Positions 1 through 64,000 of a DNA stretch of 64,000 bases are shown one piece after another (within the stretch, counting starts at the first letter, position 1; each line of letters opens with the position of its first letter). The stretch lies in contig NZ_JAQZAM010000005.1 in the NCBI RefSeq assembly GCF_028737215.1, forward strand, positions 124,001-188,000, written 5' to 3'. The notes beneath the pieces were generated by a model, which saw nothing but the letters and a program-made list of their open reading frames with translations, ran no database searches and had not been told where the DNA came from. Both the position numbers and the translations under genes were made by a program. Source of the stretch: Actinomycetospora chibensis (lineage in GTDB: Bacteria > Actinomycetota > Actinomycetes > Mycobacteriales > Pseudonocardiaceae).

Positions 1-741
1 GACGACGAGCAGGAGCACGAGCACCGTGGCGGCGACGGTCGCGACCCGACGGGGCATGTGGACGCGCCGGCGCAGAAGCTCTGCGACCCGTCCCGCGAGC
101 CAGCGCACCCCGCGCCCGAAGCCGACGAGCACGCCCGCCACGACCAGCGCGATCGGCCCGGCGCGCAGCCAGCCGTCGGTCGTCGGCTGCTCGAGGCCCA
201 TGAGCCCGGCGATCTGCCGTTGCCAGCCCGCGCCGGCGAGCAGCAGCCCGAACAGGGCGAGCGTCGCGGTCACCACCAGCACCAGCCAGGCCCCGGGCGT
301 GAACCACACCGGGGTCGCACGGTCCAGGCGGTCGGTGAGGTGCGTCCAGCGCGCCATCCGACGCAGGAGCCAGGCGAGGGCCACGCCGATCGCGTAGCCC
401 AGGGCGGCGGAGATGCCGGTGGCGAGGCCCTGGAAGAGGTAGTCGCGGGGGATCAGCGAGGGCGTCAGCGAGATGAGCCCGAAGGCGGTGCCCAGCACGA
501 AGCCCGCGGGGTGTGCGCGCGGGATGTAGCGGACCCACGCGGCGAGGCGCGGGGGGAGCAGCGGCGAGTCGGTGCCGAACTGGTGGCGCTCGCCGTCGCG
601 GTGCCACAGGTGGTGGTGGTCGAGCTCGTCGGCGAACTCCTCGAAGAACTCGACGTCGAGCCCCTCGTCGGAGTGCCGGGGCGGATCACGGGGGAGCCCG
701 GTGGGCGTCGCGCCCGCCGTCCGCGCTTCCCCGTCCGCCAC
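1..741 (-). CDS. Alpha/beta-hydrolase family membrane protein, N-terminal part (runs off the window)
   Basis: The reverse strand stays open from a GTG at 741 to the window edge (247 codons), so the C-terminal catalytic part is missing. After an acidic leader comes a membrane segment containing the run SLTPSLIPRDYLFQGLATG, which I recognise as the signature of the N-terminal domain of Abhydrolase_9 proteins. More hydrophobic helices follow, with a basic loop (LLRRRVHMPRR) near the edge. The family is a multi-helix membrane domain followed by a cytoplasmic or periplasmic hydrolase domain of unknown substrate. GTG 741 was chosen over GTG 750 because a GGGGAGA stretch lies about 9 bases upstream. 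It follows the amidase on the same strand, separated by a hairpin. Confidence 0.72.
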   Translation of the reverse strand, partial: MADGEARTAGATPTGLPRDPPRHSDEGLDVEFFEEFADELDHHHLWHRDGERHQFGTDSPLLPPRLAAWVRYIPRAHPAGFVLGTAFGLISLTPSLIPRDYLFQGLATGISAALGYAIGVALAWLLRRMARWTHLTDRLDRATPVWFTPGAWLVLVVTATLALFGLLLAGAGWQRQIAGLMGLEQPTTDGWLRAGPIALVVAGVLVGFGRGVRWLAGRVAELLRRRVHMPRRVATVAATVLVLLLVV

Positions 742-790
742 GGCCCCCACTCTCCCCGCGCGCGCAAGGCACACGGCACGTGACCCACCC

Positions 791-836
791 CATGTGCGCG
801 ATGTTCGGTGCGATAGCACCGAAGATCGCTCACGGC
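791..836. terminator. Palindromic hairpin, copy 1 of the NATA-loop family
   Basis: Two 21-base arms (791-811 and 816-836) surround the loop GATA. The central 8 pairs (TTCGGTGC/GCACCGAA) are perfect and the outer part has a few mismatches. It overlaps the stop of the amidase on the reverse strand and precedes the next reverse-strand gene, a place expected of a terminator. There is no clear U-tract. The same design recurs at 29072 and 34725. Confidence 0.7.
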
Positions 837-2026
837 AGGAGGGACTCCAGGCGGCGACCGGCGGCGAGCAGGGCGTCCTCGCGGTCGGGGTGGCCGATCA
901 GCTGCAGCCCCAGCGGCAGGCCGTCGGCGTCGCGCAGCCCGGGCACGGCGAGGGCGGGCAGGCCCATCGCGTGCCAGGGCCTGCTGAGCACCGGGTCGCC
1001 GGTGGCGTCCAGGCCGGGCGGGGCGACGCCGAGGGCGCCGGGGGCCAGGACCGCGTCGGCGTCGGCGAGACGCGCCAGCACCGTCTCCCGGGTGGCCGCC
1101 GAGCGCCGGCGGGCCGCGGTCAGCTCGCCGTCCGGGACCGCATGGCCCTGGGCCACCAGGGCAGTGAGGTTCTCGCCGAGCCCGGGGAGCTCGGGCACGG
1201 TGGTCGCGGCCTCGGCGGCCATGACGGTGCGGTGGTCGGCGGTGGCCGCGCGGAGGTCGACGTCGAGGTCGGCGACGGTGGCGCCGTCCGCGCTCAGCCG
1301 GTCGATCGCCGCGGCGAGGGCGTCGCGCATCGCTGCGGAGACGTCGGCGACCACCGTGCCGTCCCAGACCAGCAGGCGCAGCGGCCCGGTCGCCTCCGGG
1401 GCGACGTTCCTCCCGTCGAGCGCGGCCCGCGCGACGGCGAGGTCGGCGACGGTCGCGGCGAACAGCCCCAGGGTGTCGAGCCCGGGCGCCAGCGGCGCGA
1501 CTCCGTCGTGCGGCAGGACCCCGCGGGCGACCGCGAGCCCGGCGACGCCGCAGTACGACGCCGGCCGCACCACCGATCCCGCGGTCTGGGTGCCGACGGC
1601 CAGCGGCACCATGCCCGCGGCCACGGCGGCCGCGGACCCGCTCGACGACCCGCCGGGCGTGCGGGTGGGGTCGTGCGGGTTCCGGGTCGGTCCCGGGTCG
1701 AAGTAGGCGAACTCCGTCGTCACGGTCTTGCCGACGACCACCGCCCCGGCGGCGCGCAGCATGCGCACGATCCCCGCGTCCTTCTCGGCGGGCGGCGCGT
1801 CGACCAGCGCGCGCGAACCGCACCGGGTGGGCACGCCGGCGACGTCGACGATGTCCTTGACGCCCACCGGGACGCCGGCGAGCGGACCGTCACCCGGCGG
1901 CTCGGAGGGCACCGGGGTGACCCATGCGCGGACGTGGTCGTCGACCTCGGCGATGCGTTCGCGGGCCGCGACGGCGGCCTCCGGGTGTCGGGCGTCGTCG
2001 ATCCGCCAGGGGGCCACGAGGTCCAT
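830..2026 (-). CDS. Amidase signature (AS) family hydrolase
   Basis: 398 residues, near the short end for the AS family. It carries the Ser-cisSer-Lys triad context: the lysine in VPVGVKDIVDV (about residue 60), the cis-serine in GGSSSGSAAAV (about 130) and the nucleophile region TQTAGSVVRPASYCGV (about 150). These enzymes hydrolyse amide bonds of small molecules in the cytoplasm; the substrate cannot be told from sequence. ATG 2026 is chosen because the AS fold begins right there and the reading frame upstream is low-complexity Arg-rich translation of the neighbouring gene. It stands alone between the secreted repeat protein and the membrane hydrolase. Confidence 0.85.
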   Translation of the reverse strand: MDLVAPWRIDDARHPEAAVAARERIAEVDDHVRAWVTPVPSEPPGDGPLAGVPVGVKDIVDVAGVPTRCGSRALVDAPPAEKDAGIVRMLRAAGAVVVGKTVTTEFAYFDPGPTRNPHDPTRTPGGSSSGSAAAVAAGMVPLAVGTQTAGSVVRPASYCGVAGLAVARGVLPHDGVAPLAPGLDTLGLFAATVADLAVARAALDGRNVAPEATGPLRLLVWDGTVVADVSAAMRDALAAAIDRLSADGATVADLDVDLRAATADHRTVMAAEAATTVPELPGLGENLTALVAQGHAVPDGELTAARRRSAATRETVLARLADADAVLAPGALGVAPPGLDATGDPVLSRPWHAMGLPALAVPGLRDADGLPLGLQLIGHPDREDALLAAGRRLESLLP

Positions 2027-2061
2027 GGCGCCAGTCTGCCCACCCCGGTCCGGCCGTCGCG

Positions 2062-2613
2062 CTACGACGGGGAGCTGTCCGGGATGTCGATGATCTTCGT
2101 CTCGCCCGGGGGCGGCGGGATGTCGTCCGGGTTGGTCGGCACGTACTGCGGCTGCGCCGATACCTGCTGCGTCGCGCTGCCGTCGCTTGACGACGAGGAG
2201 TCCTGGCTGTCCGCGACGTCGGAAGCGTCGGAGCCGTCGGAGCCGTCGGAGCCGTCGGTGTCGCACGCGGCGTCCTGCGCGCTGTCCTGTTCGTGCGATC
2301 CCCCGAGCCCGAGGTCGCCGAGCAGGCCGCCGACGAGGTCGTCGTCGGAGGCGCCGCAGTCGGCCGGGTCGGACGAGTCCCGGGCGGAGTGCCCCGGCGA
2401 CTCGCCGTCCTGGTGCCCGTTGCCGTGACCGTTGCCGTGGCCGTTGCCGTGGCCGTTGCCGTGGCCGTTGCCGTGGCCGTTGCCCGGTGTCGCCAGCGCC
2501 AGCCCCGCGCCCGCACCGGTGAGGGTGAGGGCGGTCGCCGTGGCCACCACCCCCCGCCCGACGAGGCGGACCACGTCAGCGGGGCGTTCGTCCTGGATGC
2601 GGTGAGTGCTCAT
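2062..2613 (-). CDS. Secreted Asn-Gly-His repeat / Ser-Asp-rich protein, function unknown
   Basis: 183 residues. ATG 2613 has a strong GAGGAGGAA ribosome site. A basic N-terminus and a hydrophobic segment (VVATATALTLTGAGAGLALA) form a probable signal peptide. Directly after it come about six repeats of Asn-Gly-His-Gly, encoded by a 12-bp tandem repeat (GTTGCCGTGGCC on the plus strand, about 2419-2483). The rest is acidic and Ser/Asp-rich (repeated DGS, then a run of five Ser) and the C-terminus is Pro-rich. No catalytic domain is visible. The His-rich repeats could bind metal, but that is inference. The copy number of the 12-bp repeat is likely to vary between strains. Confidence 0.7.
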   Translation of the reverse strand: MSTHRIQDERPADVVRLVGRGVVATATALTLTGAGAGLALATPGNGHGNGHGNGHGNGHGNGHGNGHQDGESPGHSARDSSDPADCGASDDDLVGGLLGDLGLGGSHEQDSAQDAACDTDGSDGSDGSDASDVADSQDSSSSSDGSATQQVSAQPQYVPTNPDDIPPPPGETKIIDIPDSSPS

Positions 2614-2653
2614 CCGAGTTCCTCCTCCAGCGTGGCCACGATGCGCCGAAGGG

Positions 2654-2729
2654 CGTATCGGAGTCTCGGTCACGCTCCGCGTAGGTCTCGATCCGGTCAC
2701 AAGCCTCGATGGAGTGCCCCTCCGATACG
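2654..2729. promoter_or_regulatory. Widely spaced inverted repeat in a divergent promoter region
   Basis: The perfect 10-base arms CGTATCGGAG (2654-2663) and CTCCGATACG (2720-2729) face each other 56 bases apart, between the divergent starts at 2613 and 2800. The spacing is too long for a single dimer site, so this may be two half-sites for a looping regulator or two separate operators. No regulator can be assigned. Confidence 0.4.
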
Positions 2730-2799
2730 GCTCCCAATCATCCCGCTCACCGCCGCTCGGGTGTCGCGCAGCGGGCCGGAGCCCCCCTACCCTGCGGCG

Positions 2800-3432
2800 A
2801 TGGCCGCCCCCACGCGTGCGAGGTACGTCGAGGTCCACCCCCGCAACCCGCAGCGACGGGCGGTGACCGCCACCGTCGACCTCCTCCGGGAGGGCGGGCT
2901 GATCGCCTATCCCACCGACTCGTGCTTCGCGCTCGGGTGCGCGCTGGGCAACCGCGAGGGGCTCGAGCGGATCCGCACGATCCGCCACCTCGACGAGCGC
3001 CACCACTTCACGCTGGTATGCCGCGACTTCGCCCAGCTCGGCCAGTTCGTCCGCGTCTCCACCCCGGTGTTCCGATCGGTGAAGGCCGCGACGCCCGGCT
3101 GCTACACGTTCATCCTGCCGGCGACCAAGGAGGTGCCGAAACGGCTGCTGCACCCCCGCAAGCGCACCGTCGGGGTCCGCATCCCCGAGCACCCGGTGGC
3201 GGAGGCACTGCTGGCCGAGCTCGGCGAGCCGTTGCTCTCCTCGACCCTGCTCCTGCCCGACACCGAGGAGCCGCTGACCTCCGGTGCCGAGATCCTCGAG
3301 CGGCTCGGCAACCAGCTCGACGCCGTCATCGACTCCGGCGAGTGCGGCACCGAGCCGACCACCGTCATCGACCTCTCCGGCGACGAGCCCGAACTCGTGC
3401 GGCAGGGAGCGGGGCACGGCTTCCAGTGGTGA
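2800..3432 (+). CDS. YrdC/Sua5 family L-threonylcarbamoyladenylate synthase-like protein
   Basis: 210 residues covering a single YrdC domain, the length of the YciO/YrdC group without a Sua5 C-terminal domain. Family features are visible: GGLIAYPTDSCFALGCALGN near residue 30, the RIRTIRHLDERHHFTLVCRD stretch near 60, and KRTVGVRIPEHPVAEALL near 120. TsaC/Sua5 proteins make threonylcarbamoyl-AMP for the t6A modification of ANN-decoding tRNAs. Many genomes carry a second YciO-type paralogue of less certain role, and RIRTIRHL is closer to YciO, so this may be the paralogue rather than the essential enzyme. ATG 2800 lies at the start of the conserved region. Confidence 0.85.
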   Translation: MAAPTRARYVEVHPRNPQRRAVTATVDLLREGGLIAYPTDSCFALGCALGNREGLERIRTIRHLDERHHFTLVCRDFAQLGQFVRVSTPVFRSVKAATPGCYTFILPATKEVPKRLLHPRKRTVGVRIPEHPVAEALLAELGEPLLSSTLLLPDTEEPLTSGAEILERLGNQLDAVIDSGECGTEPTTVIDLSGDEPELVRQGAGHGFQW

Positions 3433-3447
3433 GGTGAGTTGGGCCGG

Positions 3448-3801
3448 TCACCCCGTGCCGGCGCCGGCGGGCCCGGCATCCCCCCGCCGTGGCAGCCGGT
3501 CGAGCGCGGCGCGCAGGGCGAGGTAGGCGTCCTCGAACTCGGTGACGGCCAGGGACGCGCAGGCGGTGCGCACCGCGGCCGCGACCTCGTCGAGCCCGGT
3601 CCGGTACGCGTGGCCGCCCGGCGCGGCCTCGTGGGCCTGCAGCGCGGCGCGCAGCATGCGGTCGACCCGGCCGTCGCGCAGCGCGTCCGACGGGGCCGCG
3701 AGGTCGGAGAGCGCACCCAGGGCCGCACGCACCGCCTCGCCCAGCTCCGGGTCCCGGGCGTTCCCGCCGCCCCCGGCCGGGGACGCGGTCTCCGCGCTCA
3801 C
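3448..3801 (-). CDS. Small helical protein coupled to a STAS gene, function unknown
   Basis: 117 residues from the GTG at 3801, which overlaps the stop of the upstream STAS gene by four bases (GTGA). That coupling is the main reason to believe it is real. The first 20 residues are Gly/Ala-rich and the rest looks alpha-helical with alternating Ala/Arg/Leu and several acidic residues. I recognise no family. Because it is co-translated with an anti-sigma antagonist-like protein, a role in the same signalling module is plausible but unproven. A GTG at 3804 is an equally possible start. Confidence 0.6.
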   Translation of the reverse strand: MSAETASPAGGGGNARDPELGEAVRAALGALSDLAAPSDALRDGRVDRMLRAALQAHEAAPGGHAYRTGLDEVAAAVRTACASLAVTEFEDAYLALRAALDRLPRRGDAGPAGAGTG

Positions 3802-4346
3802 CACGCCGGTCCCGCCGAACCGTGCCTCCCGATCGCCGGATGGTGCGTGGTGAGGAGGACCTGACGGTCGAGGGCGGCGAGACGGAAGGGGCGCAGCACC
3901 GTGCGGTGGTCGGCGACCACGACCAACCGGACGTCGTGCTCGTCGGCGGTCCGTTGCGCGGAGGCGACGACGTCGAGCCCGGAGGCGCCGAAGAACGTGA
4001 CCCCGGTCAGGTCGCACACGACCAGCGGGGGCGGGTCGTCGTGGGTGGGGTCGCCACCGCGATCCCGCTCGGCGGCGACCGCGACGATGGCGTCCTGCAC
4101 GACGTCGCCGAGGCGGGAGGCGGTGAGCAGGTCGACCTCACCGATGACGCGCACCAGCACGAGCCCGCGCCGTGGCTGCGTCGGGGCGATCGTCAGGTCC
4201 CCGAGCGGCTCGTCGGGACGACGAGGATCCCGTGCGGTCGAGCCGTCGCAGCGATGGTCATGAGGCACGCGCACGAGCGCCACCCCTTCCGCGAGGAACG
4301 AGGACCGCCTCGCCTCCTGGGTGAAGCTGCGGGTGAGCAGCTTCAC
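3798..4346 (-). CDS. STAS-domain protein, anti-sigma-factor antagonist type
   Basis: 182 residues. The STAS domain begins around residue 50 (LTIAPTQPRRGLVLVRVIGEVDLLTASRL). The phosphorylation-loop region reads VVCDLTGVTFFGASGLDV near residue 115, with the Ser of GASGL where SpoIIAA/RsbV proteins carry their phosphorylatable Ser. Such proteins bind anti-sigma kinases and free a sigma factor. The domain has a poorly conserved N-terminal extension of about 45 residues. GTG 4346 lies inside a perfect 10-bp hairpin (4321-4346), which could hide the start codon; in-frame GTGs at 4283, 4274 and 4268 are alternatives. A PP2C gene sits 1.6 kb away and a cognate-type ATPase gene at 45.5 kb. Confidence 0.8.
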   Translation of the reverse strand: MKLLTRSFTQEARRSSFLAEGVALVRVPHDHRCDGSTARDPRRPDEPLGDLTIAPTQPRRGLVLVRVIGEVDLLTASRLGDVVQDAIVAVAAERDRGGDPTHDDPPPLVVCDLTGVTFFGASGLDVVASAQRTADEHDVRLVVVADHRTVLRPFRLAALDRQVLLTTHHPAIGRHGSAGPAW

Positions 4347-4400
4347 CTTGCCCCGGTCCGACAGAGGCTGTCCACCCGCACGGTCGGTGTCGGAGGTTGC

Positions 4401-5129
4401 TCAGAGACTGAGCACACCCCGGACGACCGTGGCGAGACCGCCCATCAGGGCCAGGACGACGACCGCCCGCCGTGCCGTGACGGGGTCGAGGCGCCGGTGG
4501 ACGACGTCGCCCAAGACCACCCCCGCGGCCAGCGCCACGAGGCCGGTGCCCCAGACCGCGGGGGCGAGGCGGGGGACCCCCTTGCCCAGGAGCGCGAGCA
4601 GGTTGACGACGAGCAGGACGAGCTGCGCGGTCGGCACGAAGACGTCGGTGCTCCACCGCCGGGCGAGGGCGAACGCCGAGATCATCGGCCCGCCCACGCC
4701 CGCCGCGGCGTTGACGAACCCGGCCACCGCGCCGGCCCCGACAGCCCCCGGCCTGCCGTTCATCCACCCGCCGAGGCGCGGGACGAGCGAGACGACCACG
4801 GCGCCGATGGCAAGGAGGCCGACCACGACCAGCAGGGGGCCCTCGGGCAGCACGCCGACCACCCAGGCGCCGACCGGGACCGTGACGAGGGCGCCGGCCA
4901 GGAGCAGTCCGGCGGACCGGAGATCGGTCCCGCGCCAGGTCCGGGCGAGCACGACGGCGCACAGCAGCACCTGCAGGGCGTTCCCGAACGAGACGCCGTC
5001 GCGGGGGCCCAGGATCGCGACGAGGAACGGCGCACCGACGAGGGCGAGACCGAGGCCGGTCGCCCGCTGGGTGAGCGCCCCGAGGAGGACCGGCCCCAGG
5101 ACGAGCACCGCCGTCCCCGCCACGCTCAC
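4401..5129 (-). CDS. TauE/SafE family membrane permease (sulfite exporter-type)
   Basis: 242 residues, mostly hydrophobic, with about seven or eight predicted membrane helices. It shows the TauE/SafE duplicated pattern: GLALVGAPFLVAI in the first half and GFVNAAAGVGGPMISAFAL in the second. Members export sulfite, sulfoacetate and other small anions; the substrate here is not determined. The GTG at 5129 begins directly with a membrane segment. It stands alone between the STAS gene and the DUF4333 gene. A longer paralogue lies at 9880. Confidence 0.85.
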   Translation of the reverse strand: MSVAGTAVLVLGPVLLGALTQRATGLGLALVGAPFLVAILGPRDGVSFGNALQVLLCAVVLARTWRGTDLRSAGLLLAGALVTVPVGAWVVGVLPEGPLLVVVGLLAIGAVVVSLVPRLGGWMNGRPGAVGAGAVAGFVNAAAGVGGPMISAFALARRWSTDVFVPTAQLVLLVVNLLALLGKGVPRLAPAVWGTGLVALAAGVVLGDVVHRRLDPVTARRAVVVLALMGGLATVVRGVLSL

Positions 5130-5205
5130 GGGCGCGACGGGGACGGCGGCGTCATGCGGTCATCATGACCGCCGGGATCAGCGGTCGATCGTCACGGGCC
5201 GACGA

Positions 5206-5643
5206 TCACTGGGGGATGATGTCGAAGTTCACGGTGTCGCCCTGGACGGCAGTGACCCGCACGAGCAGCGTCGACGTGGTGCCGGCGTCCGTGCCGGTGC
5301 ACGTGATGGTCGCGCCGACCTCGCCCTCCAGCGACGAGGGGCAGGTCACCTGGCTCGGGTCCACGCCGTACTGCTGGGCGATCTGCTGCTCGACCTGGTC
5401 CGCGGTGACCGTCGGCGATCCGAAGACCATCGCGAGGGCGAACAGGGCCACGAGGATCGCGACGAACACCCCGACCACGATCCCGATGATCTTGCCGGCC
5501 GAACTCTTGCGCACGGGCGGTGGCGGAGGGTAACCGCCGTATCCCGGAACGGGAGGTGGGCCGCCGTAGGGCATCCCGGCCGGACCCTGCGGCATCGAGG
5601 GGTACGGGAAGCCGGCCGGGGGCGGCGGTGCCTGCTGCGACAT
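5206..5643 (-). CDS. DUF4333-type membrane-anchored protein with Pro-rich N-terminus
   Basis: 145 residues. ATG 5643 follows a GAGGAG site. Residues 1-45 are Pro/Gly/Tyr-rich and cytoplasmic, residues 50-72 form one membrane helix (IIGIVVGVFVAILVALFAL), and the rest is an extracytoplasmic DUF4333 domain. That domain shows the pair of cysteines typical of the family (QVTCPSSLEG and ATITCTGTD) that probably form a disulfide. The family is common in actinobacteria as small envelope proteins of unknown function. It stands alone on the reverse strand, divergent from the PP2C gene. Confidence 0.8.
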   Translation of the reverse strand: MSQQAPPPPAGFPYPSMPQGPAGMPYGGPPPVPGYGGYPPPPPVRKSSAGKIIGIVVGVFVAILVALFALAMVFGSPTVTADQVEQQIAQQYGVDPSQVTCPSSLEGEVGATITCTGTDAGTTSTLLVRVTAVQGDTVNFDIIPQ

Positions 5644-5933
5644 GGGGACTCCTCAAGACTGCGGGTGCGACGGGGGGCTGCGCGGGAACCGGCGGGGCCG
5701 GATCGGCGCGGAGCGGGGGCCCGGCCGACGAGAGGAGCATAGAACACGGAGAGCTACGAGAAAGGCTTCTGGCTACTCCATCAGAGTTATCTCAGTGTTT
5801 CGCCAGAGACACGCGGCACTCGATCCCACCCGCGGTCCTCATCGGGCGCACAGGCTGCGCCCAGGGAGCCTGCCCACCCTGGTCGTAGGGCGCCGGAGCA
5901 CCGGCGCCCACCACCGGCGAGGAGCGCCCGTCC
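5644..5933. other. Divergent intergenic region (DUF4333 / PP2C)
   Basis: 290 bases with no convincing ORF. Two G/C-rich inverted repeats are visible on the PP2C side (GGGCGCAC...GTGCGCCC-like at about 5847-5864 and GGGCGCCGG...CCGGCGCCC at about 5888-5909). The part near 5750-5800 is the least GC-rich (TACGAGAAAGGCTTCTGG) and is the likeliest place for promoters. I cannot define -10/-35 boxes with confidence. Confidence 0.4.
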
Positions 5934-6686
5934 ATGACCGCCGCCGTCACCGTCCCGTTCGGCACCCTCACGTCCGGCACCGCCGCGTTCGGCACCGCGT
6001 CCTCCGACGCCGCCGTCCTCGTCGGGCACGCGACGCATCGCGGGCCCCGGCGGCACCAGGCCGACGCCGTCGCCTCGCACCGCACGTCGTGGGGTCGTCT
6101 CGCCGTCGCGGTCGCGGACGGGGTGGGCGACTCCGAGGACGCCGGGTTCGCCGCGCGCCTCGTGGCCGACCACGCGGTCCGGGTCGCCGCCCTCGAGGGT
6201 CGGCCCGACACCGCGCTGCTCGCCGCCCACGACCTGCTGGAGGCCACGCAGGACCTCGTCCCCGGCGACGCCGCGGCGGTCGTGGCCCTCGCCCCCGGGT
6301 CGGGCGAGCCGCGGTGGCGCCTGGCGTGGGTGGGCGACTGCCGCGCGCTGGCGTGGGACGGGCGCACCCTGCGGACGCTGACCACCGACCACACGTTCGC
6401 CGCGCACATGCGGAACGTGGGGCTGACGCCGCACCCGCACCTGGAGCACGTCATCACCACGAGCGCGCGCACCGTCGGACCCCGGGACGTCGGGATCGCG
6501 GTGGTGGACGACCCGGGGACCCTGCTGCTCGTCAGCGACGGCGTCCACCGCGCGGTCTCGGCGTCCTCGATGGCGGCGGTCCTCGCCGCGGGCGGCAGCG
6601 CCGGCGAGCGCGCGGCGCGCATCGTCCGGCTCGCCGAGGCCGCGGGTCTCACGGACAACGCCACCGCCCTGGTCGTCGCCGGCTGA
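5934..6686 (+). CDS. PP2C-family serine/threonine phosphatase
   Basis: 250 residues of PP2C fold. Metal-binding motifs are recognisable: RHQADAVASH near 45, the AVADGVGDSEDAG aspartate/glycine motif near 62-75, WVGDCRALAWDGRTLRTLTTDHT near 125-145, and LLLVSDGVHRAV plus a C-terminal DNATALVV (Asp-Asn pair). Such phosphatases remove phosphate from Ser/Thr kinase substrates or from STAS-domain antagonists in partner-switching systems. No kinase is adjacent, but a STAS gene lies 1.6 kb upstream. ATG 5934 is preceded by GAGGAG. It ends just before a hairpin shared with the converging histidine kinase. Confidence 0.88.
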   Translation: MTAAVTVPFGTLTSGTAAFGTASSDAAVLVGHATHRGPRRHQADAVASHRTSWGRLAVAVADGVGDSEDAGFAARLVADHAVRVAALEGRPDTALLAAHDLLEATQDLVPGDAAAVVALAPGSGEPRWRLAWVGDCRALAWDGRTLRTLTTDHTFAAHMRNVGLTPHPHLEHVITTSARTVGPRDVGIAVVDDPGTLLLVSDGVHRAVSASSMAAVLAAGGSAGERAARIVRLAEAAGLTDNATALVVAG

Positions 6687-6694
6687 GTTCTGGG

Positions 6695-6743
6695 AGCGAG
6701 GGACGCCTCACCTGCGTCCGACGCAGCGAGGGCGTCCCTCGCT
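6695..6743. terminator. Two-storey hairpin between converging genes, related to the 47-bp repeat at 21.4 kb
   Basis: Perfect 13-base arms AGCGAGGGACGCC (6695-6707) and GGCGTCCCTCGCT (6731-6743) enclose a second perfect inner hairpin TGCGTC-C-GACGCA (6713-6725). It lies between the converging PP2C and kinase genes and probably terminates both. Its right half matches the repeat at 21371 at 24 of 27 positions, so it belongs to a dispersed repeat family. Confidence 0.7.
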
Positions 6744-6765
6744 GCCACCACCGGAGGGCCTCGCC

Positions 6766-8235
6766 TCAGCCCGCCCGCGGCAGGGTCAGCCGGAGGCGGG
6801 CGCCGACCTCGGGGTCGGGCCGGGACTCGACGACCCGCAGGTCCCCGCCGTGCGCGCGGGCCAGGGCGCGCGCGATCGGCAGGCCCAGCCCGGCGCCACC
6901 GGCGTCGCGGGTGCGCGCGTCGTCGAGGCGGACCAGGCGGTCGAAGACACGCTCGCGGTCGGCCGGCGGGATGCCCGGACCCTCGTCGACCACGTCGAGC
7001 ACCGCGTCCGAGCCCTCGACGGTCACCTCGATGCGCACGGTGCCCTCGGTCGGGCCGTGGCGCCGGGCGTTCTCCAGGAGGTTGGCGAGGATCTGCGTGA
7101 CCCGTCCCGGGTCGGCGTCGACGGTGGTGGGCGGGCCGTCGACCTCGACGGTGAGGCCAGGGGCGAGCAGCCCGATCCGCTCGGCCTGGGCGGCGGCCAG
7201 CTCGGTGAGGTCCACGGGCCGGCGGTCGAGCGGCGTGCCGTCCTCGATGCGGGCGAGCTCGAGCATGTCGTTGACCAGCGCCCCCGCCCGCCGCGTCTCC
7301 CGCACGAGGGTGGTGGCGAGGCGCTCGCGGCGCTCGAGGTCGCCGTCGGGGTGGCGCACGAGCGACTCGGCGAGGGTCTGCACACCCGCGATCGGCGTCC
7401 GCAGCTCGTGCGCGGCGTCCGAGAGGAACCGCCGGGTGCGCACCTCGGAGCGCCGCGCCTCCCCGGCCGCGTCCTCGGCACGCGTCTGGGCGGACTCGAG
7501 CTCGTCGAGCATCGCGTCGAAGGCGGCGGCCGTGCGCCCCAGCTCGGTGTCGGTGCGCTCGGGGCGCAGCCGCCGGCCCCGGTCGCCGGCCGCGATGTCG
7601 CGCGCCAGGACCGTCATGTCGTCGAGCGGGCGCAGCGCGATCCGGACGCCGACGAGCAGGGCGCCCGCCACGACGGCCAGCCCCATCCCGCCGACGCCGA
7701 TCATGATCACGCGGAGCCGCCGGAGGACACCGTCGTTCTCCCCCGGCTCGACGGCCAGCACCAGCTGCGAGCCGTCGGGCAGGGCCACCGTGCGGACGTC
7801 GTCCCGTCCGGCGCGCGAGGGACGCGGACCGTCCGGCGCGACCGGGACGTCCGACGCGCCCGGCACGAGCGGCACCGGCCCCTCCGGCGCGCCCGGCCGG
7901 CCGCGTCCCCGGGGACCGTCGTCGTCCGATCCGGCGACCCGCCGTCCCGCGGCGTCGAGCAGGACCGCGCGGATGCCCTGACCATCGACGGCCTCGACCA
8001 GCGCCGGTCCCGTCGACCCCGCCGCGACGAGAAGGCCGGCACGGGCAGCGCGGTCGTCGAGACGGCTCTGCTGGTCGCGGCGCAGCTGGGCGTCGAGGGA
8101 GAGGTCCACGGCGACCCCGATGACGACCAGCGCCAGGGCCACCACCAGCAGGACGAGCGCGGTGACGCGGAAGCGGAGCGAGCGCGTCGCCGACCAGCTC
8201 TCGGGCAACGACAGCCGGGCCCAGGACCGGCTCAC
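6766..8235 (-). CDS. Sensor histidine kinase of an OmpR-type two-component system
   Basis: 489 residues. An N-terminal membrane helix (residues 25-46), a periplasmic sensor loop rich in Pro/Gly/Arg, and a second helix (about 178-200) are followed by a HAMP domain (IALRPLDDMTVLARDIAAGD). The phospho-accepting histidine is in SDAAHELRTPIAG (about 285). The ATPase domain shows the N box (NLLENARRH), G1 (DEGPGIP) and G2 (GAGLGLPIARAL). It autophosphorylates and passes phosphate to the adjacent regulator. GTG 8235 overlaps the regulator stop by four bases, so the two are co-translated. The signal is unknown; the acidic, Pro-rich sensor loop looks unlike known ligand folds. Confidence 0.92.
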   Translation of the reverse strand: MSRSWARLSLPESWSATRSLRFRVTALVLLVVALALVVIGVAVDLSLDAQLRRDQQSRLDDRAARAGLLVAAGSTGPALVEAVDGQGIRAVLLDAAGRRVAGSDDDGPRGRGRPGAPEGPVPLVPGASDVPVAPDGPRPSRAGRDDVRTVALPDGSQLVLAVEPGENDGVLRRLRVIMIGVGGMGLAVVAGALLVGVRIALRPLDDMTVLARDIAAGDRGRRLRPERTDTELGRTAAAFDAMLDELESAQTRAEDAAGEARRSEVRTRRFLSDAAHELRTPIAGVQTLAESLVRHPDGDLERRERLATTLVRETRRAGALVNDMLELARIEDGTPLDRRPVDLTELAAAQAERIGLLAPGLTVEVDGPPTTVDADPGRVTQILANLLENARRHGPTEGTVRIEVTVEGSDAVLDVVDEGPGIPPADRERVFDRLVRLDDARTRDAGGAGLGLPIARALARAHGGDLRVVESRPDPEVGARLRLTLPRAG

Positions 8236-8930
8236 GCGCTCTCCCCCGCCACCGGGCGCAGGGCGTAGCCCAGGCCACGCACGGTGTGGACGAGGCGCGG
8301 GCCGTGGGCCTCGAGCTTGCGGCGCAGGGCGCTCACGTGCACCTCGACGAGGTTGGGGTCGTAGGCGTCGTAGCCCCAGACCTGGGTCAGGATCTGGTTC
8401 TTGGTGACGGTGCGTCCGCGCTGCTCGACGAGGTAGCGCAGCAGACGCAGCTCCGTGGCGGTGAGCTCGAGGACCGCGCCGCCGCGGGTCGCGGTGCCCG
8501 CCTCGTCGTCGACGACGAGGTCGCCGACCGTCATGGCCGTCGGCACCCGCCCCCGGCGGCGGAGCACGGCGCGCACCCGCGAGACCAGCTCGGCGAGCAG
8601 GAACGGTTTGACGACGTAGTCGTCGGCGCCGCCGTCGAGGCCGTGCAGGCGGTCGGCGAGCGCGTCGCGGGCGGTGAGCAGGACCAGCCCCGCGTCGCTG
8701 CGCTCGCGCACCACGCCGAGCAGACGGAAGCCGTCGCGGCCGGGCAGCATGACGTCGAGGACGACGAGGTCGGGCCGGAACCCGTCGAGCAGCTCCTCGA
8801 GACCCTCGCCGTCGCCTCGCCCGAGCGCGCGGAAGCCCGCGTCCTCGAGCGCCTCGACGACCGACTCGCGGATCGCCGTCTCGTCCTCGACGACGAGCAC
8901 GCGCGCCGCCGTGCCCCAGGTGCCACCCAC
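8232..8930 (-). CDS. OmpR/PhoB-type response regulator
   Basis: 232 residues. The receiver domain has the acidic pocket (VVEDE), the phospho-acceptor Asp in LVVLDVMLPGRDGF (about 55), Thr in LLTARD and Lys in VVKPF (about 105). A winged-helix C-terminal domain ends with VHVSALRRKLE and HTVRGLGYAL. It activates or represses transcription when phosphorylated by the downstream kinase. GTG 8930 is the first sensible start; the ribosome site is only moderate. The divergent gap to 9066 contains two pairs of 11-bp-spaced TTCAG half-sites, the arrangement expected for an OmpR-type regulator, so autoregulation and control of the divergent membrane protein are likely. Confidence 0.92.
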   Translation of the reverse strand: MGGTWGTAARVLVVEDETAIRESVVEALEDAGFRALGRGDGEGLEELLDGFRPDLVVLDVMLPGRDGFRLLGVVRERSDAGLVLLTARDALADRLHGLDGGADDYVVKPFLLAELVSRVRAVLRRRGRVPTAMTVGDLVVDDEAGTATRGGAVLELTATELRLLRYLVEQRGRTVTKNQILTQVWGYDAYDPNLVEVHVSALRRKLEAHGPRLVHTVRGLGYALRPVAGESA

Positions 8931-8953
8931 ACCCGGATCCTGGCCCCCCGCTG

Positions 8954-9007
8954 CTGAACGGGACCTGAAGACCCGCCCGCGCGGCGGTGGCTTCAGGCCC
9001 GGTTCAG
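8954..9007. promoter_or_regulatory. Candidate operator of the adjacent OmpR-type regulator
   Basis: On the forward strand TTCAG occurs at 8992 and 9003 (11 bp apart), and its complement CTGAA occurs at 8954 and 8965 (also 11 bp apart). The two direct-repeat pairs face each other as inverted arms separated by a G/C-rich spacer. OmpR/PhoB-family dimers bind direct repeats about one helical turn apart, so each arm fits one dimer, placed to serve both divergent promoters. Confidence 0.65.
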
Positions 9008-9065
9008 CCCCGCTGCCCATCGTCGGTGTTCCCCGAAGGTCCCCGAGTACGAGTGGAGACGACCG

Positions 9066-9602
<537 letters not shown>

Positions 9603-9687
9603 TCGTCCTCGAGCGACGGCGTGGCGGCGGTCACAGCGGTGAGGCGGATCGCTGTCCTCCGCCTCGTCGTCGTGTGAGGATCAGTTC

Positions 9688-9777
9688 GTGTCCGACTCGG
9701 GGGTGGTCCTGGTGCGCCGTGCGCACGTCGACCTCCTTCGTGTCACGTCGGCCGGGTGTCGCCTCCCCCGCCGCTGA
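9688..9777 (+). CDS. Short leader peptide upstream of a TauE/SafE gene (putative Cys-responsive attenuator)
   Basis: A 29-codon ORF starting at GTG 9688 behind GAGGA with 7-base spacing, ending at TGA 9775-9777. Its C-terminal half reads RAHVDLLRVTSAGCRLPRR. This matches the pattern H(V/I)DL-x-RV-x-SA-x-C-R that I know from the short leader peptides preceding sulfur-metabolism genes in actinobacteria. A stable hairpin (9793-9818) follows 15 bases after the stop. Translation stalling at the Cys codon when cysteine is scarce could alter folding and expression of the permease; this mechanism is inferred. The ORF has the same G/C third-position bias as neighbouring genes. Confidence 0.62.
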   Translation: MSDSGVVLVRRAHVDLLRVTSAGCRLPRR

Positions 9778-9792
9778 CCGTCCACGTCTCGT

Positions 9793-9818
9793 CCGGTCGC
9801 GGGTCCGTCCCCGACCGG
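9793..9818 (+). promoter_or_regulatory. Hairpin between leader peptide and permease gene
   Basis: The arms CCGGTC (9793-9798) and GACCGG (9813-9818) pair perfectly and can be extended inward by G/C pairs. The position, 15 bases after the leader stop and 62 bases before the permease start, fits an attenuator or ribosome-site-sequestering structure. Confidence 0.4.
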
Positions 9819-9879
9819 GTCGCCACACGCCCGGTGCACGGGTGCGCGGGCTCGTCCCCGCCCATCACCGAGGAATCCT

Positions 9880-10788
9880 GTGCGCGCGTTCCTGCTCTTC
9901 GCCCTGGCCGGCCTGATCGCCCAGCTCGTCGACGGCTCCCTGGGCATGGCCTACGGCGTCACGTCGACGTCGGTGCTCCTGGCGGCGGGCACGGCCCCCG
10001 CCATCGCCTCCGCCTCCGTCCACCTCGCGGAGATGGGCACCACCCTCGCCTCCGGCGCCTCCCACTGGCGCTTCGGCAACGTCGACTGGCGGGTGGTCGG
10101 CATCCTCGCGATCCCCGGCGCCGTCGGCGCGGTGCTCGGCGCGTACGTCCTGGTCAACATGACCGAGGACGCCGAGCCCTACATGGCCGGCATCCTGCTC
10201 CTGCTCGGCGTCTACGTGCTGCTGCGCTTCAGCTCCCGCGCGATCGCGAAGCGCGTCGTCTCCGGGCCGCGGCCCGGCGGGAAGTTCCTCGGCCCGCTCG
10301 GCCTGGTCGCGGGCTTCCTCGACGCCTCGGGCGGCGGGGGCTGGGGCCCGGTGGCCACCTCCAGCCTGCTCGCGTCGGGCCGCCTCGAGCCCCGCAAGGT
10401 CGTCGGCTCGGTGGACACCTCGGAGTTCGTCGTCGCCCTCGCGGCCAGCATCGGCTTCCTGTTCACGCTGTCGCAGGAGGGCATCGACTACACGGTCGTC
10501 CTCGCCCTGATGGTCGGCGGTGTGATCGCGGCGCCGTTCGCGGCCTACATCGTCCGGCTGCTCCCGGCCCGTGTGCTGGGCACCGGGGCCGGCGGCCTGA
10601 TCATCATCACCAACGCCCGCACGCTGCTGAACAGCTTCGACGTGCCCACGGGCATCGTGACCACCGTGCTGATCGTGCTGGCGGTGCTCTGGGTCGTGGC
10701 GATCGTCGTCGCCGTGCGCAGCGCCCGCAGCGAGCGCGTGCTCAACGAGCCCGCCGTGGTCGAGGAGGACAGCGCCCCGGCCGTGTGA
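9880..10788 (+). CDS. TauE/SafE family permease, probably sulfite/organosulfonate exporter
   Basis: 302 residues with about eight membrane helices. The duplicated TauE motif is clear: LIAQLVDGSLGMAYGVTSTS and LAEMGTTLASGASHW in the first half, LVAGFLDASGGGGWGPVATS and GSVDTSEFVVALA in the second. The long type with GGGGWGPV is often found with sulfate-assimilation genes and moves sulfite or sulfide-type anions. The upstream leader peptide with a Cys codon supports a sulfur role. GTG 9880 was chosen because the first helix starts at once. The short acidic tail after the last helix is cytoplasmic. Confidence 0.88.
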   Translation: MRAFLLFALAGLIAQLVDGSLGMAYGVTSTSVLLAAGTAPAIASASVHLAEMGTTLASGASHWRFGNVDWRVVGILAIPGAVGAVLGAYVLVNMTEDAEPYMAGILLLLGVYVLLRFSSRAIAKRVVSGPRPGGKFLGPLGLVAGFLDASGGGGWGPVATSSLLASGRLEPRKVVGSVDTSEFVVALAASIGFLFTLSQEGIDYTVVLALMVGGVIAAPFAAYIVRLLPARVLGTGAGGLIIITNARTLLNSFDVPTGIVTTVLIVLAVLWVVAIVVAVRSARSERVLNEPAVVEEDSAPAV

Positions 10789-10799
10789 GCTTCGCTCTC

Positions 10800-10855
10800 G
10801 TGAGCCCTTGTCCGGAGGGCACGGAGTCAGGGGGAACACGCCGATAGGGGCTCAC
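10800..10855 (+). terminator. Possible terminator after the permease
   Basis: The perfect 8-base arms GTGAGCCC (10800-10807) and GGGCTCAC (10848-10855) flank a 40-base loop that contains further pairing (CCGGAGGGC region). It lies between two genes on the same strand. The long loop makes this a weak terminator call. Confidence 0.35.
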
Positions 10856-10880
10856 AGGGCCGGAGGCCACACTGATCGAC

Positions 10881-11609
10881 GTGCGCGCCCTGTTCGACCT
10901 GCCCGCGGCCTACCGCCCCTCCGACGACGACCGGGCCGCGCCCGTCCCGCCGGTCGAGGCGGTGCTCTGCGACTTCAGCAACACACTCTTCCGGATGATC
11001 GGCACCGAGGAGTGGCTGCGCCGGGTGGCCGCGGACACGGGGCGCGAGCTCGGCGACCCCGGGACGGTGCTCGCCGCCCTCGACGCGGCGGCCGCGGAGC
11101 CCGAGGTGGCGGACGCGCAGGTGGGCCGCGACCTCGACGCCGACGCCCACCGGCGTGCGATGCGCGCGTGGTTCTCCCGCGTGCCCTACCTCGCGGGCAT
11201 CGAGGACGCCGCGCAGGCGCGGGTCGTGGCCGAGGACTCGTGGGTGCCCTACGGCGACACCGGGCCGTTCCTGGCCGCCCTGGCCGATCGGGGCGTGCCG
11301 GTGGGCGTGGTGAGCGACATCGGCTGGGACATCCGCGGCCACGCCCGCGCCGCCGGGCTCGACGGCCTCGTCGGCACCTGGGTGCTCTCCTGCGAGGAGG
11401 GCAGCGAGAAGCCCGACCCCGCGCTGTTCCGCACCGCCTGCGAGCGCCTGGGCACCGACCCGCGGCGCACCCTCATGGTCGGCGACAACCCGGTGCGCGA
11501 CGGCGGCGCCGTGGCCGCGGGCCTGCGGGCCTTCGTGCTGGCCGGTGAGCAGCGCGAGCGGGAGCGCGGGCTGCGCGACGTGCTCGCGCTGGTCAGCCCA
11601 CGCGCGTGA
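10881..11609 (+). CDS. HAD-superfamily hydrolase lacking the usual second aspartate
   Basis: 242 residues. HAD motifs: motif I AVLCDFSNTLF (about 33-43), motif II GVVSDIGWD (about 138), the Lys of motif III in EEGSEKPDPALF (about 175) and motif IV MVGDNPVRDG (about 197). An insert of about 95 residues between motifs I and II forms the cap, as in subclass IA haloacid dehalogenase-like enzymes. In motif I the nucleophile Asp is kept, but the acid/base Asp two residues later is Ser (DFS). Phosphomonoesterases normally need that Asp; phosphonatases and dehalogenases do not. The substrate is therefore open. GTG 10881 is assumed; no good ribosome site is seen. Confidence 0.8.
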   Translation: MRALFDLPAAYRPSDDDRAAPVPPVEAVLCDFSNTLFRMIGTEEWLRRVAADTGRELGDPGTVLAALDAAAAEPEVADAQVGRDLDADAHRRAMRAWFSRVPYLAGIEDAAQARVVAEDSWVPYGDTGPFLAALADRGVPVGVVSDIGWDIRGHARAAGLDGLVGTWVLSCEEGSEKPDPALFRTACERLGTDPRRTLMVGDNPVRDGGAVAAGLRAFVLAGEQRERERGLRDVLALVSPRA

Positions 11610-11898
11610 CGCCCGGCGCCACGAGCTCCCGGGCCACCGGTCTCGCCGCGCGGCGTACCCAACCGCCCACGACCTGGGCCACCGACCACCCCTCGGTGGC
11701 CAGCAACGAAGCGATCTCGACGTCGCTCGCCCCGAGCGCGACGTCGGCCTCGTCGAGCACGCCGACCAGCCAGCGCTCGCACCGACGCACCACCTCGTCG
11801 CCCGGCACGGCGGGCGAGAAGCCCTCGGAGAGCAGCCGACCCAGACCGAGGGGTTCGGTGTCGAAGGGCCCGGGCAGGACCTCGTCGCCGTCGGGCAT
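11593..11898 (-). CDS. Small conserved-looking protein, function unknown
   Basis: 101 residues; ATG 11898 follows a textbook AGGAGG site. The sequence is mixed alpha-helical with a Trp-containing core (RCERWLVGVLDEAD, ATEGWSVAQVVGGWVRRAARP) and normal amino-acid composition, so it is likely to be translated. The stretch ASDVEIASLLATEGWSVAQV resembles a helix-turn-helix-like fold only loosely and I do not assign one. The last 17 bases overlap the end of the converging HAD gene. Confidence 0.65.
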   Translation of the reverse strand: MPDGDEVLPGPFDTEPLGLGRLLSEGFSPAVPGDEVVRRCERWLVGVLDEADVALGASDVEIASLLATEGWSVAQVVGGWVRRAARPVARELVAPGVTRVG

Positions 11899-11990
11899 GA
11901 CGCCTCCTGCTCCTCCTCGGGTGGCGGACGGCGTCGACGCTAACCCTGCCCACCGACAGCGACGGGCGGGTCGGTCGTCCTGAGTCGTCG

Positions 11991-12176
11991 TCAGTCGTCC
12001 TCCGACGCGATCCCGATCTGGCGGCGCAGCTTGGCGACGTTCCACCGGTACTGCCCCGACGGCAGCGTGATCTCGGGCGTGACGAGGCCGGCCCGGACGT
12101 AGCGCTGCAGCGTGCGCGGACTGACCCCCAGCGCCTTGGCGGCCTCCGGGGTCGAGACGAGGTCCGACGGGGACAT
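11991..12176 (-). CDS. Small MerR/BldC-type helix-turn-helix regulator
   Basis: 61 residues from ATG 12176. Almost the entire protein is a winged HTH of MerR type: VSTPEAAKALGVSPRTLQRY followed by VRAGLVTPEITLPSGQYRWN, with the recognition helix and the wing residues that read tilted DNA. It has no effector domain, like BldC or excisionases. In-frame ATG 12245 would add 23 residues, but the DNA there carries the TGTCG operator-like repeats, so the shorter start is preferred. BldC-like proteins bind head-to-tail direct repeats with spacing near one turn, matching the 9-bp repeats upstream. It probably controls itself and the divergent gene at 12282. Confidence 0.78.
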   Translation of the reverse strand: MSPSDLVSTPEAAKALGVSPRTLQRYVRAGLVTPEITLPSGQYRWNVAKLRRQIGIASEDD

Positions 12177-12189
12177 GGCGGGCAGCCTA

Positions 12190-12309
12190 TGTCGCCGGTG
12201 TCGTCCGAACGACGGAACGGCGCTGCTGTCGCGGATTTCGTTCATGACACCGCTGTCGTTCCTGTCGCAACTGTCGCTAACATGGGCGACATGAGCGACA
12301 CCGGCGACA
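12190..12309. promoter_or_regulatory. 9-bp tandem TGTCG/CGACA repeats, candidate operator array
   Basis: TGTCG occurs at 12190, 12199, 12227, 12254, 12263 and 12272; the last three are exact 9-bp tandem units CTGTCGNNN and the first two are also 9 bp apart. The complement CGACA occurs at 12287, 12296 and 12305, again at 9-bp steps. The two triplets face each other around position 12280. The right triplet overlaps the first codons of the divergent gene. Regular 9-bp spacing with opposed orientation suggests cooperative binding of the adjacent MerR-type protein. Confidence 0.6.
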
Positions 12310-12572
12310 TCCGATTACCCCGCCCGGGCGGGCCGCACCGCTACCGGCTCGACGCCCGACGCTTCAGCGGGCCACTGCACACGCCCGCCCGCAACGACCA
12401 GGAGCAGCACGAGTCCGACGACCTGGCCGCGCTCGTCGAGATCGCGCGCGTCCTGGTGTCGGAGGGGTTCACCGCCTGGATCTACGAGCGTGTGCGGCGC
12501 AGCGTGCCGTGGCCCGAGGCGTGGGACCTGAGGTTGGTCACCCAGCTCGATCCGGGCCGAGGGCCAGGCTGA
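12282..12572 (+). CDS. Small protein divergent from a MerR-type regulator, function unknown
   Basis: 96 residues from ATG 12282 (ATG 12291 is also possible). There is no ribosome site, so a leaderless transcript is likely. Mid-region RNDQEQHESDDLAALVEIAR and C-terminal SEGFTAWIYERVRRSVPWPE look like a small folded helical protein with conserved-type aromatic residues. The first codons coincide with three 9-bp repeats. The final 35 bases overlap the converging prrB-like gene. I know no family for it. Its control by the neighbouring regulator is inferred from position. Confidence 0.55.
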   Translation: MGDMSDTGDIRLPRPGGPHRYRLDARRFSGPLHTPARNDQEQHESDDLAALVEIARVLVSEGFTAWIYERVRRSVPWPEAWDLRLVTQLDPGRGPG

Positions 12573-13863
12573 CCCGCAGGCCGCCCGCCGGGGCGTCCCC
12601 GAGCGCCACCCGTCCGCCGTGCCGGGCCGCCTGCTGCGCCACAAGCGCCAGGCCCAGCCCCGAGCCCGGCGCGCCCGCGGTGCTCCCGCGCACGAAACGA
12701 CCGAGCACCGCCTCCCGCTCGTCCGCGGGCAGACCGCTCCCGTCGTCGTCGACGGTGAGCACGACCCCGCCGTCGGTGCCCGTATGGGCACCCAGCCGCA
12801 CGGTGCCCGCGCGACCGTGCCGCACGGCGTTGACGACGAGGTTCGCCAGCGCCATCCGCAGCCCCTCGGGCGACGCGCGCACCGACTCCGGCGTCGCCGG
12901 GTCCGGCTCGTCGACGACCACCGCGAGCCCGGCGTGGGTACGTCGCGCGTCCTCGGCGGCCAGGCGCAGGACGTCGGCCACCCCGATCGCCTCGCCGCCG
13001 GCGGCGTCGGGCAGGTCCCCGGCGGCGAGCTGCCCCAGGGCGGTGAGCGTGGCCTCCACCCGGACCTGGGCGCGCAGCACGTCGGCGAGCACCTCGTCGC
13101 GTTCGGGCAGGTCGGGGTGGGCGGCCAGGACCTCGAGGTCGGTGCGCATCGCCGTCAGCGGCGTCCGGAGCTCGTGGCGGGCGGCCGCGGCGAAGTCGCG
13201 CGCGGCGTGCAGCGAGGCCGCGCTCCGCTTCTGCTCGGCGTGCAGGCGGGCGAGCATGTCCGACAGCGCGTCGGCGAGCTCCTCGGACTCGCGCGACCCG
13301 TCGGCGCGGACCGTCGGCGGCGCGGCCCCCGGGTCGGAGGCCGCGCGGTCGAGCGTCGCGGCCTGCGCGGTGAGCCGGCGCATCGGGCGCACCGCGCGGC
13401 CGGCGAACACCCATCCCAGTCCCGCCGCCAGCGCCACCGCCGCGACCCCGAGCCCGGCCACGAGACGCTGCCGCTCCGCGACCCGCGCGCGGGTGTCGTC
13501 CTCGGTCGCGCCCACCGTCACCAGCGAGCCCGGCGCCGGGCCCGGCGCGGTGCGGATGCGGTAGTCGACGCCCGCGACCGTCACCGACGTCGGGATGCCG
13601 ATCGGCGAGAGCGGCAGCTCGGGCCCGCTCACCCGCCGTGCCTCGCCGGCGGGGTTCCGCAGCGTCACGGCGAGGTCGGCGCGCGTCGAGGCGAACGAGC
13701 CGAGCACCGCCGGCGAGCCGGGCACCAGGCTGCGGTCGAGCCGCTCGGTCTGCTCCCGGGTCAGCAGCACCGAGGCCAGCACGCCGACCAGGACCACGAC
13801 GACGGTCGCGGCCAGGGCGGCGGCGAGGGCCACGCGCGCCCGGAGCGAGAGAGAGCGCCTCAT
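12538..13863 (-). CDS. prrB: PrrB-like sensor histidine kinase
   Basis: 441 residues. Membrane helix one is at 14-35, a short sensor loop follows (about 36-130, containing the [17 protein letters not shown] stretch), and helix two is at 137-155. HAMP follows, then the His box in [20 protein letters not shown] (about 225). ATPase motifs are [10 protein letters not shown] (N), DDDGSGLP (G1) and [11 protein letters not shown] (G2). Length and layout match mycobacterial PrrB, and the partner is a close PrrA match. It overlaps prrA by four bases (ATGA). In mycobacteria the PrrAB pair is linked to intracellular adaptation, respiration and ammonium response; its role here is inferred only from homology. 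Confidence 0.85.
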
Positions 13864-14570
13864 CCGCCCGCCCGCAGCACGAATCCCACCCCGCGCACGG
13901 TGTGCACGAGCCGGGGCGTGCCGTCGGACTCCAGCTTGCGGCGCACGTACCCGACGAAGACGTCGACGACGTTGGTGTCGGTGGCGAAGTCGTAGCCCCA
14001 CACCAGCTCGAGCAGGCGCTCGCGGGTGAGCACGACCTCGGCGTTGCGGGCGAGGACGACGAGCAGCTCGTACTCGCGCTTGGTCAGCTCGACCGTGCGG
14101 TCCCCGACGCGGACCGTGCGCCGGGCGAGGTCGACGGTCAGCGGCCCCGCCGTGATCGTCTCGCCGAGAGCGGGCTCGGCCGTGGTCGTCGACCGCGCGC
14201 CCCGTCGCAGCAGGGCCCGCAGCCGCGCCACGAGCTCGGTGAGCGCGAACGGCTTGACCATGTAGTCGTCGGCCCCGGCCTCGAGCCCGACGACGCGGTC
14301 GTCGACGGTGTCGCGCGCCGAGAGCACGCACACGGGCACGTCGTGGTCCATCGCCCGCAGCGCCGAGACGACGGCCACCCCGTCCATGCCGGGCAGCCCG
14401 AGGTCGAGGACGACGGCGTCGGGAACGCGCTCGTGCACCGCCCGCAGCGCGCCCGGCCCGTCCTGCGCGGAGCGCACGGTGAACCCCGAGAGCCGCAGGC
14501 CGCGCTCGAGCGACGCCCGCACGTCGGCGTCGTCGTCGACCACCAGCAGGTCAGGGTTCGACTCGCTCAT
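13860..14570 (-). CDS. prrA: PrrA-like response regulator
   Basis: 236 residues. From memory the protein tracks mycobacterial PrrA closely along its length: [16 protein letters not shown], the Asp of [49 protein letters not shown] and the DNA-binding part [20 protein letters not shown] and [11 protein letters not shown]. The receiver Asp, Thr/Ser and Lys are all present. ATG 14570 is supported by alignment with PrrA. It is the first gene of a prrA-prrB operon; a lipoprotein gene on the same strand lies 65 bases upstream and could be part of the transcript. Confidence 0.88.
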
Positions 14571-14635
14571 GGGCGCGGATGGTGCCACCGCATCCGGGAG
14601 CGTTCGCGCGGTGGCGGTGGCGCCGTCGGGACCGC

Positions 14636-14983
14636 TCAGCGGTCGGCGCACGGTCGTGCGGCGCGTTCGACCCGCCGGCTGACCTCGGCGAGACGCGCGG
14701 CGAGCTCCGGATCCTGGGCGGTCGCGGGGCCGGAGGGCTGCTCCCGCAGCCGGCCGATCTCGCTCCGCGCCTCGGGCGAGAGCGTCAGCGGGGTGCCGCC
14801 GGTGGCGCCGGGACGCAGCCGCGCGGTGCAGGGCGGCGGGCCACCGCCGGTGCCGGCGGCGGCCGCGGACGGGGTCTCGGCGGGGGCGGCGGCGGATGTG
14901 GCCGGCCCGGCGGCGCACCCGCCGAGCAGGAAGAGCCCGGCCACGACCGGTCCGGCGAGCACCGGCAGGCGGCGGAAGTCCAT
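14636..14983 (-). CDS. Small lipoprotein upstream of prrA
   Basis: 115 residues. ATG 14983 follows a double GAGGAG site. The N-terminus [20 protein letters not shown] ends in a lipobox (LLGGC, cysteine near residue 23), so it is predicted to be lipidated on the outer face of the cytoplasmic membrane. The mature part is Ala/Pro-rich, then has a helical segment ([20 protein letters not shown]) with two more Cys. It is transcribed in the same direction as prrA/prrB and could modulate the sensor, but there is no direct evidence. Confidence 0.72.
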
Positions 14984-15167
14984 CTCCTCGATCTCCTCAC
15001 GACCCGGACGGCCGATCGGGGACGGCCGCCTCGTGATCCACCCTGTCCACCGCCCGTGACGCAGCTCTGTGGCAACTCTGAGGGAACCGTGAGGTCGGTC
15101 CCGGCGGTGCCAGCGTGGGGGCCACGCTTGCACTCAACGTCAGGAAAGCCACATCCTCGCCCCGATC

Positions 15168-16034
15168 ATGGACTGCGACATCACGGACGGGGACGAGGAC
15201 CGCTACGCGGCCGCGGCGACGGGCTGGGCGACGGGCGCAGCGCGCGTCTACGGCCCGCTGGCGACGCAGCTCGTGGCCGCGGCGCCCCATCCCCTGGCCG
15301 GGCGCCGCGTGCTCGACGCGGGCGCCGGCACCGGGCTCGCGTCGACGGCGTTGCGCGCGGTCGGCGCACACCCGGTGGCCGTCGACCGCTCGCCGGCGAT
15401 GCTCGCGTGGGACGCGGACCACCGCCCGCCGGCCGTCGCCGGGGCGCTCGAGGCGCTGCCGCTGCGCGACGATGCGGTGGACGACACCGTCGCCGCCTTC
15501 GTCCTCAACCACGTCGACGACCCGACCGCGGCGCTCGCCGAGCTCGCCCGCGTCACCCGGCCCGGCGGGGCGGTGCTGGCCACGGTGGCCGCCGCGACGA
15601 CCCGCCACCGCGCGGTGCGCGACCGGATCGACGCCGTGGTCGCCGACGCCGGCTTCGTCCCGCCGCCCTGGTACGCCCACCTCACCCGGGCTCAGGCGCC
15701 CCTGCTCGGCGACGTGGCCGCGATGACCGCGGCGGCCGAGAGCGCGGGGCTCGTCGACGTCGTCGTCACCGAGCTCGCCGCCGACGTCGGCGTCGACCGC
15801 CCCGAGGATCTCGTCGACTACCGCCTGGGCCAGGCGCACGTCGCCGCGTGGCTCGCCGGGCTCCCCGAAGCCGACCGTGCGGCGCTGCGCGGGGCGGCCG
15901 TCGACGCCGTCACCCCGGTGATGGCGCCCTACCACCCTCCGGTGGTCACCCTCGTGGCCCGCACGCCTGACGGCCCCGGCCCCCTGTCCGCGCCCGCGCC
16001 GGACGGGCAGCATGATCCCCGGCGGAGACGGTGA
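15168..16034 (+). CDS. Class I SAM-dependent methyltransferase
   Basis: 288 residues. The Rossmann-type AdoMet site is plain: RVLDAGAGTGLASTALRAVG (motif I, about 48), an acidic end of strand two in VAVDRSPAML, and VAAFVLNHVDDPTAALAELARVTRPGG (motifs II-III, about 105-135). It resembles the UbiE/Methyltransf_11 group acting on small molecules. The substrate is unknown and neighbours give no clue. The C-terminal 25 residues are Pro/Asp/Arg-rich and may be disordered. ATG 15168 is the first plausible start; no strong ribosome site is seen. Confidence 0.85.
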   Translation: MDCDITDGDEDRYAAAATGWATGAARVYGPLATQLVAAAPHPLAGRRVLDAGAGTGLASTALRAVGAHPVAVDRSPAMLAWDADHRPPAVAGALEALPLRDDAVDDTVAAFVLNHVDDPTAALAELARVTRPGGAVLATVAAATTRHRAVRDRIDAVVADAGFVPPPWYAHLTRAQAPLLGDVAAMTAAAESAGLVDVVVTELAADVGVDRPEDLVDYRLGQAHVAAWLAGLPEADRAALRGAAVDAVTPVMAPYHPPVVTLVARTPDGPGPLSAPAPDGQHDPRRRR

Positions 16035-16052
16035 GCGAGAGGAGTGCGTTCG

Positions 16053-16850
16053 ATGACGGACGACGCGGTCGTGGTGACCCGTGACGACCAGGCGGCCGTG
16101 GCGACCGTGCGGATGAACCGCCCGGACCGCCGCAACGCGCTGACCACCGAGCTCAAGGTGGCCCTGCGCGACGCGCTCGAGGACGTCGGCCAGGACCCGC
16201 AGGTGCGCGCCGTCGTCCTGTCCGCCGCCGGGCCCGCCTTCTGCGTCGGCCAGGACCTCGGCGAGCACGCCGAGGCGCTGCGCTCCGGCGCCGAGGAGCC
16301 GATGCGCACGGTGCCCGAGCACTACAACCGCATCACCTCCGCGCTCGCGACGATGCCCAAGCCCGCGATCGCCGCGGTCGGGGGTACGTGCGTCGGGGCG
16401 GGCCTCGGCTTCGCGCTCGCCTGCGACCTGCGCCTCGCCGCCGCCGGGGTGCGGTTCGCGACGGCGTTCTCCGGCATCGGGTTCGGGGGCGACTCGGGGC
16501 TCTCGGCCACGCTCGCCCACGCCGTCGGCGCCTCCCGCGCCACCGACCTGCTCATGCTCGGCGACACCTTCACCGCCGAGTCGGCCCGTGACTGGGGTCT
16601 CGTCCGCGAGGTCGTCGCCGCCGAGGAGCTCGACGACAAGGCCCTCGCGCTGGCGCGCCGCCTCGCCCACGGCCCGACCGCCGCCTACGCGGAGATCAAG
16701 ATCGCCGTCGCGCTCGGCACCGTCTCGCCGCTGTCGACGGTGCTCGAGCACGAGGGGGCCGCCCAGTCACGCCTCGCCGCGACGGAGGACCACCGCAACG
16801 CCGTCGAGGCCTTCCTGGCCAAGGAGAAGCCCACGTTCACGGGGCACTGA
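16053..16850 (+). CDS. Enoyl-CoA hydratase/isomerase, PaaG-like
   Basis: 265 residues of crotonase fold. The oxyanion-hole regions are present: the NRPDRRNALT stretch near 25, AAGPAFCVGQDLGEH near 65 and VGGTCVGAGLGFALACDLRL near 110. FCVGQDL and the C-terminal EAFLAKEKPTFTGH are features I associate with PaaG, the ring 1,2-epoxyphenylacetyl-CoA isomerase. Together with the paa operon 5 kb downstream this makes a role in phenylacetate breakdown plausible, but a general beta-oxidation hydratase cannot be excluded. ATG 16053 has an AGAGGAG site. It converges with the hydrolase at 16853. Confidence 0.85.
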   Translation: MTDDAVVVTRDDQAAVATVRMNRPDRRNALTTELKVALRDALEDVGQDPQVRAVVLSAAGPAFCVGQDLGEHAEALRSGAEEPMRTVPEHYNRITSALATMPKPAIAAVGGTCVGAGLGFALACDLRLAAAGVRFATAFSGIGFGGDSGLSATLAHAVGASRATDLLMLGDTFTAESARDWGLVREVVAAEELDDKALALARRLAHGPTAAYAEIKIAVALGTVSPLSTVLEHEGAAQSRLAATEDHRNAVEAFLAKEKPTFTGH

Positions 16851-16852
16851 CC

Positions 16853-17578
16853 TCAGCCGGCCGCCTCCGCGGCGGCGAGGATCGCGTCGATCGTCGCCCC
16901 CGGGTGCGACACCATCGAGACGTGTGAGCCGGCGACCTCGGAGATCGCCGACCCCGCCCGCTCGGCCATCTTCCGCTGCGTGTCCGGAGGGATGACCTTG
17001 TCCTCGGTGCCCACCACGGCCCAGCTGGGGAGAGACGTATAGGCGCTTTCCGTGCCCGGTGTCAGATTCGCACCGAGCGTGATCGGACGCTGACTCTCGA
17101 TGATTCTCCAGCGATCGTCCTCGGACAGATCCTGCGCGAACGACTGGTGCACGGTGGCCGGCTTCAGGAACGCCTCGACATCCCCTTCGGGCGCATTCGG
17201 ATACCCGGCGAGGTCGAGGACGGTGGTCGGGTCGGGGACGTCGAGCGCCGATCCGGAACCGCCGAGAATCTGGAAGACCGTCTCCCCCGCCTCGGGAATG
17301 AACGCGTCGACGTAGACCAGGGCGCGCACGTCGCCGGCTCCCGCAGCGGCGTTCGTGATGACGAACCCGCCGTAGGAATGGCCCACCAGGACCACGGGAC
17401 CCGTCGTGCGCTGTTTGACGAACGAGGTGACGTACGGCGCATCGATGGTCACGCCGCGCAAGAGATTCGGCGGCGTGATCACCGACAGTCCACGATTCCG
17501 CAGCTCGCGCGCCACGGCATTCCAGCTCGAGCCGTCGGCCCACGCTCCGTGAACCAGGACAATCGTCGCTTGCGGCAC
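16853..17578 (-). CDS. Alpha/beta-hydrolase of the methylesterase/salicylate-esterase type
   Basis: 241 residues from GTG 17578, which has a GGAGG site. The fold is compact: oxyanion HGAWADGSSW (about 11), nucleophile elbow VLVGHSYGGFV (Ser about 70), acid region VGTEDKVIPPD (about 190) and the catalytic His in GSHVSMVSHP (about 220). Proteins of this type are annotated as esterases or as resembling plant methylesterases. Base composition is clearly lower in G+C than its neighbours, with more A/T third positions (GATTCTCCAGC, CGTATAGG), which suggests recent acquisition. It ends 3 bases from the converging crotonase gene. Confidence 0.85.
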   Translation of the reverse strand: MPQATIVLVHGAWADGSSWNAVARELRNRGLSVITPPNLLRGVTIDAPYVTSFVKQRTTGPVVLVGHSYGGFVITNAAAGAGDVRALVYVDAFIPEAGETVFQILGGSGSALDVPDPTTVLDLAGYPNAPEGDVEAFLKPATVHQSFAQDLSEDDRWRIIESQRPITLGANLTPGTESAYTSLPSWAVVGTEDKVIPPDTQRKMAERAGSAISEVAGSHVSMVSHPGATIDAILAAAEAAG

Positions 17579-17655
17579 TTTTCGACCTCCGGAAAGGCGT
17601 TCCCCCTGTACTGACGAGATCGACCGTAGTGGTCGGGGCCCATTCGGTGAACTGA

Positions 17656-18060
17656 TCAGCCCAATCCTTCCTGGACGGCGAGGAGCAGTTCGTGCACCCT
17701 GCTGGGCGTGAGCGAGCCGGAGAGTCCCGCCGCCCCCGGCAGCGTCCGCACCGCCGACAGCGTCGCCACGGCCGGCAGCGTGGGCACGACCGGCAGCGTC
17801 GCCACGGCCGGGAGCGTGACGACGTCGCACAGCGTCGCCGTCGCCCGGAGCGTGGCGACGGCCGGCAGCGTCGCCGTCGCCGGCAGCGTGGCCACCGCCG
17901 GCAGCGTCGCGGTCGCCGGCAGCGTGGCGACGGCCGGCAGCGTCGCGGTCGCCGGGAGCGTGGCCACCGGTGGCAGTGCCGGCGTCGCGGGCAGCCTGAT
18001 CAGCGCGTTCGGCGTCGCACTCCGGAACTGCGTGGCCACGCTGGCCTGCGTGGGCTGCAC
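17656..18060 (-). CDS. Doubtful repeat protein (Thr-Leu-Pro-Ala repeats); strand not settled
   Basis: 134 codons from a GTG at 18060 without a ribosome site. The body is a tandem series of TLPAVA/TLPATA hexapeptides encoded by the 18-bp repeat. The C-terminus TPSRVHELLLAVQEGLG looks like an ordinary amphipathic helix. The forward strand also reads through the same DNA (17708-18166) as GSVATA/GSVAVA hexapeptides followed by a Cys-every-third-residue segment (CVGCVDCVDC). Both frames have saturated G/C third positions because the repeat itself is G/C-rich, so codon bias cannot decide. The natural-looking C-terminal helix makes me favour the reverse strand slightly. Confidence 0.3.
   Translation of the reverse strand: MQPTQASVATQFRSATPNALIRLPATPALPPVATLPATATLPAVATLPATATLPAVATLPATATLPAVATLRATATLCDVVTLPAVATLPVVPTLPAVATLSAVRTLPGAAGLSGSLTPSRVHELLLAVQEGLG
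17738..17995. repeat. 18-bp tandem repeat, about 14 units
   Basis: Units of the form GGCAGCGTCGCCACGGCC alternate with GGCAGCGTCGCGGTCGCC, so the higher-order period is often 36 bp. Units near 17810-17840 are the most diverged. No spacers separate the units, so this is not a CRISPR array. The unit is a multiple of three and keeps several frames open. Confidence 0.85.
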
Positions 18061-18127
18061 CCGGTGCGTGGCCTGCGTCGGGTGTGTGGACTGCGTCGAC
18101 TGCGTGGGGTGTGTCGGCTGCGTCGGC
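18029..18127. repeat. 9-bp tandem repeat, 11 units
   Basis: Eleven units of TGCGTSGGC-like sequence (TGCGTGGCC, TGCGTCGGG, TGTGTGGAC and so on) follow the 18-bp array after about 33 bases. In the forward frame each unit encodes Cys-Val-x; in reverse it gives Thr/Gln/Pro triplets. Having two different tandem arrays side by side is unusual. Confidence 0.8.
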
Positions 18128-18178
18128 CTCCGGGGCGCCGTCGGGCAGCGGAACGTCCACGCCTGACGGGCCCCGGAC

Positions 18179-19756
18179 CTACGTCAGCTGCGACTCCCGG
18201 TCGGACCAGAAGACCGCGCGCAGCTCCCGCTTGAGGATCTTCCCCGCCCCGGACTTCGGGAGCGGCTCGGTGCGCGTCTCGATGCTGCGGGGCACCTTGT
18301 AGCCGGCGATCGAGCGGCGGCAGTGGGCGACGAGCTCCTCGGTGAAGGCGTCCGCGTCCTCGGGCTCCGAGCGGAGCACGACCACCGCGTGCACGGCCTC
18401 GCCGAACCGCTCGTGCGGCACGCCGAACACGGCCACCTCGACCACCGACGGGTGCGCGAAGAGCGCGTTCTCGACCTCGGCGCTGTACACGTTCTCCCCG
18501 CCCGAAACGATCATGTCCTTGGCGCGGTCGACGAGGAACAGGTGGCCGCCGTCGTCGATCAGGCCGAGGTCGCCGGAGGCGAACCAACCGTCGCGCAGCG
18601 CCGCCGCGGTCTCGGCGGGCTTGTTCCAGTAGCCCGCGGTGACGTTGGCGCCGCGGATCAGCACCTCGCCCACGACGCCCGTCGGCAGCGGCGTGCGCTC
18701 GGCCGGATCGACGACGATCACCTCGACGCCGACCGCCGCCCGCCCGCACGAGCGGGCCTGCGGGGAGTCGAGCAGGTGCTGCTCGCCGGGCAGCAGCGTG
18801 ACGATCGGGGACGTCTCGGTCAGCCCGTAGATGTGCAGCATCTCGGCCTCGGGGAAGGCCGCATGGGTGCGGCGCAGCAGCTCGACCGCCGCCGGCGACG
18901 ACCCGTGCGAGAGCCACTTGAGCGACGACACCCGCCGCGGCCGGGCCGTCTGCTCGGAAGCCAGCGCGTCCATCATCGTGGGGACGACGAGCGTCGCGGT
19001 GACGCCGTGACGCTCGACGAGGTCGAGCACGCCGTCGGCGCTGAAGGCGGGGCACATGACCTGCGTGCCGCCCGCCCAGATCGTGGCGAGCGCCCCGATC
19101 GTGCCGGCGGCGTGGAACATGGGCGCGACGACGAGCCACGAGGTGTCGGCCGTGAACGGCCAGCAGGCCATGAAGTGGAAGGCGTTGGCGACGAGGTTGC
19201 CGTGGGTGAGCATGACGCCCTTGGCCGCACCCGTGGTCCCACCGGTGTAGAAGATCCCGGCGAGGTCGTGCTCGGCGGGCGCGCGCCGCGGCTCGGTGGG
19301 CGCGGCGTCGGCGAGCAGCGCCTCGTACTCGGCGCCGAGGTCGACGACGCGCAGGTCGGGGTCGAGGTCGTCGAGGGCCCGGTCGGCGAACAGCACCGTG
19401 GCGCCGGCGTCGCGCAGCGCGTAGGTCCGCTCCGCCGCGGTGTGCCGGACGTTGAGCGGGACGATCACGAGCCCGTGCGAGGGGATCCCGAGGTAGAGCT
19501 CGAGGTAGCGGTGGCAGTTGGCGCCCAGCACGCCGACGCGGTCGCCGGGTCGCAGGCCCAGCCCGGCGAGCAGGCCGCCCAGGCGGGCGAGGCGGTCGGC
19601 GAGCTCGGCGTAGGTCAGCGTCTGCTCGCCGCAGACCACGGCCGTCCGGTCGCGCGACGTCGCGAGCGCGCGGCGCATCGGCGCCCCGACGGTGCGCGTG
19701 GCGTTGGTGGCGTCCGCGGCCGGGGCCAGGTCGTGGAGGGTCTCGAGCGTCGTCAT
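18179..19756 (-). CDS. Class I adenylate-forming acyl-CoA synthetase
   Basis: 525 residues. Core motifs: phosphate loop FYTGGTTGAAKGVMLTH (about 175), YGLTETSP (about 305), SGDLGLIDDGG (about 400) and the C-terminal Lys motif PKSGAGKILKREL (about 505). It activates a carboxylic acid as acyl-AMP and transfers it to CoA in the cytoplasm. It is not recognisably PaaK, which has a different motif pattern, though it neighbours the paa region and shares a divergent promoter with a TetR gene. ATG 19756 has a GAGGTGG site. The operator-like palindrome at 19793 lies 37 bases upstream. Medium-chain or aromatic acids are both possible substrates. Confidence 0.88.
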   Translation of the reverse strand: MTTLETLHDLAPAADATNATRTVGAPMRRALATSRDRTAVVCGEQTLTYAELADRLARLGGLLAGLGLRPGDRVGVLGANCHRYLELYLGIPSHGLVIVPLNVRHTAAERTYALRDAGATVLFADRALDDLDPDLRVVDLGAEYEALLADAAPTEPRRAPAEHDLAGIFYTGGTTGAAKGVMLTHGNLVANAFHFMACWPFTADTSWLVVAPMFHAAGTIGALATIWAGGTQVMCPAFSADGVLDLVERHGVTATLVVPTMMDALASEQTARPRRVSSLKWLSHGSSPAAVELLRRTHAAFPEAEMLHIYGLTETSPIVTLLPGEQHLLDSPQARSCGRAAVGVEVIVVDPAERTPLPTGVVGEVLIRGANVTAGYWNKPAETAAALRDGWFASGDLGLIDDGGHLFLVDRAKDMIVSGGENVYSAEVENALFAHPSVVEVAVFGVPHERFGEAVHAVVVLRSEPEDADAFTEELVAHCRRSIAGYKVPRSIETRTEPLPKSGAGKILKRELRAVFWSDRESQLT

Positions 19757-19792
19757 CGACCACCTCGGGGTAGCGCTGTGCGGACGGACAGG

Positions 19793-19808
19793 CGAACGAT
19801 CGTTCGGT
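19793..19808. promoter_or_regulatory. Operator-like palindrome, copy 1 (ligase/TetR gap)
   Basis: CGAACGATCGTTCGGT contains a perfect 14-base palindrome (19793-19806). It matches the site at 21562 at 14 of 16 positions (CGAACGAWCRTTCGGT). It lies between the acyl-CoA ligase and the TetR regulator, nearer the ligase. Confidence 0.65.
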
Positions 19809-19974
19809 CGGGCGGGACGGTAGCAGCGAGCCACCCCACCCGACCAGGACGAGGATGCGGGTTTCCTGACGTCTGACGCCAGCGTGGCCGCAGGGCTTGC
19901 ACGGCCGGCCGTGCACCGACCGGCTGCGGAGCGCCGCACTGAGGTCCCCCGCCCGGGGCCGTAGATTGCTCCCC

Positions 19975-20637
19975 GTGACCGGTACGCGTCCCCCCGCCCG
20001 CGAGGGCGAACGAGCGGCAGCGCCCGCCCGGGACCGGCGGACCCGCCCGACGTACGACCCGTCGAGCCTCGTCGAGGTCGCGGCGCGCGTGTTCAACGAG
20101 CGCGGCTACGACGCCACGAGCATGGAGGACCTCTCCGCGGCGGCGGGCATCACGAAGTCGTCCTTCTACCACCACGTCCGGGGCAAGGAGGCGCTGCTGC
20201 GCGCCGCGCTCGAGCGCGCCCTGGACGGGCTGTTCGGCATCCTCGACGAGCCGGCGGCGTCCACCGGCAGCCCGCTGACCCGGCTGCGCCACATCGTGCG
20301 CCGCCAGGTCGAGGTGCTCGTGGCCGAGCTGCCCCACGTCACCCTGCTGCTGCGGCTGCGCGGCAACACCGAGACCGAGCGCTGGGCCCTGGCGCGGCGC
20401 CGCGAGTTCGACGCCGCGATCGCCCGTCTCGTCCGCGATGCCTCCGCCGCCGGCGAGCTGCGCGACGGCCTCGACCCCGCCGTCGACGCCCGCCTGCTCT
20501 CGGGGCTCGTGAACTCGCTCGTCGAGTGGTACCGCCCGGGCCGGATCCCGGCGGACGCCCTGGTCGCCGAGGTGGACCGCATGGCGTTCGAGGGCCTGCT
20601 CGCGCCGGCACCTGCATCCAGGCGACGCCCGTTCTAG
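19975..20637 (+). CDS. TetR-family regulator, probable repressor of the ligase and paa operon
   Basis: 220 residues from GTG 19975. A TetR N-terminal HTH spans about 30-75: LVEVAARVFNERGYDATSME then LSAAAGITKSSFYHHVRGKE. The C-terminal ligand domain is helical (LLLRLRGNTETERWALARRR). The same 16-base palindrome stands in its divergent promoter and in the leader of paaA, so it is the best local candidate for the phenylacetyl-CoA-type repressor (PaaR role), though I assign no symbol without binding data. A long Arg/Ala/Pro-rich N-terminal tail of about 25 residues precedes the HTH. Confidence 0.85.
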   Translation: MTGTRPPAREGERAAAPARDRRTRPTYDPSSLVEVAARVFNERGYDATSMEDLSAAAGITKSSFYHHVRGKEALLRAALERALDGLFGILDEPAASTGSPLTRLRHIVRRQVEVLVAELPHVTLLLRLRGNTETERWALARRREFDAAIARLVRDASAAGELRDGLDPAVDARLLSGLVNSLVEWYRPGRIPADALVAEVDRMAFEGLLAPAPASRRRPF

Positions 20638-20662
20638 GGTCCGCCACATTAGGTTGGGCAGC

Positions 20663-20884
20663 GTGCCGCTGGACTTCTCTGAGCAGCCCGAGACCGGCCT
20701 CGTCGCCGTCACGCTGACCGACGAGGACGGCGCCGTGCTGCAGAGCCGGGTGGTGGCGGCCGACGAGATCGCGCGCATCGCCGAGCGCGCCCGGGCCGCC
20801 GTGGAGCGCAGCGAGCGCACGGGGGAGCCCGGCCTCTACGTCACGCTCGACGAGCTCATCGACGGGACGTCAGGTCCCGCTTGA
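20663..20884 (+). CDS. Small acidic protein, function unknown
   Basis: 73 residues from GTG 20663 (TTG 20654 is an alternative). VPLDFSEQPETGLVAVTL then DEIARIAERARAAVERSERT suggest a beta-hairpin followed by a helix, with many Asp/Glu. The ordinary composition argues for a real gene. It follows the TetR gene by 25 bases on the same strand and overlaps the end of the converging GNAT gene by 29 bases. No family recognised. Confidence 0.5.
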   Translation: MPLDFSEQPETGLVAVTLTDEDGAVLQSRVVAADEIARIAERARAAVERSERTGEPGLYVTLDELIDGTSGPA

Positions 20885-21359
20885 ACCCGACGTGCGACGC
20901 CGTGAACCCGAGGCGTTCGTAGAAGCGGTGCGCGCCGGTCCGTGACACGTCGCTGGTGAGCTGGACCAGCCCGCACCCCCGCCGCCCGGCCTCCGCCACG
21001 GCCCACTCCACGAGCGCCGCCCCGTACCCGCGACCCTGCCGGGCGTCGCTGACGTGCACCGCCTCGAGCTGCGCGCGCCGCGTCCCACGCCGCCCGAGGT
21101 TCGGCAGCACCGAGAGCTGCAGCGTCCCGACCGTCGTGCCGTCGGCCTCGTCGAGGCAGACGAGCAGGTGCGCGGGGTCGGCGTCGATCTCCGCGAAGGC
21201 GGCCTCGTAGGGCGCGAGGTCGTCGACCGCGTCGCCCCGGCCCGCGCTCACCGGGTCGGCGGCGAGGAGCGCGACCAGCGCGGGCAGGTCGTCGGCCCGC
21301 GCCGGGCGCACCGTCAACGTCCCGTCGGCCAGCGTCGCGAGCGCGTCCATACGGCCCAT
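20856..21359 (-). CDS. GNAT-family N-acetyltransferase
   Basis: 167 residues from ATG 21359 (ATG 21350 is equally possible). GNAT signature: [20 protein letters not shown] at the N-terminus, [20 protein letters not shown] (acetyl-CoA binding Q/RxxGxG/A, about 100-118) and [20 protein letters not shown] at the end. It transfers an acetyl group from acetyl-CoA to an amine; the LGF-x-x-x-H-x-G-F-K pattern is common in small-molecule or antibiotic-type acetyltransferases, but the substrate is unknown. The last 29 bases overlap a small forward gene. Confidence 0.85.
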
Positions 21360-21376
21360 GATCCCGGGCCGACGCA

Positions 21377-21498
21377 GCGAAGGACGCCCTCGCTGCCCCC
21401 AGCGCACTCGAGGCGTCCCTCGCACCAGGAGACGCGCCGGTGCGACGTCGAGCGAGGGACGCCCTCGCCGCCCCCAGGGCACTCGGGGTGACCCTCGC
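21377..21498. repeat. Two tandem 47-bp GCGAGGGACGCC-type repeats
   Basis: Unit A (21377-21423) and unit B (21452-21498) are each 47 bp, about 85 percent identical by eye, separated by 28 bp. Each unit starts GCGARGGACGCCCTCGC and ends CCCTCGC, so each can fold on itself and the two can pair with each other. The sequence is related to the hairpin at 6695. It sits between a GNAT gene and the paaA promoter. Confidence 0.75.
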
Positions 21499-21561
21499 TC
21501 CACCCGACCGGACCCCCCACCACCGCTTTACAGCGCGCTCGCGGTGCGTCACCATCACAAC

Positions 21562-21577
21562 CGAACGAACATTCGGT
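21562..21577 (+). promoter_or_regulatory. Operator-like site, copy 2 (paaA leader)
   Basis: CGAACGAACATTCGGT lies 18 bases before the paaA start codon and next to its GGAGG site. It shares 14 of 16 positions with the palindrome at 19793 and keeps the outer arms (CGAA...TTCG). A repressor bound here would block transcription or its start. Confidence 0.65.
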
Positions 21578-21594
21578 ACGGAGGTGGCTCACCG

Positions 21595-22563
21595 ATGACG
21601 GTGACCGAGGACCAGGGCCCTGACGTCGCCGCGCTCGAGGCGGACTTCGACCGGACGGTCGCGGCCGAGGGCCGGGTGGAGCCGCGCGACTGGATGCCCG
21701 AGGGATACCGGAAGACGCTGATCCGCCAGATCGCCCAGCACGCGCACTCCGAGATCATCGGCATGCAGCCCGAGGGCAACTGGATCCTGCGCGCCCCCAG
21801 CCTGCGACGGAAGGCCATCCTGCTGGCCAAGGTCCAGGACGAGGCCGGCCACGGGCTCTACCTCTACTCGGCCACCGAGACGCTCGGGGTCGATCGCGGT
21901 GAGCTCACCGAGAAGCTCATCGACTCGAAGCAGAAGTACTCGTCGATCTTCAACTACCCGACGCTGACGTTCGCCGACATCGGCGTCATCGGGTGGCTCG
22001 TGGACGGCGCCGCGATCGTCAACCAGGTCCCGCTCTGCCGGTCGAGCTACGGGCCCTACGCGCGGGCGATGGTGCGCATCTGCAAGGAGGAGTCGTTCCA
22101 CCAGCGCCAGGGCTTCGAGCTCCTGCGGGCGCTGATGGCCGGCACCGACGCGCAGCGCGAGATGGTGCAGGACGCCGTCGACCGCTGGTGGTGGCCGTCG
22201 CTGATGATGTTCGGTCCCGCCGACGGCGACTCGCCCAACACCCAGCAGTCGATGGCCTGGCGGATCAAGCGCCACACCAACGACGAGCTGCGCCAGCGCT
22301 ACGTGGACATGACGGTCCCGCAGGCCGAGGCGCTGGGCGTGACGCTGCCCGACCCCGAGCTGCGCTGGAACGAGGAGCGCGAGGCCCACGACTTCGGCGA
22401 CATCGACTGGGACGAGTTCATGCAGGTGGTCAAGGGTGCGGGGCCGTGCAACGCCCAGCGCCTCGCCAACCGCCGCGCCGCCCACGAGAACGGCCAGTGG
22501 GTCCGGGATGCGGCCACCGCCTACGCCGCGAAGCAGGCCGTGAAGAAGGTGACCGCGGCATGA
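21595..22563 (+). CDS. paaA: 1,2-Phenylacetyl-CoA epoxidase, catalytic subunit A
   Basis: 322 residues, the usual size for PaaA. It is the di-iron catalytic subunit that epoxidises the ring of phenylacetyl-CoA. Iron-ligand motifs of the ferritin-like bundle are visible: [14 protein letters not shown] (E-x-x-H, about 80) and [18 protein letters not shown] (E-x-x-H, about 165). Other PaaA hallmarks are [20 protein letters not shown] and [20 protein letters not shown] 21595 follows GGAGGTGG. It is the first gene of a seven-gene operon and overlaps paaB by four bases (ATGA). Confidence 0.96.
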
Positions 22564-22904
22564 GCATGGCCGACGACACCACCGCGCACGTCGAGGGCGA
22601 ACCGCGCTTCGACGGCACCCCGAAGGCCGTCTGGCCCCTCTACGAGGTGTTCGTGCGCGGCAAGCGCGGGCTGAACCACGTGCACGTCGGCTCGCTGCAC
22701 GCGCCCGACGACACGATGGCGCTGCACAACGCCCGCAACCTCTACACGCGGCGCAACGAGGGCGTGAGCATCTGGGTCGTCCGCGGTGACGCGATCACGG
22801 CGTCGAGCCCGGACGAGAAGGACCCGTTCTTCGCGCCCTCCGGGGACAAGGTCTACCGCCACCCCACGTTCTACGACATCCCCGACAACGTCCCCCACCT
22901 CTGA
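22560..22904 (+). CDS. paaB: 1,2-Phenylacetyl-CoA epoxidase, subunit B
   Basis: 114 residues. PaaB is a small structural subunit of the epoxidase complex needed for assembly or electron delivery. The family pattern [20 protein letters not shown] and [11 protein letters not shown]-like [20 protein letters not shown] is clear. It is slightly longer than the E. coli protein because of an acidic N-terminal extension of about 20 residues. The start overlaps paaA (ATGA) and its stop overlaps the paaC start by one base, so the three subunits are translated together. Confidence 0.95.
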
Positions 22905-23824
22905 TGGACCACACCGACCCGCACGACGAGAACGTCTACGACGCCCTGGCGACGGCCGACGAGGACGGGCGCTGGGCGTTCGGCACCGGCTTCGACGCCG
23001 GCGACGCCGAGATCACCGCGCCGTCGCCCGAGGGCGTCGACCGGGCCGACCTCGCGACCTACTGCCTCATGCTCGCCGACGACGCGCTGATCGCGTCACA
23101 GCGCCTCGCGGGCTGGACGACGAAGGCCCCGGAGCTCGAGGAGGAGGTCGCGCTCGCGAACATCGCGCTCGACCTGCTCGGCCAGGCGCGGGTGCTGCTC
23201 TCGCGCGCCGGGCACCTCGGCGCCGCCGAGCCGTACCGCGTCGGTCCGCAGGACGACGAGGACGTGCTCACCTACTTCCGCGACGACCGCGCGTTCCGCA
23301 ATGTCACGCTCGCCGAGGCCGACCTCGGCGACTTCGGCCGTACCGTCGCCTGGGTCCTGGTGTTCTCCGCGTGGCGCCTGGCGCTCATGCAGCGGCTCAC
23401 CGGCTCGCGCGACCCGGTGCTCGCCGCCGTCGCCGGCAAGGCCGTCAAGGAGCTGACCTACCACCGCGACTACGCCGCGCAGTGGGTGCTGCGCCTCGGC
23501 GACGGGACGGAGCTCTCGCACGCCCGGATGCAGGCCGGCCTGGACGGCGTGTGGCCCCACGTCGAGGAGCTGTTCCTGGCCCACGACGTCGAGCGCCGCC
23601 TCGTCGAGGCCGGCGTCGCCGTCGACCCGGCGGAGCTGCGGGGCGACGTCGACGCGGTCGTCGCGCAGGTCCTGCCCGCCGCGACGCTGACCCGCCCCGA
23701 GACCCCGGCGGTCGGCCTCGTCGGCGGTCGCGGGGGCCGCGATGGCGTGCACACCGAGGCCCTTGGCGGCGTCCTCGCCCTCATGCAGTCGCTCGCCCGC
23801 GCGCACCCGGAGGCGACGTGGTGA
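22904..23824 (+). CDS. paaC: 1,2-Phenylacetyl-CoA epoxidase, subunit C
   Basis: 306 residues. PaaC is the structural partner of PaaA in the epoxidase core and has the same ferritin-like fold with degenerate metal sites. Recognised by TYCLMLADDALIASQRLAGW, EVALANIALDLLGQARVLLS and LAAVAGKAVKELTYHRDYAA. It is about 55 residues longer than the E. coli subunit, with an acidic N-terminal extension of about 45 residues and a loop near 265. Start by one-base overlap with paaB; the stop overlaps the paaD start. Confidence 0.94.
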   Translation: MDHTDPHDENVYDALATADEDGRWAFGTGFDAGDAEITAPSPEGVDRADLATYCLMLADDALIASQRLAGWTTKAPELEEEVALANIALDLLGQARVLLSRAGHLGAAEPYRVGPQDDEDVLTYFRDDRAFRNVTLAEADLGDFGRTVAWVLVFSAWRLALMQRLTGSRDPVLAAVAGKAVKELTYHRDYAAQWVLRLGDGTELSHARMQAGLDGVWPHVEELFLAHDVERRLVEAGVAVDPAELRGDVDAVVAQVLPAATLTRPETPAVGLVGGRGGRDGVHTEALGGVLALMQSLARAHPEATW

Positions 23825-24327
23825 CGGCCCTGGTCGATGCTCGCGAGGCCGCCGAGCGCGTCGTCGACCCCGAGATGCCGATGCTCACGCTCGCCGACCT
23901 CGGCGTCCTGCGCGGCGTCGAGACCGCCGGCGACGGCACCGTGGTCGTCACCCTCACCCCGACCTACTCCGGCTGCCCGGCGCTCGAGGCGATGCGCGAC
24001 GACCTGCGCGCCGCCCTGCAGGACGCCGGGTACGACGCGGTCGAGGTGCGCACCACCTTCAGCCCGCCGTGGTCCACCGACTGGATCTCCGACGAGGGCC
24101 GCCGCAAGCTCGCGGAGGCCGGCGTCGCCCCGCCCCACAGGATCGGGCCGAAGGCCGCGGGCGCCCCCATCCCGCTGACGCTGGCCCCGCCGTCGCAGAC
24201 GGTCCCGTGCCCGCAGTGCGGCGCGGCCGACACCGAGGAGGTGTCGCGGTTCGGGCCGACGGCCTGCACCGCGCTGCGTCGCTGTCGCTCCTGCGCCGAG
24301 CCGTTCGAGCACGTCAAGGAGATCTGA
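23821..24327 (+). CDS. paaD: Phenylacetate pathway protein PaaD (MIP18/DUF59 family)
   Basis: 168 residues. The N-terminal DUF59 domain (VDPEMPMLTLADLGVLRGVE, then LTPTYSGCPALEAMRDDLRA) is of the iron-sulfur assembly type. The C-terminus has a zinc-ribbon-like set of cysteines (CPQCGA near 130 and CRSCAEPF near 158). PaaD is needed for a functional epoxidase, probably for maturation of iron-sulfur or di-iron sites. GTG 23821 overlaps the paaC stop (GTGA); GTG 23818 is also possible. The stop overlaps the paaE start by one base. Confidence 0.94.
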   Translation: MTALVDAREAAERVVDPEMPMLTLADLGVLRGVETAGDGTVVVTLTPTYSGCPALEAMRDDLRAALQDAGYDAVEVRTTFSPPWSTDWISDEGRRKLAEAGVAPPHRIGPKAAGAPIPLTLAPPSQTVPCPQCGAADTEEVSRFGPTACTALRRCRSCAEPFEHVKEI

Positions 24328-25424
24328 TGAGCGCCCCCACCACGGAGCGCGTCGCCCCCCGTGCGGCGGGCTTCCACACCCTGCGGGTCGCCGACGTCGA
24401 GCGGCTCTGCGACGACGCCGTCGCCGTCACCTTCGACGTCCCCGACGCCCTCGGTGACGACTTCGCGTTCCGCGCCGGCCAGTACCTGACACTGCGCCTG
24501 GTCACCGAGGCCGGCGAGGAGCGTCGCTCCTACTCGATCTGCGCGCCCGAGGGCACCGCGCCGCGGATCGGGGTGCGCCGCGTCGACACGGGACTGTTCT
24601 CCACCTGGCTGGTCGACCGGCTCGCTCCCGGCGACGAGATCGAGGTCGGGCCGCCGCAGGGCCGCTTCTCCCCCGACGTCACCGCGGGCGAGCACCACGT
24701 CCTGGTCGCCGCGGGCTCGGGCATCACGCCGGTGCTCTCGATCGCCGCGACGGTGCTCGCCGCGCACGCCGACACCCACGTCACCCTGCTCTACGGCAAC
24801 CGCCGCTCGGACACCGTGATGTTCGGCGAGGACCTCGCCGACCTCAAGGACCGCTACGGGCCCCGCCTGCAGCTGGTGCACGTGCTCTCGCGCGAGCCCA
24901 CCGCCGCGGACCTGTTCAACGGCCGTCTCGACGCCGACCGCCTGCGCACGCTGGTCGGCGCGCTCGTGCCGGTCGGCGAGGTCGCGCACTGGTGGCTGTG
25001 CGGGCCCCTCGGGATGGTCGAGGCGGCGACCGAGGTGATCGGGTCGTTCGACGTGCCCCGGCAGCGCGTCCACCGCGAGCTGTTCTACGTCGACGAGCCG
25101 CCGCCCGAGGTGCACCGCAGCGAGGACGATGCCGTCGACGACGACGGGGGCGCCACCGTGACGGTGGTGCTCAACGGGCGCGCGAGCGTCCTGACGCTGC
25201 CGCGCACCGAGCCGGTGCTCGACGCCGCGCAGAAGGTGCGCTCGGACCTGCCGTTCGCCTGCAAGGGCGGGGTGTGCGGGACCTGCCGGGCCCACGTGAG
25301 CGCGGGTGAGGTGCTGATGCGTCGCAACTTCGCCCTCGAGCCCGAGGAGGTCGACGCCGGGTTCGTGCTGACCTGCCAGGCCCTGCCAGTCTCCGACCAA
25401 GTCACCGTCGACTACGACGTCTAG
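24327..25424 (+). CDS. paaE: 1,2-Phenylacetyl-CoA epoxidase reductase, subunit E
   Basis: 365 residues. Ferredoxin-NADP reductase fold first: FAD-binding RSYSICAPEG (about 70), NAD(P)-binding VAAGSGITPVLSIAATVL (about 130) and WWLCGPLGMVEAA (about 222). Then a plant-type [2Fe-2S] domain with CKGGVCGTC near 312-320 and a fourth Cys in VLTCQALP near 350. It passes electrons from NADPH to PaaA. An acidic linker of about 25 residues (EDDAVDDDGG) joins the two halves. It is co-translated with paaD. Confidence 0.95.
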   Translation: MSAPTTERVAPRAAGFHTLRVADVERLCDDAVAVTFDVPDALGDDFAFRAGQYLTLRLVTEAGEERRSYSICAPEGTAPRIGVRRVDTGLFSTWLVDRLAPGDEIEVGPPQGRFSPDVTAGEHHVLVAAGSGITPVLSIAATVLAAHADTHVTLLYGNRRSDTVMFGEDLADLKDRYGPRLQLVHVLSREPTAADLFNGRLDADRLRTLVGALVPVGEVAHWWLCGPLGMVEAATEVIGSFDVPRQRVHRELFYVDEPPPEVHRSEDDAVDDDGGATVTVVLNGRASVLTLPRTEPVLDAAQKVRSDLPFACKGGVCGTCRAHVSAGEVLMRRNFALEPEEVDAGFVLTCQALPVSDQVTVDYDV

Positions 25425-25432
25425 AGGTCCCG

Positions 25433-27472
25433 ATGAGCGTCCTGCCCAGCTACGTCCGCGGCGGATGGGTCACGCCCGCCGTCTCCGACACTGCGGGCCG
25501 TCCGATGACCGACGCCGTCACCGGCGAGGAGATCGGACGGCTCGCGACGGACGGCATCGACATGGCCGCGGTCGCCGCGTACGGCCGGGACACGGGCGGC
25601 CCCGCGCTGCGGGAGCTGTCGTTCCACCAGCGCGCGTCGCTGCTCAAGGCCCTGGCCGGATACCTGCGCGAGCACCGCGAGGAGCTCTACGCCGTCTCGG
25701 CGCGCACCGGCGCGACGAAGGGCGACTCGAAATTCGACGTCGACGGCGGCATCGGCGTGCTGGCGGCCTACGCGTCGCTGGGCAAGCGGGAGCTCCCCGC
25801 ATCGGGACCGTGGCTCGACGGCGACCTGGCCCCGCTGAGCCGGGGTGGCACGTTCGTCGGCCAGCACGTGCTGACGCCGCTGCGCGGGGTCGCGGTGCAG
25901 GTCAACGCCTACAACTTCCCCTGCTGGGGCCCGCTGGAGAAGCTCGCCCCCGCGTTCCTCGCCGGCGTTCCGTCCATCATCAAGCCGGCGACGCCCACCG
26001 CGTTCCTCACCGCCGAGCTGGTCCGCCTGATCGTCGACTCGGGCGTGCTGCCCGAGGGCTCGGCGCAGTTCCTCGCCGGCTCGGTGGGCGACCTGTTCGA
26101 CCACCTCACCGAGCAGGACCTGGTGTCGTTCACCGGTTCCGCATCGACGGCCCGCCGGCTGCGCACACACCCCGTGCTCTCGGCGCGCGCGGTGCGCTTC
26201 ACCGCGGAGGCCGACTCGCTCAACTGCTCGATCCTCGGTCCGGACGCGACGCCCGGGACCCCGGAGTTCGACCTCTACGTCGACCAGCTCGTCACCGAGA
26301 TGACGGTCAAGGCCGGGCAGAAGTGCACCGCGATCCGGCGCGCGTTCGTGCCCACCGACCAGGTCGACGCCGTCGTCGACGCGGCGCGCGGGAAGCTCGC
26401 GCAGGTGGTCGTCGGCGACCCGTCCGCCAAGGGCGTGACGATGGGCGCGCTGGCGGGGCTGGAGCAGCGCGAGGAGGTGCGCCGCTCGCTGAAGTCGCTC
26501 ACCGACGCCGCCGAGGTGGTGTTCGGCGACCCCGAGCAGGTCGAGGTCCGCGGCGCCGACGCCGAGCGCGGCGCGTTCCTGTCGCCGGTGCTGCTGCGCG
26601 GCGACGCGGATGCTGCCGCGGTGCACGAGGTGGAGGCGTTCGGCCCGGTGTCGACGGTGCTGCCGTACTCGTCGACCGCGGAGGTCGTCGAGCTGGCCGC
26701 GCGCGGGCAGGGGTCGCTGGCCGGCTCGGTCGTGACCGCCGACCCGGACTTCGCCCGCGAGATCGTGCTCGGCGTCGCGCCGTGGCACGGGCGGCTGCTC
26801 GTCCTCGACCGCACGGATGCGAAGGAGTCCACCGGGCACGGGTCGCCGATGCCCCAGCTCGTGCACGGCGGCCCCGGGCGCGCCGGCGGCGGCGAGGAGA
26901 TGGGCGGGGTGCGCGGCGTCGCGCACCACATGCAGCGCACGGCGGTGCAGGGCAGCCCGGACATGCTCTCGGCGATCACGGGTCGCTGGGTGCCGGGCAG
27001 CGCGCGCACGATCACCGACGAGCACCCGTTCCGCAAGCACCTCGAGGACCTGCGCCCCGGCGACACCGTCGTCGGGGGCCCTCGGCCGGTGACCGAGGCC
27101 GACGTCGAGCACTTCGCCGAGTTCACCGGCGACACCTTCTACGCGCACCTCGACGCCGAGGCGGCCGCCGCCAACCCGTTCTTCGGTGAGCGCGTGGCCC
27201 ACGGCTACCTGGTCGTCGCGTTCGCCGCGGGTCTCTTCGTCGACCCGGCGCCCGGCCCGGTGCTGGCGAACTTCGGGGTCGACCACCTGCGCTTCCTGAC
27301 ACCCGTGAAGTTCGGCGACGAGCTGACGATCACGCTCACGGCCAAGGACATCTCCCCGCGGGCCTCGGCGGCCTACGGCGAGGTGCGCTGGGACGCCGAG
27401 GTGCTCAACGCCGCCGGCGAGCCGGTGGCGAAGTACGACGTGCTGACCCTGGTGGCGAAGCGTGAGCGCTGA
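25433..27472 (+). CDS. paaZ: Oxepin-CoA hydrolase / 3-oxo-5,6-didehydrosuberyl-CoA semialdehyde dehydrogenase
   Basis: 679 residues, matching the full-length bifunctional PaaZ. The aldehyde dehydrogenase part (1-520) has VNAYNFPCWGPLEKLAPAFL, catalytic Glu in FTAEADSLNC and catalytic Cys in GQKCTAIRR (about 298). The C-terminal MaoC-like hydratase domain (about 535-679) has FTGDTFYAHLDAEAA with Asp and FGERVAHGYL with His for ring opening of oxepin-CoA. Both halves look intact. It lies 8 bases after paaE and runs 11 bases into paaI. Confidence 0.95.
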   Translation: MSVLPSYVRGGWVTPAVSDTAGRPMTDAVTGEEIGRLATDGIDMAAVAAYGRDTGGPALRELSFHQRASLLKALAGYLREHREELYAVSARTGATKGDSKFDVDGGIGVLAAYASLGKRELPASGPWLDGDLAPLSRGGTFVGQHVLTPLRGVAVQVNAYNFPCWGPLEKLAPAFLAGVPSIIKPATPTAFLTAELVRLIVDSGVLPEGSAQFLAGSVGDLFDHLTEQDLVSFTGSASTARRLRTHPVLSARAVRFTAEADSLNCSILGPDATPGTPEFDLYVDQLVTEMTVKAGQKCTAIRRAFVPTDQVDAVVDAARGKLAQVVVGDPSAKGVTMGALAGLEQREEVRRSLKSLTDAAEVVFGDPEQVEVRGADAERGAFLSPVLLRGDADAAAVHEVEAFGPVSTVLPYSSTAEVVELAARGQGSLAGSVVTADPDFAREIVLGVAPWHGRLLVLDRTDAKESTGHGSPMPQLVHGGPGRAGGGEEMGGVRGVAHHMQRTAVQGSPDMLSAITGRWVPGSARTITDEHPFRKHLEDLRPGDTVVGGPRPVTEADVEHFAEFTGDTFYAHLDAEAAAANPFFGERVAHGYLVVAFAAGLFVDPAPGPVLANFGVDHLRFLTPVKFGDELTITLTAKDISPRASAAYGEVRWDAEVLNAAGEPVAKYDVLTLVAKRER

Positions 27473-27872
27473 GATCACCGCCTCCGTGCGCCGCATGTGG
27501 GACGACGACGCCGCGTCCCGCAAGCTCGGGATGGAGCTGCACGAGGCCGTCGACGGCCGCGCACGCCTGACGATGACCGTCACCGACGAGATGGTGAACG
27601 GCCACGGCATGTGCCACGGGGGCTACCTGTTCCTGCTCGCGGACTCCGCGTTCGCGTGCGCCTGCAACAGCCCCGGTCCGGTGACGGTCGCGGCCGCGGC
27701 GGACATCGTCTTCGTCGCCTCGGCGCGCACGGCCGACGTGCTCCAGGCCGTCGCGCAGGAGCGGGTCGCGTTCGGGCGCAGCGGTGTCTACGACGTCACC
27801 GTCTCCCGTCCGCGCGACGGGCAGGTGATCGCGGAGTTCCGCGGCCGGAGCCGGGTGCTGCGCAAGGAATGA
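27462..27872 (+). CDS. paaI: Hotdog-fold thioesterase PaaI
   Basis: 136 residues. The hotdog thioesterase signature is GHGMCHGGYLFLLADSAFAC (about 46-66), with the Asn before GHG and the acidic residue in the central helix that activates water. PaaI removes dead-end acyl-CoA intermediates of the phenylacetate route and so returns CoA. GTG 27462 overlaps paaZ by 11 bases. It is the last gene of the operon; no paaK, paaJ or paaH follows. Confidence 0.92.
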   Translation: MSAEITASVRRMWDDDAASRKLGMELHEAVDGRARLTMTVTDEMVNGHGMCHGGYLFLLADSAFACACNSPGPVTVAAAADIVFVASARTADVLQAVAQERVAFGRSGVYDVTVSRPRDGQVIAEFRGRSRVLRKE

Positions 27873-28018
27873 CGCGGCGCGCTGCCCCGGTCACCCTGTG
27901 CTCCCGGACGGCGTCCGGACGGTCGCTCTTCGGACTCCGTGGTGCCCAGTGACGCCACCGTGCGTCATCATCGCCGGGGGCATGACCGGCGTCCGGGGGC
28001 AGCGAGGGGGCACGCGAC

Positions 28019-28663
28019 GTGGGGATCGACCACTGGCTGATGACCATACCGCCGCTGACGGTGTACCTCGCGGTGGGCCTGGTGGTGGGGATCGAGAGCC
28101 TCGGCATCCCCCTTCCCGGCGAGGTCGTGCTGGTCAGCGCGGCCCTGTTGTCGTCGCGGGCCGAGCTCGACGTCTCCCCGCTCTGGGTCGCGCTGGCGGC
28201 GCTCGTCGGGGCCGTCGTGGGCGACTCCATCGGTTACCTGGTCGGCCGGCGCTACGGGATCTCCCTGCTCGAGTGGGCGGGGCGGCGCTTCCCGAAGCAC
28301 TTCGGCCCGTCCCACCTGGAGCTCGCCGAGCGGGCGTTCGCGCGCTGGGGCGTGCTGACGGTGGTGATCGGCAGGTTCATCGCGATCCTGCGGATCCTCG
28401 CCGGGCCGCTGGCGGGCGCGCTGAAGATGCCCTACCGGAAGTTCATGCCGGCCAACGTCCTCGGCGGTGTCCTGTGGACGGCGGGCACGGTCACGGCGAT
28501 CTACTTCCTCGGCATCGTCGCCGAGACCTGGCTGAAGCGCTTCTCCTACGTCGGCCTCGCCGTCGCGCTCATCGTCGGGGCGACCGTGGGGATCATGGTC
28601 AGGCGGCGCGTCACGGGCATGCTCGAGGCGCCGCCACCCGAGGAGAGTGCGCCCGCCTCCTGA
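28019..28663 (+). CDS. DedA-family membrane protein
   Basis: 214 residues with about five membrane segments. DedA/VTT features: GIESLGIPLPGEVVLVSAAL (about 25-45), GDSIGYLVGRRYG (about 75) and FGRFIAILR-type VVIGRFIAILRILAGPLAG with MPYRKFMPANVLGGVLW. Members act in membrane homeostasis, proton-dependent transport and, as found for relatives, lipid carrier scrambling. GTG 28019 has a weak purine-rich upstream stretch. It stands on its own after the paa operon. Confidence 0.88.
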   Translation: MGIDHWLMTIPPLTVYLAVGLVVGIESLGIPLPGEVVLVSAALLSSRAELDVSPLWVALAALVGAVVGDSIGYLVGRRYGISLLEWAGRRFPKHFGPSHLELAERAFARWGVLTVVIGRFIAILRILAGPLAGALKMPYRKFMPANVLGGVLWTAGTVTAIYFLGIVAETWLKRFSYVGLAVALIVGATVGIMVRRRVTGMLEAPPPEESAPAS

Positions 28664-28706
28664 GTGGGTACTCCGGCGCCCCCAATCGCCGGCAGGAGGT
28701 CCTCCC

Positions 28707-29024
28707 ATGGCCGACACACCCCCGTTCCCCGACTTCGACCACGCGACGGTCGAGACCGTGAAGCACCGCATCCGGTCGCTCGAGCGTGACGAGGTGCAGG
28801 GGCTGCTCGACCACGAGCGCGCCCACTCCTCGCGCATGCCGGTGATCGAGGTGCTGCGCACCCGGCTCGCCGAGCTCGACGACGGCGCGACCCCGTCCGG
28901 CGGGGACCAGCGCGAGGCCCGCGAGGGCGGGACGTCGCACGGCTCGCCCGTCTCCCCCGACGGCGCCGCCCAGCCCGGCCCGCCCGACCGCCACGGCCTG
29001 CGCCAGGTGACCTGGGGCGGCTGA
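28707..29024 (+). CDS. Small helical protein with an actinobacterial DUF-type domain
   Basis: 105 residues; ATG 28707 follows GGAGG. The first 58 residues (FDHATVETVKHRIRSLERDE then LLDHERAHSSRMPVIEVLRT) form a helical domain that I recognise from the ends of several actinobacterial membrane or lipid-associated proteins but cannot name with certainty. The rest is a low-complexity Gly/Pro/Asp tail. It lies 43 bases after the DedA gene and may share its transcript. It ends before a perfect 46-bp palindrome. Confidence 0.65.
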   Translation: MADTPPFPDFDHATVETVKHRIRSLERDEVQGLLDHERAHSSRMPVIEVLRTRLAELDDGATPSGGDQREAREGGTSHGSPVSPDGAAQPGPPDRHGLRQVTWGG

Positions 29025-29071
29025 GCGGAGGCGGTCGACACGGTCCCGGGCGGGTACGCCCGCATCGTCCC

Positions 29072-29117
29072 CATGTGAGCGATGTTCGGGGCAATAGCCC
29101 CGAACATCGCTCACATG
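29072..29117. terminator. Perfect 21-bp-arm hairpin, copy 2 of the NATA-loop family
   Basis: Arms 29072-29092 and 29097-29117 are perfectly complementary around the loop AATA. It separates two converging genes and ends one base before the acyl-CoA dehydrogenase stop region, so it can terminate transcripts from both sides. Confidence 0.8.
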
Positions 29118-30266
29118 TCACCGGGCGAAGTGGCGACTGATGACGAGGCGCTGGATCTGGTTGGTGCCCTCGAAGATCTGCATGATCTTGGCCTCGCGCA
29201 TGTAGCGCTCCACCGGGAAGTCCCGGGTGTAGCCGTAGCCGCCGAAGACCTGCACGGCGTCGGTGGTGACCTTCATGGCCGCGTCGGTGGCGACGAGCTT
29301 GGCCACGCTGGCCTGGCGGCCGTAGGGACGCCCGAGGTCGCGGCGGCGCGCGGCGTCGAGGTAGGTCGCGCGGGCCGAGTCGACGGCCGCGGCCATGTCG
29401 GCGAGCACGAAGCCGAGGCCCTGGTGGTCGACGATCTTCTTGCCGAACGTCGAGCGCTCGTTCGCGTAGTCCACCGCGGCGTCCAGCGCACCCTGCGCGA
29501 GCCCCACCGCGCACGCGGCGATCCCGAGCCGGCCGGAGTCCAGCGCCGAGAACGCGATCTCCAGGCCCTGCCCCTCGGCGCCGATGAGCCGGTCGGCGTC
29601 GAGCACCGCACCGTCCCAGTTCGCCGTCGTCGTGGGGATCGCGTGCAGGCCCATCTTCTCCTCGGGTCTGCCCCACTCGAGGCCCTCGGCCTGCCCGGGC
29701 GCCAAGAAGCACGAGACGCCGCGCGAGCCCTCGCCGGTGCGGGCGAACAGGGCGTAGAAGTCGGCGACGCCGCCGTGGGTGATCCACGCCTTGGTGCCGG
29801 TGATGCGGTAGCCCCCGCCGTTGTCACCGTCGACCTTCTCCGCCTTGCACCGCAGGGCCGCCGCGTCCGATCCCGCCTGGGGCTCGGAGAGGCTGTAGCC
29901 GCCGACGAGCCCGCCGGCGAGCATCTCGGGCAGCCGCTGCTTCTGCTCCTCGGTGCCGAACGTGAACAGCGGGAAGCACGCCAGCGAGTGCACGCTGGTC
30001 GCCACCGCCACCGCCGCCCAACGTGCGGCCAGCTCCTCGAGCACCTGCAGGTAGACCTCGTACGGCTGGCCCCCGCCGCCGACCTCCTCGGGGTAGGGCA
30101 GGCCGAGCAGGCCGGCCTCGCCGAGGGTGGCGAACAGGCCCTCCGGGTACGTCTCGGCCCGCTCGTGCTCCTCGACCCGCGGCGCCAGCTCCTTGTCGGC
30201 GATCTCGCGGGTGAGATCGAGCAGGTCCTCGGACTCCTGGGTGGGCAGCAGCCGGTCGACGGTCAT
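29118..30266 (-). CDS. Acyl-CoA dehydrogenase
   Basis: 382 residues, the standard length. FAD/substrate motifs: GGYSLSEPQAGSDAAALRC (about 125), WITHGGVADFYALFARTGEG, QVFGGYGYTRDFPVERYMRE (about 335) and the catalytic-base region AKIMQIFEGTNQIQRLVISR, with Glu in the usual IYEGT-type position. It introduces a 2,3-double bond into an acyl-CoA and passes electrons to ETF. It is divergent from a TetR gene across repeated CGGTACT boxes, so it is probably repressed by that regulator until an acyl-CoA ligand appears. ATG 30266 has a GGAGT site. Confidence 0.93.
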   Translation of the reverse strand: MTVDRLLPTQESEDLLDLTREIADKELAPRVEEHERAETYPEGLFATLGEAGLLGLPYPEEVGGGGQPYEVYLQVLEELAARWAAVAVATSVHSLACFPLFTFGTEEQKQRLPEMLAGGLVGGYSLSEPQAGSDAAALRCKAEKVDGDNGGGYRITGTKAWITHGGVADFYALFARTGEGSRGVSCFLAPGQAEGLEWGRPEEKMGLHAIPTTTANWDGAVLDADRLIGAEGQGLEIAFSALDSGRLGIAACAVGLAQGALDAAVDYANERSTFGKKIVDHQGLGFVLADMAAAVDSARATYLDAARRRDLGRPYGRQASVAKLVATDAAMKVTTDAVQVFGGYGYTRDFPVERYMREAKIMQIFEGTNQIQRLVISRHFAR

Positions 30267-30269
30267 CGG

Positions 30270-30312
30270 CGGTACTCCTATCGGTACTGAGATCGGTCCT
30301 AGAGTACCGATA
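30270..30312. promoter_or_regulatory. Iterated CGGTACT operator between acyl-CoA dehydrogenase and TetR
   Basis: CGGTACT occurs at 30270 and 30282, a near copy CGGTCCT at 30294 (steps of exactly 12), and the inverse AGTACCG at 30303. The outer ten-base arms TATCGGTACT (30279-30288) and AGTACCGATA (30303-30312) form an inverted repeat. This array spans both divergent promoters. Confidence 0.65.
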
Positions 30313-30334
30313 GCAGGAGCGCTAGGGTAGGTCC

Positions 30335-30985
30335 GTGTCCGCTCCGAGCCCGACCCGACGGGGTGCCGCGCGCCACTCGGAGCTCCTCGACGCGCTGGTC
30401 GACCTGCTGCTCGCCGAGGGCTTCGCCCACCTCACGCTCGACGAGCTCGCCGGCCGCCTGCGCTGCTCCAAGCGCACGCTCTACGCGCTCGCCGGGTCGA
30501 AGGAGCAGCTCGTGCGCACGGCCGTCGTGCACTTCTTCGAGCGCGCCACCACGCGGGTCGAGGCCGCGGTGGCCGCGGTCGCCGCCCCCGCCGACCGCGT
30601 CGCGGCCTACCTGCGTGCCGTGGCGGCCGAGCTCGCGCCCGCCTCGGCGCGGTTCTTCGACGACATGGCCGCCTTCCCGCCCGCCGCCGAGGTCTACGCG
30701 CGCAACACCGAGGCCGCCGCACGACGCGTCGGCGACCTGATCGGCGAGGGTGTCGCGGGCGGCGCGTTCCGGGAGGTCCCCGTGTCGTTCGCCGCCGAGG
30801 TGATCACCGCGACGATGGTCGCCATCCAGCAGCGCCGGATCGCCGGCACCACCGGTCTGGCCGACGCCGAGGCCTACGAGGCCCTCGCGACGCTGCTCCT
30901 GCACGGCCTCACGCAGGACTGCCCGACGACGCACGGTCCGTCGCAGGTGCGCCCTCCGTCCGGGACCAGGAGGCGATTGCCGTAG
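30335..30985 (+). CDS. TetR-family regulator of the divergent acyl-CoA dehydrogenase
   Basis: 216 residues from GTG 30335. HTH at about 20-62: LLDALVDLLLAEGFAHLTLD then LAGRLRCSKRTLYALAGSKE. The helical C-terminal domain carries AAYLRAVAAELAPASARFFD. The divergent arrangement and the repeat array at 30270-30312 suggest repression of itself and of the acyl-CoA dehydrogenase. The last stop codon lies inside a perfect 20-bp palindrome. Confidence 0.86.
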   Translation: MSAPSPTRRGAARHSELLDALVDLLLAEGFAHLTLDELAGRLRCSKRTLYALAGSKEQLVRTAVVHFFERATTRVEAAVAAVAAPADRVAAYLRAVAAELAPASARFFDDMAAFPPAAEVYARNTEAAARRVGDLIGEGVAGGAFREVPVSFAAEVITATMVAIQQRRIAGTTGLADAEAYEALATLLLHGLTQDCPTTHGPSQVRPPSGTRRRLP

Positions 30986-30997
30986 TGCACTACGGCA
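30978..30997. promoter_or_regulatory. Perfect 20-bp palindrome over the TetR stop codon
   Basis: TGCCGTAGTGCACTACGGCA reads the same on both strands without a loop. The TAG stop of the TetR gene lies inside it, 61 bases before the small gene at 31058. A loop-free palindrome is more like a protein-binding site than a terminator. Confidence 0.55.
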
Positions 30998-31057
30998 GAC
31001 CGCCGGACCGTTCGTCGTTAGCGTCGGGTTCTCCACCGTCCTCGTAGGGGGAGAGCG

Positions 31058-31309
31058 ATGACACAGGTCGACACGGACGCCAACGTGATCACATCGGAGA
31101 ACGCAGCGGCGACGAAGAAGTCTCTGACCAGCAACTCGGACGCACCGAAGAAGTGGACCGGGCACCTCACCGCCAACGTCGGTGCCGCGGAGGACTTCGT
31201 CAACGCACCGCCGGCGCAGCTGGCGGGCGAGGCGTCGTTCTCGCAGCGCGACAACGGACAGGTCTGGTGCTTCATCTTCTCGATCGTCGAGAGCACCGAC
31301 CCGCACTGA
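31058..31309 (+). CDS. Small protein with atypical composition, function unknown
   Basis: 83 residues; ATG 31058 follows GGGGGAGAG. The N-terminal half is rich in Thr, Asn, Ala and Lys (SENAAATKKSLTSNSDAPKK), unusual in this GC-rich genome. The C-terminal half has a compact, aromatic end (RDNGQVWCFIFSIVESTDPH). Codon choice uses more A/T than the neighbours. There is no signal peptide or membrane helix. Its own regulatory palindrome upstream and strong hairpin downstream make it a single-gene unit. It resembles a small secreted-peptide precursor or an acquired gene; neither is proven. Confidence 0.6.
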   Translation: MTQVDTDANVITSENAAATKKSLTSNSDAPKKWTGHLTANVGAAEDFVNAPPAQLAGEASFSQRDNGQVWCFIFSIVESTDPH

Positions 31310-31321
31310 GCCCTCGAGGTC

Positions 31322-31358
31322 CCGGGCGGTGCCGGTACACGCGGCCGGCACCGCCCGG
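31322..31358 (+). terminator. Strong terminator-like hairpin
   Basis: Perfect 14-base arms (31322-31335 and 31345-31358, CCGGGCGGTGCCGG and its complement) around a 9-base loop, 13 bases after the stop of the small gene. No U-tract, as is usual in high-GC actinobacteria. Confidence 0.7.
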
Positions 31359-31720
31359 CGGCCCGCTGCACCAGCAGACCACCGAGCGCGGAGTCCGGGA
31401 AGGTGAGCCACGAGAAGCGGACCGGCGCCGGCATCCCGTCCTCCGTTGACGGCACGGTGAAGCGGGCTCTCGTCCCGCACCCGGGCGCAGGCCGATGGGA
31501 CGTGACGGTCCGGGCGACGGTGATCCGGCGCGACGAACGCCGGCAGGGTTCGTGCTGGTGGTGACGCGGCCCGCTGCGCCGGTGACGGGGCGTGTCCGCC
31601 GAGTCGGACCACGCACCGGCCACCGTCGTGGGTGACCAGGCCCGGAACGCCCGCTGAACACCTCGCCACCGCCGTCGTCCCGCACCGGCCGGACGGTCGT
31701 CTCTGGTATGGGTGGAGACG
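31359..31720. other. Intergenic stretch without a convincing gene
   Basis: About 360 bases. Open frames on both strands are Arg/Pro-rich and lack ribosome sites. I see no clear repeat or RNA element. A promoter for the short ORF at 31721 and the YCII-sigma pair must lie in or near it. Confidence 0.4.
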
Positions 31721-31873
31721 ATGACCCCGCCCGCTGCTCCCCGCGTCCGCCCCGTGTTCGCCCTCGCCGCCGGCCTGGTGTGGCGGACCGTCGCCGCGGG
31801 GTGGTGGGCCAGCCGGGCCTGGTACGTGGCCCGCGCCGCCGTGATCACGGCGGTCGCCGACCGGGGACGCTGA
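31721..31873 (+). CDS. Possible 50-residue membrane-associated peptide
   Basis: ATG 31721 is preceded by GGTGGAG with good spacing; the stop is at 31871-31873. The peptide is basic at its N-terminus, then hydrophobic and Trp-rich (VFALAAGLVWRTVAAGWWAS), so it may insert in the membrane. It lies 110 bases before the YCII gene in the same direction. Short length means low certainty. Confidence 0.4.
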   Translation: MTPPAAPRVRPVFALAAGLVWRTVAAGWWASRAWYVARAAVITAVADRGR

Positions 31874-31983
31874 GCGCTCCGTCCCGGGAGAGGATTCCTC
31901 CGGCGGACCTGTCGATCGGCGTCCCCGCCGTTCGTGGAGGGGTGTGCGGGCGCCGTGCCCGCCCACGTACCGAGGAGGACCTC

Positions 31984-32334
31984 ATGGCCCACTACCTGCT
32001 CAGCGTCGTCACCCCCGCCGAGGGCGAGCCGCCGTCCGAGGACGAGATGAACGAGATCATGGGCAACGTCGCGACGCTGCAGAGCGACATGCAGTCCGCA
32101 GGCGTCTGGGTGTTCTCCGGTGGCCTCGAGGCCCCGGACACCGCGACGGTCCTGCGGCGTAGCGGCGACGACGTCCTCGTCACCGACGGTCCGTTCGTCG
32201 AGCTCAAGGAGTACGTCGGCGGCCTGACCATCATCGACGTGCCCGACCTCGACGCCGCCCTGCACTGGGGCCGGCGCTCCACCGAGGCGATCGGGCTGGC
32301 GATCGAGGTCCGGCCCTTCCACTGGTCCCCGTGA
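31984..32334 (+). CDS. YCII-related (DGPF-type) protein partnered with an ECF sigma factor
   Basis: 116 residues; ATG 31984 follows GAGGAGG. The family hallmark [20 protein letters not shown] is present near 68-87. DGPF/YCII proteins are small dimeric ferredoxin-like folds of uncertain biochemical role that are genetically linked to ECF42-type sigma factors. The stop overlaps the sigma factor start by four bases, so both are made together. It may sense a ligand or modify the signal pathway of the sigma factor. Confidence 0.88.
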
Positions 32335-33566
32335 GCGATCGCACCGCGGGCGACGTCCCGTCCTCGGCGGCGATCGAGCGGATCGTCGCCGAGGAGTACG
32401 GGCGGTGCGTGGCGACACTGACCCGCGTCCTCGGCGACATCGACCTCGCCGAGGACGCCGTCCAGGACGCGCTGACCGTCGCCCTGACGCGCTGGCCCGC
32501 CGACGGCGTGCCGGCCAACCCCGGCGGCTGGCTCGTCACCACGGGCCGGCGCCGCGCCCTCGACCGTCTCCGGCGCGACGCGGTGGGGCGGGACAAGGAG
32601 CACCGGGCCGCGCGCGAGGAGCCGCCGCCCGACGAGGACACCCCGCCGGAGGAGGAGGGACCGGTGGACGACGACCGCCTGCGCCTGATCTTCACCTGCT
32701 GCCACCCCGCGCTCGCCCTCCCGGCGCGCGTGGCCCTGACCCTGCGCCTGCTCGGCGGGCTCGGGACCGACGAGATCGCCCGCGCGTTCCTCGTGCCGGA
32801 GGCGACGATGGCGCAGCGGATCGTGCGCGCGAAGAACAAGATTCGCGCCGCCCGCATCCCGTACCGCGTGCCCCGCGACGCCGACCTGCCCGACCGCCTG
32901 CCCGGTGTGCTCGCCGTCGTCTACCTGATCTTCACCGAGGGCCACGCGACGGCGACGCGGGAGGACCTCGCCGCGGAGGCGATCCGGCTGGCGCGCCTGC
33001 TCGCGGCTCTGATGCCCGACGAGCCCGAGGTCCTCGGGCTGCTCGGGCTCCTGCTGCTCACCGAGGCCCGCCGGCCGGCGCGGACGGCGACCGACGGCGG
33101 GCGGGTGCTGCTCGCCGACCAGGACCGGACAGCCTGGGACCGGGCCATGGTCCACGAGGGCCTCGACCTCGTGCGCCGATGCCTGCGCCGCGACCGACCG
33201 GGGCCCTACCAGGTCCAGGCCGCGATCAACGCCGTGCACGCCTCCGCGCCCGACACCGCGTCGACCGACTGGCGCCAGGTCGTCGCCCTGCACGACCAGC
33301 TGCTCGCGCTGACCCCGAGCCCGACCGTCGCGCTCAACCGGGCGGTCGCGCTGGCCGAGACCGAGGGACCGGCCGCCGCTCTGGAGATCGTCGACGCGCT
33401 CGCGGAGCGGCTCGAGCGCTACCACCTCCTGCACGCCGTCCGGGCGGACCTCCTGCGCCGGCTGGGCCGCGACGACGAGGCCGACCGGGCGCTCGAGGCG
33501 GCCCTCGCCCGCACCGACGACCCCGACGACCGGGCGCTGCTCGCGGCGCGCCGCGGGCGCGGCTGA
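32331..33566 (+). CDS. ECF42-type RNA polymerase sigma factor with C-terminal extension
   Basis: 411 residues. Region 2 spans about 17-85 ([50 protein letters not shown]) and region 4 about 115-175 ([40 protein letters not shown]). The remaining 230 residues form the helical, TPR-like/SnoaL-less extension typical of the group linked to DGPF proteins ([40 protein letters not shown]). No anti-sigma factor is encoded nearby; in ECF42 factors the extension takes part in control. GTG 32331 overlaps the YCII gene. Confidence 0.92.
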
Positions 33567-33610
33567 CGCACCGTCATTCCGCGGCCACCCCGGGCGGGCA
33601 GGATGGCCCC

Positions 33611-34267
33611 ATGAGCGCGGAGCACCCCGCCCCCGAGATGCGGATCGGCGACCGGGAGCGTCGCGCCACCGACGACCGCCTGCGCGCGGCGCTGGACGAC
33701 GGGGTGCTCACGCTCGTCGAGTACGACGAGCGCACCCGCGAGTGCTGGGCGGCCCGTACCCAGCGCGAGCTCGACGCCCTGGTCGTCGACCTGCCGGGCC
33801 CCGCCGCCCCGGTGGCCGCGGAACGCCCGACCGTCGTCGACTCCCGTCCCGTCGGGGCGACTGCACGCAAACCGTGGCACGAGCGCCTCGGAGGCGTGGT
33901 CGTGCCGCTCGTGATCGCGGCGGCCGCGGTCTTCGTCGGCGGGCACCTCGTGACGGCCGACGACGGCGGCGCGATCTTCGGCAGCCGCACCGTGAGCGTC
34001 GCGCCGGGCGACGCGGAGGCCCAGGTGGCCACGCTGTTCGGCAACACCGAGGTGGTCGTCCCGCCGGGCGTCACCGTCCGGACGACCGGCACGATGATCT
34101 TCGGGAGCACGGAGTGCCGGCAGGCCTGCGCCGTGCCGCCGAACGGGGCGACGCTGCCCGAGCTGGTCGTCGACGCCAACGGCGCGTTCGGCTCGGTCGA
34201 GGTCGTCACCCCGGCCGAGGCAGCGGCGGGCGGGATCCGCGACCGCGACGACGACGATGACGACTGA
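33611..34267 (+). CDS. DUF1707 membrane protein with cell-wall-active-type C-terminal domain
   Basis: 218 residues. The N-terminal DUF1707 motif (MRIGDRERRATDDRLRAALD then GVLTLVEYDERTRECW) is SHOCT-like. One membrane helix lies at about 100-118 (VVVPLVIAAAAVFVGGHLV). The outer part (GSRTVSVAPGDAEAQVATLF, FGNTEVVVPPGVTV, GAFGSVEVVTP) is a beta-rich domain like that of LiaF-type proteins. The C-terminus is six Asp residues. Function unknown; possibly envelope-stress sensing. ATG 33611 gives the conserved domain start. Confidence 0.8.
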   Translation: MSAEHPAPEMRIGDRERRATDDRLRAALDDGVLTLVEYDERTRECWAARTQRELDALVVDLPGPAAPVAAERPTVVDSRPVGATARKPWHERLGGVVVPLVIAAAAVFVGGHLVTADDGGAIFGSRTVSVAPGDAEAQVATLFGNTEVVVPPGVTVRTTGTMIFGSTECRQACAVPPNGATLPELVVDANGAFGSVEVVTPAEAAAGGIRDRDDDDDD

Positions 34268-34397
34268 TCACTGTCGGTGACCGCTCACTCGCGGAGAAAA
34301 TTGTCGCTCCGCCCGGAACATCCCCAGCTCCTCGGGTCGTCACAGTGCCGAGAGCCCACCAGCCGGGCACCGCGAACGAACCGAGAGCGAGCAGATC

Positions 34398-34721
34398 ATG
34401 AGCGCCGAGACCTACTCCTTCAGCAACGGCACCGTCTACCACGCCGACGGCACCGTGGCCGGCACCTACACCACCGACGCCGCCGGCAACATCGACTCCG
34501 TCTCCACCGACGAGGACGGCAACGGCGCCGTCGACACCGTCATCGCCGACACCGACCACAACGGCTCCTTCGAGTCCGCCGTCGTCGACACCAACGCCGA
34601 CGGCTACGGCGAGGTCGTCCTGATCGACACCGACAACGACGGCGACTTCGACACCTCCGCGGTCGACACCAACGCCGACGGCACCTTCGAGACCACCGCC
34701 TACGACCCCAACGGCTTCTGA
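34398..34721 (+). CDS. Asp-rich 13-residue repeat protein, probable calcium binder
   Basis: 107 residues; ATG 34398. After a short N-terminal part (YSFSNGTVYHADGTVAGTY) come five repeats of about 13 residues following D-T-[DN]-x-[DN]-G-x-[FYG]-[DE]-x-x-x-x: DEDGNGAVDTVIA, DTDHNGSFESAVV, DTNADGYGEVVLI, DTDNDGDFDTSAV, DTNADGTFETTAY. The spaced Asp/Asn residues resemble dockerin or thrombospondin-3 calcium loops. There is no signal peptide, so it is cytoplasmic or exported by another route. The 39-bp DNA repeats imply growth by duplication. It ends 3 bases before a perfect hairpin. Confidence 0.75.
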   Translation: MSAETYSFSNGTVYHADGTVAGTYTTDAAGNIDSVSTDEDGNGAVDTVIADTDHNGSFESAVVDTNADGYGEVVLIDTDNDGDFDTSAVDTNADGTFETTAYDPNGF

Positions 34722-34724
34722 CCC

Positions 34725-34768
34725 ACGTGCGTGATCTTCTGAGCCATAGCTCAGAAGATCACGCACAT
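34725..34768. terminator. Perfect 20-bp-arm hairpin, copy 3 of the NATA-loop family
   Basis: Arms 34725-34744 and 34749-34768 pair around CATA; only the outermost pair (A:T with one G difference) is variable. It separates two converging genes. Shared skeleton with the copies at 791 and 29072: GTG-n-G-n-GAT-n-TTC-n-G-n-GC, then NATA, then the complement. Confidence 0.78.
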
Positions 34769-34808
34769 AGGGGCGCGCGCTGCGGGCCCGTGCCACCCCG
34801 CCCAGTGC

Positions 34809-35006
34809 TCAGGGCCGCTGAGGTACCGAGATCACCACGTCGTCGGCGGTCGAGAACGTGCGGTCGGGCAGGGCCCGCAGCGCGGCGAGCGTCTTCTCGT
34901 CGCGCTCGCCGCGGTCCGTCGCGTAGGAGATCACTTGCGTGCGGTCCGCGGGGAACGGCATGCCCTGCAGGGCCTTGCGCACGCGCAGGTCGTCGCGGTC
35001 GGTCAC
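34809..35006 (-). CDS. DUF2795 protein
   Basis: 65 residues. The DUF2795 pattern is clear: VRKALQGMPFPADRTQVISY, the acidic middle GERDEKTLAALRALPDR and TFSTADDVV. These small domains, often in stress-related actinobacterial loci, have no known biochemical role. GTG 35006 follows GGGAGGA. It lies 10 bases after the STAS gene, so the two form an operon. Confidence 0.82.
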   Translation of the reverse strand: MTDRDDLRVRKALQGMPFPADRTQVISYATDRGERDEKTLAALRALPDRTFSTADDVVISVPQRP

Positions 35007-35016
35007 CGGGTCCTCC

Positions 35017-35439
35017 CTACATGCGGAACTGGCCGAGCTCGGCGGCGAGCGCCTCGGGCGGCTCGTGCAGCTCGACGCGGGCCTCCCGCGCGAGGCAGCG
35101 GATGCGCAGGCGGGCGATCACGCGCGCCAGCGCCGGGTCGCAGTGGTCGAGCCCCGCGAGGTCGATGACGAGCTCGGCGCTGGCGTGCTGCTCGATCTCG
35201 CCGCTCAGGGCGCGGAGACGTTCCATCCCCGCGCGGTCGAAGCGTCCGCGCAGCGCGAGCGCGACACACCCCGGTCCGTAGGTGCGGACGCCGACGGCGC
35301 CGCGGCGGTTGCCGACCACGGCGGGCTCGGCGTGGGCCACGGCTTCGGCGAGCGCGGCGCGGCGGCGCCGAGCGGGATCCACGGGCAGCTCGACGTCGTC
35401 GACCGTGCCGTGGACCGGGGCATCGGATTGGATGGTCAT
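35017..35439 (-). CDS. STAS-like domain protein
   Basis: 140 residues; ATG 35439 after GAGGAGG. The C-terminal two thirds has STAS character (GPGCVALALRGRFDRAGMER, ASAELVIDLAGLDHCDPALA), with Cys-Asp in place of the usual Asp-Ser/Thr at the loop, so the phosphorylatable residue seems to be missing. It may be a non-phosphorylated partner or a degenerate antagonist. It is followed at once by a DUF2795 gene. Confidence 0.7.
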   Translation of the reverse strand: MTIQSDAPVHGTVDDVELPVDPARRRRAALAEAVAHAEPAVVGNRRGAVGVRTYGPGCVALALRGRFDRAGMERLRALSGEIEQHASAELVIDLAGLDHCDPALARVIARLRIRCLAREARVELHEPPEALAAELGQFRM

Positions 35440-35590
35440 CGGACCTCCTCGTCGTGCACGGCCGGCCCGATCTCCCCGAGGGGGTCCGGACCGCGGCGTC
35501 CGCAGCGGCGTGGAGGTCTCAACCGCGAAATGCGTAACGGGCACACTACCGACTGCGACGGCGGCGCGCATCGTGCACGTGCCACGATCG

Positions 35591-35812
35591 TCAGCGCGTC
35601 CCTCGCGGAACGCGGGGCGCCCGGAGCCCGTCGATCTCGGCGAGGAGGTAGTCGAGCTCCCGCCGCAACCAGAGGACCCGGGAGGCCCTCTGCTCGGCCC
35701 GGGGTCGCTGACGTTCGGCGTGCAGGGCGTCGAGGATCGCGAACGCGCGCTCGAAGCGCGGGTCGAGCGCCGCATCCACGTGGGCGCGCCACCCCGCGGA
35801 TCCGGCGCTCAC
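35591..35812 (-). CDS. Small helical protein, function unknown
   Basis: 73 residues from GTG 35812, without a clear ribosome site. FERAFAILDALHAERQRPRA then VLWLRRELDYLLAEIDGLRA look like two amphipathic helices, perhaps a coiled coil, which is unlike random frame translation. It stands upstream of the STAS-DUF2795 pair on the same strand, 150 bases away. Low confidence. Confidence 0.45.
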   Translation of the reverse strand: MSAGSAGWRAHVDAALDPRFERAFAILDALHAERQRPRAEQRASRVLWLRRELDYLLAEIDGLRAPRVPRGTR

Positions 35813-35943
35813 GATCGCGCTCGCGGGAACAGGGGATCGACCATGGAGCGACTCCCGGGACGCTCGGCGCCGGACAGGGCGCGCACGACTGGTGTGGTCA
35901 CCGCCGCGGGTCTCGAGCGGTCGAACCGGCCGGCGGGTACCCG

Positions 35944-36720
35944 TCAGGAGATGTGGGCCGCCGAGCCGTTGTCACGTCCCCGCCGCTGGTCCGGACGAGG
36001 ATCGTGCGCCCTCCTGGTACCCGATGCGTCGGCGATCACACACCTGCCCGCGAGGCCGAGCAGATGTCCCGCGAAACCGTCGGGGGCGCGGCCGACGGTG
36101 CGGGCGCTGGTGGCGACGGGGTGCGCGCCGTCGCGGACGACGCGGAACCCGGCGCGGTCCAGGCGGTCGACGAGCGCGACGTCCTCGCCCGTGGCCCGCG
36201 GCGGGAAGCCGCCGACGGCCTCGTAGGCGCGCGCCGCGATCCCGAGGCTGGCGCCGTGGACGTGACGGTGCGCGTCGCCGTCGCCGTGCCCGTCCTGGTA
36301 GGCGTCGCGGTAGCGGGTCCGCACCGGCGCCGGCAGGCCCCGCCAGTCCGCGACCTCGACGGTGCCGACCCAGGCGTCGGCGCCCTCGGCGGCCGCGTCG
36401 AGCTGGGCGGCGAGCCAGTCGGGCGGGACCACGGAGTCGGCGTCGGTCGTCGCCAGCCACGAGAGTTCCCGACCGAGCAGGAACGACGCCCCGGCCGCCC
36501 GCGCCCGCCCCACCGCGCGCGCGTCCAGCCGCAGCACCTCAGCCCCGCACCGGCGGCCCACCGCCTCGGTGCGGTCGGTGCAGGCGTCGGCGACGACGAG
36601 CACCTCCACCCGCGCGCGGTCGGCGACGGCCTCGACGGCGGCCCGCAGGCCGGCGAGGCAGGCGGGGAGCAGCTCCTCCTCGTCGTGAGCGGGGACGACG
36701 ACCCCCAGGGCCGGTCTCAC
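35944..36720 (-). CDS. Family 2 glycosyltransferase
   Basis: 258 residues. GT-A fold features: LGVVVPAHDEEELLPACLAG at the N-terminus, VLVVADACTDRT (about 45), the metal-binding region LATTDADSVVPPDWLAAQLD (about 88-107, DAD/DxD) and GGFPPRATGEDVALVDRLDR (about 178-197, ED acid). No membrane helix is present, so it is cytoplasmic. It uses a nucleotide sugar to glycosylate an unknown acceptor. GTG 36720 overlaps the methyltransferase stop (GTGA). It is the last gene of a four-gene operon. Confidence 0.87.
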   Translation of the reverse strand: MRPALGVVVPAHDEEELLPACLAGLRAAVEAVADRARVEVLVVADACTDRTEAVGRRCGAEVLRLDARAVGRARAAGASFLLGRELSWLATTDADSVVPPDWLAAQLDAAAEGADAWVGTVEVADWRGLPAPVRTRYRDAYQDGHGDGDAHRHVHGASLGIAARAYEAVGGFPPRATGEDVALVDRLDRAGFRVVRDGAHPVATSARTVGRAPDGFAGHLLGLAGRCVIADASGTRRAHDPRPDQRRGRDNGSAAHIS

Positions 36721-37325
36721 CGCAGCCCCGTCTCCTCGGCCACCGAGCGCGGAAGGGGCGGCACCCGGGCGTGGACGTCGAGCCGGAAGTCGGCCTCCTC
36801 GTGCCGCACGATCCGCGCCAGACCCGGGCGCGCGTCCAGCTCGTCGTGCACCGCGTCGCCCTCCACGGGGTACTCCGGCGCCTCGCGCCGCCAGTGGATC
36901 GCGACCAGGTGCCCGCCCGGCTCCAGGGCGTCCGCGACCGCCCGCCAGAACGCGTCGCGGTCGCCCGCGTCGAGGTAGTAGACGACCTCCGAGGCCACGA
37001 CCAGGTCGAACGTCCCGTCGAGCGCACGTCCGGGCAGCGCGCCGCGCTCGACGCGCACGCCGGAGGACGCGGCCAGCCGCGCCCGGGTCGCCTCGACGGC
37101 CCGCTCGGCGGGGTCCCAGCAGACGAGCTCGTCGCAGCGCTGCGCCAGCCCCACCGAGAGCGCGCCGGACGCGCAGCCGGGCTCGAAGGCGCGCACGTAC
37201 CGGGGGCGCGGCAGGGCGGCCAGGACGACCGCACGCTTGCGCTCCTCGTACCAGCCCTGCTCGATCCCCCACGGATCGGCGGCGTCGGAGTAGAGCGCGT
37301 CGAAGTACTCGGGTCCCAGGGTCAC
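36717..37325 (-). CDS. SAM-dependent methyltransferase, NodS-like
   Basis: 202 residues from GTG 37325 (a GTG at 37337 would add four). It begins with the pattern GPEYFDALYSDAADPWGIEQ and GWYEERKRAVVLAALPRPRY, followed by AFEPGCASGALSVGLAQRCD (AdoMet motif I, about 48) and LVVASEVVYYLDAGDRDAFW (about 110). This start, with DPWG and YEERKR, is known from NodS-related methyltransferases that act on N-deacetylated sugar chains. With a PIG-L deacetylase and a glycosyltransferase in the same operon, methylation of a freed amino group is a fair guess. Confidence 0.85.
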   Translation of the reverse strand: MTLGPEYFDALYSDAADPWGIEQGWYEERKRAVVLAALPRPRYVRAFEPGCASGALSVGLAQRCDELVCWDPAERAVEATRARLAASSGVRVERGALPGRALDGTFDLVVASEVVYYLDAGDRDAFWRAVADALEPGGHLVAIHWRREAPEYPVEGDAVHDELDARPGLARIVRHEEADFRLDVHARVPPLPRSVAEETGLR

Positions 37326-38059
37326 CGCGGCCCCCACACGATCTCGGCCTCACGGCGGAAGCGGGCCAGGACCGGCGCGGAGAGGATCGTCGCGTCCCGG
37401 GGGTCGTCCGACAGCGGAGCGATCTGGGTGGTGAAGCAGCCGATCGCATCGGCCTTGGCGCGCCGGGCGGACGCCGGCAGCACCAGCCGCCGGGCGCCGT
37501 CGAACGACACCGTCCCGGGGCCGGCCCAGTGCCAGAGCCACACCGGGTAGCGCCAGCACGCGACCCCGGCACGCCGCGCCGCCCGGGCGCCCCCGTCGGC
37601 GGTCGCGTCGTGATCGGGGTGCCCGTCGCCGTCGACGGGGACCAGGACGGTGTCGCCGTGGCGCAGCACCGCCCCGAGACCGGCGGCGACGTCGTCCGCG
37701 GCGACCCCGCCGTCGGGCAGCCCGAGCCGGTGCACCGACGCCCCGATCCCCAGCACCTCGAGCGCCGCGCGGCGCTCCTCGGCCCGCCGGTCGGCGAGCG
37801 TGGCCGGCGCCAGCGTCGGGCTGTCCGGGTGCGAGCCCTCGCCGTCGGTCACGGCGACGACGAGCACCTCGACCGGCGCCCAGGCCGCGAGGGTCCCGCC
37901 GACGCCGAGCACCTCGTCGTCGGGATGGGGCGCGACGACGACGACGCGGCCCGGCGGACACACGGCGGCCGGGTCACGCGCCGGGATCGTGTCCAGCCCG
38001 CCCGGGGCCCACCACACGTCCTCGGGCGTCCCGTCCCCCTTCAGCGACGGCGCGCTCAC
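37322..38059 (-). CDS. PIG-L family deacetylase
   Basis: 245 residues. The zinc motif PHPDDEVLGVGGTLA (about 43-57) and the third ligand region GDGHPDHDATADGG (about 143-156) are both intact. PIG-L enzymes, such as MshB and the GPI GlcNAc deacetylase, remove N-acetyl groups from sugar conjugates. The protein is not MshB by its motif neighbourhood and context. GTG 38059 overlaps the upstream gene's stop (GTGA), and its own stop overlaps the methyltransferase. Confidence 0.88.
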   Translation of the reverse strand: MSAPSLKGDGTPEDVWWAPGGLDTIPARDPAAVCPPGRVVVVAPHPDDEVLGVGGTLAAWAPVEVLVVAVTDGEGSHPDSPTLAPATLADRRAEERRAALEVLGIGASVHRLGLPDGGVAADDVAAGLGAVLRHGDTVLVPVDGDGHPDHDATADGGARAARRAGVACWRYPVWLWHWAGPGTVSFDGARRLVLPASARRAKADAIGCFTTQIAPLSDDPRDATILSAPVLARFRREAEIVWGPR

Positions 38060-39021
38060 AGCAGGAGGTCCTGGTCGCCGGCGAGCTCACCGAGGGTCGC
38101 GAGGTCCCGCTCGGCGTGGCTCTGGCGGACGTAGATCTCGAGGTCGGCGACCCGCTGCGCGTGGGCGGCGTCGCGCGCCTGCGGGCCCGGGCCGAGTGCG
38201 CGCCCGGTACGTCGCACCGCGCTCTCCACCGCGTTCTCGACGACCGCGCGCACGCGGACGGCGCGGCGCCGGGCGGTGGCGATGGCGTCGGCGTGCGCCT
38301 GGTCGTCCGGGACGTCGACCGCCGCGGCGGCCTCGCGCAGCAGCGCCCGCGCGCCGGCCAGGTCCGCGTCGACGGCCCCGAGGTGGGCGAGGCCGTGGTC
38401 GTCGAGGCGTCCGACGCGTCCGGCGTGCCGCAGCGGCGCCGCCACCCCGACCGCGCCGCCGAACCAGGCCGCCGCCACGGCGATCGCCCCGTGCCAGAAG
38501 CCGGCGCGGTCCAGGTAGGTTTCCGGCCCGCCGACGGCGACGGCCGCGACGGCGTGCAGGTCGACGGTCGCGGCCGCACTGCCCCGCATGCCGAGTGCCT
38601 GCCACTCTCCGGCCGTGACCTCGAGGCCCCCCTCCGCGAGGTCGACGGCGAACAGCCGGCGGCCGTCGTCGGCGAGCGCGGTGAGCAGCGCGTGCGTGCA
38701 CGGGCCGGCTGCGCCCGAGCAGAACGGCTTGCGGCCGGTCAGCCGCCACCCGTCCCCGTCCGGCTCGGCGATGAGCTTGGCGCTCGACGACTCCGCCGCC
38801 CACACCCCCCAGCACGAGCCGGGCGGGATCTCGGGGCCGTCGAGCTCGGAGACGATCGTCACGGCGTCGAGGTGGGCCTCGGCCAGGCGGGCGACGTCGA
38901 GGTCCTCGGCCGCCGCCCGCGCGAGCACCGACCAGTTGTGCAGGGTCCGGCCCTCGCCCCGTGGTGTGGGCGCGGTGCGGAACGCGTCCAGGACGGGGCG
39001 CAGGACGTCGGGGGAGGTCAT
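38056..39021 (-). CDS. Acyl-CoA dehydrogenase-like flavoprotein
   Basis: 321 residues, about 60 shorter than catabolic acyl-CoA dehydrogenases. It shows the middle-domain pattern GVWAAESSSAKLIAEPDGDG, WRLTGRKPFCSGAAGPCTHA and WQALGMRGSAAATVDLHAVA. The C-terminal helical domain is reduced and no clear catalytic Glu motif (EGT) is visible, so it may be an oxidase or a non-dehydrogenase member. ATG 39021 follows GAGGAGA. It is the first gene of the four-gene operon, joined by four-base overlaps. Confidence 0.78.
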   Translation of the reverse strand: MTSPDVLRPVLDAFRTAPTPRGEGRTLHNWSVLARAAAEDLDVARLAEAHLDAVTIVSELDGPEIPPGSCWGVWAAESSSAKLIAEPDGDGWRLTGRKPFCSGAAGPCTHALLTALADDGRRLFAVDLAEGGLEVTAGEWQALGMRGSAAATVDLHAVAAVAVGGPETYLDRAGFWHGAIAVAAAWFGGAVGVAAPLRHAGRVGRLDDHGLAHLGAVDADLAGARALLREAAAAVDVPDDQAHADAIATARRRAVRVRAVVENAVESAVRRTGRALGPGPQARDAAHAQRVADLEIYVRQSHAERDLATLGELAGDQDLLL

Positions 39022-39189
39022 CGCTCTCCTCGTGGCGGGCGGCGCCCGACGGGTCGCGGCGCGGGGACGGCCCGCCGGCGTCACCGCGGGGCGGAGGGCT
39101 GAACCCCGCGGCGGAGTGGGGCCTCGCCGGGTCCGGGGCGACGCCCGCGCTCGGCGGACCGGCCCGGGACTACCCGGCGTCCGGGGAAC

Positions 39190-40539
39190 TCACCCGTGCG
39201 CCGTCCGGAGCACCGCGCGCTCGAGCTGCGCCGCCACCGACACCAGCCGCGCGTCGTGGCCCGGGCGCACGATGATCTGCACGGTGGGCGGCAGCCCGCC
39301 TCCCGACCCGCCCGCCGGGACGACCGCCGCAGGCAGGCCGGTGTGGTTCCAGGCCGGGGTGTGGGCGTAGTGCCGGGCCTGCGCCAGCATCGTCGGCAGG
39401 CCCCGGCGGCCCGCCCAGTGCCCGACGGGCACCGCCGGTCCCCGCGCCGGCGGTGTGAGCAGCACGTCGACATCCAGGTCGGCGAGCACGCGGCGTCCCC
39501 AGGCCTCCCCCTGCCGGCGGGCCGGCCCGATCGCGGCGTCGGGGACGAGCCGCCCGATCCGCGCCACGTCGGCGGTACGGGTCTCGAGCAGCGCGGGGTC
39601 GTCGACGTCCGCGGCCGCAGTGGCCAGGCCGTGCAGCATGCGGGCGACGAACCCGGCCGGCGCGGTGCCGTAGCGGACCCGCACGTCGCGCACGTCGTGC
39701 CCGAGTCCGGCGAGGAGCTCGCCGGACCGCCGGACCGCGGCCTCGAGATCGGGGTCGAGGGGCAGCGCGGGCGTCACGGGTGAGGCGAGGTCGACGCCGA
39801 TCCGCAGGGGCGGCGGGTCCTGCTCCGCGGCGGTCGCGAGCGGGCTCGGGAAGTCGCCGACGAGGTCGAGGTAGAGCGCGGAGTCGGCGACCCGGCGTGT
39901 CAGGCAGCCCTGGACCGACAGCCCGTTCCAGCCGCCGCCCGGTGTCCGCCCGGCGCCGGGCTTGATCCCGACGAGTCCGCAGCACGCAGCCGGGATGCGG
40001 ATGGAGCCCGCGCCGTCGCTGGCGGTCGCGATCCCGACGGCGCCGCCCGCGACCGCCGCCGCCGACCCGCCGGACGACCCGCCCGAGGTGCGCGTCGGGT
40101 CGAGCGGGTTGCGGGTGATCCCGGAGAACGCCGACTCGGTGAACCCGTAGAGCGCGAGCTCGGGCAGCGTCGTCCGCCCGATCGGCACCGCACCCGCACG
40201 GCGCAGGGCGGTGACGACCGGACCGTCCGCGCGCGCCGGCGTCCGGCGGGAGCGCGTGCCCCACGACGTCACGTGGCCCGCGGCGTCGAGGTCGTCCTTG
40301 AGCGCGATCGGCACCCCGAGCAGCGGGCCGTCCTCCCCCGCGGCGCGCCGGCGGTCGGCCTCCTGCGCGGTGGCGTGCGCACCCTCGGCGTCGATCCCGA
40401 GGAAGGCGTTCACCTCGGCGTCGAGCGCCCGGGACGCGGCGACCGCCGCGGCGGCGAGGTCGACGGCGCTGACCCCGCCCTCGAGCAGCGCCGCGGCCTG
40501 GGCGCGGGGGGTGTCGGCGACGAGGGCGGCGGGGTCCAC
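39190..40539 (-). CDS. Amidase signature (AS) family hydrolase
   Basis: 449 residues. The triad is intact: Lys in GVPIALKDDLD (about 75), cis-Ser in TSGGSSGGSAAAVAGG (about 150) and the nucleophile region ASDGAGSIRIPAACCGLVGI (about 172). The C-terminus (HTGLPAAVVPAG, TVQIIVRPGHDARLV) fits the family. The substrate is unknown. GTG 40539 is the only start that keeps the domain, as an in-frame TAG lies just upstream. A second AS amidase is at 830-2026; the two are not close copies. Confidence 0.87.
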   Translation of the reverse strand: MDPAALVADTPRAQAAALLEGGVSAVDLAAAAVAASRALDAEVNAFLGIDAEGAHATAQEADRRRAAGEDGPLLGVPIALKDDLDAAGHVTSWGTRSRRTPARADGPVVTALRRAGAVPIGRTTLPELALYGFTESAFSGITRNPLDPTRTSGGSSGGSAAAVAGGAVGIATASDGAGSIRIPAACCGLVGIKPGAGRTPGGGWNGLSVQGCLTRRVADSALYLDLVGDFPSPLATAAEQDPPPLRIGVDLASPVTPALPLDPDLEAAVRRSGELLAGLGHDVRDVRVRYGTAPAGFVARMLHGLATAAADVDDPALLETRTADVARIGRLVPDAAIGPARRQGEAWGRRVLADLDVDVLLTPPARGPAVPVGHWAGRRGLPTMLAQARHYAHTPAWNHTGLPAAVVPAGGSGGGLPPTVQIIVRPGHDARLVSVAAQLERAVLRTAHG

Positions 40540-40590
40540 GGCGCGGAACCTAGTGCCCGGCTCGCCGGACGGCGATCGTCGGCAGCAACG

Positions 40591-40670
40591 GACGATGGGT
40601 GCTCCGCTGCCGATGCTTCGGTTTCCGAAGCGTCGTCCCGGAAGGCGAGGCAGCCGGAGCGACCATCGTC
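40591..40670. repeat. Nested long inverted repeat (cruciform-forming)
   Basis: The outer arms 40591-40611 and 40649-40670 are nearly complementary (GACGATGG...CTGCC against GGCAG...CCATCGTC). Inside them a perfect hairpin GATGCTTCGG-TTT-CCGAAGCGTC spans 40612-40634. It lies between two reverse-strand genes, TetR (ends 40694) and amidase (starts 40539). It could be a terminator of the TetR gene or a mobile-element relic. Confidence 0.6.
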
Positions 40671-40693
40671 GCTGCGCGGCCACGCCGCGAACC

Positions 40694-41311
40694 TCAGAGC
40701 CCCGCCCACCCGGCCCGCACCGAGGCGGCGCAGCGTTCCGGGTCGTCGCCGGCGGCGGTGAACACCGCCGCCGCGAGGGCCGGGGAGTGCTCGTCGAGGG
40801 CCTCGTCGGGCAGGACGCCCGAGAGCACGAGCAGGAGCACGCCGTGCCCCGCGGCCCAGAAGCGCGTGGCGACGGCGGCGGGGTCGGCGGCGACGAAGCG
40901 GCCGGCGTCCACCGCCCGCTGCGCCGCGTCGACGAGCACCGCGAACCCCGCGCCCGCGGCCCCGGGATCGGGGAGGTCGGCGGCGGCGTCGAACATCGCG
41001 CGGTAGAGCGCCGGGTTCTCCACGGCGTTCGCGGCGTAGGCGGCGCCGAGCGCGGCCAGGTCGCGCACGGGGTCGTCGGACGGGGACACCTCGGCCAGCC
41101 CGCGGGCCAGGCGCGCGAAGCCCTCCTGCCGCACCGCACCCCACAGCCCGGGCATGCCGTCGAAGTGCGTGTAGACGGCCATCGTCGACGTCCCGACGCG
41201 ACCGGCGAGCGCGCGCAGCGTCACCGGCTCGCGCGCCACGAGCATGGCGGCCGCCTGCTCGATGAGGGCGACGCGCACGGCGGGATCCGGGGTCCGGGGC
41301 ACTTGCCCCAC
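40694..41311 (-). CDS. TetR-family regulator divergent from a RidA gene
   Basis: 205 residues from GTG 41311 (GTG 41302 is possible). HTH at about 14-55: ALIEQAAAMLVAREPVTLRA then LAGRVGTSTMAVYTHFDGMP. The C-terminal domain (YAANAVENPALYRAMFDAAA, AGHGVLLLVLSGVL) is of the WHG/TetR_C_33 type. It probably represses itself and the RidA gene through the AT-rich repeats at 41313-41357. Confidence 0.86.
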   Translation of the reverse strand: MGQVPRTPDPAVRVALIEQAAAMLVAREPVTLRALAGRVGTSTMAVYTHFDGMPGLWGAVRQEGFARLARGLAEVSPSDDPVRDLAALGAAYAANAVENPALYRAMFDAAADLPDPGAAGAGFAVLVDAAQRAVDAGRFVAADPAAVATRFWAAGHGVLLLVLSGVLPDEALDEHSPALAAAVFTAAGDDPERCAASVRAGWAGL

Positions 41312-41312
41312 G

Positions 41313-41357
41313 TTACATAACGCTGCTATATCTAGCGAGACATAACAACGCTATCCA
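41313..41357. promoter_or_regulatory. AT-rich operator/promoter island between TetR and RidA genes
   Basis: This stretch is strikingly AT-rich for the window. It holds CGCT (41321) and AGCG (41334) as inverted half-sites around GCTATATCT, and the direct repeats CATAACGCT (41316) and CATAACAACGCT (41341). It is a good candidate for overlapping divergent promoters bound by the TetR protein. Confidence 0.55.
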
Positions 41358-41371
41358 ACCTGGAGGTCACC

Positions 41372-41776
41372 GTGACCGTCGAACTGCTCAACCCGGCCGG
41401 CCTGCCCGCCCCCGACGTCTACCGTCAGGTCGCGGTGGCGACCGGTACGCGCACCGTCTACGTGTCCGGGCAGGTGGCCCGCACGGCGGACGGCACGCCG
41501 GTGGGCCCCGGCGACCTCGCGGCGCAGACCGAGCAGGCCTACCGCAACGTCGCCGTGGCGCTGGCGGGCGTCGGCGCGAGCCTCACCGACGTCGCGAAGA
41601 TGACCGTCTACGTCGTGGACCTCGCCCCGGAGAAGATGGCCCTGTTCGGCGAGGGCGCGATGCGCGCGGCCGCCGACCTCGGCCTCGTCACGCCCGCCAT
41701 CACGATGATCGGCGTGACCGCGCTCGGGGAGCCCGACCTCCTCGTCGAGGTCGAGGCCACGGCTGTGCTCTCCTGA
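41372..41776 (+). CDS. RidA-family (YjgF/YER057c/UK114) protein
   Basis: 134 residues; GTG 41372 after TGGAGG. The RidA fold is shown by YVSGQVARTADGTPVGPGDL (about 29-48), YRNVAVALAGVGASLTDVAK and a C-terminal VEVEAT strand. RidA-type enzymes deaminate reactive enamine/imine intermediates. The conserved Arg near the C-terminus that marks true RidA (R-x-x-x-E-x) is not obvious here (ALGEPDLLVEVE), so it may belong to another Rid subgroup with a different substrate. Divergent from a TetR gene. Confidence 0.85.
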   Translation: MTVELLNPAGLPAPDVYRQVAVATGTRTVYVSGQVARTADGTPVGPGDLAAQTEQAYRNVAVALAGVGASLTDVAKMTVYVVDLAPEKMALFGEGAMRAAADLGLVTPAITMIGVTALGEPDLLVEVEATAVLS

Positions 41777-41789
41777 GCGCGGCCCGGGC

Positions 41790-42623
41790 TCAGCCCAGGA
41801 AGTCGAGCAGCGCGCGGTTGAACTCGTCGGCGTGGGTGGCGTTGAAGCCGTGGGGACCGCCCGCGACGACGACGACCTTGCTGTCCTTCACGGCCTCGGC
41901 GGTCCGCTTGCCCGACACCTCGAACGGCACGATCGCGTCCGCGTCCCCGTGCAGCACCAGCGTCGGGACGTCGATCTTCGCGAGATCGTCGCGGAAATCG
42001 GTGTAGCTGAAGGCCCGGATGCACTCCAGCGTGCCCTTCGGCGACGCGAACTCGGCGATCTCCCGGTGGTACATCCGCGACGGCTCGCTGATCAGGTCGG
42101 TGCGGTCACCGGCGGCGAAGAAGTTCGTCGTGAACCCGTCGAGGAACGCGATCCGGTCGCCGGTGACGCCGTCGAGGAAGCTCTGGATCGTCGCGTCGTC
42201 GAGGCCGCCGTCGGGATTGTCGTCGGTCTGGTAGAGGTACGGCGGCACCGCGCCGGCGAAGACCGCGCGGGCGACGCGCTCGCCGCCGTAGCGCCCGAGG
42301 TAGCGGGCCACCTCGCCGCCGCCCATGGAGAAGCCGACGAGGGTGGCGTCCCGCAGGTCGAGGTGGCGCAGGAGGGCGTCGAGGTCCGCGGCGAAGGTGT
42401 CGTAGTCGTAGCCGCCCCACGGCTGCGACGACGAGCCGAAGCCGCGGCGGTCGTAGGTGACGACGCGGTGGCCGGCCTCGACGAGGGCCGGGACCTGCTT
42501 CTCCCAGGAGCGACCGGACAGCGGCCACCCGTGGATGAGCACCACCGGACGGCCCGAACCGTGGTCCTCGTAGTAGAGGTCGATCGGGCTGCCGTTCTCG
42601 TCGCCGACGGTGAGCGTGGGCAT
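41790..42623 (-). CDS. Alpha/beta-hydrolase of the non-heme chloroperoxidase type
   Basis: 277 residues; ATG 42623 with an AAAGGA site. Typical motifs: VLIHGWPLSGRSWEKQVPAL (about 28), DRRGFGSSSQPWGGYDYDTF (about 58), nucleophile VGFSMGGGEVARYLGRYG (Ser about 98), Asp in LHGDADAIVPFE (about 228) and His in GGPHGFNATHADEFNRALLD (about 257). This is the perhydrolase/chloroperoxidase clade of serine hydrolases. Divergent from the NmrA gene, with which it shares a 75-base promoter region. Confidence 0.9.
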   Translation of the reverse strand: MPTLTVGDENGSPIDLYYEDHGSGRPVVLIHGWPLSGRSWEKQVPALVEAGHRVVTYDRRGFGSSSQPWGGYDYDTFAADLDALLRHLDLRDATLVGFSMGGGEVARYLGRYGGERVARAVFAGAVPPYLYQTDDNPDGGLDDATIQSFLDGVTGDRIAFLDGFTTNFFAAGDRTDLISEPSRMYHREIAEFASPKGTLECIRAFSYTDFRDDLAKIDVPTLVLHGDADAIVPFEVSGKRTAEAVKDSKVVVVAGGPHGFNATHADEFNRALLDFLG

Positions 42624-42698
42624 CGGAATCCTTTCGATCTGGCCGGTTCGGTGTCGGACCCCTGGGCCACGGTGGGGCGGACGACGGGAGGAACTCCG

Positions 42699-43565
42699 AT
42701 GACGATCGCCATCACCACCCCTCGGGGCCACGTGGGGTCCTGTGTGCTGCAACGCCTCGTACAGGCCGGTGCCTTCCCGCGCGTGCTGATGCGCGACCCC
42801 GGCGCGCTCGACCCGGCCTGGCGCGACCACGTCGACGCCGTGACCTGCGACCAGGACGACGCGGACGCCGTGCTCGCGGCGACCCGCGGGGTCGAGGCGT
42901 TGCTGTGGGTCAGCCCGACGCTCCCCGAGGCCGATCCGGTGGCGGCGCACGCGCGCCTCGGCGGGCACGTCGCCCGGGCCGTCGCGGAGAACGGGATCGC
43001 GCGGACGGTGTTCCTGTCCAGCGTGGGCGCCGAGAAGCGCCACGGCGCCGGCGAGATCGACGGGCTGGCGCGCACCGAGGAGGCGCTGGACGCCACCGGT
43101 GCGCCGGTGCGGCACCTGCGGGCCGGCTACTTCTTCAGCAACCTGCTGATGGACCTGGACGCGCTGCGCGAGGGGGTGGTGCGCACCGCGAACCCGCTCG
43201 ACGCGCCGATGCCGTGGGTCGACCCGCGGGACATCGCCGAGCTCGCGGCCGGTCTCCTGCTCCACCCCTGGGTGGGGCGCGGGGCCGCGGCGGTGCACGG
43301 GCCCGAGGACCTGACGTTCGCGCAGGTCGCGGACGTCCTCACCATCGCGCTCGGCCGCCCGGTGCGCGCCGAGCGCATCTCCGACGACGACCTGCGCGCG
43401 AGCCTGGGTGCGGTCGGGCTCGGCGAGGCGCAGGTCGAGGCGATCGTGGGCATGTCGACGGGTCTGCGCGACGGCTTCGTGCCCGAGCAGCCGCGCTCGG
43501 TGCTCACCACCACGCCGAGCACGCTCGCGGGCTGGGCGCACGCGCACCTGCGGCCGCTGCTCTGA
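42699..43565 (+). CDS. NmrA/SDR-type NAD(P)-binding protein
   Basis: 288 residues; ATG 42699 after GGGAGGA. The N-terminal Rossmann start is ITTPRGHVGSCVLQRLVQAG, an atypical form of the GxxGxxG motif. VFLSSVGAEKRHGAGEIDGL and RHLRAGYFFSNLLMDLDALR are NmrA-like. Such proteins are redox-sensing regulators or atypical reductases (azoreductase/quinone-type). Divergent from a chloroperoxidase-like hydrolase; a joint role in oxidant or xenobiotic response is conceivable. Confidence 0.83.
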   Translation: MTIAITTPRGHVGSCVLQRLVQAGAFPRVLMRDPGALDPAWRDHVDAVTCDQDDADAVLAATRGVEALLWVSPTLPEADPVAAHARLGGHVARAVAENGIARTVFLSSVGAEKRHGAGEIDGLARTEEALDATGAPVRHLRAGYFFSNLLMDLDALREGVVRTANPLDAPMPWVDPRDIAELAAGLLLHPWVGRGAAAVHGPEDLTFAQVADVLTIALGRPVRAERISDDDLRASLGAVGLGEAQVEAIVGMSTGLRDGFVPEQPRSVLTTTPSTLAGWAHAHLRPLL

Positions 43566-43920
43566 GTGAGCAGTCCGGTCACCGTTCGTCCACGGAGGCC
43601 GACCATCCGCCGCTCGTTCGCCTCCGCCTGATCGATCCCGTGGCTCACGATCGAACGATCGCCGGGGCGACGGCGTTCACTGGAGAGAAGCCACTCGGAC
43701 GCTCCGGCGCCCGGGTCCGACAGGAAGGGCAGCAAGATGATCAAGAATCGGGAGCTGGCCCTCATTCCGGACTCCGCCCTCGGGCTGGTCGAGCCGCCTG
43801 CGACGTCACCGACACCCCGGCGGGCGCGCAGCCACTCGACGCGGGCGCCGCGGACTCCCGCGCCCCGCGCACCGCGGTACCCGGAGCGCACACCCCGCTG
43901 AGCCGTCACTCGCGGGGCGC
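43566..43920. other. Gene-poor stretch between NmrA and thermonuclease genes
   Basis: About 355 bases. The part 43630-43670 is less GC-rich (ATCGATCCCGTGGCTCAC, ATCGAACGATCG) and could contain a promoter for a small ORF at 43737. Otherwise I see no defined element. Confidence 0.4.
43737..43901 (+). CDS. Possible 54-residue peptide
   Basis: ATG 43737 has AGGAAGG nine bases upstream. The N-terminus MIKNRELALIPDSALGLVEP looks like a genuine protein start. From residue 21 it turns Arg/Pro/Thr-rich, like out-of-frame translation of GC-rich DNA, while the +1 frame offers a more ordinary composition (DVTDTPAGAQPLDAGAADSR). A frameshifted remnant of a small gene is therefore possible. Confidence 0.35.
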   Translation: MIKNRELALIPDSALGLVEPPATSPTPRRARSHSTRAPRTPAPRAPRYPERTPR

Positions 43921-44751
43921 TCACTCGCAGGCGACACCGTCCTTGTCGCGGTCGAGTGCCGCGCGGTACCCGGGCGCCCCGGCCCGCAGCGGTGCCGCCC
44001 CGGCGGCACGGGCCGCGCTGCAGTTCGCGTAGTACCCGCCACCGACCGACGAGCCGCCCGAGGAGCCGGCTGCCGCGCGCGGCGCGGTGCGCGGGGCCAC
44101 GGGGCGTGGCGTGCGTGGGCGGTCGACGTCGGCGTCGGGGGTGCGCGTGGCCGTGGTGGTCCGCGGCGTCGTGGTGGGTGCGGCCGTGCCGCAGGTCCGG
44201 CCGTCGGTGTCGAGGCGGCGCAACGTCGACTGCACGGCGGTCGAGGCGTCGTTGCGCCCGCGGGTGTAGATCGCGGTGTGGTCCTGGGTGACCATCGACG
44301 ACGCGAAGTCGGTGCCGCCCGCGCCGACGTAGCGCAGCATGCGCCCGTAGCGGTCGCGGTCGACGCCGGGCTCGGCCGTGAGTGTCACGGGCGCGGAGAG
44401 CAGGCGGGCCCGGGCTGCCGCGGTGGCGCGCTGTCCCCCGGGCGTGGCCGCCTCGCAGGAGTCGATGCCCAGCACGCGGACCTCGTCGCCGGAAGCGAGC
44501 CGGAACGTGTCGCCGTCGATGACGTCGATGACCGACGCGGACACCGCGGCCGGGCCCGCCACCGCCGGGGCGACGGACGGCGCGGCGGCCGGGATCGCGC
44601 CGGGAGAGGCCGCACCGGCGGCTGCCGGAAGCGTCGAGGAGCTCGCGACGGCGCCGGCCGGCGGGACGGACGAACCGGCCAGGTCCGTCACCGCGACCAG
44701 GCCGAACACGCCTGCCGCGATCCCGGACCAGACCTTGTGGGCGGTGCGCAC
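43921..44751 (-). CDS. Secreted thermonuclease-like protein with C-terminal excalibur domain
   Basis: 276 residues. The N-terminus has a signal/anchor helix (VWSGIAAGVFGLVAVTDLAG). The staphylococcal nuclease domain spans about 75-190 with VIDVIDGDTFRLASGDEVRV, LGIDSCEA (Asp) and DRDRYGRMLRYV (Arg). The usual first catalytic Arg (VRLxGIDxPE) appears as VRVLGIDSCEA, so activity should be tested. A Thr/Pro/Arg linker leads to an excalibur calcium-binding domain YYANCSAARAAGAAPLRAGA and DRDKDGVACE. Such nucleases act outside the cell. GTG 44751 is assumed. Confidence 0.85.
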   Translation of the reverse strand: MRTAHKVWSGIAAGVFGLVAVTDLAGSSVPPAGAVASSSTLPAAAGAASPGAIPAAAPSVAPAVAGPAAVSASVIDVIDGDTFRLASGDEVRVLGIDSCEAATPGGQRATAAARARLLSAPVTLTAEPGVDRDRYGRMLRYVGAGGTDFASSMVTQDHTAIYTRGRNDASTAVQSTLRRLDTDGRTCGTAAPTTTPRTTTATRTPDADVDRPRTPRPVAPRTAPRAAAGSSGGSSVGGGYYANCSAARAAGAAPLRAGAPGYRAALDRDKDGVACE

Positions 44752-44904
44752 GTCGTCGTCCCCTCAGCCGGAGTGATCGTCCGCCTTGTCGGGTCCGGTG
44801 GGTCGGTCGTTACGCCCGCAGGAGGTGCTGTCACGAAACGCCCGCCCCCGACGATGAAGCGACGTCCGGCTCGCGCGGTGCGGGTCCTGCGGAGGGATTC
44901 GGGC

Positions 44905-45546
44905 ATGGCGGGTGTAGCGACGGTGCTGATGTGGCTCCTGACCACCGGCCTGATCCTGGCCGTGCCCTTCGGCGTCTGGTGGCTCGTGGACCGGTCCCGG
45001 CGGCAGACCCCGGCCCCCGCGCCGGCTCCGTTCCCCCCGTCCCGCGCGCCCCTCGTCGCCGTGACGCCCGCGGCGCCGCGAGGGGCCCCGGCGCCTCCCG
45101 TCGACGCGCCCACGGCTCCCGTGCCCGTCCCGCGCCGCGCCCGGACCCTCACCGTCGCCCCGGACCCTCGCCCGCGGACCGCGTCCCCCGACGAGCCCGC
45201 CGACCGACCCGCTGACACCGACGAGATCCTGGCGCCCGAGCGCGAGGTCGTGGTGACCCGCGAGGAGGACCACCAGGACGTCCTGGCCGGGCACCACGCC
45301 CCGGGCCGGCCGCCGACGTCGGTGACCGTCGAGCTGTGCTCGTCGACGGTCACCCGGGGCAGGTACCGCGGCGACTACGCGGTGGAGGTCCGCCTCGACG
45401 GCGCCCGGGTCGGCGAGCTCACCGCGGCGATGAGCGCCCGCTACCGCCACCTCGTCGACCTCGCGGGCCCGGTGCGGTGCCGCGGCGTGATCGACCACGG
45501 GGCCCGCGGCTTCCAGGTCGACCTGCGTCTCCCGGACGTCGTGTAG
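44905..45546 (+). CDS. Single-pass membrane protein with Pro-rich linker, function unknown
   Basis: 213 residues. ATG 44905 has GGAGGG with 8-base spacing and starts directly with a membrane helix (VLMWLLTTGLILAVPFGVWWLV). A long Pro/Ala/Arg linker (about 35-120) follows, then a compact C-terminal domain (SVTVELCSSTVTRGRYRGDY, VEVRLDGARVGELTAAMSAR, CRGVIDHGARGFQVDLRLP) with two Cys. The end resembles the HIRAN-like/accessory domains found in DNA-damage proteins only vaguely. It is divergent from the thermonuclease. Confidence 0.65.
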   Translation: MAGVATVLMWLLTTGLILAVPFGVWWLVDRSRRQTPAPAPAPFPPSRAPLVAVTPAAPRGAPAPPVDAPTAPVPVPRRARTLTVAPDPRPRTASPDEPADRPADTDEILAPEREVVVTREEDHQDVLAGHHAPGRPPTSVTVELCSSTVTRGRYRGDYAVEVRLDGARVGELTAAMSARYRHLVDLAGPVRCRGVIDHGARGFQVDLRLPDVV

Positions 45547-45552
45547 CGGAGG

Positions 45553-45969
45553 TCAGCCCGCGTGCCGCAGCGTGACCGTCGTTCCCGAGGGGCCGGGCGT
45601 CACGGTGCAGCTCTCGGCGAGCTCCTCGATGAGGGCGAGGCCCCGGCCGCGGTAACCGGTGCCCGCCGACGGGGCGCGCCAGGTACCCGTGTCCGAGATC
45701 GTGATGACCACCGCGTACGGCGCCGCCGACTCGCGACAGGCCACGAGCGTCATCGTGCCCGCCTCGTCGCGGTCGGCGTAGGCGTGCTCGGCGGCGTTCT
45801 CGAGCGCCTCGCTGACAGCAAGTGTCAGGTTGTCGACGGCGTCGTCGTCTCCCTCGGCGAGCTCCGCCGTCAGCCAGCGGCGCAGGGCGCGGCGCAACCG
45901 TCCGACGTGGGCGGCCGTCGCGGGCACCTCGAGGTGCAACGTGTCGGTTCCGGCGTCGACCTCGACCAC
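45553..45969 (-). CDS. ATP-binding anti-sigma factor (RsbW/SpoIIAB-type)
   Basis: 138 residues from GTG 45969 (GTG 45981 is possible). GHKL ATPase motifs: LAVSEALENAAEHAYADRDE (N box, about 60), VITISDTGTWRAPSAG (G1, about 95) and GYRGRGLALIEELAESCTV (G2, about 112). Such kinases bind a sigma factor or phosphorylate a STAS antagonist. No antagonist or sigma gene is adjacent, but STAS proteins occur at 3.8 and 35 kb. It converges with the membrane-protein gene at 44905, seven bases apart. Confidence 0.84.
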   Translation of the reverse strand: MVEVDAGTDTLHLEVPATAAHVGRLRRALRRWLTAELAEGDDDAVDNLTLAVSEALENAAEHAYADRDEAGTMTLVACRESAAPYAVVITISDTGTWRAPSAGTGYRGRGLALIEELAESCTVTPGPSGTTVTLRHAG

Positions 45970-46098
45970 GCGCGCCCCCACCTCCGCGACCCGGATTTCG
46001 ATCTCGTCCGACCGTAGGCTGTTCCCGCTGCACGCCTCCTCCAATCCGGCGTCCCGACTGGTCGCCGACGAGCCCCGACCACCCCCCGGAAGGCCCGC

Positions 46099-46464
46099 AT
46101 GAGCACGACGTTCCGATCGGCGATCGAGTCCCGCGACGTCGAGGCCGCCATCGCGCTGCTCACCGACGACGTCGAGTTCCACAGCCCCGTCGTCCACTCG
46201 CCCTACCGGGGGCGCGACGCCGTGGCGCCGATCCTGCGGGCGGTGGTCGAGGTCTTCGAGGACTTCCGCTACGTCGCCGAGATCGGCGGGGGCGCCGACG
46301 AGCACGTCCTGGTCTTCCGCGCGCACGTCGGCGACCGCGAGCTCGAGGGCATCGACCTGCTCCACCACGACGGCAGCGGAGCGATCGACCGGCTGACGGT
46401 GATGATCCGTCCGCTCTCCGCGCTGCAGGCGGTGGCCACGGCGATGCGCGAGAAGCTGCCGTAG
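46099..46464 (+). CDS. SnoaL/NTF2-like protein
   Basis: 121 residues; ATG 46099. The NTF2 cone fold is shown by FRSAIESRDVEAAIALLTDD, VEFHSPVVHSPYRGRDAVAP and a C-terminal YVAEIGGGADEHVLVFRAHV. Members include polyketide cyclases, isomerases and small ligand binders; residues H-S-P-V-V-H could line the pocket. Its stop overlaps the start of the next gene (TAGTG), so it is co-translated with the membrane protein that follows. Confidence 0.84.
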   Translation: MSTTFRSAIESRDVEAAIALLTDDVEFHSPVVHSPYRGRDAVAPILRAVVEVFEDFRYVAEIGGGADEHVLVFRAHVGDRELEGIDLLHHDGSGAIDRLTVMIRPLSALQAVATAMREKLP

Positions 46465-46964
46465 TGGACCCCGCCTACGACGCCGAGCCGTGGTCCGACT
46501 TCGCCGCGGGCATGGCCGGGGCCGCGGCCGCGCTCGCCGGCCTGCTGTTCGTCGCCGTCTCGATCAACATCCAGACGATCCTGGCCGGCCACGGCATCGC
46601 CCGCAGGGCCGCCCAGGCCCTGATCCTGCTCGCGCTTCCGGTGTTCCTCTCGCTGGTCCTGCTGGTCCCCGGGCAGTCCGACGCCGCCCTCGGGATCGAG
46701 CTGCTGGCGATCTCCGCCGTCGTCGTCCCCGCGCTCGGCGTCCTGGCGCGGCCCGGCACCCGCGCCCCCGAGCAGTCGAGGGCCTCCTGGCTCGGGACGA
46801 ACTTCGCGCCGTCGGCGGTCGTCGCCCTCGCGCCCGTGGTCGCCGCGATCGGCCTGTTCACCGGGTCCCTCGGCGGGCTCTACTGGCTCCCCGTCGCGGT
46901 GGCGCTCGCCCTGGCCGCGGGCCTGATCAACGCGTGGGTGCTGCTCGTCGAGATCCTGCGGTAG
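46464..46964 (+). CDS. Four-helix membrane protein, function unknown
   Basis: 166 residues; GTG 46464 overlaps the preceding stop by one base. The N-terminal acidic segment DPAYDAEPWSDFAAGMAGAA precedes helices at about 16-35, 48-68, 75-95 and 112-160. No residues typical of a transporter are visible. I know similar proteins only as uncharacterised integral membrane proteins. It is coupled to a SnoaL-like protein and converges with the MFS gene. Confidence 0.7.
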   Translation: MDPAYDAEPWSDFAAGMAGAAAALAGLLFVAVSINIQTILAGHGIARRAAQALILLALPVFLSLVLLVPGQSDAALGIELLAISAVVVPALGVLARPGTRAPEQSRASWLGTNFAPSAVVALAPVVAAIGLFTGSLGGLYWLPVAVALALAAGLINAWVLLVEILR

Positions 46965-46968
46965 GGCG

Positions 46969-48399
46969 CTAGGCGCGGTCCGGGACGCCCCGCGCGGCGG
47001 GGCGGGCGGCGAGGGCACCGACAACGGCGACGACGGCGAACGTCGCGAAGAGCCAGCGGGCCGAGGCGAGCGGGTCGGTGCCCCCGAGGGCGAGGCTCGC
47101 GCCGCCCAGCGCGGTGCCGACGGAGGTGGCGAGCATCTGCACGGTCGTCACGGCGGCGGAGGCCTTGTCGGCCTCGCTCTCGTCGGGGGCCGCACCGGCG
47201 GCGGTGTCGAGATCGGGGTCGTCGTCGGCACCCCCGATCGCGGCGGCGGCGAGGTGCGGCCAGGCCGTCCCGATGCCGATCCCGCCCGCGACGAGCCCGG
47301 CGGCCCAGAGCACAGCCCCCCAGCTCCCGGCGGCGAGCGGGCCGTCGAGCACGAACAGGGTGACCGCGACGACGACGGTGCCGGCCGCGAGGAGCGCCGG
47401 GCCGAGGAGCACCCGACCCCGGGGTCGCCGGCCGGACGCGCTGACGATCTCGCCGGCGACCCACCCGGCGCCGAGGGCGACGCCGAGGAACCCGGCGGCG
47501 ACCGGCGCGAGACCGGCGACGCGCTGCCCGACGAGCGGCACGAACGCCTCGAGCCCGGCGACCCCGACGAGCACGGCGCTCAGCCCGTAGATCCAGGGCA
47601 GCGACGAGCCCGGACGGAAGGTGGCGCGCGGCAGGACGGCGGCGGTGGTGCGCCGCTCGTGGCGCAGGAACAGCACGATCAGCACCAGGGCGGCGGCGAG
47701 GCCTGCGCCCGCCACGCGCACGTCCGCCGCGAGTCCCGCGACGCTGAGCACCGCCGCGGCGGCGCCGACGTAGAGCACCGAGCCGAGCGGGAAGGGGCCC
47801 GGTGCGATGCGGGCTCGGGTGCGCCGCAGGGCCGAGGGCACGATCGCGGCGATCGCCAGGGCGGCGACGACGAGCAACCCGAACGCCCAGCGCCACTGGC
47901 CCGCGCCGGCGAGGACGCCGCCGAGCCCGGGGCCGACGACCAGCGCGACGCCCCACATCGTGGCGATCACCGCACTGCCCCGCGTCCAGAGCGTGCGCGG
48001 CAGCGAGACGCGGATCAGGGCGTAACCCATGCCGGCGAGCAGTCCGCCGCCGACGCCCTGCAGGAGCCGGCCCACGAGGAACACGGCCATCGATCCGGCG
48101 AACGCCCCGACCAGCGCGCCGGCGGCGAACACGGCGAGGGCGACGAGGTAGGCGCGCGCGGCCGGCACGGTGGCGAGGACCCTGCTGACCAGCGCCGACG
48201 TGACGACGGCGGCGAGGAGGAACACCGTGGTGGGCCAGGCGTAGAAGGCCTCGCCGCCGATCTCGGCGACCGCGGACGGCATCAGGCTCGCGGTGATGTA
48301 GGTGTCCACCGCGAACATCAGCGTGCCGCCCGAGAGCACCGCCATCGCCCCGCGGTGCTCCCGGGCCGCCAGCTCGGCCCAGGACCCCGCGCCGGCCAC
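46969..48399 (-). CDS. MFS drug-exporter-like transporter (DHA2/14-helix type)
   Basis: 476 residues with about 14 hydrophobic segments. MFS signs: FAVDTYITASLMPSAVAEIG (motif D region, about 32), VSRVLATVPAARAYLVALAV (motif A-like loop), GRLLQGVGGGLLAGMGYALI (about 118) and MWGVALVVGPGLGGVLAGAG (motif C, about 155). This is the family of multidrug or lipid exporters. A cytoplasmic acidic loop (DDDPDLDTAAGAAPDESEAD) sits in the C-terminal half. GTG 48399 follows the DUF3099 stop by six bases; no strong ribosome site. It forms an operon with DUF3099. Confidence 0.87.
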   Translation of the reverse strand: MAGAGSWAELAAREHRGAMAVLSGGTLMFAVDTYITASLMPSAVAEIGGEAFYAWPTTVFLLAAVVTSALVSRVLATVPAARAYLVALAVFAAGALVGAFAGSMAVFLVGRLLQGVGGGLLAGMGYALIRVSLPRTLWTRGSAVIATMWGVALVVGPGLGGVLAGAGQWRWAFGLLVVAALAIAAIVPSALRRTRARIAPGPFPLGSVLYVGAAAAVLSVAGLAADVRVAGAGLAAALVLIVLFLRHERRTTAAVLPRATFRPGSSLPWIYGLSAVLVGVAGLEAFVPLVGQRVAGLAPVAAGFLGVALGAGWVAGEIVSASGRRPRGRVLLGPALLAAGTVVVAVTLFVLDGPLAAGSWGAVLWAAGLVAGGIGIGTAWPHLAAAAIGGADDDPDLDTAAGAAPDESEADKASAAVTTVQMLATSVGTALGGASLALGGTDPLASARWLFATFAVVAVVGALAARPAARGVPDRA

Positions 48400-48404
48400 C
48401 GGGC

Positions 48405-48842
48405 TCAGGCCGCCCGGTCCGGCGGGACGTCGATGACCATGCCCGTCCCGAGCGCCTTCGTGTCGCGGGCCTCCACGACACGGTCCGGGCGGTAGCGGGC
48501 GACCTTCTCGGCCTTGCGCGGCGGGCCGTCGTTGGCAATGAGCACCGCCACCCAGGGCAGCGGCACCGACAGGACGACGATCACGGCGGCGGCGATGCTC
48601 CAGCCGAAGCCGAGGGCCAGCACCCCGGCCAGGACGAGGCAGGGGATGCGCAGGGACATGATGAGCGAGTAGCGACGCCTGCGGGCGGCGAACTCGGCCG
48701 CGGGCGAGACGGGCGCGCCGGTGATGAGGACCGGGCTGGTGCTGGCTGTCCCGGTGCTGGCTGTGCCGGTGCTGGCTGTGCCGGTGCTGGCTGTGCCGGT
48801 GCTGAGTGGGCTGGTGCTGACAGGGTTGTGGTGACGTCGCAC
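48405..48842 (-). CDS. DUF3099 membrane protein with N-terminal tandem repeat
   Basis: 145 residues from GTG 48842, which has GAGAGGGAG upstream. The DUF3099 core is VLITGAPVSPAAEFAARRRR, YSLIMSLRIPCLVLAGVLAL and VLSVPLPWVAVLIANDGPPR, with two membrane helices. Before it lies a repeat of four SerThrGlyThrAla units encoded by a 15-bp tandem repeat (48741-48801, GCTGGCTGTGCCGGT on the plus strand). The repeat is likely to vary in number. Function unknown; the family is actinobacterial. Confidence 0.82.
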   Translation of the reverse strand: MRRHHNPVSTSPLSTGTASTGTASTGTASTGTASTSPVLITGAPVSPAAEFAARRRRYSLIMSLRIPCLVLAGVLALGFGWSIAAAVIVVLSVPLPWVAVLIANDGPPRKAEKVARYRPDRVVEARDTKALGTGMVIDVPPDRAA

Positions 48843-49036
48843 GACGCACTCCCTCTCCGGACCCCGATGTCCGGTGACGTCCGGCCGTCGATCTCGGTGC
48901 GATCTCGGGCCGGCACCAGGATCAACACCGCCGCGGGCCGCACGCATCCGCTTGTCCGGTCCGGCCGACGGTGGGTCCGGTCACCCGCGGCGGTGATTCC
49001 GCCGAAGTTGGGCTGACACGAGGTATGGCCTACTTC

Positions 49037-49051
49037 AGGTAACTGTTACCT
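49037..49051 (+). promoter_or_regulatory. AGGTAAC-T-GTTACCT palindrome before the MpaB-like gene
   Basis: A perfect 15-base palindrome with seven-base arms, 33 bases before the start at 49084. This form is typical of TetR-family operators; the double TetR protein encoded convergently at 50135 is a candidate binder. Confidence 0.55.
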
Positions 49052-49083
49052 TCCGTTGCAGATCACCATCGGAGGGAGTCGAC

Positions 49084-50127
49084 ATGGGTGTCGTGCGGCG
49101 GTCGGGGCGCGGGACGGCGCAGCACGCCGACTACGGGTTCTTCGGACCGGAGTCGGTGACCTGGAAGGTGTGGTCCTACCCGACGTCGCTGGCGCTCGGC
49201 TTCCTGCGCGCCGTGGTGGTCGAGGAGCTCGACCCGTTCCTGCTCGCGTCGGTCGCGCAGTCCGGGCAGGTCCAGGCCCGCCCCCGGCTGCGCTACGACC
49301 GCACCATGCAGTACTTCGCGACGGTGAAGTTCGGCGACACCGCCTCCGTGCTCGCGGCCGCGGACACGCTCATGAAGATTCACTCGCGGGCGGTCGGCAC
49401 CGACCCGGTCACCGGGCGCGAGTTCGACGCCAACGACCCCGACTCGCAGCTGTGGATCCACCTCACCGCGTGGCACTCGATCCTCTACACCTACGAGGTG
49501 TTCGGGCCCGGGAAGCTCCCCGCGCACGAGGAGGAGCAGTACTGGGAGGAGTGCGCCCGGGCGGCGGAGTTCCAGACCATCGACCCCGCCGACGTGCCGC
49601 GCACCCGCGAGGGCATCCGCGCCTACTTCGAGGCCTACCGGCCGCGGCTGATCGCCTCCGAGGTCGCCCAGGGCATGATGGACTTCCTGCTCGACGCCGA
49701 CGCGATCGTGCTGCCGCCCGAGCTGCCGGCGCCGCTGCGGCGCCTGTTCACCGCGGCGACGCGGCACGCCGTGATCGCCACCCTGCCCCGCTGGATGCGC
49801 CGCCTCGGGGGGACGCCGCAGCCGGCCGTCGTCGACGCCCTCGCGATCGCGGTGACCCGCCCGGTCATCCGCCTGCTCGCGGCCAGCGCCACCCTGCAGC
49901 TCGCGGTGCTGCGGGTCGCGTCGCCGCGGACGGTGCCGGTGCTGGAGCCGGTGCTGCGCGGGACCCCCGCGGTCGCCCCGGTCGTGTCGACCCCGGCCGA
50001 GGCCTACGCCGCGCACGGGCCGACGCCGCGCGAGCAGTACGCCGCGCTGCTCGCCGCCCGCGCCCGGAAGGAGGGCCCCGCGCCCTACCCGCCGGCCCAC
50101 CGCGAGCCGGTGCTGGACTTCGCCTGA
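49084..50127 (+). CDS. MpaB/DUF2236 family oxygenase
   Basis: 347 residues; ATG 49084 after GGAGGGAG. The family pattern is FGPESVTWKVWSYPTSLALG (about 20-40), YDRTMQYFATVKFGDTASVL (about 72-91), MKIHSRAVGTDPVTGREFDA and LWIHLTAWHSILYTYEVFGP (about 123-142). These proteins bind heme b and include the rubber oxygenase Lcp relatives and MpaB, which cleaves a terpenoid side chain. The conserved His (WIHLT) is present. Substrate unknown. It is followed by the converging tandem TetR gene; a TetR-type palindrome stands in its promoter. Confidence 0.87.
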   Translation: MGVVRRSGRGTAQHADYGFFGPESVTWKVWSYPTSLALGFLRAVVVEELDPFLLASVAQSGQVQARPRLRYDRTMQYFATVKFGDTASVLAAADTLMKIHSRAVGTDPVTGREFDANDPDSQLWIHLTAWHSILYTYEVFGPGKLPAHEEEQYWEECARAAEFQTIDPADVPRTREGIRAYFEAYRPRLIASEVAQGMMDFLLDADAIVLPPELPAPLRRLFTAATRHAVIATLPRWMRRLGGTPQPAVVDALAIAVTRPVIRLLAASATLQLAVLRVASPRTVPVLEPVLRGTPAVAPVVSTPAEAYAAHGPTPREQYAALLAARARKEGPAPYPPAHREPVLDFA

Positions 50128-50134
50128 CGGGGAC

Positions 50135-51301
50135 TCATCCCTCCGCCGCCAGCACGGCCTCGGCGAGGGCGGCGATCCGCGCCCGGGCGCCGGGCTGGAC
50201 GGCGAGGTGGGGGACCCGCGTCAGGCCGTTGATCAGCGCGAGCGTGGCGTGGACGAGCACCCGGGCCTCGGGCGCGGGGAGCCCGGGCCGCGCGGCGGTC
50301 AGGAGCGCGACCCACTCGGCGACGTAGTCGCGCTGCGAGCGTCGCAGCTCGTCGCGGCTCGGGGTGGGCAGGTGGATGACCTGCGAGACGAGGACGCTGA
50401 CGATCTCGGGGTTGTCGGCGACGAAGGCCGTGTAGTCGGCGGCGAGCCGGGCCACGGCGTCCGGGGCGTCCCGCGCCCGCCCCAGCGCGTGGTGCAGGCC
50501 CAGCCACAGCGCCTCGTTCCCGCGGTGCAGGGTGCGGAGCAGGAGATCGGGCTTCGTCGTGAAGTGCCGGTAGACGCTCGGCCCGGCGATGCCGGCCGCG
50601 GCGCCGATGTCCCCGAGGCCGACCGCCGGGTAGCCGCGCTCGCCGAAGAGCCGCGTCGCCGCCGCGAGCAGGGCCTCGCGACGGGAGGCCGGCGCGAGCA
50701 CACCCGGCCGTGGCGGGTCCGCCGAGGGCCCGGCCGCCGGCGGCAGGGGCGTCGCGAGCACGGCCCGCGCCGCGGCCGCCAGCAGGCGACGGAAGCGCGC
50801 GTCGTCGAGCTCGTAGCGGTGGTGCGACGGGCTGTCCACCACCGACAGCGCGGCCCACGCCCGCAGGTCGGCCGTCGCCGGGTCGGGTTCGGCGCCGCGC
50901 GCGGCGACGACGCCCGCCACCGCCCGCAGGCGATGACGGATCGCGCGGCGCGCCTCGTCGGGCAGGTGCCCGGACTCCCGCTCCCAGAGCAGGCCGAACT
51001 CGCGGCGTTCCAGGGTCAGGGCGGCGAGGCCGTCGACGAGGTCGCCGCTGAGATCACCGGGGGACTCCTCGACCAGGCGCTCGATGCGGGTCAGGTGCTC
51101 GTCCAGGATCGCGAGGAGCAGCTCCTCCTTGCCGCGGACGTGGCGGTACAGCGCGCTCGGCGCGATCCCCACCGCCGTCGCGACGTCCGCCATCCCGACC
51201 TGGTGGTAGCCCAGCGACCAGAACCGGGCCGCCGCCGCGGCGAGGATCTGGCGGCGACGGTCCCGGGGCCGCCGGCGCACCGGCGCGGCCGGTGACGTCA
51301 C
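50135..51301 (-). CDS. Tandem TetR regulator: two TetR domains in one polypeptide
   Basis: 388 residues, twice the TetR norm. First HTH at about 17-60 (ILAAAAARFWSLGYHQVGMA, VATAVGIAPSALYRHVRGKE) and second HTH at about 205-255 (LLAAATRLFGERGYPAVGLG, IGAAAGIAGPSVYRHFTTKP). Each is followed by a helical ligand domain. The linker (PLPPAAGPSADPPRPGVLAP) is Pro-rich. The two halves are related but not near-identical, so the fusion is old. It would act as a covalent dimer of two TetR units and could bind two operators. GTG 51301 overlaps the stop of the ORF upstream (GTGA). Confidence 0.88.
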   Translation of the reverse strand: MTSPAAPVRRRPRDRRRQILAAAAARFWSLGYHQVGMADVATAVGIAPSALYRHVRGKEELLLAILDEHLTRIERLVEESPGDLSGDLVDGLAALTLERREFGLLWERESGHLPDEARRAIRHRLRAVAGVVAARGAEPDPATADLRAWAALSVVDSPSHHRYELDDARFRRLLAAAARAVLATPLPPAAGPSADPPRPGVLAPASRREALLAAATRLFGERGYPAVGLGDIGAAAGIAGPSVYRHFTTKPDLLLRTLHRGNEALWLGLHHALGRARDAPDAVARLAADYTAFVADNPEIVSVLVSQVIHLPTPSRDELRRSQRDYVAEWVALLTAARPGLPAPEARVLVHATLALINGLTRVPHLAVQPGARARIAALAEAVLAAEG

Positions 51302-51468
51302 CGCCCGTCCCCGTGCCCCTGCGGGGCGAAGCGCGGGCTGCGGCGCTCGAGGAACGAGGTGCCCCCCGCCAGGCGGCCCGCCCCGCGGATCAGCTCGACG
51401 GCGCGCACGACGCCGTCCTCCACACCGTCACGCGATGTGAACGACCATTCGCACCCGGTGAGGGTCAC
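51298..51468 (-). CDS. Short ORF coupled to the tandem TetR gene
   Basis: 56 residues from GTG 51468, after a G-rich stretch. VTLTGCEWSFTSRDGVEDGV then VRAVELIRGAGRLAGGTSFL and ERRSPRFAP: the last part resembles the end of a crotonase or similar CoA enzyme, so this could be a gene remnant. Its stop overlaps the TetR start by four bases (GTGA), the only strong sign that it is translated. Confidence 0.38.
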   Translation of the reverse strand: MTLTGCEWSFTSRDGVEDGVVRAVELIRGAGRLAGGTSFLERRSPRFAPQGHGDGR

Positions 51469-51692
51469 GCGGCCCCCCGTTCCGGGGGAGTGAGGCCGTA
51501 CACGCCGGCGGTCGCCCCCGTCGACAGCAGGCCACCGAAGGTGCGCTGCGCTCGCACCATGCTGCTCCTCCCGTCGGGTACGGACACTTCCCCGCCCCCA
51601 CGTGACGTGGTTCACTGACTCCTCGGCAAGCTAATCACGGTTCACATCGCGTGGGCAACGACCCGGCATGCACCGAGACCGAGGACCCGGCC

Positions 51693-53240
51693 ATGGAGAT
51701 CACCCAGGCGCTGCACCGCGCCGTCCAGCAGACCCCCGAGCGGCCCGCGACGATCGCGGGCGAGCGCGTGCGCACCTGGGCGGAGTGCCGCGACCGCGTC
51801 GCCCGCCTCGCCGGAGCGCTGCACGCACTCGGGGTGGGCCCGGGCGATCGCGTCGCGATGCTCTCGCTGAACTCCGACCGCTATCACGAGTACCTGCTCG
51901 CGGTGCCGTGGGCGGGCGGCGTCGTCACCCCCGTGAACATCCGCTGGAGCCCCGCGGAGATCGCGTTCTCGCTGGAGGACGCCGGCGCGGCGATCCTGCT
52001 CGTCGACGACACGTTCGTCCCGGCCGTGCCCGCGGTCCTGGCCGCCGCGCCGGTCGTCCGCACCGTCGTCCACTGCGGCGACGGTGACGTCCCCGAGGGG
52101 ATGGTGTCCTTCGAGGCGCTCGTCGCCGGGCACGAGCCGGTGCCGGACGCGCGCCGCGGCGGCGCCGAGCCCTACGGCATCTACTACACCGGCGGCACCA
52201 CGGGGACGCCCAAGGGCGTCGTGCTCAGCCACGCGAACCTGCTCGCCTCGGCGCTCGGCACCGCGGCCTCCGGCTCGTTCATGACCCCGGGCGGGCGCCT
52301 CCTGCACGCCGCGCCGATGTTCCACCTCGCCGACGGCGCCGCGTGGGTGGCGCGCAACGTCGTGGGCGGCACCCACGTGATCGTCCCGATGTTCACGCCG
52401 GCCGGGGTCGCCGACGCGATGGCCCGCCACGAGGTCACCGACGTCCTGCTCGTGCCCACGATGATCCAGATGCTGGTCGACGCCCCGGAGGCCGCCGAGG
52501 CCGACCTGAGCAGCCTGCGGAACCTCATCTACGGCGCATCGCCGATCTCCGAGGCCGTCCTCGAGCGCGCCGCGAAGCGCCTGCCGGCCGCCGAGTTCAC
52601 GCAGGCCTACGGGATGACCGAGCTCTCGCCGGTGGCGACGCTGTTCTCCCCCGCCGACCACGCCGTCGACCGGCTACGGCGCTCGGCCGGGCGCGCCGCC
52701 CCGCACAGCGAGGTGCGGATCGTCGACAAGGACGACCGCGAGGTCCCGCGCGGCATGGTCGGCGAGATCGTCTGCCGCGGCCCGCACGTCATGCTCGGCT
52801 ACTGGAACCGTCCCGAGGAGACCGCGACGGCCCTGCGCGGCGGCTGGATGCACACCGGCGACGGCGGACGGATGGACGACGAGGGCTACGTCTACGTCGT
52901 CGACCGGATCAAGGACATGATCGTCTCCGGCGGCGAGAACGTGTACTCGGTCGAGGTCGAGAACGCGCTGGCCAAGCACCCCGACGTCGCCTCCTGCGCG
53001 GTGATCGGCGTGCCCGACGACGAGTGGGGCGAGCGCGTCCACGCCGTGGTCGTGCCGGCCGCGGGCGCCTCGCCCACCGCCGACGCGCTCCGCGAACACG
53101 TCAAGGGCCTGATCGCGGGCTACAAGGCGCCCCGCACCGTCGAGCTCCGCGACGCCCTGCCGATCTCCGGCGCCGGCAAGATCCTCAAGCGCGAGCTGCG
53201 CGCCGAGCACTGGCAGGCGGCCGACCGCGGGGTCTCCTGA
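51693..53240 (+). CDS. Class I adenylate-forming acyl-CoA synthetase
   Basis: 515 residues; ATG 51693 after GAGGA. P-loop YYTGGTTGTPKGVVLSH (about 170), YGMTELSPVATLF (about 308), GGWMHTGDGGRMDDEGYVYV (about 390) and C-terminal SGAGKILKREL (about 495) show a full fatty/aromatic acyl-CoA ligase. It is related to the ligase at 18179 but clearly diverged. Substrate unknown; the MpaB and tandem TetR neighbours suggest a lipid or terpenoid theme. Directly repeated GGTTCAC boxes (51609 and 51637) lie in its promoter region. Confidence 0.9.
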   Translation: MEITQALHRAVQQTPERPATIAGERVRTWAECRDRVARLAGALHALGVGPGDRVAMLSLNSDRYHEYLLAVPWAGGVVTPVNIRWSPAEIAFSLEDAGAAILLVDDTFVPAVPAVLAAAPVVRTVVHCGDGDVPEGMVSFEALVAGHEPVPDARRGGAEPYGIYYTGGTTGTPKGVVLSHANLLASALGTAASGSFMTPGGRLLHAAPMFHLADGAAWVARNVVGGTHVIVPMFTPAGVADAMARHEVTDVLLVPTMIQMLVDAPEAAEADLSSLRNLIYGASPISEAVLERAAKRLPAAEFTQAYGMTELSPVATLFSPADHAVDRLRRSAGRAAPHSEVRIVDKDDREVPRGMVGEIVCRGPHVMLGYWNRPEETATALRGGWMHTGDGGRMDDEGYVYVVDRIKDMIVSGGENVYSVEVENALAKHPDVASCAVIGVPDDEWGERVHAVVVPAAGASPTADALREHVKGLIAGYKAPRTVELRDALPISGAGKILKRELRAEHWQAADRGVS

Positions 53241-53251
53241 CGCGCCCCCCG

Positions 53252-53276
53252 GAGGCCCTGCGGCCGAACGGGCCTC
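53252..53276. terminator. Hairpin between converging genes
   Basis: Perfect 7-base arms GAGGCCC (53252-53258) and GGGCCTC (53270-53276) around an 11-base loop, between the ligase and the serine hydrolase. Overlaps the hydrolase stop. Confidence 0.55.
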
Positions 53277-54450
53277 AGAGCGCGGCGTACAGAGCGCCCT
53301 CGAAGTCCTGGTAGAGCTTCCAGGCCTCGTGCTCGGTGATGAAGGGCAGCGAGTTGGTGTAGATCGACGCGCAGATGCCGCTCGTGCGGTCGATGAAGAA
53401 GTGGGTGTTGAGCAGGCCCGCCCAGGCCCCGGTCCAGGCGCGCCGCGCGCCGGGGATGTCGCGGGTGTTCAGCAGCAGCCCGTAGCCCCAGGTCCAGCCC
53501 TCGCCGAGCTTCAGGGTGTCGGTGATGGCCGGATCCGCCGTGGCGATCTCGGTGGGCATCGGCACGCCGTCGAGCTGGTCGCTGAACGCCGCGTCCACCG
53601 TCTCCGGGCGCAGGATGCGGACGCCGTCGAGCTCCCCGCCACGCAGCAGCGCACGCTCGAAGCGGATGTAGTCGCGGGGGGTGGAGTGCATGCCGTGCCC
53701 GCCCGCCCACCACTGCGGGTCGTCGGGCAGGACGTTGCCGGCCGAGACCCAGGTGCCGTCCTCGCCCTTGACGTGCACGGGCGTCTTGTTCGCCTGGCGG
53801 GCGTCGTCGAGGGCGAACATCGTGTCGTCCATCCCGAGCGGGCCGGTGACGCCCTCCTTGATGACGACGTCGAGGGTCGTCCCGGCGACGGCCTCGACGA
53901 CGCGGCCGAGCCAGTCGGTGTTGATCCCGTACTCGAACCGGGTGCCGGGGTCGGCGACCAGGGGCGCCCGGAAGGCGGCCATGTCGCCGGGCACCACGTT
54001 GGGGAGGCCGGTGACCTGCTCGTACTTCACGATGTCGGCGTTCCAGAACCAGTACGACAGCCCCGACGTGTGGGTCAGCAGGTGCCGGACCGTCGCCCGG
54101 GAGCGGGGCGCGCGGAGCCGGGGCGTGTCGCCGTCGAAGCCGTCGAGGACCTGGAGGTCGTCGAAGTCCTTGACGTACTCCGCGACCGGCGCCGCGAGGT
54201 CCAGCTCGCCGCGCTCGACCTGCTGCAGCGCCACGGTCGTGGCGATCATCTTGGTCATCGACATGATCCGGAACTGCGTCGTGGTCGACACCGGCACCGG
54301 GCCGCCCTCGCCGAGGTGCACCCCGGCCGCGCCCTCGTAGAACACGCCGTCGGCGTCCGCGGCGATCGCCGCGACGTGGGGCACCGCCCCGTCGTCGACC
54401 GCGTTCTGCAGCACCGCGTCGATGCCGGAGCCGTCGATCGTCGTGGACAT
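53275..54450 (-). CDS. Serine hydrolase of the beta-lactamase/DD-peptidase fold (EstB/class C-like)
   Basis: 391 residues; ATG 54450 after GGAGG. Active-site Ser and Lys are in FRIMSMTKMIATTVALQQVE (SMTK, about 64-67), Tyr in FEYGINTDWLGRVVEAVAGT (YGI-N, about 172) and the third motif near GGHGMHSTPRDYIRF (HG-M, about 248). No signal peptide is present, so this is an intracellular esterase-type member rather than a secreted penicillin-binding protein. Substrate unknown. Confidence 0.88.
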   Translation of the reverse strand: MSTTIDGSGIDAVLQNAVDDGAVPHVAAIAADADGVFYEGAAGVHLGEGGPVPVSTTTQFRIMSMTKMIATTVALQQVERGELDLAAPVAEYVKDFDDLQVLDGFDGDTPRLRAPRSRATVRHLLTHTSGLSYWFWNADIVKYEQVTGLPNVVPGDMAAFRAPLVADPGTRFEYGINTDWLGRVVEAVAGTTLDVVIKEGVTGPLGMDDTMFALDDARQANKTPVHVKGEDGTWVSAGNVLPDDPQWWAGGHGMHSTPRDYIRFERALLRGGELDGVRILRPETVDAAFSDQLDGVPMPTEIATADPAITDTLKLGEGWTWGYGLLLNTRDIPGARRAWTGAWAGLLNTHFFIDRTSGICASIYTNSLPFITEHEAWKLYQDFEGALYAAL

Positions 54451-54582
54451 GAGACCTCCGTGGAGCGGGTTACCGGGAGGTCAGGCTTAGCACAGTGTGG
54501 TGCGGGACACAGCTGGCCGAGGCGACGGGCCGTGCGCCGAAACCCCTCGACGCCCGGGGTGCGCGTGCCCGACGCTCGGCTC

Positions 54583-55221
54583 GTGTCCGAGCGTCTCCTC
54601 GCGTTCCTCGTCGCCGCGGTGGTGTTCATCGCGATCCCCGGGCCCAGCGTCGTGTTCGCCGTCGGGCGGGCCCTCGTGGCCGGCCGGCGTCGCGCCGTCT
54701 GCTCGGTGGCCGGCAACTCCGCCGGGGTCGCCGTGCAGGTGGTCGCGGTCGCCGTCGGTCTCGGCGCGGTGCTCGAGCGCTCCGCGGTGGCGTTCACCGT
54801 CGTGAAGCTCGCCGGGGCGGCCTACCTGATCGCGCTCGGCGTGCTCGCCATCCGGCACCGCCACCGGACGACCGGCGCGCTGACCGGCCCGGAACCCGCG
54901 GCCCTGCCGACGTGGTGGCGGTGCCTCGTCGACGGCGTCGTCGTCGGCGTGCTGAACCCCAAGAGCGCGCTCTTCTTCGTCGCGTTCCTGCCGCAGTTCG
55001 CGGACCCGGCCGGGGCGATCGGCACCCAGATCCTCCTGCTCGGCCTGGTCGTCGTGGGGATCGGCCTGGTGCTCGACAGCGTCTGGGCGCTGTCCGCCGG
55101 CACGGCCCGCGCCTGGTTCGCGCGCTCGCCCCGGCGTCTCGCCGCCCTCGGCGCCGCCGGCGGCGTGTCGATGGTCGGCCTCGGCGTCGGGCTCGCGACG
55201 ACCTCCCGCGCGACGGGTTAG
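54583..55221 (+). CDS. LysE/RhtB family amino-acid exporter
   Basis: 212 residues with six membrane helices. Family motif FIAIPGPSVVFAVGRALVAG at about 15-34, KLAGAAYLIALGVLAIRHRH and GVVVGVLNPKSALFFVAFLP (about 125-145, NPK). It exports amino acids or similar small metabolites. GTG 54583 gives the standard start (SERLLAFLVAAVVF); GTGs further upstream exist. Divergent from the serine hydrolase. Confidence 0.88.
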   Translation: MSERLLAFLVAAVVFIAIPGPSVVFAVGRALVAGRRRAVCSVAGNSAGVAVQVVAVAVGLGAVLERSAVAFTVVKLAGAAYLIALGVLAIRHRHRTTGALTGPEPAALPTWWRCLVDGVVVGVLNPKSALFFVAFLPQFADPAGAIGTQILLLGLVVVGIGLVLDSVWALSAGTARAWFARSPRRLAALGAAGGVSMVGLGVGLATTSRATG

Positions 55222-55288
55222 ACCTCGCCGACGCCGCGGCACACCCAGGGCGCGGACCGGCCGGCCGTGGACGCCACGTGCGCCGGGA

Positions 55289-56746
55289 TCAGGACGTCGG
55301 CCGGTGCTGGTAGCGACCGGTGGGCGCGCCCTCCACCTTCCCGTCGGCCCAGATGCGCTCGCCGCGCAGGAACGTGGCGTCGACCGTCGCGCCGATCTCC
55401 AGGCCCCGGAACGGCGAGTACTCCTGCGTCGACTCCGAGCCCGCGGGGTCGACGGTCCACGACGTGTCCGGGTCGACGAGCACGACGTCGGCGTCGAAGC
55501 CCGGCGCGAGGTCGCCCTTGCTGCCCAGCCCGAAGCGCTGTGCGGGGTTCCACGAGGTCAGCGCGGCCACGGCCGAGAGCGGCAGGCCGCGCTTGAGACC
55601 CTCGCCCACCAGTCCGGCCAACAGGTACTCGGTGCCGCCGAAGCCCGACTTGGCCGCGAAGACGTCCGCGGGGTCGTCGCCGAACTTCGTCGCCTCCTTG
55701 CAGCACGCGTGGTCCGAGACGACCCAGGAGACGTCGCCGTCGAGCACGTGGCGCCAGAGGGCCTCGACGTCCTCCCGCGGGCGCAGCGGCGGGTTGACCT
55801 TGCCGCCGATCCCGTCGGCGGTGGAGACGTCGGCCAGCAGGTGGCCGATCGTCACCTCCCGGCGGAAGTCGACGTGCGGGAACGTGCCCGCCATCAGCAG
55901 GGCCGCCTCGAGCGCCTTGGCCGACGACAGGTGCAGCAGGTTGATCGTCGGCAGCCCGGTCTCGTGCGCGAGGTACGACGCGATGGTGACGGCCAGGCCC
56001 TCGGAGTGCGGCGGCCGGGACTCGCTGTAGGCCTCCAGGCCGGTGAGGCGCCCCTCCTGCTCCACCATGCGCGTGTAGGCGGTCATGATCTCCGCGGTCT
56101 CGCAGTGCAGCGAGAGCGAGATGCGGTCGGCGATGTCGGGGCGCTCCTCGCGCACGCGCTGGATGCCGCGCATGACGAACTCGAAGTGCGCGATGTCGTA
56201 GCGCTCGCCCTCGGGAATCATGAGGAAGTCGTTCTGGTCGTTCGACCGCCCGTGCAGGCCGTGGCCGCCGTAGAACATGAAGATCTTGAACGACGTCACC
56301 CCGTGGTCGTCGACCAGCGAGGGGATCTCGTCGATGTGCGAGGCCTGCATCGGCGCGAGATGGAACGCGTAGTCGACGTACGACCGGCCCTCGGACGCCG
56401 CCAGGACCTCGGGGAACAGGTCGGCGTAGTCGCCGCCCTTGTTCAGGTAGTACTGCCCGGAGCGCATGTAGGTCAGCGAGGTGGTCACGCCGCCCTGCGC
56501 GCAGGCGCGGCTCTCGGTCTCGGTGTCCTCGGACAGCGGGTTGTAGATGCCCCAGTGCTGGTGGGCGTCGACCACACCGGGGAAGGCCAGCCGGCCGCGG
56601 CCCTCCTCGACCCGCGCCGCGTCGGTGCCGAGGTCCGGCGCGACCGCGGTGATGCGGCCGCCGTCGACGGCGATGTCGGCGTGCGTCACGTCCTCGACGC
56701 CGGGCCGGACGACGCGGACGTCGCGGATGATCAGGTCGTGGCTCAC
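55289..56746 (-). CDS. Cyclic amidohydrolase (hydantoinase/dihydropyrimidinase superfamily)
   Basis: 485 residues. Metal-site residues of the amidohydrolase fold are intact: HxH in VDAHQHWGIYNPL (about 60), the carboxylated Lys in VTSFKIFMFYGGHG (about 155), His in SLSLHCET (about 207) and in INLLHLSSAKALE (about 265), and Asp in VVSDHACCKEATKF (about 338). This group opens cyclic amides (hydantoins, dihydropyrimidines, cyclic ureides). GTG 56746 overlaps the FAD gene stop (GTGA), so it is the second gene of a two-gene unit facing away from the IclR gene. The exact ring substrate is unknown. Confidence 0.9.
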   Translation of the reverse strand: MSHDLIIRDVRVVRPGVEDVTHADIAVDGGRITAVAPDLGTDAARVEEGRGRLAFPGVVDAHQHWGIYNPLSEDTETESRACAQGGVTTSLTYMRSGQYYLNKGGDYADLFPEVLAASEGRSYVDYAFHLAPMQASHIDEIPSLVDDHGVTSFKIFMFYGGHGLHGRSNDQNDFLMIPEGERYDIAHFEFVMRGIQRVREERPDIADRISLSLHCETAEIMTAYTRMVEQEGRLTGLEAYSESRPPHSEGLAVTIASYLAHETGLPTINLLHLSSAKALEAALLMAGTFPHVDFRREVTIGHLLADVSTADGIGGKVNPPLRPREDVEALWRHVLDGDVSWVVSDHACCKEATKFGDDPADVFAAKSGFGGTEYLLAGLVGEGLKRGLPLSAVAALTSWNPAQRFGLGSKGDLAPGFDADVVLVDPDTSWTVDPAGSESTQEYSPFRGLEIGATVDATFLRGERIWADGKVEGAPTGRYQHRPTS

Positions 56747-58131
56747 GGGTGGACCTCCTGGAGGGCGGGCGCGGGGCGGACCCCGGCGAGGTGGTCGGCG
56801 GCGAGGACGGCGAGGCCGAGGGCGGGCAGCAGCCCGTTGCCGGCGAGGTAGCCGGCGGCGCCGTGGCCGGACATCCCGACCGCGGCCCCGCCGGAGGCGT
56901 AGACGCCCGCGACGGGGCGGCCGGCGGGGTCGAGCAGCCGCGCGTGCTCGTCGACGCGCAGGCCGCCCTGGGTGTGGAACAGCGCGGGCACGATCTCGAC
57001 GGCGGCGAGCGGCGGCGTCAGCGGCGCCTCGACCGCGGTGCGCCCGACGCGGTCGGCCGTCTGCTCGCCGCGCGCCACCGCCGCGGCGTCGGCGAGCTCG
57101 CCGGCGAGCACCTCGGGCGCGACGCCGAGGCGCGCGGCCAGCTCCTCGGCGTCGGCGGCCCAGCGCAGCGCGCCGGACCCCGCGACGTCGCGGTAGTCGC
57201 CGAAGGCCTGCGACAGGGCGTCGATGCGCGCGTCGAGCACCACCCAGCCGCACGCGCCGGGGCGGGCGGCCAGCAGGGCGGCGAACTCCGAGTAGCCGAC
57301 GGTCTCGTCGGCGAAGCGCCGCCCGTCGGCGTCCACGACGACGCCGCCGTGCATCACCGTCGTCCACGTGACCAGCGTGCGGGCCGCCGCCGAGAGCGCC
57401 GCGTGTCCCTGGTACGCGTCGAGGTAGCCGTCGGCACCGCCGACCGACCGACCGAGGCGCAGTCCGTCGCCGCGGGCGAACTCGCTGCCGTGGTAGGTCG
57501 CGTCGGCGATCTCGCCGACGTGCTGCGCGACGAGCCCGGGGTCGGCGCCGTAGCCGTTGGTGGCCAGCAGCACCGCCCGCGCGGTGACGTCCTCGCGCCC
57601 GCCGTGCGGGTCCTCGACGGTGACGCGCACGCCGTCGTCGTCGACCTCCAGCCCGACCGCGCGGGCGGGACACAGGAGATCGATCCGGTCGGACGCGGTG
57701 ACCGCGTCGAGCAGACCCCGCAGCAGCGACGACCCGTGCCGGCCGGGCACCGAGTGCACCCGGCGGGCCGAGTGGCCGGGGTAGTCCATGTCCACGGGGA
57801 GCTCGATCGGCAGGCCGACCCCGTCGGCGAGCCACTCGACCAGCTCGGCGCTCACGGTGGTCAGGGCGCGGGCCACCGCCGGGTCGGCGGCGCCGGCGGT
57901 CTTCGCGTCGACGTCGGCGAGGAAACGCGCGGGCGAGTCGTCGATCCCCGCGGCGCGCTGGAAGCGGGTGCCGGCGCCGGGGACCATCGCCGTCGACATC
58001 GCGGTGTTGTTGCCCCGCCGGAAGTGCTCGTCGGCCTCGACCACGACGACGTCGAGGCCGTGCTCCGCCGCGCGCAGGGCGCCGGCGAGCCCGCCGCCCG
58101 CGCCGACGACCACGAGGTCGGTGTCCACCAC
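56743..58131 (-). CDS. FAD-dependent oxidoreductase (fumarate reductase/ketosteroid dehydrogenase-like)
   Basis: 462 residues. FAD site: LVVVGAGGGLAGALRAAEHG (about 6-25) with Glu in VVVEADEH; GNNTAMSTAMVPGAG (about 40-55) and the C-terminal FAD region GVYASGGAAVGMSGHGAAGY. The FAD-binding 2 family member most likely reduces or oxidises a C=C bond of a carboxylic acid or ring. It is first in the reverse-strand unit, with one IclR-type site 14 bases upstream of its start. GTG 58131 (or 58128) begins directly at the FAD motif. Confidence 0.87.
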   Translation of the reverse strand: MVDTDLVVVGAGGGLAGALRAAEHGLDVVVVEADEHFRRGNNTAMSTAMVPGAGTRFQRAAGIDDSPARFLADVDAKTAGAADPAVARALTTVSAELVEWLADGVGLPIELPVDMDYPGHSARRVHSVPGRHGSSLLRGLLDAVTASDRIDLLCPARAVGLEVDDDGVRVTVEDPHGGREDVTARAVLLATNGYGADPGLVAQHVGEIADATYHGSEFARGDGLRLGRSVGGADGYLDAYQGHAALSAAARTLVTWTTVMHGGVVVDADGRRFADETVGYSEFAALLAARPGACGWVVLDARIDALSQAFGDYRDVAGSGALRWAADAEELAARLGVAPEVLAGELADAAAVARGEQTADRVGRTAVEAPLTPPLAAVEIVPALFHTQGGLRVDEHARLLDPAGRPVAGVYASGGAAVGMSGHGAAGYLAGNGLLPALGLAVLAADHLAGVRPAPALQEVHP

Positions 58132-58144
58132 CGGCGCTCACCTC

Positions 58145-58161
58145 GTTCCGTTCAGAGAAAC
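58145..58161. promoter_or_regulatory. IclR-type operator, site 1
   Basis: GTTCC-N7-GAAAC, one mismatch from the perfect form GTTCC-N7-GGAAC. It sits 14 bases upstream of the FAD gene start, in the divergent gap with the IclR gene. Confidence 0.6.
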
Positions 58162-58262
58162 AGTCTCCCGAAGCCCTCGCTTCGCATGACAGCAGCTCAG
58201 CACGACGACGGCAAGAGCAGCACGTCGCGCTTGACATCCGGCGCGGAACGCAGCGACGCTAC

Positions 58263-58279
58263 GTTCCGTCCAACGGTAC
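58263..58279. promoter_or_regulatory. IclR-type operator, site 2
   Basis: GTTCC-N7-GGTAC, one mismatch from the perfect form, 14 bases upstream of the IclR start at 58293 and overlapping its ribosome site region. The flanking CGT/ACG extends the symmetry. Confidence 0.6.
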
Positions 58280-58292
58280 GGAGGATGGCGAC

Positions 58293-59102
58293 ATGGCCGA
58301 GCCCGGAGGCGGGACGGAGTCGACCTCGCGCGTGGCGGACGTGCTGCTGCTGTTCGTGGAGGGGCCGTCGACGCTCGGGGTCACGCGCATCGCGCGGGAG
58401 CTCGGGCTGAGCAAGGCGGTGGTGCACCGCATCCTGCAGTCGCTGGCCGGCCGCGACATGGTCGTCCTCGACCCCGTCAGCCGGGAGTACCGGCTGGGCC
58501 CGTCCGTCGCCGCGCTCGGGGCCCGGGCGCTGCGCGAGTCGGACCTGCGCTCGGCCGCCCTGCCGTTGCTGCGCCGGCTGCGTGACGAGACCCGCGAGAC
58601 GGCCACCCTGAGCACACCGGTGCCGCACGGCCGCGTCTACCTCGATCAGGTCGTGGGCCTCCACGAGATCAAGATGACCGTCGAGCTGGGCCGACGGTTC
58701 CCGCTGCACGCGGGCAGCTCCGGCAAGTGCATGCTCGCCCACCTCGACCCGGAGCAGCGCGACGAGGTGCTCGCCGCGGGGCTCGAGTCGCTCACGCCGC
58801 ACACCCCGATCGACCCGGTGGCCCTGCGCTCCGAACTCGACGCCATCGCCGCCCGTGGCTGGGCCGTCTCGGCCGGCGAGCGCCAGGCCGACGCCGGATC
58901 GGTGGCCGCACCCGTCTTCGGTGTCGGCGGCGACGTCCTCGGGGCGATCTCGGTGTGCGGCCCGCGCTACCGGATGACCGACGCCGTCGCGACCGAGCTC
59001 GGGCCCCGGGTCGTGGCCGTCGCCGGCCAGATCTCCCGGCGCCTCGGCGGCGATCCGGGCCGCACCCCGGTCAGCGGAGCAGGAAGGACGAATGCCGGAT
59101 GA
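58293..59102 (+). CDS. IclR-family regulator of the catabolic cluster
   Basis: 269 residues; ATG 58293 after GGAGG. N-terminal winged HTH: VADVLLLFVEGPSTLGVTRI, ARELGLSKAVVHRILQSLAG (about 33-52). The GAF-like effector domain (about 85-255) has PVPHGRVYLDQVVG, LGRRFPLHAGSSGKCMLAHL and APVFGVGGDVLGAISVCGP. IclR proteins bind aromatic or carboxylic effectors and typically control catabolic genes. Two operator-like sites lie in its divergent promoter, two more precede the MFS gene. Stop overlaps the CoA-transferase start (ATGA). Confidence 0.9.
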   Translation: MAEPGGGTESTSRVADVLLLFVEGPSTLGVTRIARELGLSKAVVHRILQSLAGRDMVVLDPVSREYRLGPSVAALGARALRESDLRSAALPLLRRLRDETRETATLSTPVPHGRVYLDQVVGLHEIKMTVELGRRFPLHAGSSGKCMLAHLDPEQRDEVLAAGLESLTPHTPIDPVALRSELDAIAARGWAVSAGERQADAGSVAAPVFGVGGDVLGAISVCGPRYRMTDAVATELGPRVVAVAGQISRRLGGDPGRTPVSGAGRTNAG

Positions 59103-60298
59103 CTGATGCCCCTCCGACAGGCGCTCTCCAGGGACTCAAGGTCCTCGACGTCGCCACCCTGTTCGCCGGGCCGCTCGCCGCGACGATGCTGGGCGACCAC
59201 GGGGCCGACGTGATCAAGATCGAGCACCCGCGCGGCGACCCGTCGCGCACCCACGGCGCCCAGCGCGACGGCGTCGGCCTCTGGTGGAAGATGCTCGGCC
59301 GCAACAAGCAGGCCATCACGCTGAACCTCTCGTCCCCGGAGGGGCAGGAGGTCTTCCGCACCCTGGCCGCCGACGCCGACGTGGTGATCGAGAACTTCCG
59401 GCCCGGCACGCTCGAGCGCTGGGGCATCGGCCCGGAGGTGCTGCACGAGGCCAACCCCGGACTCGTGCTCGCGCGGGTCACCGGCTTCGGCCAGTTCGGG
59501 CCGTACTCCTCGCGGCCGGGCTTCGGGACGCTCGCGGAGGCCATGAGCGGCTTCGCCGCCATCACCGGCGAGCCCGACGGGCCCCCGACGCTGCCGCCCT
59601 TCGGCCTCGCCGACGGCGTCGCCGCACTGACCACGGCGTTCGGGATCATGACCGCGCTCCGGGCCCGCGAGCAGACCGGCCGCGGCCAGGTGCTCGACAT
59701 GGCGATCATCGAGCCGCTGCTCACCGTGCTCGGGCCCCAGCTCATCGCCTACGACCAGCTCGGCGAGCTGCAGCCCCGGCACGGCAACCGCTCGTCCAAC
59801 AACGCCCCACGCAACACCTACGAGTGCGCCGACGGCCGCTGGGTCGCGGTGTCCACCAGCGCGCAGTCGATCGCGGAGCGCGTGATGCGGCTGGTGGGAC
59901 GGCCGGAACTGATCGACGAGCCGTGGTTCGCCACCGGCGCCCGGCGCGCGCAGCACGCCGACGAGCTCGACGACGCCGTCGGCGCGTGGATCGCCGAGCG
60001 GGACCGCGACGAGGTCGTCGCCGCGTTCGAGAAGGCCGAGGCCGCCGTCGCCCCGATCTACACCGCCGCCGACGTCCTCGCCGACCCGCAGTATGCCGCG
60101 CTCGGCAGCGTCGTCACCGTCGACGACGACGAGCTCGGCCCGATCCGGTTACAGAACGTGCCGTTCCGGCTCTCCGAGACCCCGGGCCGCGTCCGGACCG
60201 CCGGCCCGCGCCTCGGCGAGCACACCGCGGAGGTGCTCGCCCGCCACGGGATCGACGCCGACCGGCTGGCGGAACTGCGGGCGGCGGGGGCGCTGTGA
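59099..60298 (+). CDS. Class III (CaiB/BaiF) CoA-transferase
   Basis: 399 residues. Family motifs: GLKVLDVATLFAGPLAATML (about 12), DVIKIEHPRGDPSRTHGAQR, the NKQAITLNLSSPEGQEVFRT (about 68) and the active-site Asp region DVVIENFRPGTLERWGIGPE (about 93-112, the key Asp likely in GPEVL... or in GLADGVAALTTAFG near 178). It moves CoA to a carboxylic acid. With a CitE-type lyase next door it probably activates a malate-like acid. Co-translated with IclR and CitE. Confidence 0.9.
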   Translation: MTDAPPTGALQGLKVLDVATLFAGPLAATMLGDHGADVIKIEHPRGDPSRTHGAQRDGVGLWWKMLGRNKQAITLNLSSPEGQEVFRTLAADADVVIENFRPGTLERWGIGPEVLHEANPGLVLARVTGFGQFGPYSSRPGFGTLAEAMSGFAAITGEPDGPPTLPPFGLADGVAALTTAFGIMTALRAREQTGRGQVLDMAIIEPLLTVLGPQLIAYDQLGELQPRHGNRSSNNAPRNTYECADGRWVAVSTSAQSIAERVMRLVGRPELIDEPWFATGARRAQHADELDDAVGAWIAERDRDEVVAAFEKAEAAVAPIYTAADVLADPQYAALGSVVTVDDDELGPIRLQNVPFRLSETPGRVRTAGPRLGEHTAEVLARHGIDADRLAELRAAGAL

Positions 60299-61161
60299 CG
60301 GGCCCGGGGCGCGCGCGGAGCTGGCTCTACGTCCCCGCGCACCGCCCGGAGCTTCTGGACAAGGCCCTGTCCGGGCCCGCCGACGCCGTGGTGCTCGACC
60401 TCGAGGACGCCGTGCCCGCCGGGGCGAAGGAGTCCGCGCGCGACGCCGCGGTGCGGGCCGCGAGCCTGCCGCGGACCAAGCCCCTGTGGGTGCGGGTCAA
60501 CGCCGTCGGCACCTCGTGGTCGGCCGACGACCTCGCCGCCCTGACCGGCACCGACCTCGACGGCGTGCGCGTGCCCAAGGCCGGCGACCCCGAGACGGTC
60601 GCGGAGCTCGCGCAGCGCCTCGGGCTGCCGCTGCACCTGCTGCTGGAGACCGCCCTCGGTGTCGAGCAGGCCTACGCGCTCGCCACGGCGCACCCGTCGG
60701 TGGTCGCGGTCTCGCTGGGCGAGGCCGACCTCGCCGCGGACCTCGGTGTCCGGCGCCCGGACGCCCTGGCCTGGGCGCGCCAGCGTGTCGTCGTCGCGTG
60801 CCGGGCCGCTGGGATCGCCGCGCCGATCACCAGCGTCTGGACCGACCTCGCCGATCCCGGTGGGCTCGAGCGCGACAGCCGCGAGGCCCGCGACCAGGGG
60901 TTCTACGGCCGCTCGGTGATCCACCCGAAGCAGGTCGAGGCCGTCCACCGGGCGTTCACCCCGAGCCTCGACGAGGTCACCGACGCCCGGGCACTGCTCG
61001 GCTCGCTCACCGACGCCACCGGCCGCGGGGAGAGCGCGTGGGTCGACGCGCGGGGCCGCTTCGTCGACCCCGCCGTCGTCGCCGGCGCCCACCGCGTGCT
61101 CCACCAGGCCGACACCCTCCCCGACACCCTCCCCGACACCCTCACTGAGGAGGACCGATGA
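60295..61161 (+). CDS. HpcH/HpaI (CitE-type) CoA-ester lyase
   Basis: 288 residues. CitE/MCL fold: RSWLYVPAHRPELLDKALSG (about 8), DAVVLDLEDAVPAGAKESAR (metal Asp/Glu, about 32-50), VRVNAVGTSW (Arg), LHLLLETALGVEQAYALATA (Glu, about 112) and VSLGEADLAADLGV (GExD motif, about 140). It cleaves a 3-hydroxyacyl-CoA such as citramalyl- or malyl-CoA. The C-terminal tail carries a 12-bp tandem repeat (CCCGACACCCTC; TLPDTLPDTLPDTL). GTG 60295 overlaps the upstream stop (GTGA). Stop overlaps the cyclase start. Confidence 0.9.
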   Translation: MTGPGRARSWLYVPAHRPELLDKALSGPADAVVLDLEDAVPAGAKESARDAAVRAASLPRTKPLWVRVNAVGTSWSADDLAALTGTDLDGVRVPKAGDPETVAELAQRLGLPLHLLLETALGVEQAYALATAHPSVVAVSLGEADLAADLGVRRPDALAWARQRVVVACRAAGIAAPITSVWTDLADPGGLERDSREARDQGFYGRSVIHPKQVEAVHRAFTPSLDEVTDARALLGSLTDATGRGESAWVDARGRFVDPAVVAGAHRVLHQADTLPDTLPDTLTEEDR

Positions 61162-61985
61162 CGACCGCCACGGGCACGCGTGCCCTGATCGACGCCGTCA
61201 CCGCGGGCACCCGCACCGTGGAGCTGGGGCAGCCGCTGTTCACGGGCATGCCGTGCTCGCCGAACCACCCCGGCTTCCGGATGACGCTCATCCGGCGCCA
61301 CGGCGACATGGTCCGCCCCGACGGCGGCTCCGCGTCCAACGAGATCGTCGTCACCGGCGGGCACGTCGGCACCCACGTGGACGCGCTCTCCCACGTCAGC
61401 CAGGACGGCTGCCTGCACGGCGGGATCGACGCCGAGGCCGCCCAGCGGGGCGGTCGCCACAGCGAGCACGGCGCCGAGCACATCCCGGCGATGATCACCC
61501 GCGGCGTGCTGCTCGACATCCCCGCCGTGCGCGGGGTCGACGCGCTCGGCCCCGGGGAGGGCGTCACCGCCGACGACCTGGCCGCGGCCGCCCACCGCGC
61601 CGGCGCGGAGCCCGGTCCGGGTGACGCCGCGCTGGTGCGCACCGGGTGGGCGCGCCGGTTCGAGGACGCGGCGTCCTATCTCGGGCACGACACCGGCGTC
61701 CCGGGTGTCACCGAGGACGGCGCCCGGTGGCTCGCCGAGCGCCGGGTGGTGGCCGCCGGCGCCGACACCACCGCGTTCGAGCAGATCCCGGCCGGCGACG
61801 GGCACCGCGTGCTGCCCGTGCACCGGATCCTGCTCGTCGAGCACGGCATCCACATCGTCGAGCACCTCGCGCTCGAGGAGGCCGCGGCGCAGGGGCTCAC
61901 CGAGTTCCTCTTCGTCCTGACCCCGCTTCGCATCGTCGGCGGCACCGGGTCGCCGGTGCGTCCCGTCGCGGTGGTCGCGGCATGA
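61158..61985 (+). CDS. Cyclase-family (kynurenine formamidase-like) metal hydrolase
   Basis: 275 residues. The metal-binding motif HxGTHxDxxxH is present: GGHVGTHVDALSHV (about 67-80). ELGQPLFTGMPCSPNHPGF near the N-terminus and VEHLALEEAAAQGLTEFLFV near the C-terminus fit the family. Members hydrolyse formyl- or cyclic amide bonds, and include isatin hydrolase and kynurenine formamidase. In this cluster it may open a second amide or imide bond. ATG 61158 overlaps the CitE stop (ATGA). Confidence 0.9.
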   Translation: MTTATGTRALIDAVTAGTRTVELGQPLFTGMPCSPNHPGFRMTLIRRHGDMVRPDGGSASNEIVVTGGHVGTHVDALSHVSQDGCLHGGIDAEAAQRGGRHSEHGAEHIPAMITRGVLLDIPAVRGVDALGPGEGVTADDLAAAAHRAGAEPGPGDAALVRTGWARRFEDAASYLGHDTGVPGVTEDGARWLAERRVVAAGADTTAFEQIPAGDGHRVLPVHRILLVEHGIHIVEHLALEEAAAQGLTEFLFVLTPLRIVGGTGSPVRPVAVVAA

Positions 61986-63403
61986 GCCCGGCACCGGCCC
62001 TCACCCCCGCCCAGGAGTTCGCCGCCTTCGCCGCCCGCACCGCCGTGCACGGGGCGCCCGACGCGCTCCGCGACGACCTCGTCGCCCGCACCGCCGACCT
62101 GCTCGGCAACTGCCTCGCCGCGCGCGACGCGGAGCCGGCGCGGGTCGTCGCCGCCGTCGTCGCCGAGTGGGGCGGGGCGGGCGCCGCGACGTCGCTCGCC
62201 GACGGGCGCCGGCTCCCGGCCCCGTCGGCGGCGCTGGTCAACGGCACGCTGGCCCACAGCCTCGACTTCGACGACACCCACCTGCCGTCGGTGCTGCACC
62301 CGTCGGCGGCCGTCCTGCCCGCGGCGCTCGCCGCCGCCGAGGCCGTCGGCGCGTCCGGCACCGCGTACCTCGACGCCGCGGCCGTGGGCGTCGAGCTGAC
62401 CTGCCGGCTCGGGATGGCGGGCTACGACGAGGAGCTGGGCAACTCGGTCTTCTTCGAGCACGGCCAGCACGCGACCGCGATCTGCGGGGCCGTCGGGGCG
62501 GCGGTGGCCGCCGGGATGCTGCGGGGTCTGGAGGCCGAGGGACTGACCTCGGCGATCGGCATCGCGGCGAGCACCGGCGCCGGCATCATCGAGGCCAACC
62601 GCACCGGCGGCACCGTGAAGCGGGTGCACTGCGGGTGGGCCGCCCACGCGGGCGTCGCCGCCGCCGACCTCGCGCGGCACGGCCTCACCGGCCCGCCGAC
62701 CGTGCTCGAGGGCCGGTTCGGGTTCCTGCGCGCCTTCTGCGGCGAGCGCACCCACGTCGAGCGCGTCACCGACGATCTCGGAGAGCACTGGGAGACCCTG
62801 CGTGTGTTCACCAAGCCCTATCCCTGCAACCACTTCACCCACGCGGGCATCGACGCGGCGCTGCGGATGCGGTCCGACGGCATCACCGCCGAGCGGGTCG
62901 TCGAGCTGACGCTCGGCGCGCCCGCCCCCGTCCTGCGCACGATCGCCGAGCCCGCCGAGGAGAAGGCGGCGCCGCGGTCCGGGTACCACGCGGCCTTCAG
63001 CGGTCCCTACACCGTGGCCGCCGCGCTGCTCGGCGGCGGTGGGCTCGGCCTCTCGCACGACGACTTCACCGACACCGCCGCGGCCGACCCGGCCCGGCTC
63101 GCGCTCGCCGGGCGCGTGCGCTGCGTGGCCGACGAGGAATCGACCGCGATCTTCCCGCACCAGTTCCCCGCCGTGCTCACCGCGCGCCTCGACTCCGGCG
63201 AGTCGGTGACGGAGCGGATCGTCGCCAACCGGGGCGGTCCCGACCGGCCGCTGGGCGACGACGAGGTCGCCGAGAAGTTCCGCACGAACGCCGTGCGCTC
63301 GGTGCCGGAGCAGGACGTCCCCGCCGTCGTCGACGCCGTGCGGGAACTGCGCGGCGGTCGTCGCGTCACCGATCTCATGAACCGGACGGGCGCGCTTCTC
63401 TGA
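61982..63403 (+). CDS. MmgE/PrpD family protein
   Basis: 473 residues. Family features: VNGTLAHSLDFDDTHLPSVL (about 84-103), HPSAAVLPAALAAAEAVG, GNSVFFEHGQHATAICGAVG, STGAGIIEANRTGGTVKRVH (about 195-214) and KPYPCNHFTHAGIDAALRMR. The family includes 2-methylcitrate dehydratase, cis-aconitate decarboxylase and iminodisuccinate/epimerase-type enzymes, all acting on branched di- or tricarboxylates. The substrate here is unknown; it acts on a free acid, so before CoA transfer. Starts by ATGA overlap with the cyclase gene. Confidence 0.91.
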   Translation: MSPAPALTPAQEFAAFAARTAVHGAPDALRDDLVARTADLLGNCLAARDAEPARVVAAVVAEWGGAGAATSLADGRRLPAPSAALVNGTLAHSLDFDDTHLPSVLHPSAAVLPAALAAAEAVGASGTAYLDAAAVGVELTCRLGMAGYDEELGNSVFFEHGQHATAICGAVGAAVAAGMLRGLEAEGLTSAIGIAASTGAGIIEANRTGGTVKRVHCGWAAHAGVAAADLARHGLTGPPTVLEGRFGFLRAFCGERTHVERVTDDLGEHWETLRVFTKPYPCNHFTHAGIDAALRMRSDGITAERVVELTLGAPAPVLRTIAEPAEEKAAPRSGYHAAFSGPYTVAAALLGGGGLGLSHDDFTDTAAADPARLALAGRVRCVADEESTAIFPHQFPAVLTARLDSGESVTERIVANRGGPDRPLGDDEVAEKFRTNAVRSVPEQDVPAVVDAVRELRGGRRVTDLMNRTGALL

Positions 63404-63408
63404 GCATT

Positions 63409-63425
63409 GTTCCCACCAGAGGAAC
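63409..63425 (+). promoter_or_regulatory. IclR-type operator, site 3
   Basis: GTTCC-N7-GGAAC, perfect arms, six bases after the MmgE/PrpD stop. It begins the leader of the MFS transporter gene. Confidence 0.65.
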
Positions 63426-63516
63426 AGTGCGCGAAACGGTTCTCTCGACCATGAGCTGGCCTCTTGACCAGCAACATCGGTCTTGGGAACCTCGATGGAC
63501 GAGCAATGACGAGAAC

Positions 63517-63533
63517 GTTCCCTTCGGCGGAAC
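63517..63533 (+). promoter_or_regulatory. IclR-type operator, site 4
   Basis: GTTCC-N7-GGAAC, perfect arms extended by GAAC on the left and GTTC on the right (63513-63538). It lies 40 bases before the MFS start and 108 bases (about ten helical turns) from site 3, so looping between the two sites is possible. Confidence 0.65.
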
Positions 63534-63572
63534 AGTTCTTCGGTGCCGGATTCCCGACCGACAGGTGCGCTG

Positions 63573-64000
63573 ATGCAGACACGATTCCGGTGGGCGACGA
63601 TCGTTCTGATCGTCGTCCTCATCGTCATCAACTACATCGACCGGTCGGCGGTCTCGTACGCGGTGCAGCCGCTGCAGCAGGAATTCGGGATCTCCACCGC
63701 GCAGTACGGCATCATCTCGAGCGCCTTCGCGATCGGGTACATGGTCTTCGCGTTCCTGTCCGGCCCCCTCGTCGACAGGTTCGGGCCACGGAAGGTCCTG
63801 CTCGTCGCCATCACGATCTTCTCGATCGCCACGGCGCTCGTCCCGCTCGCGGGCGGCTTCGTCGGCCTCCTGCTGATCCGGATCATCCTCGGCGCCGGCG
63901 AGGCGCCCGCCTTCCCGGCGGCCACCCGCACGGTGAGCCGCTGGCTGCCCCGGGCCGAGCGCGGCTTCGCGCTGGCGCTCATCGGCGGCGTCGCGGTCTC
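63573..64000 (+). CDS. MFS transporter, anion:cation symporter-like, N-terminal part (runs off the window)
   Basis: The first 142 codons are inside the window. ATG 63573 begins MQTRFRWATIVLIVVLIVIN followed by YIDRSAVSYAVQPLQQEFGI, the pattern of the ACS family (hexuronate, tartrate, phthalate transporters). GYMVFAFLSGPLVDRFGPRK (motif A, about 62-81) and RIILGAGEAPAFPAATRTVS (about 107-126) agree. It probably imports the acid or cyclic substrate degraded by the upstream enzymes. Two perfect IclR-type sites lie in its leader. The leader is less GC-rich than the flanking genes. Confidence 0.88.
   Translation, partial: MQTRFRWATIVLIVVLIVINYIDRSAVSYAVQPLQQEFGISTAQYGIISSAFAIGYMVFAFLSGPLVDRFGPRKVLLVAITIFSIATALVPLAGGFVGLLLIRIILGAGEAPAFPAATRTVSRWLPRAERGFALALIGGVAV

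Follow-up and report, generated by a model that had tools for sequence, protein, structure and literature searches.

Hydantoin, allantoin and pyrimidine utilization combines a hydantoinase or allantoinase with a carbamoyl or ureido hydrolase, and we know of no role for MmgE, CoA-transferase or CitE proteins in these pathways. Nicotinate fermentation by Eubacterium barkeri includes an enamidase and, further on, dimethylmaleate hydratase and dimethylmalate lyase. The genetics of aerobic cyclic-imide breakdown are, to our knowledge, poorly known. In the nicotinate pathway of Aspergillus nidulans, as given in the sections of PMC9304392 used here, the cyclic imidase HxnM opens a cyclic imide and the amide hydrolase HxnN converts the half-amide to a hydroxy-dicarboxylate. 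A CoA-transferase, a CitE-type lyase and an MmgE/PrpD protein are also clustered in the itaconate–methylsuccinate genes of Pseudomonas and Cupriavidus (ict, ich, ccl, mcd and msi; sections of PMC12290011 and PMC9875883).

The window, a stretch of 64,000 nucleotides from the soil-type actinobacterium Actinomycetospora chibensis, contains an eight-gene cluster that resembles each of these systems in part. With the Pseudomonas/Cupriavidus cluster, as described in those sections, it shares the three families named above and, in our proposal, C–C cleavage of a citramalyl-type CoA ester; however, it lacks the MaoC hydratase and acyl-CoA dehydrogenase, adds a cyclic amidohydrolase (AH), a cyclase-family hydrolase (CYC) and an FAD enzyme, and its MmgE/PrpD protein carries Phe at the epimerase Tyr column. 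The pairing of a binuclear metal amidohydrolase of the carbamylated-lysine type with a second amide hydrolase that would act after it recalls hydantoin, allantoin and pyrimidine utilization, as does a racemase-family gene near relatives of the cluster, whereas no known carbamoylase family is present among the eight proteins. In E. barkeri, as in our proposal, a cyclic amidohydrolase opens a nitrogen ring, after which an alkylmaleate is hydrated and an alkylmalate is cleaved; the hydratase there is of the aconitase type and the lyase acts on the free acid, where we propose an MmgE/PrpD protein and CoA-dependent cleavage. HxnM resembles peptidoglycan-deacetylase/PuuE-type enzymes, unlike the carbamylated-lysine amidohydrolase found here, and the sections of PMC9304392 used describe no CoA-dependent cleavage of the kind that we propose. 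Among the matches listed in a full-text search of open-access PMC papers, none described a pathway built from this set of genes, in agreement with the initial annotation of this DNA.

Gene content and organization

All eight genes were confirmed as open reading frames, and each protein scored above the gathering threshold of its own Pfam family; the families and positions assigned in the initial annotation were thereby borne out (Table 1). The four-base overlaps reported there for most joints were found at five (AH/FAD, IclR/CoA-transferase, CoA-transferase/CitE, CitE/CYC and CYC/MmgE), the exception being the MFS transporter, which lies without overlap at least 139 bp 3΄ of the MmgE gene. The transporter starts at 63543 (GTG) or, more probably, at 63573 (ATG), and its reading frame terminates outside the window at position 188857 of the contig (C51). 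The start codon of AH, read by eye from the letters, is GTG. Pfam detected neither a MaoC hydratase nor an acyl-CoA dehydrogenase among the eight cluster proteins, and the absence of MaoC is consistent with the earlier view that this is not the standard itaconate route. Curated NCBIfam cut-offs were reached by no model listed for any of the eight proteins (the best 25 of 51 for AH, 29 for the FAD enzyme and 71 for the transporter). The cluster is flanked on the left by a LysE-like exporter and on the right by YCII-like and sigma-factor-like genes, all named by reading the sequences.

Table 1. Genes and operator-like sites of the cluster (window positions)
Feature	Positions	Strand	Remarks
AH, cyclic amidohydrolase (allantoinase/hydantoinase/dihydroorotase fold)	55289–56746	-	Amidohydro_1; reverse unit
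FAD-dependent oxidoreductase, flavocytochrome c/ketosteroid dehydrogenase superfamily	56743–58131	-	FAD_binding_2; reverse unit
Operator-like palindrome GTTCCGTTCAGAGAAAC	58145–58161		Upstream of FAD gene
Degenerate copy of palindrome	58263–58279		Just upstream of iclR; by eye, outside scan patterns
IclR-family regulator	58293–59102	+	IclR_C and HTH_IclR; forward unit
Class III (CaiB/BaiF) CoA-transferase	59099–60298	+	CoA_transf_3; forward unit
CitE-type (HpcH/HpaI) C–C lyase	60295–61161	+	HpcH_HpaI; forward unit
CYC, cyclase-family (PF04199) metal hydrolase	61158–61985	+	Cyclase; forward unit
MmgE/PrpD family protein	61982–63403	+	MmgE_PrpD_N/C; forward unit
Operator-like palindrome GTTCCCACCAGAGGAAC	63409–63425		Within MmgE–MFS gap
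Operator-like palindrome GTTCCCTTCGGCGGAAC	63517–63533		Upstream of MFS transporter
MFS transporter	63543–64000	+	MFS_1; cut by window end, complete at L009:1044–2357

Conservation and apparent shared control

The eight-gene set is a recurring module, its families occurring together in many genomes beyond chance. In a search with the MmgE gene, counted over the loci of 58 relatives with full flanks, the linked families were CYC (58/58), CitE (53/58, tallied at only 34% identity, such that some may be other members of this large family), AH (52/58), CoA-transferase (52/58), IclR (41/58), FAD (26/58, absent from the other 32) and MFS (16/58). The AH search yielded 20 non-self loci, 15 of which contained another family of the window set (FAD, CoA-transferase, CYC, MmgE, IclR or MFS) within ~1.5 kb, or 17 when an accessory second MmgE (f6) was included; no window-set family lay within that distance in L129, L135 and L136. 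CitE matched 82 non-self genomes, and CYC was present in all of the 19 best non-self loci retrieved from them. AH itself was present at ≥63% identity in 11 genomes and at 43–46% in 10 others, in a sample of 396 that included its own. Pairwise distances among seven cluster proteins were correlated (Pearson 0.69–0.95, Spearman 0.40–0.94; 0/500 permutations each), which also reflects common host descent. The search for the same neighborhood in other genomes that the initial annotation had suggested thus returned recurrent loci, and the catabolic island described there does not stand alone: the module is conserved in Actinobacteria, and Proteobacteria have partial counterparts of it.

The 6.18-Mb genome contains two copies of the palindrome KTTCCNNTNNGNGRAAC, and both lie inside this cluster. 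Operator-like palindromes were found in 16/18 FAD/iclR gaps and in 17/19 MmgE/MFS gaps (the window being counted in both), compared with 0/22, 0/21 and 0/4 control stretches and means of 0.09 and 0.07 in shuffled sequences. IclR is the predicted binder of these putative operator-like sites, and the eight genes are apparently under joint control.

Proposed pathway

The gene set most likely imports a small cyclic amide, opens it and degrades it to ordinary metabolites, and the single catabolic unit envisaged in the initial annotation (importer, ring-opening hydrolase, redox enzyme, MmgE/PrpD protein, CoA-transferase and CitE lyase) is supported. The sequences show which genes are present, that their linkage is conserved, that the units have operator-like sites in common and which catalytic residues are kept or lost; the substrate class, every chemical step and their order are inferred. 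Our leading reading, tentative and somewhat short of an even chance, is an IclR-controlled regulon of two divergent units and a transporter for the import and degradation of such an amide, most simply a substituted five-membered imide. The amide would be taken up by the MFS carrier, and its still neutral ring would be desaturated (or reduced) by the FAD enzyme and then opened by the metal-dependent AH. CYC would hydrolyze the remaining amide to a substituted 1,4-dicarboxylate, for example an alkylmaleate, which MmgE/PrpD would hydrate to a citramalate/malate-type hydroxy acid. The class III CoA-transferase would then transfer CoA to this acid, and the CitE lyase would split the ester, releasing an acyl-CoA together with a 2-oxo acid. 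We prefer a five-membered imide of the succinimide/maleimide type as the fit to this order. If true, this would add a catabolic pathway widespread across the phylum and probably a new reaction within MmgE/PrpD, a large family that is mostly uncharacterized. It would also supply a small gene set, apparently co-regulated, with which to identify the cyclic amides eaten by soil bacteria, and the enzymes could serve as useful imidases.

Evidence from the individual enzymes

The nearest relatives of AH in sequence and fold are allantoinase and hydantoinase: its best PDB sequence matches were E. coli allantoinase (3e74/8hfd), as were the first six Foldseek matches of its predicted model (mean pLDDT 88.8). 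The metal ligands H62 and H64 (69/69 rows at ≥50% identity) and K154, H214, H272 and D345 (70/70) were invariant, all six were kept in 7/7 rows below 50% identity, and this complete set (HxH, Lys, His, His, Asp) is that of the carbamylated-lysine dihydroorotase/hydantoinase fold. The curated model of the allantoinase AllB scored below its cut-off (TIGR03178, 224.9 bits against 357.85). AH is our candidate for ring opening. Isatin hydrolase and kynurenine formamidase are among the PDB relatives of CYC, in which H69, H73, D75 and H79 were conserved in 101/101 rows (one being self). The initial annotation had both hydrolases opening rings; of the two, AH alone has the ring-opening metal center examined here, and CYC is more likely to hydrolyze the opened amide. 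In 6/58 loci of the MmgE search, AH and FAD were both absent and CYC, MmgE, CoA-transferase and CitE were retained, so that CYC may not act on the product of AH.

PDB relatives of the FAD enzyme include 1qo8 and urocanate reductase (6t85), and flavocytochrome c3 and urocanate reductase led its Foldseek matches, with ketosteroid/cyclohexanone dehydrogenases at ranks 24–35. The arginines of fumarate reductase bind the dicarboxylate. At ≥50% identity, Arg402 of flavocytochrome c3 (a residue named in PDB titles) was replaced by Tyr280 in 33/33 rows, and Arg544 by Tyr428 in 31/31; Glu378 and Arg381 were likewise substituted. The enzyme thus lacks the substrate and proton residues Arg402 and Arg544 of a flavocytochrome c-type fumarate reductase, both positions being Tyr. 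Two Variovorax homologs also have Tyr at both Arg positions, and a Variovorax homolog has Tyr at the His243 position. We propose that the enzyme is a ring desaturase (or reductase), a claim that stands on sequence alone because residues 239–242 and 419–431 of the model, around His243 and Tyr428, fall below pLDDT 50. Given the predicted co-transcription with AH and the lost dicarboxylate-binding arginines, the redox step more likely precedes ring opening, the reverse of the order first suggested.

PDB relatives of the MmgE/PrpD protein were B. subtilis MmgE ('IRG1'), IDS-epimerase and cis-aconitate decarboxylase. H106, H163, K213 and K278 were found in 83/83 rows at ≥50% identity, but in the same rows Phe158 occupied the column of IDS-epimerase Tyr145, presumably the second acid/base residue of that enzyme. 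In methylsuccinate isomerase (Msi), this role belongs to Tyr148 (section of PMC12290011 used), which probably occupies the same column. This substitution speaks against both epimerase assignments, and the curated high-GC Gram-positive model of 2-methylcitrate dehydratase PrpD scored far below its cut-off (55.8 bits against 950). For the rearrangement step of the initial annotation, (de)hydration is likelier than epimerization since the tyrosine of known epimerases is missing. We propose a hydratase/dehydratase of a free dicarboxylate; known MmgE/PrpD substrates have a 1,4-dicarboxylate backbone in common (same section of PMC12290011).

The best NCBIfam models were succinate–glutarate CoA-transferase for the CoA-transferase (251.5 bits, cut-off 750), RipC/Ccl for CitE (152 bits, cut-off 375) and TIGR00893 (galactonate/anion:cation symporter type) for the transporter (253 bits, cut-off 395). 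D200 of the CoA-transferase was invariant (82/82 rows at ≥50% identity), and R67 and D145 (88/88) and E118 (87/88) of CitE were conserved (one row being self in each case). In P. putida with the Pseudomonas cluster, only ict and ccl were needed for (S)-citramalate (section of PMC9875883 used), and the absence of MaoC from the set is therefore in keeping with hydration of the free acid.

Alternative readings

A cyclic ureide (5-substituted hydantoin or dihydropyrimidine) is a serious rival, if a doubtful one. AH would yield an N-carbamoyl compound, CYC or an isochorismatase encoded elsewhere would remove the carbamoyl group, and MmgE, CoA-transferase and CitE would process the amino/oxo dicarboxylate. 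The kinship of AH to allantoinase and hydantoinase suits this reading, as do an Asp/Glu/hydantoin-racemase-family gene in 29/58 loci of the MmgE search and the amidase and hydantoinase A/B-oxoprolinase genes that adjoin the full set on R. gordoniae pDND3A. Comparable amidohydrolase–isochorismatase sets were found in five of six Proteobacterial AH neighborhoods examined (AH at only 32–35% identity), the sixth, in Shinella HZN7, being unlike the others. An isochorismatase was present in all five; scores were weak, three of four being best with RutB (ureidoacrylate) or biuret amidohydrolase and the fourth with PRK11440, then RutB. Together with the racemase gene, these scores favor cyclic ureides at least equally with imides. 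However, hydantoin opening alone yields no 1,4-dicarboxylate, neither Pfam nor NCBIfam places a carbamoylase family among the eight proteins, and the racemase was unmatched in the window genome in a search run without a positive control.

We consider improbable a variant itaconate/methylsuccinate route, in which MmgE would be the isomerase, CoA-transferase and CitE would act as in Pseudomonas, the FAD enzyme would replace acyl-CoA dehydrogenase, and AH and FAD would be later additions. CoA-transferase, MmgE and CitE belong to the families of ict, msi and ccl (section of PMC12290011 used), RipC is the top model for CitE, and the six loci above lack AH; nevertheless, MaoC and acyl-CoA dehydrogenase are absent from the eight proteins, the epimerase Tyr and the fumarate-reductase arginines are missing, and AH is still linked in 52/58 loci. 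An indole-derived lactam (oxindole-3-acetate or dioxindole-3-acetate), opened by AH to aminophenyl-succinate or -malate and cleaved by CoA-transferase and CitE to acetyl-CoA and isatinate for an isatin-hydrolase-like CYC, would suit CitE chemistry through a 2-aryl-malyl-CoA but is very unlikely, as the CYC–isatin hydrolase match is weak (E 6e-12) and 11 representative accessory proteins scanned included no aromatic-ring gene.

Possible endings in Proteobacteria

The preferred imide reading could extend, although this is unlikely, to a general, hitherto undescribed bacterial route for natural cyclic imides such as the alkylmaleimides formed when tetrapyrroles are oxidized. In that route the neutral ring would be desaturated first, opened and de-amidated, the free alkylmaleate would be hydrated by MmgE/PrpD, and the cleavage endings would be interchangeable: a CoA ester cut by CoA-transferase and CitE in Actinobacteria, and the free acid cut by the isocitrate-lyase/PEP-mutase family in Proteobacteria. 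An isocitrate-lyase/methylisocitrate-lyase-type gene was present in three of the five similar Proteobacterial neighborhoods, aconitase in two, and MmgE and FAD genes in two. The two Variovorax regions contained no lyase gene, and the Hydrogenophaga region neither aconitase nor MmgE. The Hydrogenophaga-region lyase exceeded the PrpB cut-off and the Antarctobacter-region aconitase that of AcnA, so these two may be ordinary PrpB and AcnA.

Gene content and layout

We file the cluster as a putative catabolic regulon that would end in the CoA-dependent cleavage of a citramalyl-type ester. The window corresponds to C51:124001–188000, C51 being a contig of the 6.18-Mb genome. All eight gene families that the initial annotation had assigned were confirmed by Pfam, and four-base overlaps, which it had placed at most joints, were found at five joints of the eight-gene set. 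None of the eight proteins reached an NCBIfam cut-off among the models shown (for AH, FAD and MFS, the best 25 of 51, 29 and 71, respectively). The nearest named MmgE matches in a species-genome scan were those of Actinomycetospora lutea (88% identical) and A. succinea (87%), and the host therefore probably belongs to Actinomycetospora.

Features of the cluster in window coordinates (C51 coordinate where indicated); protein families are Pfam-confirmed
Feature	Position	Strand or unit	Family
AH	55289–56746	–	Cyclic amidohydrolase
FAD	56743–58131	–	FAD-dependent oxidoreductase
Palindrome, FAD/iclR gap	58145–58161		
iclR	58293–59102	forward unit	IclR regulator
CoAT	59099–60298	forward unit	Class III CoA-transferase
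CitE	60295–61161	forward unit	CitE-type lyase
CYC	61158–61985	forward unit	Cyclase-family hydrolase
MmgE	61982–63403	forward unit	MmgE/PrpD
Palindrome, MmgE/MFS gap	63409–63425		
Palindrome, MmgE/MFS gap	63517–63533		
MFS	start 63543 or 63573; end C51:188857, beyond the window		MFS transporter

The enzyme families are all known, and their combination is not described in the open-access literature examined; the reactions of MmgE and FAD are probably likewise undescribed there. In agreement with the initial annotation, no pathway with this gene set was found in the open-access PMC literature among the matches listed. The same literature yielded one paper mentioning MmgE together with hydantoinase, no joint mention of MmgE and dihydroorotase, and no title on a bacterial pathway for hematinic acid or maleimide among the matches listed.

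Recurrence of the gene set in other genomes

We scanned a collection of species genomes for MmgE proteins with six peptide patterns, which returned 162 relatives, and kept the best 80 of the 162 loci; 58 loci of at least 21.2 kb were tabulated and the 22 shorter ones left out. Presence was scored at identity thresholds of our own choosing (AH 55, FAD 45, IclR 40, CoAT 50, CitE 34, CYC 48, MmgE 50, MFS 60, second MmgE/PrpD family f6 45 and racemase family f11 40%). MmgE was present in 58/58 loci by construction, being the query, and CYC was found in 58, CitE in 53 (at least 34% identity), AH and CoAT in 52 each, IclR in 41, f11 in 29, FAD in 26, f6 in 21 and MFS in 16. The accessory families were listed from in-house gene calling that missed many genes; in the genome under study, f6 had only a 32% match, on another contig, and f11 had no match.

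FAD-AH is divergent from IclR-CoAT-CitE-CYC-MmgE in the window, Pseudonocardia, Saccharopolyspora and Nocardia, and the order is IclR-CoAT-CYC-MmgE-AH-CitE in Micromonospora and Nocardioides; thus, content is kept between groups and order is not. With AH as the query, 20 of 395 non-self sample genomes matched at E ≤ 1e-90, and another window-set family lay within ~1.5 kb of AH in 15 of the 20 non-self loci. Two further loci (L141 and L143) had f6 within this distance instead, and neither f6 nor another window-set family was found there in L129, L135 and L136, the last at a contig end. With CitE as the query, 82 non-self genomes matched and CYC was present in all 19 of the best non-self loci fetched. 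The neighbourhood search proposed in the initial annotation recovered a recurrent set of conserved content, whether based on MmgE, AH or CitE. Pairwise distances of seven cluster proteins were also correlated (Pearson 0.69–0.95, Spearman 0.40–0.94; 0/500 permutations reached the value), to which shared host descent contributes.

A palindrome common to two gaps

An operator-like palindrome near GTTCCGCTNAGCGGAAC was found in the FAD/iclR divergent gap in 16 of 18 cases and in the MmgE/MFS gap in 17 of 19, counting the window in both together with window-type relatives that are not independent of one another. It was found at 0/22 CYC/MmgE joints, 0/21 CoAT/CitE joints and in 0/4 gaps between AH and a transporter located downstream of it within one operon, and dinucleotide shuffles gave means of 0.09 and 0.07. 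Because the window and its relatives had supplied the pattern before counting, it is tested only by these control stretches, the shuffles and a genome scan. In that scan, the specific form KTTCCNNTNNGNGRAAC occurred in two places genome-wide, both inside this cluster, and its reversed control had no match in the whole genome; the looser pattern KTTCCNNNNNNNGRAAC had ten forward-strand places, three of them within the cluster. GTTCC-N7-GGAAC palindromes also occur outside the cluster, on other contigs of this genome (C11:471282, C53:224960 and C55:157219), and are possibly operators of other regulators.

Since the palindrome is common to both gaps, the two operons and the transporter are likely joined in one regulon, and most simply the IclR protein would be the regulator of these putative operators.

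Catalytic residues and proposed pathway

Residues were counted over tblastn matches with a query coverage of at least 60%; the CoAT, CitE and CYC rows include one self row (L011). AH retained all six metal-ligand positions in the alignment, including the lysine, which in allantoinase and hydantoinase is carbamylated. The H-x3-H-x-D-x3-H motif of CYC was retained in 101/101 rows, as were Arg67 and Asp145 of CitE in 88/88 and its Glu118 in 87/88.

At 50% identity or above, relatives of FAD retained the flavocytochrome c3 His365 position (33/33 rows) and the His504 position (31/31), whereas Tyr stood at the positions of Arg402 (33/33) and Arg544 (31/31), Thr or Ala at Glu378 and Met or Val at Arg381. 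Below 50%, Tyr was found at the Arg402 column in 3/5 rows and at the Arg544 column in 2/3. Both tyrosines are shared by two Variovorax homologues, in which the His365 position is also Tyr. Ketosteroid and cyclohexanone dehydrogenases desaturate neutral carbonyl compounds. These enzymes appeared lower in the list of folds resembling the predicted FAD model, nearest to which were flavocytochrome c3 and urocanate reductase; pLDDT falls below 50 at 239–242 and 419–431, stretches that hold or border two of the compared positions. The replaced residues argue against FAD being an ordinary enzyme of fumarate or succinate, and with its arginines replaced we rejected a fumarate reductase role; together with the fold, they led us to place its step before ring opening. 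The Arg402-to-Tyr change is that engineered in PDB 1jrz, by the entry title.

His and Lys positions form a catalytic set shared by MmgE/PrpD proteins, according to PMC12290011. MmgE retained these positions, the correspondence being drawn by alignment to IDS epimerase and not to the isomerase of that article. The IDS-epimerase Tyr145 column held Phe in 83/83 rows of at least 50% identity, which disfavours an epimerase role; the 25 rows below 50%, mostly paralogues, held Leu (15), His (5), Gln (2), Pro (2) or Thr (1), and none held Tyr.

In the order that appears most likely, the substrate would be imported, its neutral ring desaturated by FAD and opened by AH, and the amide hydrolyzed by CYC; MmgE would then hydrate the free substituted maleate or fumarate, and CoA transfer and CitE cleavage would yield an acyl-CoA and a 2-oxo acid. 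Known MmgE/PrpD substrates have a 1,4-diacid backbone in common (PMC12290011), and the simplest ring to yield such a diacid is a five-membered imide. According to PMC9875883, P. putida with the Pseudomonas cluster needed only ict and ccl for (S)-citramalate; the lack of a MaoC hydratase is therefore expected under free-acid hydration.

Proteobacterial counterparts and alternative readings

AH matched 40 plasmid records, and six Proteobacterial records among them were examined. Antarctobacter and Shinella WSC3-e carried an isocitrate-lyase/PEP-mutase-family gene, GntR, aconitase AcnA, AH and isochorismatase; Hydrogenophaga carried CobW, AH, isochorismatase and a methylisocitrate-lyase gene; and Variovorax SRS16 and PBL-E5 carried Liv-type ABC genes, MmgE, FAD, MmgE, CobW, AH and isochorismatase. 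In Shinella HZN7, an isochorismatase was nearby and the neighbourhood otherwise differed. Identity to the window proteins was 39% for the Variovorax FAD and 34% for one MmgE, and the other MmgE was 34% identical to f6. We read these sets as the same logic with parts swapped, in which a ring would be opened, an amide hydrolyzed and a 1,4-diacid (de)hydrated, with cleavage at the end. Alternatively, the lyase and aconitase may be no more than regular PrpB and AcnA, with an amidohydrolase unrelated to them alongside: the Hydrogenophaga lyase scored above the cut-off for PrpB, as did the Antarctobacter aconitase above that for AcnA, and the other two lyases fell below PrpB.

As substrate, the imide has a serious competitor in a cyclic ureide. 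Three of four isochorismatases matched ureidoacrylate or biuret hydrolases best, with weak scores, and no maleamate amidohydrolase model was among their matches; moreover, the racemase-family gene accompanies half of the relatives' loci (29/58), and allantoinase and hydantoinase are the nearest relatives of AH. Further findings count against the proposed pathway. The CYC-MmgE-CoAT-CitE part occurs without AH and FAD in 6/58 loci, so that CYC may act on a substrate of other origin than AH, and FAD is absent from 32 of the 58 full-flank loci.

The standard itaconate route is disfavoured, as the initial annotation had held, since Pfam found neither MaoC nor acyl-CoA dehydrogenase among the eight proteins. 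The succinamopine Ti-plasmid region has mmgE and hydantoinase A/B together, and the CoA-transferase/CitE set was not found in that region in the accessible part of PMC6733357. The enzymes of riboflavin/lumichrome catabolism named in the available portion of PMC12746152 do not match the eight-gene set.

Related loci and flanking genes

Rhodococcus gordoniae plasmid pDND3A has, by annotation, all eight window-set families, adjoined (L111:14311–24822) by an amidase and a hydantoinase A/B-oxoprolinase pair, which are followed by GntR, MaoC, one further CoA-transferase, one further MmgE/PrpD and an acyl-CoA dehydrogenase; regions L112, L113 and L114 are unannotated. In two Variovorax plasmids (L116 and L120), the MmgE-FAD-MmgE-CobW-AH-isochorismatase run adjoins a dmpGH meta-cleavage region. 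Loci L136–L145 form a second AH clade (43–46% identity), and 5/10 of them hold a FAD enzyme closer to the Variovorax one. A small NTF2-like protein beside AH in Antarctobacter (L115:7588–8004) is 44% identical to its counterpart in locus L089, and this family (f22) occurs in 8 of the 58 full-flank actinobacterial loci. A DUF2848 gene (f26) occurs together with an Opp-type permease (f25) in a group of four loci (L064, L071, L087 and L100), and three of them, plus L091, have an arylmalonate-decarboxylase/EutA-like gene (f27), these family names being taken from L100 only. Outside the window, ~12 kb to the right of the cluster, three genes lie in a row on the minus strand (C51:201089–203860; L009:14590–17360 in the right-flank record), and their families, read from sequence, are an alpha/beta hydrolase, an isochorismatase-type cysteine hydrolase and a second class III CoA-transferase.
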